Source: Bacillota bacterium
Lineage (GTDB): Bacteria > Bacillota > DTU025
Direction of reading: 5' to 3'
NCBI GenBank assembly: GCA_012842765.1
Contig: DUWJ01000187.1
Location: 1 to 14,669 of the forward strand
Length of the DNA: 14,669 nt
The translations under genes and the position numbers were made by a program. The notes beneath the pieces are model-generated. The model was given only the letters and a program-made list of their open reading frames with translations, searched no databases and had not been told where the DNA came from. Below, piece by piece: positions 1 through 14,669 of this stretch (within the stretch, counting starts at the first letter, position 1; each line of letters opens with the position of its first letter).

Positions 1-768
1 AGGATCACCTGCTACAGGCCTACCTATATACTTCATGTGGACCCGAATCTGGTGTGTTCGACCTGTCTCCAGCTCAATCCCGACCAGAGTATAGTCACCA
101 AACCTCTCCAAAACAGTAAACCTAGTCACCGCCGGCCTTCCATCGGGCCTCACAGCTCGCTTCTTCCTGTCTACGGGATGGCGCCCCAAAGGCGCATCAA
201 TGACCCCGCAGTCCTCCCGGATGTTCCCCCGCACAATAGCAATGTAATTGCGGTCTATGTCGCCCGATGCCAGCTGCGACGCGAGAGCAAGATGCGTTGC
301 GTCGTTCTTTGCCACGATAATTGCGCCCGATGTGTCGAGGTCAAGACGGTGGACTATCCCAGGCCTGAGCTCCCCTCCAACCGTCGACAACTGAGTGCCC
401 CTACCGAGCAGAGCATTGACTAGAGTGCCAGTAGACCTGCCCACACCGGGATGAACGACCATCCCCCGGGGTTTGTTGATCACCATCAGGTCATCATCCT
501 CATAGATCACATCGAGGGCGATCGACTCAGGCGCGGGAACTCCCTGGCACAGGGGTTCAGGCGGCGGAACTCTCACTTCGACAGCATCGCCAGCACGGAC
601 GCGATAAGAAGAGCGTGTTTCGACCAAGCCATTAACAGTGACTCGTCCATCCGAAATAAGCTTCTGAATATAGGAACGCGAAGGAGCAACTGACTCCTTC
701 GCGAGATACAGATCGAGCCTTGTGCGATCATCAGCCTCCCCGGGACTGAAGAACAGAACCTGCATCAT
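1..768 (-). CDS. rluD: RluA/RluD-family 23S rRNA pseudouridine synthase, 3' end beyond window
   Basis: I translated 256 codons from the minus strand without a stop before the window ends, so the C-terminus is missing. The family converts specific uridines of rRNA to pseudouridine in the cytoplasm. An N-terminal S4-like RNA-binding segment (about residues 17-65, with SRSYIQKLISDGRVTVNG) is followed by the catalytic domain. The signature HRLDLDTSGAIIVAK (about residue 140 onward) carries the catalytic Asp of HRLD, and ETGRTHQIRVHMKYIGRPV is the conserved late motif. The first ATG directly follows the lgt stop (TAG-ATG, no gap) and a second ATG is the next codon, so the start is 768 or 765. Translational coupling to lgt is likely. 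B. subtilis has a similar protein, YlyB, downstream of lspA. The exact target uridine cannot be deduced. Confidence 0.93.
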   Translation of the reverse strand, partial: MMQVLFFSPGEADDRTRLDLYLAKESVAPSRSYIQKLISDGRVTVNGLVETRSSYRVRAGDAVEVRVPPPEPLCQGVPAPESIALDVIYEDDDLMVINKPRGMVVHPGVGRSTGTLVNALLGRGTQLSTVGGELRPGIVHRLDLDTSGAIIVAKNDATHLALASQLASGDIDRNYIAIVRGNIREDCGVIDAPLGRHPVDRKKRAVRPDGRPAVTRFTVLERFGDYTLVGIELETGRTHQIRVHMKYIGRPVAGDP

Positions 769-1563
769 CTACCCTCGCACAGACGATTTCGACACTGCGC
801 CGTCAGTCGAAGCCTCGGCGACCGACTCGGGATACTTCGACTTCACATATACCATGCCAAATCCCAATACCGCAAGGACGATGCATAGCATTTGGGTGGC
901 CGTCAACGGAGCAAAATAGTCGCGAACCCCGACTCTCCAGAACTCAACTATAAACCTAGCAACAGAGTAAAGCCCTATATACGCCCACATTACTTCGCCT
1001 TCAAAACGCTTTCTGCCTTCCCAAGCCCGAAGAATGAAGAAAATAATGACACTGTAGATTATCGCGTAGATCTGCGTAGGATGCCTAGGAGCTCCGTCCG
1101 TTCCGCATGCCAAAGCCCATGGAAGATCCACCGCAACCTTCCCGTAGCAGCATCCATTGAGAAGACAGCCTAGCCTTCCTATGGCATAGCCAATTGCTAT
1201 AGCGGGCGCGACCACGTCAGCCAATTTCCCCAAAGGAATCTCGCGCTTCTTGGCCAAAAGGACCCCTGCGAGCACCCCGCCTGCAAGCCCGCCAAAGAAG
1301 GAAAGCCCACCATCGCGCATCCACAAGATGCTGACGAGATTGTCGAGATAACTGGTGATATTGAGGAGCACATAGAAAATCCTGGCGCCCAGAATCGACG
1401 CAATGCAGGCGTACAGCGCGAGGTCGATGATATCATCGGGATCTATCTCCTTCTTCTTGCCTTGCCAGATTGCGTAGAGGGCGCTGACAACGAAGGCAAC
1501 AGCCAAACACGTGCCCCAAGAGTATACGGGAAACTTCCCAACATTAAACAGGATCGGATGCAT
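769..1563 (-). CDS. lgt: Phosphatidylglycerol--prolipoprotein diacylglyceryl transferase
   Basis: Lgt transfers diacylglycerol from phosphatidylglycerol to the lipobox cysteine of prolipoproteins at the cytoplasmic membrane, the step before LspA cleavage. The 264-residue polytopic protein has the usual family length. Visible motifs are MHPILFNVG-FPVYSWG at the N-terminus, GARIFYVL (about 59-66), GGLSFFGGLAGG (85-96), GRLGCLLNGCCYGK (129-142, the Lgt signature Arg region) and RHPTQIYA (160-167), then a late VEFWR. The position equivalent to the important His of the E. coli HGGL motif is Phe90 here, within SFFGGL. The start ATG shares one base with the lspA stop (TGATG) and has an AGGAG ribosome site inside the lspA end, so the two are probably translationally coupled. 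The C-terminal tail (after about residue 240) is hydrophilic and Ser-rich. Confidence 0.95.
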   Translation of the reverse strand: MHPILFNVGKFPVYSWGTCLAVAFVVSALYAIWQGKKKEIDPDDIIDLALYACIASILGARIFYVLLNITSYLDNLVSILWMRDGGLSFFGGLAGGVLAGVLLAKKREIPLGKLADVVAPAIAIGYAIGRLGCLLNGCCYGKVAVDLPWALACGTDGAPRHPTQIYAIIYSVIIFFILRAWEGRKRFEGEVMWAYIGLYSVARFIVEFWRVGVRDYFAPLTATQMLCIVLAVLGFGMVYVKSKYPESVAEASTDGAVSKSSVRG

Positions 1564-2027
1564 CAGTTACTCCTCCTTACACTGGGGTCGCGCGCCATAC
1601 CCAAAAGGATCAGTGCGACTCCCACAACGATGGCGCTGTCTGCCAGGTTAAACACCGGCCAGAAGCCGACGTCGATGAAATCTATGACACTTCCATACTT
1701 CACCCTGTCAATAAGGTTCCCGAGCGCCCCGCCCAGCGCCAGCGCCATTCCAAACCTCATCGACCGCCTGTGCCTGGGAATTCTGGGATAGAAAAGCAAT
1801 ATCAGCACCGCTGCGACAATTGCAGCAACAATCGACAATATCTGCTTGTTCTGGAGTATTCCAAACGCCGCCCCCGGGTTGTGCACATTTGTGATCTGCA
1901 GCAGCCCGCCAAGGCACTCGATATTGTCCCATGGCGCTATCTGCCTCGTCACAATCGTCTTAGTTATCTGGTCGAGAAGGATAACCCATGCACTTGTCAG
2001 GAAAAGCGACACATGCCTCCACCCCAA
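1563..2027 (-). CDS. lspA: Lipoprotein signal peptidase (signal peptidase II)
   Basis: LspA removes the signal peptide of diacylglyceryl-modified prolipoproteins, directly after Lgt. The 154-residue protein has four hydrophobic segments and the family motifs in order: LLDQITK near residue 17, NVHNPGAAFGI (47-57), ALGNLIDR (101-108), and VIDFIDVGFWPVFNLADS (114-131). The two catalytic aspartates are Asp107 (of NLID) and Asp130 (of NLAD). The start used is TTG at 2027, with a purine-rich GAGAGAG about four bases upstream. GTG at residue 6, preceded closely by TGGAGG, is an alternative. It lies upstream of and overlaps lgt by one base. In many Bacillota lspA follows ileS, which is absent here; its upstream neighbour is the YteA-type gene, with a candidate promoter between them. 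Confidence 0.96.
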   Translation of the reverse strand: MGWRHVSLFLTSAWVILLDQITKTIVTRQIAPWDNIECLGGLLQITNVHNPGAAFGILQNKQILSIVAAIVAAVLILLFYPRIPRHRRSMRFGMALALGGALGNLIDRVKYGSVIDFIDVGFWPVFNLADSAIVVGVALILLGMARDPSVRRSN

Positions 2028-2051
2028 TAATCTCTCTCAAGTCTGAACTCA

Positions 2052-2080
2052 ATTCTAGCACACGAAATGTGCCCCGTAAA
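2052..2080 (-). promoter_or_regulatory. Candidate sigma-A promoter of lspA-lgt-rluD
   Basis: On the minus strand TTTACG, a 17-base spacer and TAGAAT are preceded by TG one base before the -10 (TGC-TAGAAT), an extended -10 arrangement. It lies 25 bases upstream of the lspA start, in the only gap of this subregion long enough for a promoter. The spacer holds an inverted repeat with 5-base arms (GCACA / TGTGC, 2058-2072). This is motif matching only. Confidence 0.45.
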
Positions 2081-2103
2081 CACTCTAACATGCCACGCAA
2101 CTA

Positions 2104-2670
2104 CTAAAACGAATCCACGTCGCCAGAGTTCCCGGCCTCTTCATCCTGGGGACTGTTGGCAGTGCCATACTCCGCTAGCGCATCCCAGATATCCTCTCCG
2201 TGGATGCCAGGGTCGTCGTAGGCGCGGGCAGGATCCCTGCCGCCGAACGGAGGCCTCACAACTTCTTCCTCGATAGGCCTAGGACCGCTTCTTCCGGAAG
2301 GTGACAGAGAATCGGCTTTGCACTGAGCGCAACTGGTCGTCCACGGTATCGCGTCGAGGCGCTCGGGAGGAATATCCCGACCGCACTGGTCGCATTTGCC
2401 ATAAGACCCATCCGCGATACGCTCCAGTGCAGATTCTATTTGGGCGACTATATCCCGCCCGTGGTGTATCAAGCCGAGGTTAATAGATCGCATCTCCAGC
2501 GCAGAAGCGCTATCTGCCGTGTGATTATCGTAACTCGAAAGCTCGCCGCTCCACTCCGATTCTGGCGTGTCGAAACCCGCAGTCTCCTCAACATCCCGCA
2601 CCCTCGATTCCGCCTGCGCCTTCAGTTCGATAAGCCTGCTCTTGCACGAATCGATCTTTTCGGGTTCCAT
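2104..2670 (-). CDS. YteA-type DksA/TraR zinc-finger regulatory protein
   Basis: This 188-residue protein matches the YteA branch of DksA/TraR zinc-finger proteins. The N-terminal half is helical and charged, with the family motif GELSSYDNHTAD (42-53). A four-cysteine zinc site follows: Cys93, Cys96, Cys114 and Cys117 (KCDQCGRDIPPERL ... SCAQC). After it comes an acidic tail with EEEVVRPPFGGRD, DGED-like GEDIWDALAEYGT and a closing NSPQD. DksA-type proteins act on RNA polymerase through its secondary channel. Whether YteA proteins do so is not established to my knowledge, so the role is inference. The start ATG has a strong GGAGGT site with a 6-base spacer and lies 16 bases after the DUF5665 gene, consistent with co-transcription. 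Confidence 0.88.
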   Translation of the reverse strand: MEPEKIDSCKSRLIELKAQAESRVRDVEETAGFDTPESEWSGELSSYDNHTADSASALEMRSINLGLIHHGRDIVAQIESALERIADGSYGKCDQCGRDIPPERLDAIPWTTSCAQCKADSLSPSGRSGPRPIEEEVVRPPFGGRDPARAYDDPGIHGEDIWDALAEYGTANSPQDEEAGNSGDVDSF

Positions 2671-2686
2671 CTGCGCACCTCCCGCG

Positions 2687-2986
2687 TCATACGCCGCTAT
2701 CCTTCACTATTTTGACGATCTTGGCGATTAGGTTGCCTATGATTGGAATATTAAGCGAGATGACAACGGAAAGTGCATATAGGAATAGCGCGGTAAGGAC
2801 GGACGCCCCTATAGCAATGCCGAATCCCCTAGCCATTCCAGCAAGGAAGTTCGACCAAATGACCCGCCGCGGATTGCGCATAAACTCGACATACTCCGCA
2901 ACGCTAGAATCCTCGAGGCGCCGAGAGAGCTGCATGATTTGGGACATGAGGGCCCTGACTTCGCCCGGCCGCCGCTTCCTTCGCAC
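2687..2986 (-). CDS. DUF5665-type small membrane protein
   Basis: This 99-residue protein starts with GTG behind a GAGGTG ribosome site with a 6-base spacer. It has a basic N-terminus (RRKRRPGE), an amphipathic helix (LSRRLEDSSVAEYVEFMRNP), the characteristic stretch VIWSNFLAGMARGFGIAIG, and a hydrophobic segment of about 20 residues (ALFLYALSVVISL). It ends with NIPIIGNLIAKIVKIVKD, which may form a second membrane-associated helix. This pattern fits DUF5665, a family of unknown function common in spore formers, as I recall it. It sits between divIVA and the YteA-type gene, 44 bases from divIVA. Membrane location is supported by sequence; no function can be assigned. Confidence 0.8.
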   Translation of the reverse strand: MRRKRRPGEVRALMSQIMQLSRRLEDSSVAEYVEFMRNPRRVIWSNFLAGMARGFGIAIGASVLTALFLYALSVVISLNIPIIGNLIAKIVKIVKDSGV

Positions 2987-3030
2987 AGATCACACCTCGC
3001 GAAGGATATAGTGCCCACGTCCGAACGGTT

Positions 3031-3531
3031 TTACTCGTATTTTCTTGTAACTCCCCCCACGAACCCCTCCGCATCCCGGTGCGTATCCTCTAACATCTCG
3101 AGATAGGCCTCGAGCATTGCCTTGAACCTGGCCCTCGCAGCGGCCTCCTGAGCGTAGAGATCCTCCAAACGTTTCTGCTGAGCACGGACCCTCTCCTCCG
3201 TCCGATCGAGCACGGCAGCAGCTTCCCTCTCAGCATTTTCCACAATGAGCGAAGCTTTTTCCTCCGCGTTGCGCCTAGCATCTTCAGCTGCCTTTTGAGC
3301 CATCAGAAGAGTCTGTTTAATCGTTTCAGCTATGTCCTCATCGCGTTCTTCCGGCTCATACTGGGCCTGCTCGGAAAGGAGTCGCAGCTTCTCCTTGAGT
3401 TCAGCATTTTCGCGGTACAACTGATCGTAGCACTGTCCCACCAGATCGAGAAAATCATCGACTTCCGCTGCATTGTAACGCCCAAATTTCGTTTGGAACT
3501 GCTTAGAATGGACTTCAAGTGGCGTAAGCAT
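3031..3531 (-). CDS. divIVA: DivIVA septum/pole-site determinant
   Basis: DivIVA binds negatively curved membrane at septa and poles and recruits Min, division or sporulation factors. The 166-residue protein has the N-terminal lipid-binding domain (residues 1-33, LTPLEVHSKQF ... YNAAEVDDFLDLV) followed by a long coiled coil. The coil is rich in Glu, Ala, Arg and Lys from about residue 40 to 150 (ENAELKEKLRLLSEQ, then EEKASLIVENAEREAAAV). The loop carrying the membrane-inserting Phe reads F-G-R-Y (16-19), whereas B. subtilis has F-R-G-Y. The start ATG has a GAGGAGGG site with a 5-base spacer, located at the end of ylmH, and the gap is 13 bases. The position after ylmH is the classical one. Confidence 0.94.
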   Translation of the reverse strand: MLTPLEVHSKQFQTKFGRYNAAEVDDFLDLVGQCYDQLYRENAELKEKLRLLSEQAQYEPEERDEDIAETIKQTLLMAQKAAEDARRNAEEKASLIVENAEREAAAVLDRTEERVRAQQKRLEDLYAQEAAARARFKAMLEAYLEMLEDTHRDAEGFVGGVTRKYE

Positions 3532-3544
3532 TCCGACCCTCCTC

Positions 3545-4306
3545 TCAAGAGAATGGCGCGTTTGCCGAATAACGTGTCAACATGAGGGAAACACGCCCTC
3601 GCTTGGTTTCCCCGAAAACTTCCTCCACAACAAGCCTGCCTCTCCCGCGAGAGACTACGACATCCCCTTCACTAACCTTGACAGAAGGAGACTGAACAAT
3701 CTCCCCGTTTACCTTGAACCTGCCCGCCTTGATCTCCTGGGCAAGCCTTGACCTCGATGCCGGAAATCCAGCGCCTGCCACCGCGTCCAGCCTCATCGAA
3801 GCCACCGTGGCCCTGATCTTCTTCGGAACAACCCCGGGAAACACCACCTCTGCGGGATCCAGTTCCACCAGTCTGGCGCCTGATCCCTCTAGCTCTCGCT
3901 CATTGCTCCCATCCCCGAAGACAGATGCGAGCACCACACCCTGCCACTCGTTGCCCCCATAGAACACGTCTCCGATGTGGTCACGTGGAATGCCCAAGGC
4001 CCGAAGCTCGGCAATGGCCGCATCAGACCCGGATCCCCCATCAAGACTGAGCCCGACGCCACGCAGCCCAAAGTAGGATATGCCCGCATTGAAAACCTCG
4101 TCGAGATACCCAGAAGGCATAATCACAAGCAGCTTACGCGCCGCACCCCTGTATCCCCCGTAAAATCGAGGCGTCACATCCCCAATTGACGCAAGCACTT
4201 CGGCCGCATCGTCCTGCTCGTTCGGATCAATAAATCCCAGCCGCACAGGAACACCTGACTGGGCTGCCTCGCGCGCGGCGCGGAGCACAGCAGAATCGTC
4301 GTACAT
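3545..4306 (-). CDS. ylmH: YlmH-type S4-domain RNA-binding protein
   Basis: YlmH proteins combine an N-terminal YlmH domain with a C-terminal S4 RNA-binding domain. In B. subtilis YlmH has been linked to ribosome-associated quality control, and the family sits next to divIVA. From the ATG at 4306 the protein has 253 residues. The N-terminal domain includes RLGFIDPNEQ and PRFYGGYRGAARKLLVI, then the central stretch ALGIPRDHIGDVF-YGGNEWQGVVL. The S4 domain runs from about residue 177 (MRLDAVAGAGFPASRSRLAQ) through IKAGRFKVNGEIVQ to KVSEGDVVVSRGRGR. I chose 4306 because GGAGGT lies 6 bases upstream (4313-4318); an in-frame TTG at 4324 has no such site. It follows yggS directly; the usual sepF and yggT in between are missing. 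Confidence 0.93.
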   Translation of the reverse strand: MYDDSAVLRAAREAAQSGVPVRLGFIDPNEQDDAAEVLASIGDVTPRFYGGYRGAARKLLVIMPSGYLDEVFNAGISYFGLRGVGLSLDGGSGSDAAIAELRALGIPRDHIGDVFYGGNEWQGVVLASVFGDGSNERELEGSGARLVELDPAEVVFPGVVPKKIRATVASMRLDAVAGAGFPASRSRLAQEIKAGRFKVNGEIVQSPSVKVSEGDVVVSRGRGRLVVEEVFGETKRGRVSLMLTRYSANAPFS

Positions 4307-4351
4307 GCAAGCACCTCCATACAACCGGCTCGCAGTGGGAAATGCCGGATA

Positions 4352-5062
4352 TCACGATAACTCGCGCCGCCTAGGCCCGAATATCGCCGTGCCCACCCTG
4401 ATAATCGTCGCGCCCTCTTCTATGGCCACCTCGTAATCACCGGACATCCCCATGGACAGCTCGTCCATTCTCACGTTGGAAATCGAAAGCTTCCCTAGAT
4501 CCTCCCAAAGCTTTCGAGCCCGAGCAAAGCATGGGCGAGCATCCTCCGGATCATCAGAATATGGGGCAATAGTCATCAGTCCGCAAACCCGCAGGCGCTC
4601 GTATTTCGCCATTTCAAGCAAAGCATCCCGGGCCATTTCAGGCGGGATGCCGAACTTCGTATCCTCGCCGGAGACATTGACCTGGAGAAGGAGATCTATA
4701 ACGCAATCAGCCATTTCACATCTGCGATTGAGTTCCTCAGCCAACCTAGCGCTATCTAGAGAATGTATGAGAGAGAAAAGCTCCACAGCCTGCTTAGCCT
4801 TGTTCCTTTGAAGATGCCCCACCAGATGCCAACTGACATCCGCTTCCACAAGCGGGATCTTCTTTGCAGCCTCCTGCACCCTGTTTTCCCCGAAATCCCG
4901 AATCCCTACGGCCACTGCCTCAGCAATCCGTTGAGCCTCGACATTCTTGGTTACACCCACCACAGTAATCTCAGAGGGGTCGCGACCCGCGCGCCCCGCA
5001 GCTGCGGCAATCCTGTCTTGAAGTATCCCGAGATTATCGGCAATCGACGACACAAAACCCAC
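4352..5062 (-). CDS. yggS: YggS/YlmE-family pyridoxal-phosphate homeostasis protein
   Basis: This family binds pyridoxal 5'-phosphate without catalysing a known reaction and balances PLP and amino/keto acid pools. The 236-residue protein shows the cofactor lysine in VVGVTKN (Lys39), the GENRVQEA motif after it, SWHLVGHLQRNKAK (about 78-91), LLLQVNVSGEDTKFG (about 124-138), and the phosphate-binding end LSMGMSGDYEVAIEEG followed by RVGTAIFG. Two GTG starts are possible. The one at 5062 has a weak GGATGAG immediately upstream; the one at 5053 has GAGGTGG with a 5-base spacer. The difference is three residues. It is the ylmE position of the ylm cluster, upstream of ylmH, but pgeF (ylmD) is not next to it. 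Confidence 0.94.
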   Translation of the reverse strand: MGFVSSIADNLGILQDRIAAAAGRAGRDPSEITVVGVTKNVEAQRIAEAVAVGIRDFGENRVQEAAKKIPLVEADVSWHLVGHLQRNKAKQAVELFSLIHSLDSARLAEELNRRCEMADCVIDLLLQVNVSGEDTKFGIPPEMARDALLEMAKYERLRVCGLMTIAPYSDDPEDARPCFARARKLWEDLGKLSISNVRMDELSMGMSGDYEVAIEEGATIIRVGTAIFGPRRRELS

Positions 5063-5141
5063 CTCATCCTAGGCTACGTATTCTCCGAATTCTAACCTAT
5101 TCCTCCATACCTTCCCCACCCAGACAGGGAATGTACCGCCG

Positions 5142-6434
5142 CTATTTCGGCATCCGCGCACTACGGCCGCCATCGCCGAGCTTTACCCTATCTCCTTCGC
5201 TCAGGCCAGCGACCACGGCTTCGGTCCCATTTGAACCAATGACCTCAACTTCCTTGAACCTGAACCGGCCAGTCCGAAAAAGATAAACTCCAGTCACCCC
5301 GTACTTGCTTGTTAAAGCCTCAATCGGAATCACCGTCCCCGAGACGTAGCCGGTGATGAAGTCGATATCCTCCGACCGGAGACTCGTGAGGGTTGTCGCA
5401 TATCTATCTAGAGCCACATGGAACGCCCAAGTTCCTTCTCCCATGTCAGGACGGTTCATAGCGCCCATGACAGTGGCAGGAACAGCCTCGAGGGCCAACC
5501 GTGGGAACCGAACCCATACTCGCGCGCCGACCGCAGGTACGCATTCCCCAGGAAACTCGGCAAAGACAAGGAGATCAGTCCTGAAGTTCTGGACTTCGCG
5601 GAAGACTGCAGAACCCGCCGCCACCAGATCCCCCTCAGCCCGAACGTGAGGAAAGGCATCATAGTCAGCGGGATTAATTAGAAGAAGATCAGGATTGCGC
5701 GGGTTAAATATCCCTTCAAGCCCATCCAAATGGGCGCTGATCAGAGAAGCGTCGCAGCTTCGAAGGACAGCCAGCGCGCGTCCTGCCGCCGCGTCAGACT
5801 GGCGCTTTGCTTCCGCTATGGCAGCGGCGGCTGCCTGAGTGTCAAAGACGATCCGCTCCACCTCGGCCTCAGCCGCTGCCTCCCGCTTGTGGAGCTGCTC
5901 CAGTTCGGAATGGACCTTGTTCGCGTTCTTAGCATCCTTTCGATCCACATACGCCTTGAGTTCCTCTTCCTTGAGCGCAATCTGGACCCTTATAGCGAGC
6001 AGACGGTCTTTTTCCCTGCCCTCGCGCAGAGCCGCCTCCTGAACGAATTTGTCCAACTCTTCCTCGATGCGCAGAGCGTTCGCCTCCACAGATGACGAAA
6101 TCGCTGTATCACGCACCTCAGCAACAGCAGTGCCGGCCGCGACCTTCTCGCCATCCGGTACCAGAAAATGGATTATTCCGCTGATTGGAGTGATTACGAC
6201 ACGTTCATCCCTGACTATTATGGCCTTGCCCCGAGAGGAAAGCTCGATCGAACCGTGGCGGGCCACTGCAGATTCGGAGAACCTGATCACTAGGCCCGGA
6301 CTGACCATTGCGTAAAGAGAATAGGAAAGCACCGCGACCACAACAACGATCACGGCAATTGCGAAGGACTTCTGCGTGCGCTTAGCGGGCGTCCGCTCTT
6401 CCACCCTAGCCCGACGCGGTTCTGGAGCCCTCAT
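5142..6434 (-). CDS. HlyD-like membrane-fusion (periplasmic adaptor type) protein without visible transporter partner
   Basis: From ATG 6434 the protein has 430 residues. A short basic cytoplasmic N-terminus is followed by one membrane helix (about 24-44), so most of the protein is outside. The adaptor layout is visible: a first lipoyl-like half (SGIIHFLVPDGEKVAAGTAV, about 85-104), a long charged alpha-helical hairpin with heptad character (about 115-225, e.g. LEQLHKREAAAEAEVERI), a second lipoyl-like half (VRAEGDLVAAGSAVFREV), a beta-barrel-type region, and a membrane-proximal end with IPIEAL and VVAGLSEGDRVKLGDGG. Such adaptors normally work with an ABC or RND pump; none is encoded here, although similar genes sit beside yggS in other spore-forming clostridia as I recall. 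I chose 6434 because GGGGAGG lies 12 bases upstream; an ATG at 6491 would add 19 residues but lies inside the palindrome. It has its own candidate promoter. Confidence 0.85.
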   Translation of the reverse strand: MRAPEPRRARVEERTPAKRTQKSFAIAVIVVVVAVLSYSLYAMVSPGLVIRFSESAVARHGSIELSSRGKAIIVRDERVVITPISGIIHFLVPDGEKVAAGTAVAEVRDTAISSSVEANALRIEEELDKFVQEAALREGREKDRLLAIRVQIALKEEELKAYVDRKDAKNANKVHSELEQLHKREAAAEAEVERIVFDTQAAAAAIAEAKRQSDAAAGRALAVLRSCDASLISAHLDGLEGIFNPRNPDLLLINPADYDAFPHVRAEGDLVAAGSAVFREVQNFRTDLLVFAEFPGECVPAVGARVWVRFPRLALEAVPATVMGAMNRPDMGEGTWAFHVALDRYATTLTSLRSEDIDFITGYVSGTVIPIEALTSKYGVTGVYLFRTGRFRFKEVEVIGSNGTEAVVAGLSEGDRVKLGDGGRSARMPK

Positions 6435-6480
6435 GCCAGCTGATGACCTCCCCGCAGCCCCCACCGTCACGCAGACGGCG

Positions 6481-6496
6481 GGCCGATGCATCGGCC
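6481..6496. repeat. Perfect 16-bp palindrome, candidate operator
   Basis: GGCCGATG is followed without spacer by its exact reverse complement CATCGGCC. It begins four bases after a perfect -10 hexamer on the minus strand, so it covers the expected transcription start and first transcribed bases of the HlyD-like gene. This placement is typical of a repressor operator; the alternative is an RNA hairpin at the 5' end. No T-run follows on the minus strand, so it is not a terminator for the Hint gene. Confidence 0.6.
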
Positions 6497-6499
6497 ATA

Positions 6500-6508
6500 A
6501 TTATATCA
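6500..6508 (-). promoter_or_regulatory. Extended -10 promoter (TGATATAAT) overlapping the Hint stop codon
   Basis: Reading the minus strand, the stop codon TGA of the Hint gene is immediately followed by TATAAT, giving a perfect extended -10 (TGn-TATAAT). There is no clear -35 (GTTTCT at 16 bases is poor), which extended -10 promoters tolerate. It would drive the HlyD-like gene, whose start lies about 65 bases downstream. Confidence 0.55.
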
Positions 6509-7012
6509 CAGCCCATGCACGAGAAACTCATCAGCAACGAACGTGCCATCTCCAGTCTGAAGCTGATACACATATCCCGAAAAACCGGTGGACGCAGTCG
6601 CGGAAAGGACTCCCAAGGTTCTGAAACTAATCTCTTCGCCAAGAGGAGGAGCATTCTTCCCAAGTCTCGGACGTTCAAGCATGAGAAGCGCGTCTCCGGC
6701 CTTGACATCGTTCGCCGCCACGACCACGTCGACCGGGCCCCTCCTCACGTATAGCTCGTGTTCGCCAGTCAGCGAAATACGGCCAAGACGCGTGCGGATG
6801 TGGCAGAGCTGCTCACCCTCCCACAGATTGCGCCTGGCCACGCAAAGAAGATCGGTCCAACCCGATCTGCCTAAGATCTTGTATTCCCCAAGATCATCGC
6901 CGCCAGCATCGGAATCGAGCATGGCATTGAAGAACACAAGAGCTACTTCCAGAATTCGGCCAGCCGAGTCCTTGAGGAAAACAGTTGTATCCTCGGAAAC
7001 ACAGCCTTGCAT
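6506..7012 (-). CDS. Stand-alone Hint (intein/hedgehog-type) domain protein
   Basis: The 168-residue product is almost exactly one Hint fold. The N-terminal splice motif is C-V-S-E-D-T-T-V (block A, Cys4). Block B is LTGEHELYV with Thr82 and His85, followed by the usual VKAGDALLM. The C-terminal block F/G is GYVYQLQTGDGTFVADEFLVHG. Only three residues (Met-Gln-Gly) precede Cys4, and only Leu168 follows the terminal motif. The penultimate His166 is kept, but the Asn needed for C-terminal cleavage by Asn cyclisation is Gly167. There is no homing endonuclease insert and no attached toxin or host protein. ATG 7012 has GGAGG nine bases upstream and a near-consensus sigma-A promoter just before it. 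The fold assignment is from motifs I can see; function is unknown. It could be an intein remnant that gained its own promoter, or a domesticated Hint protein. Confidence 0.82.
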   Translation of the reverse strand: MQGCVSEDTTVFLKDSAGRILEVALVFFNAMLDSDAGGDDLGEYKILGRSGWTDLLCVARRNLWEGEQLCHIRTRLGRISLTGEHELYVRRGPVDVVVAANDVKAGDALLMLERPRLGKNAPPLGEEISFRTLGVLSATASTGFSGYVYQLQTGDGTFVADEFLVHGL

Positions 7013-7036
7013 GTAACATCGCCTCCAGCAGGCGAA

Positions 7037-7065
7037 AGTATAACATCAGTGGCACCGTCTTTCAA
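7037..7065 (-). promoter_or_regulatory. Sigma-A promoter of the Hint gene
   Basis: On the minus strand TTGAAA (7060-7065) is separated by exactly 17 bases from TATACT (7037-7042). This is one of the best -35/-10 pairs in the window. The expected start is around 7030, about 18 bases before the ATG at 7012, leaving a short leader that contains the GGAGG ribosome site. The -35 partly overlaps the right arm of the AAGGGG/CCCCTT hairpin. Confidence 0.65.
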
Positions 7066-7211
7066 GGGGCAATCCCCCTTTACTATCAACATCCTTCGTA
7101 TATATCCTGCCCCTAGATGGACCCGATCAACATGTATGTTATGGATAATATCGGGGTAATACCCTCATTCCCGGTTCACGTAAGGCGCACACGAGCATAC
7201 CCAGATCAATT

Positions 7212-7365
7212 ATCGCCTTTCTAGGGCATCGCCACCTCAGCCTGGGCTTTCACCCAGTATACTCAGGGTACTTTCGCATAACGGCATTCCCCAGGCGATA
7301 CCCGGACAAGATTTTGCCTTCATCTTCCCGGGTCTGACTCGCTGACCCTTGCGAGAAATGGCGAT
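7212..7365 (-). ncRNA. Candidate multi-stem structured RNA, family not recognised
   Basis: Minus-strand pairing I traced by eye: an outer stem of 10 bp with one bulged A (7355-7365 with 7212-7221); an inner stem of up to 10 bp including one G-U pair (7294-7303 with 7224-7233); an 11-bp hairpin with one G-U pair and one bulge (7322-7332 with 7301-7312); a 5-bp hairpin (7351-7355 with 7338-7342); and a 5-bp apical hairpin CTGGG-TGAAAG-CCCAG (7253-7257 with 7242-7246). Both wobble pairs are G-U only if the minus strand is the RNA. The 11-bp hairpin and the extended inner stem compete for bases 7301-7303, which could allow switching. I compared it mentally with TPP, cobalamin, SAM, T-box, ydaO, glmS, 5S, RNase P and tmRNA hallmarks and found no match. 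Confidence 0.4.
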
Positions 7366-7520
7366 AGACCGTTGGGCGGTCTCGACAGCTCCTTCAAGTT
7401 TTGATTTGGAATCGGTCTCCAATACTAATCCAATCAAGAGCAGTATTCTTGTAGATGCTACGATCCCAACAAAGGGCCCCAGGATCATGCATTGAAGATG
7501 GCGCTAAATGGGGACAGCGA

Positions 7521-7769
7521 TCACAGTGTCAGTCCCGCGTCATCGACGAGGATTACATCTAGGCCGATCTTGCGTATCCGATCCCATTCTATGACCAGCT
7601 CCCCCCCGCGCCCCAAAAATCCCAGAACTTTTCCGCCGCTGGGTATCACAAAGCTGATGACTTTGCCTGTGTCCATGTCTATCTCCACGTCGAACATGAA
7701 GCCCAGTCTCTTTCCATCGTTGACGCTCACGACTTCCTTGACCCTCAGTTCAGATGCCCGCTGTATCAC
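7521..7769 (-). CDS. ylmC: YlmC/YmxH-family PRC-barrel sporulation protein
   Basis: The product is 82 residues: VIQRASELRVKEVVSVNDGK, LGFMFDVEIDMDTGKVISFV, IPSGGKVLGFLGRGGELVI, EWDRIRKIGLDVILV. This is the PRC-barrel pattern of the YlmC/YmxH family, small proteins usually found next to sigG in endospore formers and of unclear function. The start is GTG at 7769, decided by a perfect GGAGGT with a 6-base spacer. A longer in-frame reading back to 7829 would add 20 residues that do not resemble the family and would bury this ribosome site. It follows spoIIR by 84 bases. Surface residues are mixed charged and there is no membrane segment, so it is probably cytoplasmic. Confidence 0.9.
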   Translation of the reverse strand: MIQRASELRVKEVVSVNDGKRLGFMFDVEIDMDTGKVISFVIPSGGKVLGFLGRGGELVIEWDRIRKIGLDVILVDDAGLTL

Positions 7770-7853
7770 GTGCGCACCTCCTGAAAACGAAAACTGGCCC
7801 TCCACATAGTATGCGGGAGCCAGCTGCAAGGTGCTTGTTCCAGTGGCCTATCT

Positions 7854-8594
7854 TCATCTCTTAGCTTGATCAAACCTGCTCAGGCCGAGGAGCCTGCATA
7901 TCCACTCCGGCAATTCCCAGTTGAGTTGCGCAAGCGTAGCACGCTGAGTAGCCCTGGATGCATGATAGAGGGCCGCTTCCTTTTCGGCAGCCGTTGGAGC
8001 AAACAGAAGAGACCTCGTTGCGAACTCAAGGCCGATAGGCCTGTTGCCATCTTGCCTAGCCTCTATTATGCATCCCTCTGTCACGTCCACCAAGCAAAGA
8101 GGGGGAAACAGAATGCACCACCAGTTTGAGCCGGCAGCCGGCCCTATAGCAGCTGTAAGCGCCAGGTAGCTTCCTGAAGGCAACGATATCTGGCCGTACG
8201 ATATCGCAGGGAACTGCTCCATACCCAAGGTAACGCGGACGGAATGTGAGAATCCCGCCCGTGCAACAACTTCATTCGCCATTCGTTGGATCCGACCGAG
8301 GTTGGCCCGGATGCGCGTTTCAGCCTCATGGGCATCCTTCGCGCTCTCCAGCAAGGAAGAGGTCTCGCCAAGAATGGCGTCTCGAACCGCCAGCTTCAAA
8401 CAGCTGCTTGCGCTGTCATCTGCCGGTGCCACGACGTGAAGTCTGATCAGATTGGACGTGTTGTAGGCTAGCCTGGCTTCACCCCAAGCCGCATCAGATT
8501 GGGCAGCCAGAACCACGGCGCACAGCGTGAAACAGAATAACACTAGTCCACATGTTATTGTTCTGGCGACTATTTCCTTTTTCGTAGTCGGCAC
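7854..8594 (-). CDS. spoIIR: Stage II sporulation protein R (SpoIIR)
   Basis: SpoIIR is made in the forespore and secreted into the intermembrane space, where it triggers SpoIIGA to process pro-sigma-E in the mother cell. The 246-residue reading has one N-terminal hydrophobic signal/anchor segment (about 12-31) and then NLIRLHVVAPADDSASSCLK (48-67), the family opening that resembles IRLRILANSDS. The diagnostic late motif is GSNWWCILFPPLC (155-167). The start is uncertain: GTG at 8594 directly abuts GAGGGG with no spacer, and no better in-frame start keeps the signal segment. It lies 26 bases downstream of sigG, beyond the sigE terminator, so it is likely co-transcribed with sigG in the forespore. 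Confidence 0.93.
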   Translation of the reverse strand: MPTTKKEIVARTITCGLVLFCFTLCAVVLAAQSDAAWGEARLAYNTSNLIRLHVVAPADDSASSCLKLAVRDAILGETSSLLESAKDAHEAETRIRANLGRIQRMANEVVARAGFSHSVRVTLGMEQFPAISYGQISLPSGSYLALTAAIGPAAGSNWWCILFPPLCLVDVTEGCIIEARQDGNRPIGLEFATRSLLFAPTAAEKEAALYHASRATQRATLAQLNWELPEWICRLLGLSRFDQAKR

Positions 8595-8620
8595 CCCCTC
8601 TTGGGCTTATGAGACCCGAG

Positions 8621-9394
8621 TTACATCGATTTTCGCATCTGTCGAAGCGCGTTTTTTTCGAGCCTTGACACCTGTGCCTGCGATATGCCTATCTCGTCCG
8701 CCACTTCCATCTGGGTCTTCCCTTCAAAAAACCTTAGCTTGAGTATGGTCTGTTCCCTCGGCGACAGTCTGAGCATGGCCTCTTTTATAGAAATCCCCTC
8801 AAGCCAGTTCGCGTCGGTGTTCTTCTCGTCCGATACCTGGTCCATGACGTATATGGGGTCGCCGCCATCATGGTATATCGGCTCAAACAAGGATATCGGC
8901 TCCTGTATTGCATCGAGTGCATAGACTACCTCTTCACTTGGTATTCCTAAAGCTGCGGCGATCTCGTTTATCGTAGGTTCTCTTGCAGTTTCTGACATTA
9001 ACTTGTCGCGGACCTGCAGGGCTCTGTATGCAATATCGCGAAGCGAGCGGGATACTCTGATCGGGTTGTTGTCACGCAGGTAGCGCCGGATTTCGCCTAT
9101 TATCATCGGGACGGCATATGTGGAGAATTTCACGTTTTGAGACAGGTCAAAGTTATCGATGGCTTTAATGAGCCCCACGCAACCTACCTGAAACAGATCA
9201 TCAACATATTCGCCCCTGTTGGTGAATCGCTGTATTACCGAGAGCACCAGCCGCAAGTTCCCGTGTATCAGTTTGGCGCGAGCTTCCTTGTCGCCATCGC
9301 GCACCGCTTCGAGCAGTTCACGCATTTTTGAGCTGGATAGCACCGGGAGTTTCGAGGTATTCACGCCGCAGATCTCGACCTTGTTAAGCGCCAT
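8621..9394 (-). CDS. sigG: RNA polymerase sporulation sigma factor G
   Basis: Sigma-G directs late forespore transcription. From ATG 9394 the protein has 257 residues and begins ALNKVEICGVNTSKLPVL, which matches the near-invariant sigma-G N-terminus. This decided the start, supported by GGAG ten bases upstream. Region 2 contains LIHGNLRLVLSVIQRFTNRG and YVDDLFQVGCVGLIKAIDNF; then VKFSTYAVPMIIGEIRRYLR; region 3 has EPTINEIAAALG; region 4 has MLRLSPREQTILKLRFFEGK and the helix-turn-helix QMEVADEIGISQAQVSRLE. It is separated from sigE by 164 bases with a terminator, so it needs its own promoter. In the model organism this is read by sigma-F and then sigma-G, but I could not find a convincing motif here. 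Confidence 0.97.
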   Translation of the reverse strand: MALNKVEICGVNTSKLPVLSSSKMRELLEAVRDGDKEARAKLIHGNLRLVLSVIQRFTNRGEYVDDLFQVGCVGLIKAIDNFDLSQNVKFSTYAVPMIIGEIRRYLRDNNPIRVSRSLRDIAYRALQVRDKLMSETAREPTINEIAAALGIPSEEVVYALDAIQEPISLFEPIYHDGGDPIYVMDQVSDEKNTDANWLEGISIKEAMLRLSPREQTILKLRFFEGKTQMEVADEIGISQAQVSRLEKNALRQMRKSM

Positions 9395-9498
9395 ATCGGA
9401 ACAACTCCACATTCTCACATTCGTGTTGCTAACAGAAGTATTGCTCCGACAGCCAAGGTTTATTCCGCCCGCATGAACTTAATTGGCGATATTTTCAC

Positions 9499-9532
9499 AA
9501 AAAATCGCCCCCACGCGGATCCGCGCAGGGGC
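9499..9532 (-). terminator. Rho-independent terminator of spoIIGA-sigE
   Basis: On the minus strand GCCCC and GGGGC arms enclose a 12-bp perfect palindrome CGCGGATCCGCG, giving a long GC-rich hairpin followed directly by GA and six T residues. It begins 26 bases after the sigE stop and separates sigE from sigG transcription. Confidence 0.9.
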
Positions 9533-9558
9533 AAGCAGCTGGTAAGAATGGACTAGGG

Positions 9559-10293
9559 TCATTCTACCCTGATCATCTGCCTTCTCAACTTGGTAAGAAT
9601 CCTCTTCTCCAGCCTAGATATGTATGATTGGGAAATGCCAAGGAGATCAGCAACCTGTTTTTGGGTCTTTTCCGATCCGTCCGAAAGCCCGAATCTCAAC
9701 TCCATTATCCGCTTCTCCCTCCCCGACAAGCTCGAGAGCGCCTCGCCAAGGAGTCTCCGGTCCACTTCCTCCTCGAGGGCCTGATAAACTAGATCATCTT
9801 CAGTGCCGTAGACATCGGAAAGCAAGAGCTCATTCCCGTCCCAATCCACGTTGAGAGGTTCATCGAACGAGACTTCGCTCCGTATCTTGTTGGTCTTGCG
9901 CAGATACATCAGTATCTCATTCTCTATGCATCGCGATGCGTAAGTTGCGAGCTTGATCTTCTTCTCGGGGTCAAATGTATTTACCGCTTTGATCAGTCCG
10001 ATCGTGCCTATGGAAACAAGATCTTCCACGCCGACTCCCGTGCTTTCGAATTTCCTCGCTATGTAGACCACCAGGCGAAGATTGCGTTCCACAAGTTCAC
10101 TTCTGACGCAGATATCTCCGGTCTTCAGCTTTTCCATGAGAAATGCTTCTTCATCCAGGCTCAGAGGAGGGGGAAGCATTTCGTGACTCCCAATATAGCG
10201 GACCTGGGAGTCCTCAACAATTACGAACCAACCAATGGCCTTGATTATGAAGAGCCGAATTGCCCACATGATGCTCTCTAACCGCTTTCTCAT
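9559..10293 (-). CDS. sigE: RNA polymerase sporulation sigma factor E precursor (pro-sigma-E)
   Basis: Sigma-E is the early mother-cell sigma factor, made as an inactive membrane-associated precursor. From ATG 10293 the protein has 244 residues. The N-terminal pro-sequence of about 32 residues is hydrophobic and basic ([20 protein letters not shown]), then the likely processing area [15 protein letters not shown]. Region 2 reads [20 protein letters not shown] and [19 protein letters not shown], then [20 protein letters not shown] and [20 protein letters not shown]. The C-terminal helix-turn-helix is [26 protein letters not shown] seven bases before ATG 10293 decides the start; a TTG two codons upstream is less likely. 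It follows spoIIGA by 21 bases, and a terminator follows. Confidence 0.97.
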
Positions 10294-10314
10294 GAACAAG
10301 CCTCCCAGGAGCGC

Positions 10315-11202
10315 TCAACCCGCGGTGAGGATCTCGGGGTTGAGCAGCGCGCGGTATTTTCCGTTAGAACACAAGCTAGCGTTATGCACGCAGATAATGG
10401 CCCTATCTGTCGAAATCTCCTTCTTTCCGTCTATCACCCTAACTTCACTCGGCCGAAACCCAACCATAAGCCCTCTGGTCTGCCCCACAGAAGAGTAAGG
10501 CACTGCCCTGAAACGTGTTGACCATGGAGACTCCGCAATTGCGGCAGCTGCCGCCGCAAAATCGCCGTCGCTAATCTCCAACATAGCCTTGATTGTATGA
10601 GGCAGGATAGGCTCAATAGCGGAGTATTCCACGATTATTGCCGGAACGCCCGATATTGGGTCTCTCAGAAGATTCCCGGTGTCTATAAGAGCTGTTAGCG
10701 AGACTGAATACCGGTCGAACCTTATCGAGATAGGCACGTAAAACAAGCCCTCCCGCATTCCGCGATGGACTGCCCCCCATCCCGCTTCGGCCACTAACAT
10801 CACCGTGGCAACGGATGCAATGAAAGACAACGGTCTGCTGCCGCCAGCAGCGGAATAAGCCGCCGTAGCCGCACCACCTGCCATAACGGTGAGGAGGTAT
10901 CGGTAGAAGAGGGCGACGATGAGCTCGCGCGCGTCCATTCCAGGAAAGGCAATGACCAATGATGCGCCAGCGGCCAAGAGTGCAACGGTCAGTGACATGA
11001 GCGATGACAGGATTATGATCCCGAGATCGGAGAGAATCACAATGGCCACAAATGATGAAGCAGATAGTACGGAAGCTCGCATCAGTTTTGAAGCGCGTGT
11101 TGAACGCCTGCTTATCTGCCCTACTGCCCATAAAGTCAGGAAATCCAGAACAAATGTTCCTCCCGCAAGAAGGAGCAAAGAATCCAGGTATATGCGGATC
11201 AT
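10315..11202 (-). CDS. spoIIGA: Sporulation sigma-E processing aspartic protease SpoIIGA
   Basis: SpoIIGA is the septal membrane protease that cleaves pro-sigma-E when activated by SpoIIR. The 295-residue protein has about five hydrophobic N-terminal segments (residues 1-145, e.g. LLLLAGGTFVLDFLTLWAV and FVAIVILSDLGIIILSSL). A cytoplasmic protease domain follows, with the single aspartic motif ALIDTGNLLRDPISG (Asp174-Thr-Gly). Later motifs include FRAVPYSSVGQTRGLMVGFRP and ICVHNASLCSNGKYRALLNP. It acts as a dimer in the model organism. ATG 11202 has AGGGGG eight bases upstream. It heads the spoIIGA-sigE unit, preceded by a long spacer with candidate control elements. Confidence 0.95.
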   Translation of the reverse strand: MIRIYLDSLLLLAGGTFVLDFLTLWAVGQISRRSTRASKLMRASVLSASSFVAIVILSDLGIIILSSLMSLTVALLAAGASLVIAFPGMDARELIVALFYRYLLTVMAGGAATAAYSAAGGSRPLSFIASVATVMLVAEAGWGAVHRGMREGLFYVPISIRFDRYSVSLTALIDTGNLLRDPISGVPAIIVEYSAIEPILPHTIKAMLEISDGDFAAAAAAIAESPWSTRFRAVPYSSVGQTRGLMVGFRPSEVRVIDGKKEISTDRAIICVHNASLCSNGKYRALLNPEILTAG

Positions 11203-11217
11203 ACTCTACGCCCCCTC

Positions 11218-11233
11218 ATTGTATGATTGTATG
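11218..11233 (-). promoter_or_regulatory. Tandem CATACAAT repeat upstream of spoIIGA
   Basis: Two exact copies of the octamer CATACAAT stand side by side on the minus strand, ending 15 bases before the spoIIGA start and next to its AGGGGG ribosome site. CATACAAT is the sigma-E -10 consensus in B. subtilis, and each copy also contains a TACAAT sigma-A-like -10. No matching sigma-E -35 (ATA element 13-15 bases upstream) is evident. The transcription start would fall within a few bases of the ribosome site. Confidence 0.4.
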
Positions 11234-11254
11234 CAGTTGATCCCCGGATTCTTC

Positions 11255-11452
11255 TCACAATGTGAATGTAGAAGTCAAGGAAGGCTCTGTGTGTTGAAGT
11301 GTAACACTGCGCTCCGTCGAACCGTGTCGGGTTGCGCCGACAGGACAAACGAATGATTCCGGTATTACGCAAAACTGCCTTGCCCACCATGCACTGAACA
11401 AGCTGCAGGCGGGGCAGTTGGACATCTTGTTCAATTCGTCTGAAATGATCAT
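11255..11452 (-). CDS. Possible small Cys-rich protein, 65 residues
   Basis: ATG 11452 has AGAGG about nine bases upstream. The predicted product begins MIISDELNKMSNCPACSLFS and continues with AWWARQFCVIPESFVCPVGA. The four cysteines in a 23-residue stretch (C-x2-C, then two single Cys) and two adjacent Trp look protein-like. The C-terminal third is Ser/Thr-rich and undistinguished. I do not recognise a family. It would be transcribed in the ftsZ-spoIIGA spacer and end 52 bases before spoIIGA. It may equally be a chance open frame. Confidence 0.25.
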   Translation of the reverse strand: MIISDELNKMSNCPACSLFSAWWARQFCVIPESFVCPVGATRHGSTERSVTLQHTEPSLTSTFTL

Positions 11453-11548
11453 ACAGCTAGGCCTCTACTTGAAGCCAAGCCCTGTAGCCAAACGCAAATT
11501 GGCACGGCTTCGGAGGCCCGTCCGCTCCCGGCTCCTGTACAGCTGAAC

Positions 11549-11586
11549 GCGGGGCGCCCCTGCCTCCTGGCAAATCAGCGCCCCGC
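11549..11586. repeat. Perfect 9-bp inverted repeat 3' of ftsZ
   Basis: GCGGGGCGC and GCGCCCCGC are exact reverse complements separated by 20 bases, which themselves contain a TGCC/GGCA hairpin. It begins 36 bases after the ftsZ stop. A very stable RNA hairpin is expected, but no T-run follows in either direction, so it is not a standard Rho-independent terminator. It could be a factor-dependent terminator, an RNA 3'-end stabiliser or a protein site. Confidence 0.6.
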
Positions 11587-11621
11587 TACACGAACTCTCC
11601 TCATTTCAATCTGCTCCGGTT

Positions 11622-12680
11622 CTACCTTGCCCGTCTCAGGAACGGAGGAATATCCAGATCGTCGCTTCCAGCGAGAGGCTTGATCTGGACTCTATCAGTC
11701 CTGGCCTTCAGAGGCTGCTCCGCCTGTTGAACATCGAATCCAGTAGCGATAACGGTCACCTTAAGCTCGTCCCCCATTGAATCATCAATGACTGCGCCAA
11801 AGATGACAAGCGCATCCGGGTCGGCAGCCTCCGAAACTATCTCTGCTGCCTCGTTCACCTCAAATAAGCCCATATTTGAAGACCCAGTAATGTTCATGAG
11901 AACGCCCTTCGCCCCGTTTATGGAAGCCTCCAAAAGCGGGCTGGCCGTGGCGGAGCGAGCGGCTTCTGCAGCGCGGTTTTCTCCGCTTGCAATGCCTATC
12001 CCCATCAATGCAGAACCCGCGTCAGTCATGATAGTCCTTACGTCCGCAAAATCGAGGTTTATCAGTCCCGGAACGGTTATGAGGTCTGAAATCCCCTGCA
12101 CTCCTTGGCGTAGCACGTCGTCCGCAATCCTGAACGCATCGAGCATCGATGTCTGGCTCTCTGCAACCTGCAACAACCTATCATTGGGTATGACAATAAG
12201 GGTATCGACCTTATCTTTCAGCTCTTCCGTTCCGTGGTCCGCCTGCGCCATTCGTCGCCTGCCCTCAAATGAAAACGGTTTTGTTACAACGCCCACTGTG
12301 AGAGCGCCTTGTTCCTTAGCGATCTCGGCAATCACCGGGGCAGCTCCGGTACCTGTGCCCCCGCCCATTCCACACGTGATGAACACCATGTCTGCGCCAT
12401 CCAGCGTTTCTGCAAGCAAATCTCGGCTCTCTTCAGCCGCCTTCTTACCAATCTCGGGATTAGCGCCGGCTCCAAGCCCTTTTGTAAGCTTTTCGCCTAT
12501 CTGGATCTTCCGGGGCGCATTAGACATGCGCAGGGCCTGGGCGTCAGTATTTAAGGCCACGAATTCGACACCTTTTAATCCTGCACTTATCATCCTGTTG
12601 ATGGCGTTACTCCCGCCCCCGCCAACCCCAACCACTTTGATGTTGGCCAACTGGTCAACCTCAAGCTCTAGTTCAAACAC
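11622..12680 (-). CDS. ftsZ: Cell division GTPase FtsZ
   Basis: FtsZ polymerises into the cytokinetic ring. The 352-residue protein has the nucleotide-binding opening [19 protein letters not shown], the tubulin signature [11 protein letters not shown] (106-116), the P-loop-proximal [14 protein letters not shown], and the T7 synergy-loop region [11 protein letters not shown] (208-218). The conserved C-terminal peptide [10 protein letters not shown] binds FtsA and other partners. The disordered linker between the globular part (ending about 316) and this peptide is only some 25 residues, so the whole protein is shorter than B. subtilis FtsZ (about 380). The start is GTG with AAGGGGG seven bases upstream. 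It follows ftsA by 24 bases. Confidence 0.98.
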
Positions 12681-12704
12681 CTCGCATCCCCCTTGCCGCT
12701 CGCC

Positions 12705-13946
12705 TCACGAGGAAAATATATCTCGAAACCATTGTCGCACTTCGCTAGCGAAACCTCCGGACTTTGGCCGCCGGCCGTCTGCAGAGGGAATCACCGCAGA
12801 TTCACTCCAAACAGATTTGACTAACCCCACCGCAGTAGCGTATTGAGGGTTGTCCAACGCTTCCTCAGCTCCATATACCCCTACAGGAACTCCGAGGCGC
12901 GCAGGAAGCCCCAGAACCTCCTGGGCAACCTCGACAACACCCTGCATCACAGAAGCGCCGCCTGTCACGACTACACCCGCTGGCAGCAGATCCCTGTATC
13001 TCGCGCGATCCAGTTCATCTCCGACAAGCTCCATAGTTTCGGTAATTCTCGCCTCAATAATCTGACAAAGCTTCTTCCTGGATATGTTCGTGTCCGCTCC
13101 GCATGATTCGTTTTCGCCAACCATGTCGGGAAGGGCCGACCCGTAGTTCAGCTTCAATCCCTCTGAATAGCCCACGGGCAATCTCATAACCAACGCAATG
13201 TCGTTAGTGACGTGGTTACCCCCCACAGGAATAGATGCAACATGATGCACGCCACCCTCAATGCAGACTGCGATATCGGTGGTCGCCCCTCCCATATCGA
13301 TCACCAGGGCGCCCTGTTCCTTCTCAGACAACGTCAGAACCGCCTCGGCAGCGGCTATCGGTTGAAGTATGACATGTTCAACTTCCAGTCCAATCCGCCT
13401 CGCGCTCCTGTGAATGTTCTGTATCGCAGTAGCCGACCCAGTGATAATGCTGGCGTCGACCTCCAACCTTATTCCCGTCATCCCCACAGGCTTGCGTATT
13501 CCCGAGCATCCGTCTATCACGAATTCCCTTGGCAGGACGTGCACCACTTCTCTGTCTGGCGGAATCGCAACGACACGGGCAGCCTCCAACACGCTATCGA
13601 CATCCTCCTGGGTTACCTCCCGATCAGACCTACCGATAGCTACTACTCCTCTGCTCGCAATAGAAGAGACATGCGTGCCTGACGCGCTCGCCAGCACTGA
13701 AACAGCCGCGCACCCTGACATTTCTTCAGCATGTGCCACGGCATCAGCAATGGCGGCAGCCGCCGAATCCATGTCAACTATGACTCCACGGCGCAGTCCT
13801 GCAGACGGACCACTGCCTACTCCGATAATGTTCAAGTTGTAGTCTTCATCTCTTTCACAGACGACCACGTGTATCTGGTTCGAGCCAATGTCAAGCCCTA
13901 CTTTGATATCGTTTTTGCCCAATACAGTTCCCCCCGCCGACTCCAC
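12705..13946 (-). CDS. ftsA: Cell division protein FtsA
   Basis: FtsA is the actin-like ATPase that tethers FtsZ to the membrane. The 413-residue frame shows the phosphate-1 motif KVGLDIGSNQIHVVV (15-29), the 1C subdomain (about 90-170, with REVVHVLPREFVIDG), the phosphate-2 motif LVIDMGGATTDIAV (about 213-226), the adenosine motif VVVTGGASVMQGV (about 325-337), and a C-terminal amphipathic membrane helix VRQWFRDIFS. Start choice is open. GTG 13946 has GAGAGGG four bases upstream; TTG 13922 (residue 9) has GGGGGGA six bases upstream and would give a length nearer the family N-terminus. It sits 148 bases after ftsQ, with a candidate promoter in that gap. Confidence 0.96.
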   Translation of the reverse strand: MESAGGTVLGKNDIKVGLDIGSNQIHVVVCERDEDYNLNIIGVGSGPSAGLRRGVIVDMDSAAAAIADAVAHAEEMSGCAAVSVLASASGTHVSSIASRGVVAIGRSDREVTQEDVDSVLEAARVVAIPPDREVVHVLPREFVIDGCSGIRKPVGMTGIRLEVDASIITGSATAIQNIHRSARRIGLEVEHVILQPIAAAEAVLTLSEKEQGALVIDMGGATTDIAVCIEGGVHHVASIPVGGNHVTNDIALVMRLPVGYSEGLKLNYGSALPDMVGENESCGADTNISRKKLCQIIEARITETMELVGDELDRARYRDLLPAGVVVTGGASVMQGVVEVAQEVLGLPARLGVPVGVYGAEEALDNPQYATAVGLVKSVWSESAVIPSADGRRPKSGGFASEVRQWFRDIFSS

Positions 13947-13969
13947 CTGACCCTCTCGCTTTGTTGCAT

Positions 13970-13981
13970 GATTCTAGAATC
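13970..13981. repeat. 12-bp palindrome downstream of the ftsA promoter
   Basis: GATTCTAGAATC is a perfect palindrome about 18 bases downstream of the -10 hexamer TATGAT, in the ftsA leader. Its place would suit a repressor site. A palindrome of this length can arise by chance, so support is weak. Confidence 0.3.
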
Positions 13982-13998
13982 GTACCCACTTACCCTCT

Positions 13999-14028
13999 AT
14001 CATAGCGGGAGATTTGGAAGAACCACAA
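13999..14028 (-). promoter_or_regulatory. Candidate sigma-A promoter of ftsA-ftsZ
   Basis: On the minus strand TTGTGG is separated by 18 bases from TATGAT, within the ftsQ-ftsA gap. It lies about 50 bases before the ftsA start. Separate promoters in front of ftsA are known in other Bacillota. This is a motif match only. Confidence 0.5.
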
Positions 14029-14094
14029 CCCCCCTCAGTCGATCTCCTGACGTTAGCAAAGAAGACGCCAGTCCCAAACGCATACTCCGATCGC

Positions 14095-14669
14095 TTATCT
14101 CGATCGGATCACCGGTTTCGCTTCAACTCGCAAATCTATGTAATCTGCCGACATTTCCTGTTCTCTAACTGAAGCCAAGATCGAATCGAGAACCCGCACC
14201 TGTGATTCCATGTCCCGGGCGCCGCCAATGAATACCTTGATTCCGTCTGATGTTCTGATTATTATGTCTTCACACGAAGAGACGTCTACCTCGGATATGT
14301 TGGGAATCCCCTGTTTGAGCAGGGCGGCGCCTACTCTGGCACCCACAGACACCTCGTATTTGGGGTTCACCGGCTGCCCTACCTCAACCCAAGTCGGAGC
14401 AACTCCAACGATGAGAGGCACATCGGGATCGGTGATCGCCTCAGATATGCCTATTGCATACCCTTCTTCATCGACGTCTATAAAATAACCTCCGTATGGG
14501 AGATACCCGGCAGTGCTGCGTTCCTCTATTGCAATGCTGATAGTATCAGGAAGGATCCTGTACACTTTTGCCGTACGTATCCTAGGCGTGGCCAAGAGTT
14601 TTCTTTCGATCTCACCTGTCGGCACCAAAAACATGTTGGTATTCTCTGGAATACCTGCAATGAGAAGGA
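14095..14669 (-). CDS. ftsQ: Cell division protein FtsQ/DivIB, 5' end beyond window
   Basis: The frame is open to the window edge (upstream residues read LLIAGIPENTNMFLVPTG), so the cytoplasmic and membrane part and the start lie outside. The visible part begins in the POTRA domain: GEIERKLLATPRIRTAKVYR then ILPDTISIAIEERSTAGYL, the standard POTRA-to-FtsQ-domain transition. It continues with the extracytoplasmic domain (YFIDVDEEGYAIGI, PLIVGVAP) and ends with YIDLRVEAKPVIRSR, which matches the typical late IDLR segment. FtsQ/DivIB links early and late divisome proteins outside the membrane. Its place upstream of ftsA is classical. Confidence 0.93.
   Translation of the reverse strand, partial: LLIAGIPENTNMFLVPTGEIERKLLATPRIRTAKVYRILPDTISIAIEERSTAGYLPYGGYFIDVDEEGYAIGISEAITDPDVPLIVGVAPTWVEVGQPVNPKYEVSVGARVGAALLKQGIPNISEVDVSSCEDIIIRTSDGIKVFIGGARDMESQVRVLDSILASVREQEMSADYIDLRVEAKPVIRSR

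What the first reader, a model, noticed from the sequence alone, without database searches (positions are those of the whole stretch)
6506..7012. A free-standing Hint autoprocessing domain gene inside a division/sporulation cluster
The product is a bare Hint domain: block A with Cys4, block B TGEH with His85 and block F/G ending V-H-G-L. Only Met-Gln-Gly precedes Cys4 and one residue follows the end motif. Hint domains normally sit inside a host protein (inteins) or are fused to toxins or secreted proteins. The catalytic Cys and both His are retained, but the terminal Asn is Gly, so ordinary splicing and C-terminal cleavage should not work, while N-S acyl shift chemistry at Cys4 might. The gene has a near-consensus promoter and a good ribosome site, so it is probably expressed. 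Possible roles: a domesticated intein remnant, a trans-acting protein modifier, or a regulator of the adjacent HlyD-like gene.
Basis: partly seen in the sequence, partly recalled or inferred. Interest (0 to 1): 0.8.

Follow-up and report, generated by a model that had tools for sequence, protein, structure and literature searches.

The report
Stand-alone Hint-fold gene beside division genes
A group of mostly spore-forming bacteria carries, inside its cell-division gene cluster, a small free-standing protein with the fold of protein-splicing elements whose catalytic residues have partly or wholly decayed, which suggests that a self-processing module was turned into an ordinary cell protein.

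Summary

It is a vertically inherited gene: 11 of 12 genomes of its order, 0 of 386 others sampled in the phylum, in the division cluster wherever contigs show it, under purifying selection. In families f1/f2 Cys4 and Thr82 are invariant (13 of 13), the block-B His (10 of 13) and penultimate His (9 of 13) are not, and the terminal Asn is never present. In f3 Cys, Thr and both His are gone (10 of 10). f3 also lacks Spo0A (0 of 3 genomes) yet keeps the gene beside ftsZ.

Best reading: a splicing-dead Hint fold domesticated as a non-enzymatic partner in division or envelope work. The order lacks SepF (0 of 12, against 44 of 49 others), so a stand-in for SepF is a bold, testable option.

The parts
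6506..7012 (-). CDS of the free-standing Hint-fold protein, 168 aa
7001..7003 (-). codon of Cys4 (intein position 1); invariant in 13 of 13 f1/f2 sequences, Gly in 10 of 10 f3 sequences
6767..6769 (-). codon of Thr82, block B TxxH; 13 of 13 in f1/f2, Ala in 10 of 10 f3
6758..6760 (-). codon of His85, block B His; His 10, Gln 3 of 13 in f1/f2; Thr in 10 of 10 f3
6512..6517 (-). codons of His166-Gly167, the places of the intein penultimate His and terminal Asn; Asn not seen at 167 in any of 23 sequences
6812..6835 (-). codons 60-67, motif RRxxWExE; R60, R61, W64, E65 and E67 invariant in all 23 sequences of the three families
7037..7065 (-). sigma-A type promoter TTGAAA-17-TATACT, conserved in 9 of 9 upstream regions of f1/f2 (one with TTGAAT)
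7020..7034 (-). CGCCTGCTGGAGGCG, predicted 5' stem-loop of the transcript that holds the ribosome-binding GGAGG (7022-7026); the only exact copy in the genome (one more with one mismatch); stem complete in 7 of 9 relatives
5142..6491 (-). HlyD-like membrane fusion protein (HlyD_2; below the cut-off of TIGR02828), 14 nt downstream of the Hint gene
7521..7829 (-). YlmC/YmxH, upstream neighbour; in three loci of genomes outside the order ylmC is followed directly by ylmD (PgeF)
11622..12680 (-). FtsZ; in f3 the Hint gene follows ftsZ directly

Best explanation
The gene encodes a solitary Hint-fold protein that descends from an intein-like autoprocessing domain and was domesticated in the ancestor of this order, as a gene inserted downstream of ylmC, ahead of ylmD/hlyD. 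Its conserved function is not splicing and most likely not catalysis: the fold acts as a cytosolic binding or scaffold protein for the product of a neighbouring gene (the HlyD-like membrane protein, FtsZ or another protein of the division cluster), with the hairpin-turn motif RRxxWExE as the likeliest contact site. In two families Cys4 and Thr82 are still strictly kept, so the protein may still make a thioester with, or clip off, its own Met-x-x tripeptide, or use the Cys4 thiol otherwise; the third family has lost this completely and keeps the gene. Shown: the gene, the fold (by prediction, for f1/f2), orthology, synteny, selection, and the pattern of residue loss. Inferred: descent from an intein-like domain, binding role, partner, insertion history. 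Not shown: any biochemical activity or phenotype.
For: Hint fold by AlphaFold2 plus Foldseek/VIA-align. Orthologues in 11 of 12 genomes of the order and in 0 of 386 other sampled genomes of the phylum; 19 proteins among 5.8 billion. Same neighbourhood in all three families as far as the contigs reach: ftsQ-ftsA-ftsZ-(spoIIGA-sigE-sigG-spoIIR-ylmC)-Hint-(ylmD)-hlyD-yggS-ylmH-divIVA. In f3, without Spo0A (0 of 3 genomes; 9 of 9 in f1/f2), the sporulation genes are gone from between ftsZ and Hint while Hint stays linked to ftsZ, ylmD and hlyD, so the role is not sporulation-specific. f3 is homologous over 164 columns (hhalign probability 99.3, E 2e-20; with the single window protein E 6.6e-12 and 3.4e-11). 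On the tree position 85 needs at least 4 changes and 166 at least 7 (4 each if scored only as His or not), against 1 each at 4 and 82. 16 positions are invariant in all 23 sequences, none of them Cys1, block-B Thr or His, or the terminal His-Asn; 7 of the 16 lie in residues 51-67 (1.1% of random placements reach that in some 17-residue stretch). dN/dS by NG86 0.13-0.21 over five pairs (YN00 0.07-0.32). Three loci outside the order have ylmC and ylmD side by side with 35, 123 and 226 nt between.
Against: Cys4 and Thr82 are invariant in 13 of 13 f1/f2 sequences with three residues before Cys4 (in L003-L007 and L009 the start codon was chosen by me next to the conserved promoter and leader, and longer frames are open in some), which looks like retained chemistry rather than mere fold. 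The f3 fold is not shown on its own: its model failed (pLDDT 39) and f3 members hit no Hint profile; the fold there rests on homology to f1/f2. No partner was identified. The gene evolves faster than its neighbours in the pair compared (G001-G002: Hint 0.20-0.32, ylmC 0.05-0.06, spoIIR 0.15-0.18). The cluster of invariant positions was looked at after the fact.
Confidence: 0.6

Rival explanations
1. Still an enzyme in f1/f2: Cys4 with Thr82 (and His85) makes the N-S acyl shift, so the protein cleaves off Met-x-x or passes an acyl group to another molecule, as a Hedgehog-like or B-type BIL-like autoprocessor; f3 lost this secondarily.
For: Cys4 and Thr82 13 of 13 in f1/f2; M-x-x before Cys4. 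A small subset of inteins lacks the block-B His and compensates (passages of PMC6333167). The nearest folds include Hedgehog and BIL domains.
Against: Block-B His is Gln in 3 of 13 and these copies have Gly, Cys and Ser at -1, whereas PMC6333167 reports that in the Ssp DnaB intein the His was essential with Gly at -1 and was compensated by larger residues (passages). Cys, Thr and His are all lost in 10 of 10 f3 sequences while the gene stays in place. A self-cleavage that releases only a tripeptide has no obvious use.
Confidence: 0.2
2. Functional stand-in for SepF: the order has lost SepF from the locus where it normally sits, and the Hint-fold protein took over a FtsZ- or membrane-linked role there. 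(A special case of the best explanation.)
For: SepF (PF04472) in 0 of 12 genomes of the order against 44 of 49 other genomes searched; in 33 of those 44 SepF lies within 3 kb of a relative of the same HlyD, and in the window yggS is followed after 27 nt by ylmH with no sepF between. Hint follows ftsZ directly in f3.
Against: One evolutionary coincidence in one clade. FtsA is present in the cluster and PMC8178401 says that SepF is non-essential in B. subtilis with a role overlapping FtsA (passages). The five other SepF-less genomes have no Hint gene. No FtsZ-binding or membrane feature of the Hint protein was shown.
Confidence: 0.1
3. Neutral relic: a dead intein-derived ORF that happens to persist.
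For: Catalytic residues decay; the terminal Asn is absent.
Against: dN/dS 0.07-0.32 over five pairs and two methods, no stop inside any of the 11 genome copies, conserved promoter in f1/f2, kept in three families.
Confidence: 0.04
4. The Hint protein regulates expression or maturation of the adjacent HlyD-like protein, for instance by translational coupling or by binding its cytosolic N terminus. (Overlaps with the best explanation.)
For: Hint directly precedes hlyD in f1, with gaps of 12-14 nt or 19-nt overlaps of the longest frames in five loci (window, L014, L015, L016, L019).
Against: Gaps of 65 and 223 nt in L017 and L018, and ylmD lies between in f2 and f3; relatives of that HlyD (TIGR02828, E<=0.001, only 1 over the cut-off) occur in 52 of 61 genomes, 42 of them outside the order and without Hint.
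Confidence: 0.15

Closest known systems
Mini-inteins (Intein_splicing PF14890; TIGR01445/TIGR01443)
   Same: Hint fold over the whole length, Cys at position 1, block B TxxH, last strand ending in VH
   Different: No host protein on either side, no terminal Asn, no +1 Cys/Ser/Thr, below the curated cut-offs, catalytic residues not conserved in the family, vertical inheritance in one order
B-type bacterial intein-like (BIL) domains
   Same: Hint fold and N-terminal motifs without the intein C-terminal motif (definition from passages of PMC7765530)
   Different: BILs are described there as lying in hypervariable regions of non-conserved proteins; this one is a single-domain protein in a conserved housekeeping locus
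Hedgehog autoprocessing (Hog-Hint) domain
   Different: Not fused to a signalling domain, bacterial, Cys and His dispensable in f3
NCBI-named 'Hint domain-containing protein' MAG entries P0006 and P0009
   Same: They belong to this same family and already carry a Hint name
   Different: No curated family model reached and no function given; family conservation, synteny and residue loss are worked out here

Membership tests
Hint superfamily (fold) | Horseshoe all-beta Hint fold | tested here: met
Intein | Cys/Ser at position 1 (block A) | tested here: met
   Cys4 in the window and 13 of 13 f1/f2; Gly in 10 of 10 f3
Intein | Block B TxxH | tested here: met
   Thr82/His85 in the window; His in 10 of 13 f1/f2, absent in f3
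Intein | C-terminal His-Asn followed by Cys/Ser/Thr | tested here: not met
   His166-Gly167-Leu168; no Asn at 167 in any of 23 sequences
Intein | Embedded in a host protein with N- and C-exteins | tested here: not met
   Three residues before Cys4 and one after Gly167; own promoter directly upstream
Intein | Passes curated profile cut-off | tested here: not met
   PF14890 18.3 of 35.8 bits; TIGR01445 18 of 24.5 bits
Intein | Protein splicing activity | not testable with these tools
   Needs protein; predicted absent
BIL domain (B-type) | Hint motifs without the C-terminal motif, N-terminal cleavage | tested here: inconclusive
   Motif pattern fits f1/f2 only; cleavage not testable
BIL domain (B-type) | Domain within a larger variable protein | tested here: not met
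   Single-domain protein in a conserved locus
Hedgehog Hog-Hint | Fusion to an N-terminal ligand and sterol transfer | tested here: not met
   No N-terminal domain, only M-x-x; sterol transfer not testable
SepF | SepF domain PF04472 | tested here: not met
   No PF04472 match in the window's genome; the Hint protein has another fold

The most novel reading that the evidence does not exclude
A self-splicing Hint module was exapted into a non-enzymatic cell-division protein that stands in for SepF in a whole order of bacteria: it sits in the locus of SepF's usual neighbours, is retained beside ftsZ after sporulation was lost, and keeps a hairpin-turn interaction motif while the active site decays.
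Probability: 0.1. Interest if true: 0.85.

Novelty: new variant of a known kind. Interest (0 to 1): 0.58.

Why it matters
Hint domains are known as autoprocessors that act on the protein they are part of. A vertically inherited, solitary Hint protein under purifying selection whose active site is lost in stages within one order is a clean case of a splicing element being turned into a host protein, and the copies give a natural series: His kept, His lost, all catalytic residues lost. The fixed place in the division cluster and the absence of SepF make its function directly testable.

Tried and rejected
Split gene or part of a larger frame: rejected. The 7 database proteins used all begin M-x-x-C, and in the 6 genome copies added a start codon at the same distance exists behind a conserved promoter and leader. 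Longer frames open in L004/L016, L017 and L018 (226, 180 and 180 aa by the longest-frame rule) run back through the promoter region and are taken as chance.

Recent intein or mobile origin: no PF14890 match at E<=0.1 in any of 12 genomes of the order (the Hint gene itself is missed by that search, so other weak Hints would be too). One scan of viral contigs with a single peptide pattern gave 8 stretches, none a relative. The source intein clade could not be placed: identities to the 50 solved entries shown are 11-22%.

Sporulation role: rejected as the core role, because f3 lacks Spo0A (0 of 3) and still has the gene in 2 of 3 genomes.

The f3 structure was attempted with A3 and failed (pLDDT 39); no fold search was made with it. 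Sequence searches against PDB were uninformative. Rfam on the window: 0 matches at gathering scores. Regulon of the leader motif: one further site, with one mismatch, in the genome.

Literature: five searches with Hint/intein plus degenerate, domestication, stand-alone, remnant, non-splicing or inactivated terms listed no title or abstract start that describes a solitary dead Hint protein; of the papers listed there only passages of PMC7765530 were read, and subscription papers are not held. A search with TIGR02828 and HlyD/SepF phrases found none.

Rows left out before counts: P0002 (99% identical to the window protein), P0009 (same as the G008 copy by eye), the G001 and G002 genome copies (represented by P0006, one residue different, and P0003; the G002 copy is cut at 88 aa by a contig end), P0016 (partly out of frame near its start, also without Cys). 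The tree and the count of 23 also leave out P0010 and P0011 (close to the two f3 genome copies, which are in); alignment A3 has those two instead of the genome copies.

Full report

Who has it. The protein is found in 11 of 12 genomes of the order; the one miss is 77% complete, and one copy (G002) is cut by a contig end. With the family profile, 11 of 398 sampled genomes of the phylum have it, all in that order. Among 5.8 billion proteins of similar length 19 match; fusions into much longer proteins would not be candidates in that search, but the six-frame genome search has no such limit. Two entries are already named 'Hint domain-containing protein' by NCBI. A scan of genome contigs with the single protein found two named records, both Bacillota MAGs.

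Where it sits. In all three families the gene lies in the division cluster as far as contigs reach (L018 starts and L020 ends at the Hint gene). f1: ylmC-Hint-hlyD; f2: ylmC-Hint-ylmD-hlyD; f3: ftsZ-Hint-ylmD-hlyD, 16 nt after ftsZ and 4 nt before ylmD. ylmD here is the peptidoglycan editing factor PgeF/YfiH by profile. Of 12 loci fetched outside the order, three show both ylmC and ylmD; there they are adjacent with 35-226 nt between and no Hint gene, so insertion of the Hint gene next to ylmC in the ancestor of the order is the simplest history. f3 has no Spo0A (0 of 3 genomes, the best 98% complete) while f1/f2 have it in 9 of 9, and in f3 the block spoIIGA-sigE-sigG-spoIIR-ylmC is absent from this place. 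The Hint gene therefore outlived sporulation and follows the division genes.

What is conserved. In 13 f1/f2 sequences Cys4 and Thr82 are invariant and Cys4 is the fourth residue; His85 is kept in 10 (Gln in 3), His166 in 9, and position 167 is G, T, C or D. In 10 f3 sequences these positions read Gly, Ala, Thr, Leu/Tyr/Phe and Gly/Ser. On the tree position 85 needs at least 4 changes and 166 at least 7 (4 each if scored as His or not), 167 at least 5, against one each at 4 and 82. Only 5 of 20 inner branches are well supported, so the counts are approximate. All 23 sequences share 16 invariant residues, including G51 W52 and R60 R61 x x W64 E65 x E67; none is one of the catalytic positions just listed, and 7 of 16 lie in residues 51-67 (1.1% of random draws reach that in some 17-residue stretch). 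In the model residues 52-62 and 69-74 are strands, so the end of the motif lies at a hairpin turn. f3 aligns to f1/f2 over 164 columns (probability 99.3, E 2e-20), but f3 alone hits no Hint profile and its own model failed.

Selection and expression. dN/dS by NG86 is 0.21 (G000-G001), 0.13 (G000-G002, 88 codons), 0.20 (G001-G002, 88 codons), 0.17 (G007-G003) and 0.16 (two f3 genomes); YN00 gives 0.07-0.32 for the same five pairs, and dS is near saturation in some. In G001-G002 the Hint gene evolves faster than ylmC (0.05-0.06) and spoIIR (0.15-0.18). A promoter TTGAAA-17-TATACT ends 24 nt before the start codon and is conserved in 9 of 9 f1/f2 upstream regions (one reads TTGAAT). The transcript would begin with the stem-loop CGCCU-GCUGG-AGGCG that holds the ribosome-binding GGAGG; the stem is complete in 7 of 9 and has one mismatch in 2, where another fold is predicted.

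How it may work. Splicing cannot proceed without the terminal Asn and a +1 nucleophile (established intein mechanism, recalled). N-S acyl shift at Cys4 is possible in principle, and PMC6333167 (passages) says that some inteins lack the block-B His and that bulky residues at -1 can compensate for it; the three Gln85 copies have Gly, Cys and Ser there, which does not favour it. Because f3 keeps the gene with no catalytic residue at all, the family-wide role is most likely binding. Candidate partners are the neighbours; HlyD is closest in f1 (12-14 nt gap or 19-nt overlap in five loci, 65 and 223 nt in two), FtsZ and PgeF in f3. This step is inference.

SepF. The order lacks SepF (0 of 12; 44 of 49 other genomes have it), and in 33 of those 44 SepF lies within 3 kb of a relative of the same HlyD. 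In the window yggS and ylmH are 27 nt apart. A replacement of SepF by the Hint protein fits this but rests on one coincidence in one clade; the five other SepF-less genomes have no Hint gene, FtsA is present, and PMC8178401 (passages) notes that SepF overlaps FtsA and is non-essential in B. subtilis.

Verdict. It is a new variant of a known kind: a solitary, splicing-dead Hint protein, domesticated in a division locus. I found no description of such a case in the searches, which cover open-licence papers only and of which I read listings, plus passages of one review.

Noticed in passing
window 4325-4351 and the 12 genomes of the order: SepF, usually encoded near yggS and the HlyD relative, is absent from the cluster and from the genomes of the order (0 of 12, against 44 of 49 other genomes).
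   Followed up: partly
L022, L023 (G011, G009): Family f3 lacks Spo0A (0 of 3) and the spoIIGA-sigE-sigG-spoIIR-ylmC block at this place: apparent loss of sporulation inside an otherwise spore-forming order.
   Followed up: partly
L016:10580-11281 and L019:8056-8668: A few hundred bases upstream of the Hint gene in G005 and G006 lie tandem repeats of about 240 and 260 nt with GGAGGC palindromes that resemble the leader motif CGCCTGCTGGAGGCG; no such repeat in the window.
   Followed up: no
window 7020-7034: Ribosome-binding site inside a predicted hairpin at the expected 5' end of the Hint transcript, stem complete in 7 of 9 relatives; a possible translational control.
   Followed up: partly
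window 6492-6505: The PgeF/YfiH gene (ylmD) lies between Hint and hlyD in f2 and f3, but f1 loci have no room for it there.
   Followed up: no
window 2104-2986: A TraR/DksA-type zinc-finger gene (2104-2670) and a DUF5665 gene (2687-2986) are conserved between divIVA and lspA in f1/f2 and were not detected there in f3.
   Followed up: no
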